Below, in pieces: positions 1 through 5,543 of a DNA stretch of 5,543 nucleotides. The notes under the pieces are model-generated. The model ran no database searches. It was not told the origin of the DNA and saw nothing but the letters and a program-made list of their open reading frames with translations. How positions within the stretch are numbered: the stretch's first letter is position 1; every line of letters begins with the position of its first letter. The stretch comes from Elusimicrobia bacterium HGW-Elusimicrobia-2. Lineage in GTDB: Bacteria; CG03. The DNA lies in assembly GCA_002841685.1 (NCBI GenBank), contig PHAM01000088.1:1-5543 (forward strand). The letters run 5' to 3'. The translations under genes and the position numbers were made by a program.

Positions 1-99
1 AACATTGCTATGATCCCGCCTGTTGATCTTTGTTCTTTGCTTAAGAAAAAAATTGCTTTTTCAAATAAAAGGGGTTACGATGTATTTGCCGTTCCCTGA
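1..99 (+). CDS. possible 3' end of an unknown gene (5' end outside window)
   Basis: The first plus frame is open from the window edge to a TGA at 97-99, giving 32 residues that end in NKRGYDVFAVP. The other two plus frames meet stops within the first 24 bases. The residue mix looks protein-like (IPPVDLCSLLKKKIAF) but I recognise no family. If real, this gene converges on the acylphosphatase gene, leaving 46 bp between the two stop codons. A short CCTG/CAGG stem (95-98 with 104-107) overlaps the stop codon, followed by a T-run at about 116-121; this may be a weak terminator. So short an open stretch could arise by chance. Confidence 0.3.
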   Translation, partial: NIAMIPPVDLCSLLKKKIAFSNKRGYDVFAVP

Positions 100-145
100 A
101 AAACAGGATATCCCCATTTTTCGGTCGCGCCAGCGGTATCCGTGG

Positions 146-409
146 TCAGAATCTGATATCAAAACCGGAAGGAACATCTTCCTCCGAGTCTGAAATTTTT
201 ATGTCAGCGACCTCGCCGGGCCCGCCGTAAAGCGAGCGTATGAATTCGCCCAGCTTTGAGGCCTCGCCCGATGCGAAAATCTCCACTCCGCCGCCGTGAA
301 GATTCCGCACCCATCCGCGCAGCCCCATGCTTCTGGCCGTTCTGCTCGCAAACCAGCGGAAACCCACGCCCTGCACGAAGCCCGTCACCCTTATCAGCTT
401 TTTGTCCAT
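146..409 (-). CDS. acyP: acylphosphatase
   Basis: This encodes an 87-residue acylphosphatase, a small cytosolic enzyme that hydrolyses the carboxyl-phosphate bond of acylphosphates such as acetyl phosphate or 1,3-bisphosphoglycerate. Both family signatures are present: GFVQGVGFR at residues 10-18, where Arg18 is the expected phosphate-binding catalytic arginine, and GWVRNLHGGGVEI at 32-44, where Asn36 is the expected catalytic asparagine. The C-terminus FDIRF fits the family's usual F-x-I-R-aromatic ending. The length is at the short end of the normal 90-100 residues, and nothing appears missing. The ATG at 409 is the natural start because the family motif begins about ten residues later. No Shine-Dalgarno sequence precedes it. 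A promoter-like pair just upstream would start the transcript at or next to the ATG, so the mRNA may be leaderless. The gene is divergent from lepA. Its physiological substrate cannot be told from the sequence. Confidence 0.93.
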   Translation of the reverse strand: MDKKLIRVTGFVQGVGFRWFASRTARSMGLRGWVRNLHGGGVEIFASGEASKLGEFIRSLYGGPGEVADIKISDSEEDVPSGFDIRF

Positions 410-415
410 TTTTTA

Positions 416-444
416 ATTATAGATTTTTTTGTATACTTCGCCAA
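416..444 (-). promoter_or_regulatory. candidate sigma70-type promoter for acyP
   Basis: Read on the minus strand, TTGGCG (444-439) and a perfect TATAAT (421-416) are separated by 17 nt. The predicted transcription start falls at about 409-410, that is, on the acyP start codon. The -35 box matches the consensus at 4 of 6 positions. The site lies wholly within the 41-bp gap between acyP and lepA. Confidence 0.5.
432..437 (+). promoter_or_regulatory. candidate -10 box for lepA-lepB
   Basis: TATACT on the plus strand matches the -10 consensus at 5 of 6 positions and would start transcription about 6-8 nt before the lepA ATG at 451. No good -35 box lies at the right distance; only a T-run is present. 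The box falls inside the spacer of the opposing acyP promoter, so the two could exclude one another. Confidence 0.25.
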
Positions 445-450
445 ATAATT

Positions 451-2226
451 ATGAAAATAAAAAATATACGGAATTTTTCCTTTATCGCCCACATAGACCA
501 CGGCAAGTCAACGCTCGCCGACAGGGTGCTGGAGATAACTGGCGTAATAAAAAAATACAAAGGTAAAACCCCGCAGATGGACAACATGGATCTGGAAAAA
601 GAGCGCGGTATCACCATAAAGGCGAAAGCCGTCAGTATCCCCTACAAGGGATACAACTTCAACCTCATAGACACGCCCGGCCATGTTGATTTCTCCTACG
701 AGGTGTCCCGGTCGCTGACCGCCTGCGAAGGCACCGTCCTCATCGTTGACGCCTCCGGCGGCATTGAGGCGCAGACAATAGCCAACCTCAACATGGCCAG
801 AGACAACAACCTCACCATAATACCCGTCATCAACAAGATAGACCTTCTCAGCGCCCGCATAGACACCGTCACAACCGACATAGCGGGGCTTCTGGGATGC
901 GAAAAAGAGGATGTCATCAGGGTGTCGGCGAAAACCGGCGAGGGCATCACCACGCTTCTGGACAAGATCATAGAGCTCGTGCCGGCGCCCGAAGGCGAGC
1001 CCGCCGGAAATCTCAAGGCGCTGATATTTGACTCCACCTTCGACGCCTTCAGGGGAGTGATCATATACATCCGCGTTTACGACGGCGAGATACGCGCGGG
1101 CATGAAAATAAAATCCATCGCCACCGGCAAGGAATACGAGGTGCAGGAAACCGGCATCTTCAGGATGAAGCCCGAGAAAAAAAAGAGCCTCACCGCCGGG
1201 GAGGTGGGGTATTTCATAGCCGGCATAAAAAGCCTTGACGAGATAAAGATAGGAGACACCCTCACGGGCGCGAAGAACACCACGGCTCCCGTTCCCGGAT
1301 TCAAAGAGATACAACCCTTTGTCTTCTCTTCGTTCTATCCCATAGGCGACACGACGGAAAAAAGGCTGCGCGAGGCCATAATGAAACTCAACCTCAACGA
1401 CGCCTCCTTCACATGGGAACCCGAACAGTCTCAGACGCTGGGACTGGGTTTCCGCCTGGGCTTCATGGGCTCTCTCCACATGGAAATAATACAGGAGCGG
1501 CTGGAAAGGGAATCGGACATAGAGATACTCGCCACCGCCCCCCAGGTGGTCTACCGCGTCAAAACCCACGACGGCGAGATGATAAACATATCCCGCCCCG
1601 ACGAATGGCCCGAAAAAAAAGCCGTCGCGAAAGTCTACGAACCCGAGATAACGGCGACCGTCATAACGCCCGACGCGTGGCTCGGGCAGTGCATGAAACT
1701 CCTTGAATCCCGCCGCTCGCAATACATCAGCCTCACCTACATCAACCCGCAGAAGGTCATACTCAAATACAAACTGCCGCTGGCCGAGATGATAGCCGAC
1801 TTTTATTCGGACCTCAAGTCCGTCAGCAAGGGCTACGCGTCATTTGACTACAAACACACGGGTTTCAGGGAAGCGAACCTTGAAAAGGTGGAGATCCTCG
1901 TCAACGGCGTCCCCGTGGAAGCCCTCTGCAGCATACAGCCCCGCGAGAGAGCCGCCTTCTTCTCCCGCGATATTCTGCTGAGGATGAAAAAATACATAGA
2001 CAAACAGATGTTCGAGGTGGCGCTCCAGGCGAAACTGGGAGGAAAGATCATAGCCCGCGAAACCGTCTCCGCACTGAGAAAAGATGTCATAGCCAAATGT
2101 TACGGCGGCGACATCACGAGAAAAAGAAAACTGCTGGAAAAACAGAAGGAAGGGAAGAAACGGATGAAAAGAATAGGCTCCGTGGACTTGCCTCAGGAAG
2201 TTTTTTTTGAAATACTCAGGAAATAG
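451..2226 (+). CDS. lepA: elongation factor 4 (ribosome-associated GTPase LepA)
   Basis: This encodes a 591-residue LepA/EF-4, a translational GTPase that binds the ribosome and is implicated in back-translocation or in 30S subunit biogenesis. The G-domain motifs are complete: AHIDHGKS (13-20, P-loop), RGIT (52-55, switch I), DTPGH (74-78, switch II with the catalytic His), NKID (128-131) and SAK (159-161). Domain II and the EF-G-like domains follow. The family stretch running from LNDASFTWEPEQSQTLG into GFRLGFMGSLHMEI lies at 315-346. The LepA-specific C-terminal domain occupies about 490-591, with the conserved basic block SALRKDVIAKCYGGDITRKR at 540-559. Length is close to the usual 600. 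The reading frame stays open upstream to 256, but that part lies antisense to acyP. The ATG at 451 gives the canonical N-terminus (IRNFSFIAHIDHGKS). No Shine-Dalgarno site precedes it. It forms an operon with lepB, as in Escherichia coli. ATA is the most used Ile codon. Confidence 0.97.
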   Translation: MKIKNIRNFSFIAHIDHGKSTLADRVLEITGVIKKYKGKTPQMDNMDLEKERGITIKAKAVSIPYKGYNFNLIDTPGHVDFSYEVSRSLTACEGTVLIVDASGGIEAQTIANLNMARDNNLTIIPVINKIDLLSARIDTVTTDIAGLLGCEKEDVIRVSAKTGEGITTLLDKIIELVPAPEGEPAGNLKALIFDSTFDAFRGVIIYIRVYDGEIRAGMKIKSIATGKEYEVQETGIFRMKPEKKKSLTAGEVGYFIAGIKSLDEIKIGDTLTGAKNTTAPVPGFKEIQPFVFSSFYPIGDTTEKRLREAIMKLNLNDASFTWEPEQSQTLGLGFRLGFMGSLHMEIIQERLERESDIEILATAPQVVYRVKTHDGEMINISRPDEWPEKKAVAKVYEPEITATVITPDAWLGQCMKLLESRRSQYISLTYINPQKVILKYKLPLAEMIADFYSDLKSVSKGYASFDYKHTGFREANLEKVEILVNGVPVEALCSIQPRERAAFFSRDILLRMKKYIDKQMFEVALQAKLGGKIIARETVSALRKDVIAKCYGGDITRKRKLLEKQKEGKKRMKRIGSVDLPQEVFFEILRK

Positions 2227-2229
2227 CTT

Positions 2230-3042
2230 ATGGAACAACTCGTATTTTTTATATCTCTCGGCATAGGCGCTGTTTACCTGGTAAGCATCCTCCGCGAAAA
2301 GTGGCAGAAGATAGTCACGGGCGTGATAGTCTGGGGCGGATGGGCGATCGCCTTCTGGAAATTCAACGGTGCGGAATGGCCAAAAGTCGTTGCGCTGACA
2401 ACGCTCGCCTGCCTGCCCTTTCTCTTTGAGGTCTATCCCGGAAAATACGCCGACGCTGTCAGGCGGGAGCTGAACTCTTTCTTTCAGACCCTCCTCACCG
2501 TTTCCGTCCTGATGTATTTCATAATACAGGCCTTTAAAATACCCTCCGGGTCAATGATGAACACCTACCTCATAGGCGACCATCTTTTCGCCTGTAAATT
2601 CCGCTACGGCTGGCACATCCCCTTAACACATAAATATTTAAAGTTCGCCTCACCCGTCCGCGGGGATGTGATAATCTTCAAATACCCCCTCGACCCCAAA
2701 AAAGATTTCATCAAAAGATGCATAGGCCTCCCCGGCGACACGATAGAGATCAGAAACAAACAGGTTTACATAAACGGCAAAAAGCTGATAGAGGATTACA
2801 CGCAGTTCGCCGACGGGGACCAGTTCCTTCCGGCCTCGCGCAGCGTCCGCGACAACTACGGACCCGTGAAGATACCAGCCAACTGTTTCTTTGCAATGGG
2901 CGATAACAGGGACAGGAGCATGGACTCAAGGTTCTGGGGCTGTCTCGAGAGAAGATATATACGGGGGAAAGCCCTTTTCACCTACTGGCCGCCCCGCCGC
3001 ATCGCCGGAGGACGGCACGAGCGCCCTCAATTTGAAAATTAA
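2230..3042 (+). CDS. lepB: signal peptidase I
   Basis: This encodes a 270-residue type I signal peptidase, the membrane-anchored Ser-Lys protease that removes signal peptides from exported proteins on the outer face of the inner membrane. The catalytic serine is Ser108 in KIPSGSMMNT (103-112). The general-base lysine is Lys162 in DFIKRCIGLPGD (159-170). The box following the first strand is RGDVIIFKYP (144-153), and the last conserved box is GDNRDRSMDSRFWG (224-237). Four hydrophobic stretches precede the catalytic domain (about 4-21, 28-43, 53-68 and 84-102), more than the two of E. coli LepB. The start codon lies 3 nt after the lepA stop. It is preceded by AGGAA (2218-2222) at a 7-nt spacing, so the start is well supported and translation is probably coupled to lepA. 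The 3' end overlaps the -35 box of the tRNA promoter. The C-terminal tail after residue 255 is basic and poorly conserved. Confidence 0.96.
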   Translation: MEQLVFFISLGIGAVYLVSILREKWQKIVTGVIVWGGWAIAFWKFNGAEWPKVVALTTLACLPFLFEVYPGKYADAVRRELNSFFQTLLTVSVLMYFIIQAFKIPSGSMMNTYLIGDHLFACKFRYGWHIPLTHKYLKFASPVRGDVIIFKYPLDPKKDFIKRCIGLPGDTIEIRNKQVYINGKKLIEDYTQFADGDQFLPASRSVRDNYGPVKIPANCFFAMGDNRDRSMDSRFWGCLERRYIRGKALFTYWPPRRIAGGRHERPQFEN

Positions 3043-3059
3043 TTTTATTTTGGTATAAT
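3032..3059 (+). promoter_or_regulatory. strong extended -10 promoter of tRNA-Asn
   Basis: TTGAAA (3032-3037, 5 of 6 to consensus) is followed after 16 nt by a perfect TATAAT (3054-3059). The -10 box carries the upstream TGn of an extended -10 element (TGG at 3051-3053). The -35 box lies within the last codons of lepB. Transcription would start near 3066 and give a leader of about 34 nt before the mature tRNA. Confidence 0.75.
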
Positions 3060-3099
3060 ATCCGGACTGGTGAGCATAGTCGAAACCAAGTTTTTACAT

Positions 3100-3172
3100 T
3101 CCGCGGTAGCTCAGCTGGTAGAGCAGCTGACTGTTAATCAGCGGGTCGCAGGTTCGAGCCCTGCCCGCGGAG
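3100..3172 (+). tRNA. tRNA-Asn (anticodon GUU)
   Basis: A full 73-nt cloverleaf can be drawn. The acceptor stem TCCGCGG/CCGCGGA pairs 3100-3106 with 3165-3171. The D arm is GCTC/GAGC with the GG pair in its loop. The anticodon stem GCTGA/TCAGC pairs 3126-3130 with 3138-3142, with loop CTGTTAA (3131-3137) and anticodon GTT at 3133-3135. The T arm is GCAGG/CCTGC with loop TTCGAGC. All stems are perfectly paired. The discriminator base is G3172, as expected for tRNA-Asn. CCA is not encoded, so it must be added after transcription. The 3' 35 nt overlap the end of the recombinase gene on the opposite strand. No terminator follows, which fits displacement of the native downstream sequence by an insertion. 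Confidence 0.97.
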
Positions 3173-3173
3173 T
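3138..3173. other. putative attachment junction (element end at the tRNA-Asn 3' half)
   Basis: The backbone-like sequence ends within or just after the 3' half of the tRNA. AT-rich recombinase DNA begins immediately after the discriminator base. The tRNA remains intact, which is the usual outcome when an element inserts at a tRNA 3' end and supplies or preserves that end. No second copy of the T-arm/acceptor sequence is visible up to 5543, so the exact core and the far end cannot be set from this window. Confidence 0.45.
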
Positions 3174-4712
3174 TGAGACAAACAGTTCGCTAACAGGCTC
3201 TTTCAGATTAACAGCAGAGAGGGCAATATTGACGTTCTTGTCGTCGAGCTTTATGTAAGATATGACCTCTCTCAACTTGTCTTTTGTTCCATTGTTAGGT
3301 GGTCGGAAAATGCTTTTTATCCTGTCGCTATATTCCCCGAATAAATTATTATCGCCCTGAATCAATTTTTCTAACCGGTCAATTTCATGCCGGATATAAA
3401 TATTTTTATCTTCAATATCTTTTTTTGACTGGTTCAATTTTATTATGCTTTCCTCAATGGTATTTTTCACAATTTCGGATTTGGTATTTGTTAATTCATT
3501 GAGCCTTGCTTCAATCTCTTTCACAAGAGCTTTCTTTTCTGCTTTCAATTTTTCAATCGCCGTATTCAGAAAATCAATTTTTTTCCTTATCCTGATTTTC
3601 CCTTCTGTTTTCAACTGATTAAACCTATCGCCGTTATTTGAGATTTCATCTAACCAGTCAAAGACCAGTTTATGCGTTACTTCCGCATCAATGCCGCTTA
3701 TCCCGCTATCTTTGCAGGTATTTTTATGAGAATAGTAATAATGCTTTTTGTTTATTCTGGAATAAGCGCATTTTCCCTGTAATTTTTCCCCGCATTTACC
3801 GCACATCATCAATCCCGAAAGCAGATAATTAAATCTTCCGGAATTTCGCCAATGCAATCGCTCTTTATTTGCTTTCAATAAATTTTCAGCCCGCCGGAAT
3901 AATTTCTCATCAATTATTCCGTTCCATACCGCTTTTACTTCTTCGTATTTGCTTTTATCCTTTTTGTAAATTTCTCTGACCCCGATATATGATTTATTCG
4001 TTAGAATGGAATATATTCTGCTTTTGTTGATTTTCTTCAATCCCGAATTTGAATCCGCATATTTTGATTTTATCGCTTCCGTCGTCCGTTGTATTGATTT
4101 TTCCTTTATGTAAGTTTTGAATATTTCCAGGACAATGCCGGATTCTTTTTTATCAATAAGCAAATATCCTTTTTTCTTTTTGTCCCGATAATATCCCAAC
4201 GGCGCGGCTCCGCCGTTTGCCAGACCCCTTTTGCTCCTCTCATAAGCATTTATGCTTGTCCTCTGTGAAGTCATCTCCCGTTCAAATTCACCGAAGACCA
4301 TCAGTATTTTCGTGATTAAATTTTTATACGGTGATGTTGTATCAATATCAGTTTTCAAACAGATTAAATCGCAATTGTATTTTTGCGTAAATTCAAAAAT
4401 GTTCAAAAAATCTTTCAGCGACCGCGAAAGCCGACTTAATTCGGTAAACATTATTGTATCTATCTTTTCGATTTCAATATCTTTGAGCATTTTTTGAAAA
4501 GCAGGCCTATTTATATCTTTCCCGGAAATTCCCTCATCAACATAAACTTCAATCAATTCACCCCAGCTTTTATTCAGCAAATTTCTTTTATTTACTTCGG
4601 CAAGGAGCATTTGCTTTTGATTTTTAAGAGAACCTTCCACAACTTTTGCCTGCCGTTCAGTAGAAACACGGATATAAAATCCAATTTTTCTTTTTGACTC
4701 AATATTATTCAT
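3138..4712 (-). CDS. large serine recombinase (site-specific integrase/resolvase family)
   Basis: This encodes 524 residues with the domain order of a large serine integrase. Residues 9-150 are the resolvase-type catalytic domain, with nucleophile Ser17 in YIRVSTERQ, EGISGKDINRPAF at 60-72, the arginines Arg94 and Arg97 in ELSRLSRS, and GEFERE at 141-146. Residues 160-280 match the recombinase domain. A zinc ribbon spans 300-335 (C304 and C307, then probably H329 and C333; the usual third Cys is replaced). A long charged coiled coil covers about 372-455. Such enzymes cut and rejoin DNA through a Ser-DNA linkage to integrate or excise elements. The ATG at 4712 is the only start, because an in-frame stop lies at 4740-4742; the ribosome site is weak (GAAAG at a 4-nt spacing). 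Residues 515-524, PRAGLEPATR, and the TGA stop are encoded in the antisense of tRNA-Asn. The native C-terminus is therefore probably near 505-514. Composition, about one-third GC, is unlike lepA/lepB and indicates horizontal acquisition. Confidence 0.93.
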   Translation of the reverse strand: MNNIESKRKIGFYIRVSTERQAKVVEGSLKNQKQMLLAEVNKRNLLNKSWGELIEVYVDEGISGKDINRPAFQKMLKDIEIEKIDTIMFTELSRLSRSLKDFLNIFEFTQKYNCDLICLKTDIDTTSPYKNLITKILMVFGEFEREMTSQRTSINAYERSKRGLANGGAAPLGYYRDKKKKGYLLIDKKESGIVLEIFKTYIKEKSIQRTTEAIKSKYADSNSGLKKINKSRIYSILTNKSYIGVREIYKKDKSKYEEVKAVWNGIIDEKLFRRAENLLKANKERLHWRNSGRFNYLLSGLMMCGKCGEKLQGKCAYSRINKKHYYYSHKNTCKDSGISGIDAEVTHKLVFDWLDEISNNGDRFNQLKTEGKIRIRKKIDFLNTAIEKLKAEKKALVKEIEARLNELTNTKSEIVKNTIEESIIKLNQSKKDIEDKNIYIRHEIDRLEKLIQGDNNLFGEYSDRIKSIFRPPNNGTKDKLREVISYIKLDDKNVNIALSAVNLKEPVSELFVSTPRAGLEPATR

Positions 4713-4723
4713 ATCACTTTCAT

Positions 4724-4770
4724 CGCTCGCCGCCTCCGACTATCCGTCCGCAAAGCGGACGGATTCTCCG
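4724..4770. repeat. repeat A copy 1, with 10-bp hairpin
   Basis: The unit runs CGCTC, CCGCCTCCG, then a stem-loop and CTCCG. The stem ATCCGTCCGC (4742-4751) pairs perfectly with GCGGACGGAT (4755-4764) around a 3-nt AAA loop. The same order and stem recur at 4998-5034. The unit ends about a dozen bases upstream of the recombinase ATG on the minus strand. Confidence 0.65.
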
Positions 4771-4851
4771 GCGACTCGCTCAAAATCGGTCGCGCGGCTA
4801 CGGCAATTACATCGCCTTCGCCCCCGCTCCCTCTCGCCAGCCGCCCGCGTC

Positions 4852-4866
4852 GGCAATAAAATTGCC
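4852..4866. repeat. short inverted repeat GGCAAT/ATTGCC
   Basis: A 6-bp perfect stem (4852-4857 with 4861-4866) encloses an AAA loop. An alternative pairing exists: GTCGGC at 4849-4854 or at 4915-4920 could instead pair with GCCGAC at 4874-4879. This part of the block could therefore fold in more than one way. Confidence 0.45.
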
Positions 4867-4921
4867 TCCGCTCGCCGACAACTTCTGCAAAATCCGTAAG
4901 CAAAAATATCCGTCGTCGGCT

Positions 4922-4940
4922 GTCCCGCTTTCCGCGGGAC
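4922..4940. repeat. hairpin B copy 1
   Basis: GTCCCGC (4922-4928) pairs with GCGGGAC (4934-4940) across a 5-nt loop. The stem resembles that of the hairpin at 4979-4996, with a different loop. Confidence 0.55.
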
Positions 4941-4978
4941 TGCGGCTTCTGCAATAACCCCTCTGTTGCCCGATGCCT

Positions 4979-4996
4979 GTCCCGTTTCGACGGGAT
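4979..4996. repeat. hairpin B copy 2
   Basis: GTCCCGT (4979-4985) pairs with ACGGGAT (4990-4996), ending in one G-T pair, around a TTCG loop. The stem shares GTCCCG with the hairpin at 4922-4940. Confidence 0.5.
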
Positions 4997-4997
4997 T

Positions 4998-5034
4998 CGC
5001 TCAACCGCCTCCGTCCGCCTTCGGACGGACTCCG
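4998..5034. repeat. repeat A copy 2, with 8-bp hairpin
   Basis: The order CGCTC, CCGCCTCCG, stem-loop, CTCCG matches the unit at 4724-4770, but the unit is about 10 nt shorter. The stem TCCGTCCG (5010-5017) pairs with CGGACGGA (5022-5029). The loop is CCTT instead of the AAA of copy 1. Confidence 0.6.
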
Positions 5035-5099
5035 CCTTTCGCTCTCCGCCCTCTCAGCCCTTTCTGAAAATTTCCTCTTTTCCCGTTTCCTCTTCTTCC

Positions 5100-5129
5100 G
5101 CGACAGGCTGCCCCCGCCCAGCCTGTCGC
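5100..5129. repeat. 11-bp perfect inverted repeat at the edge of the GC-rich block
   Basis: GCGACAGGCTG (5100-5110) pairs perfectly with CAGCCTGTCGC (5119-5129) around an 8-nt C-rich loop. It is the strongest hairpin in the window and lies where the GC-rich block gives way to AT-rich DNA. Neither side carries an adjacent T-run, so it is a poor fit to an intrinsic terminator. Confidence 0.65.
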
Positions 5130-5208
5130 TGTGTTATCTTTGCCCGTTTAAAAATAAATTTTTTAGACAGATGTAAATGAATTCTTTGATATAACACTTC
5201 CAATAATA

Positions 5209-5436
5209 CTATCCATTTAATACTCTTTTTGAAATTGCAATTATTATCTTTTTTGCATTTTCAGGTTTACTTGAATTTTTATATATAACATCACACAAAT
5301 CTTTAATTAAATTTATGTCTTTCGCTTTATTTTTTTGTTTACCTTTATCTAAAAAATGCTCGCTTTTTTTTAGCTTCTCGATTAAATTACTAATTTCATC
5401 AGCGGTATTTTCTGTACTCTTAGAATTTTTAATCAT
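5209..5436 (-). CDS. small lysine-rich protein of unknown function
   Basis: The ORF encodes 75 residues from the ATG at 5436 to a stop at 5209-5211. The product is highly charged and looks largely helical, with an amphipathic run at about 11-30 and a hydrophobic C-terminal helix around KKIIIAISKRVL. No signal peptide or membrane segment is seen, and I recognise no family. Local DNA is only about 22-25% GC, so long AT-rich frames carry limited weight. No Shine-Dalgarno site precedes the ATG. The frame stays open for 22 further codons upstream, to a stop at 5503-5505. That extension includes a Cys-x-x-Cys (VCATC) but no ATG, GTG or TTG. The real protein may therefore start at a rare codon, or this may be a remnant of a longer gene. 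It lies upstream of the recombinase on the same strand, separated by the GC-rich block. Confidence 0.4.
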   Translation of the reverse strand: MIKNSKSTENTADEISNLIEKLKKSEHFLDKGKQKNKAKDINLIKDLCDVIYKNSSKPENAKKIIIAISKRVLNG

Positions 5437-5543
5437 ATTTAATTCTATTGAGCATGTTGCACAAACATTTTTTTTCAGCCCCCAACCGCTTCCAACTATA
5501 ATTTAACATTTTTTTCAAATTTTACAATGCCCAAAAATTATTT

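Follow-up and report, generated by a model that had tools for sequence, protein, structure and literature searches.

How does a recombinase gene come to share its last codons with a host tRNA, and to which of the two do those codons belong? The question is raised by a whole contig of 5543 bases, here called the window, from an Elusimicrobiota MAG (G000). A large serine recombinase (LSR) gene on the reverse strand (3138-4712, 524 aa) places its last ~10 codons and its stop inside a tRNA-Asn(GTT) gene on the forward strand (3099-3173, ARAGORN), which is the probable integration target of the element and in this copy has no encoded CCA. We consider it probable that an element inserted at the 3' end of tRNA-Asn took the tail of its recombinase from the host tRNA, and that the C-terminus depends on the site and on the state of the element.

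The recombinase and its tRNA-read tail

A sequence-only reading had proposed that the recombinase gene ends in tRNA-Asn, with PRAGLEPATR and a TGA stop read from the antisense strand over 35 nt. The ORF call, ARAGORN and Rfam (RF00005 at 3100-3172, 69.8 bits) agree on this arrangement, and we find an overlap of 35-36 nt. The ORF ends in ...ELFVSTPRAGLEPATR*. Its final ten residues and stop (3138-3173, reverse strand) are encoded by the strand opposite the tRNA acceptor, T arm, variable loop and anticodon stem, the TGA itself being the complement of 3138-3140 in the anticodon stem. Chance is a poor account of the overlap, because a close relative in another genus has the same tail and because such endings are frequent among LSR genes and absent from other ORFs at the same loci (both described below).

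Resolvase (PF00239), Recombinase (PF07508) and zinc-ribbon (PF13408) domains follow one another in the protein, all above the curated Pfam cut-offs. The domain search of the window protein gave serine recombinase domains only, and no tyrosine recombinase catalytic domain. R15, S17, R94, R97 and other residues of the catalytic domain are invariant in an alignment across 7 relatives. An AlphaFold2 model of moderate confidence (mean pLDDT 77, 7 sequences) includes a long coiled coil formed by helices 361-409 and 413-452. By its domain order, catalytic residues and predicted C-terminal coiled coil, the protein is a large serine recombinase.

These features bear on whether the gene is a decaying remnant that lost its stop and reads into the tRNA by accident. 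The fragmentary contig has yielded no cargo and no far end of an element, and the LSR at the same tRNA in a neighboring genus is truncated, both of which fit decay. However, the three domains are intact, the frame is open, the conserved residues of the catalytic domain are kept, S17 among them, and the close relative in the other genus has the same end. We regard decay as very improbable.

The tail itself is a different matter from the rest of the protein. Alignment with tRNA-targeting relatives shows that conservation ceases near position 500, ~20 residues short of the end. In the model, the final strand ends at 498, the folded part extends to about residue 502, and residues 503-524 (pLDDT <50) are predicted to be disordered. 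The tRNA-read tail falls outside the predicted fold. The early loss of conservation, the disordered end and the different tails of near-identical LSRs at different tRNAs (below) bear out the earlier suggestion that this tail is not ancestral protein sequence.

The same tRNA-Asn site in relatives

In the mechanism we favor, a mobile element carrying the LSR would have entered the host tRNA-Asn at its 3' end, with the LSR gene pointing at the tRNA. The attachment site of the element would sit at the 3' end of the LSR gene itself, so that strand exchange at the tRNA terminus would sever the native 3' end of the gene and put tRNA antisense in its place. The LSR frame would then continue in antisense into the host tRNA, the source of the last ~ten codons and the stop, and excision should restore the native tail.

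The host side of this junction can be followed in relatives. The flank at 451-3042 (forward strand) holds lepB (2230-3042, forward) and a gene named from its sequence that we take to be lepA (451-2226, forward), and lies beside the same tRNA in two other genomes, G002 and G006. Upstream of the tRNA, a promoter-like TTGAAA-16-TATAAT (3032-3059, forward) is identified by its consensus match only (11/12). In the congener G002, lepB and the same tRNA-Asn are followed by a deaminase-like gene with no recombinase, and by this gene order G002 is an empty site. The comparison with an empty locus had been proposed earlier, and in it G000 and G002 match through the last tRNA base and diverge beyond it.

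G006, an Elusimicrobia MAG (isolate AUK228) of another genus in the same family, is occupied. Its LSR, found in a search of 61 genomes, is 86% identical to that of the window over all 524 residues and, like it, terminates with this tail inside the tRNA-Asn of its own genome. The lepB genes of G000 and G006 are just 67% identical, from which we conclude that the recombinase was transferred horizontally. In the related genus represented by G005, a different, N-terminally truncated LSR lies at the same tRNA-Asn (G005:C105, L052 2261-3496), and its tail, RGQDSNLRPAD, is also tRNA antisense. This rules out G005 as an empty site and indicates that the site has been targeted repeatedly. Among 16 Elusimicrobiota genomes, the majority of LSRs adjoin a tRNA.

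These comparisons delimit a probable attL crossover zone (3165-3180) rather than a single base: homology to the empty site reaches 3172, and homology to the G006 element resumes at 3179. Just past the tRNA, 5 of 6 bases are different between G000 and G006 (TTGAGA/AAAACC), and the two are alike again from CAAACAG. This difference exceeds that in all of 417 later 6-base blocks and favors a crossover just past the tRNA. Alternatively, strand exchange may take place within the acceptor end, since the CCA after tRNA-Asn is encoded in the empty G002 copy and missing from the three occupied copies; the 6-base variable block would then be element DNA. Under either option the crossover would be close to the end of the tRNA, and the host would be the source of the residues that the tRNA body encodes. 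A 9-bp inverted repeat centered on the tRNA end (3131-3139 / 3206-3214) was rejected as a recombination site, its arms being too far from the center for an LSR.

Host ownership of the tail could be questioned if the element carried its own tRNA 3' half. The crossover would then be located far inside the tRNA, and the tail would belong to the element and be the same in both states. Islands that restore the tRNA are generally common (PMC12884075), and at one T-loop base the 3' half of the G006 tRNA-Asn agrees with G000 and not with G005. However, we find no displaced tRNA 3' fragment in either G000 or G006 (≤3 mismatches over 22 nt; both assemblies are incomplete), as expected if the host owns the tRNA end. 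In the related families tested, moreover, shared sequence reaches the CCA/acceptor end only and not the T arm. An element-owned tRNA half is thus unlikely, though the least so of the alternatives we weighed.

The tail of the window LSR is most likely host tRNA sequence that became attached to the gene when the element integrated and would be replaced on excision, as judged from relatives of this element. No attP, attR or circular form of the element was recovered; the contig extends 830 bases upstream of the gene and terminates in a repeat. This repeat, the final ~95 bases (5449-5543), also occurs at or near the ends of contigs C17, C63 and C88 of G000, which accounts for the assembly break inside the element. 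A right end sought by synteny was rejected: the G002 DNA past the tRNA maps to G000:C8, where the neighbors are different and there is no att remnant. No viral contig carrying the window protein was found. Among phages and plasmids, the window LSR and two related LSRs gave only distant matches (<60% identity; one query is approximate in ~12 N-terminal residues, outside the conserved part).

Tails at other targets and in phages

If the host supplies the tail, close copies of one recombinase should end differently at different targets. G031, a genome from another phylum, carries LSRs of one family at several targets. Those at tmRNA and at tRNA-Ala share 92% identity, with matching DNA as far as ...GAAGAATGGTGGAGGT, after which each follows the sequence of its own target. 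The tails are WWRWRESNPRPKRDPRWRLRP for the tmRNA copy and WWR for the tRNA-Ala copy, which adds a single residue past WW. A second pair, at tRNA-Phe and tRNA-Val, shows 91% identity as far as TGGTGG, which is complementary to the CCA end, and their tails read WWRETDLNRR... and WWALLDSNQ, respectively. More relatives lie at tRNA-Glu and, in degraded form, at tRNA-Leu. In this family, the target sets the tail, and the DNA shared among copies stops at the CCA/acceptor end.

In two of the G031 elements, the int 3' end recurs as an inverted 96-bp copy that reads on into ...EEWWSLLSDLRTLWEDTA*, possibly the native LSR ending. In both (L228, G031:C60; L240, G031:C15) the LSR neighbors a metallo-hydrolase-like ORF. 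The inverted 96-bp copies are identical inside each element and differ between the elements, as if homogenized.

The closest view of two states comes from a pair of phage LSRs in IMG/VR, L324 and L326, which are 88% identical over 527 residues. The proteins are alike up to GAGTGGTGG (GEWW), and the DNA is alike through GGCGAGTGGTGG. Past the shared part, L324 continues as tRNA antisense (SRRESNPRPIRCERIALAN) up to the end of the record; this tRNA, cut by the record end, was recognized from its sequence and a matching record (L312), not by ARAGORN. L326 continues instead into FSRHLNITLIVAIAVNKHYRKKEPRNGESLGTVAV and encodes a distinct 35-aa tail. Upstream of the L326 gene are phage-type genes (a repressor, an Erf-like annealing protein and an exonuclease), and downstream are small ORFs, one of which matches a phage family of unknown function. 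A GTTATG/CATAAC pair in L326 is symmetric about the shared TGGTGG, as an attP would have. From their sequences, L326 looks like a free form and L324 like a tRNA-integrated one, in two related phages rather than one phage in two states.

Other candidates in this search were set aside. A 34-bp match considered as the attR of L324 sits within a terminase-like ORF. As a free form, L288 (...NWLPKFPVLLTAVR*) is weaker than L326, with flanks that are not clearly phage. A search of viral sequences with L324 as query added no pairs. The idea that the C-terminus is state-dependent, also raised in the sequence-only reading, is therefore supported by the differing tails of L324 (at a tRNA) and L326 (apparently free); for the window element itself, it is an extrapolation.

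Prevalence and known systems

PF07508 is present in 112 of 386 genomes. We inspected 124 recombinase loci from a diverse range of bacteria, of which 116 have the 3' end in the data; the sample is non-random, with best-scoring matches taken first and relatives of G000 included. In 45 of the 116, the LSR ORF ends inside or reads through a tRNA or tmRNA, 44 of them antisense (the sub-counts are 34 ending inside and 13 reading through, the total being given as 45). None of 187 other ORFs (≥200 aa) at the same loci ends in a tRNA (Fisher p ~3e-22, with relatives counted separately and uncorrected for relatedness). A tRNA end had been described earlier as a less usual target for LSRs; these counts contradict that description for the present sample, in which the overlap is no oddity but an architecture that recurs.

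When mapped on a tree of 120 LSRs, location at a tRNA requires 21 changes, compared with a mean of 38.5 and a minimum of 29 for shuffled labels. The trait is clustered, yet it has been gained or lost many times. The clade of the window LSR (14 members, SH-aLRT 97) has a tRNA or tmRNA at or just past the gene end in 13 members.

Such recurrence across many lineages, together with the different tails of tRNA and non-tRNA forms, might mean that the tail swap is functional, altering activity, stability or directionality so that the protein reports integration. However, the tails vary widely in sequence and in length, with between 4 and 89 codons of the tRNA strand read by the sampled LSRs, and one of them adds only the single residue after WW. 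The end also lies outside the predicted fold, which looks like tolerance. This variety suggests that the tail may be tolerated rather than functional, and we think a functional swap improbable. A broader proposal is nearly as doubtful: that in a large share of bacterial LSRs the end of the gene is attP and a tRNA end is attB, so that the tail is rewritten at each integration and, in some, signals the integrated state by tuning activity, stability or directionality.

Attachment sites within coding sequence have parallels. SSV-type archaeal integrases are tyrosine recombinases with attP within the integrase gene and a tRNA target, and integration splits the gene. The window LSR would be alike in both the location of attP and the target, but here only the tail is exchanged. 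In mycobacteriophages such as BPs, immunity depends on integration: attP lies in the repressor gene, and integration changes the repressor C-terminus. There, the altered protein is a repressor with a known function, whereas here it is a recombinase whose tail may have no function.

The nearest precedent appears to be a group of serine integrases that target rumA. In streptococci, ICEs that carry a single serine integrase insert into rumA; direct repeats are present in rumA and in the integrase gene, and integration swaps the 3' parts of the two genes and alters the integrase C-terminus (PMC4701971). Like the window LSR, these integrases have Resolvase and Recombinase domains and, as proposed for the window, an att site in the integrase gene. 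The rumA target is a protein gene and both products change, whereas in the window the antisense strand of a tRNA is used and the tRNA is kept; the same principle may operate with a tRNA target that spares the host gene. Genomic islands of the Islander/TIGER type occupy tRNA and tmRNA genes and, like the window element, integrate at the 3' end and leave the tRNA intact. Unlike it, they mostly use tyrosine integrases, which outnumber serine ones about 8-fold in that source, and their attP often carries the tRNA end (PMC12884075). In the freely accessible literature we found no description of antisense tRNA tails on LSRs, which may have been noted elsewhere.

LSRs for use in genome engineering are mined from integrated genomes. 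If the annotated C-termini of many of them arise in this way, the tails of the cloned proteins are site-specific and non-native, and the native one must come from attP. The effect of the tail swap on integration or excision becomes a testable question. An antisense tail would also mark the attL junction and name the target tRNA, and could help to locate element boundaries where genomes are fragmented.

Several minor observations concern arrangement around LSR genes. Related LSRs at tRNA-Pro (L124, G006:C135) and tRNA-Leu (L126, G001:C183) have the opposite orientation, with the 5' side toward the tRNA 3' end. In L127 (G003:C59), the LSR frame runs antisense through an entire tRNA-Ser to a stop beyond it, giving a 620-aa ORF. 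Upstream of the window LSR, intergenic short repeats (4721-5054) recur at 71-89% identity at several loci in G000 and its congeners. A GC-rich hairpin, GCGACAGGCTG...CAGCCTGTCGC, lies upstream of the LSR at 5096-5131 in the window and at 778-813 in L002; it is 97% conserved between G000 and G006, and the adjacent DNA is not conserved.
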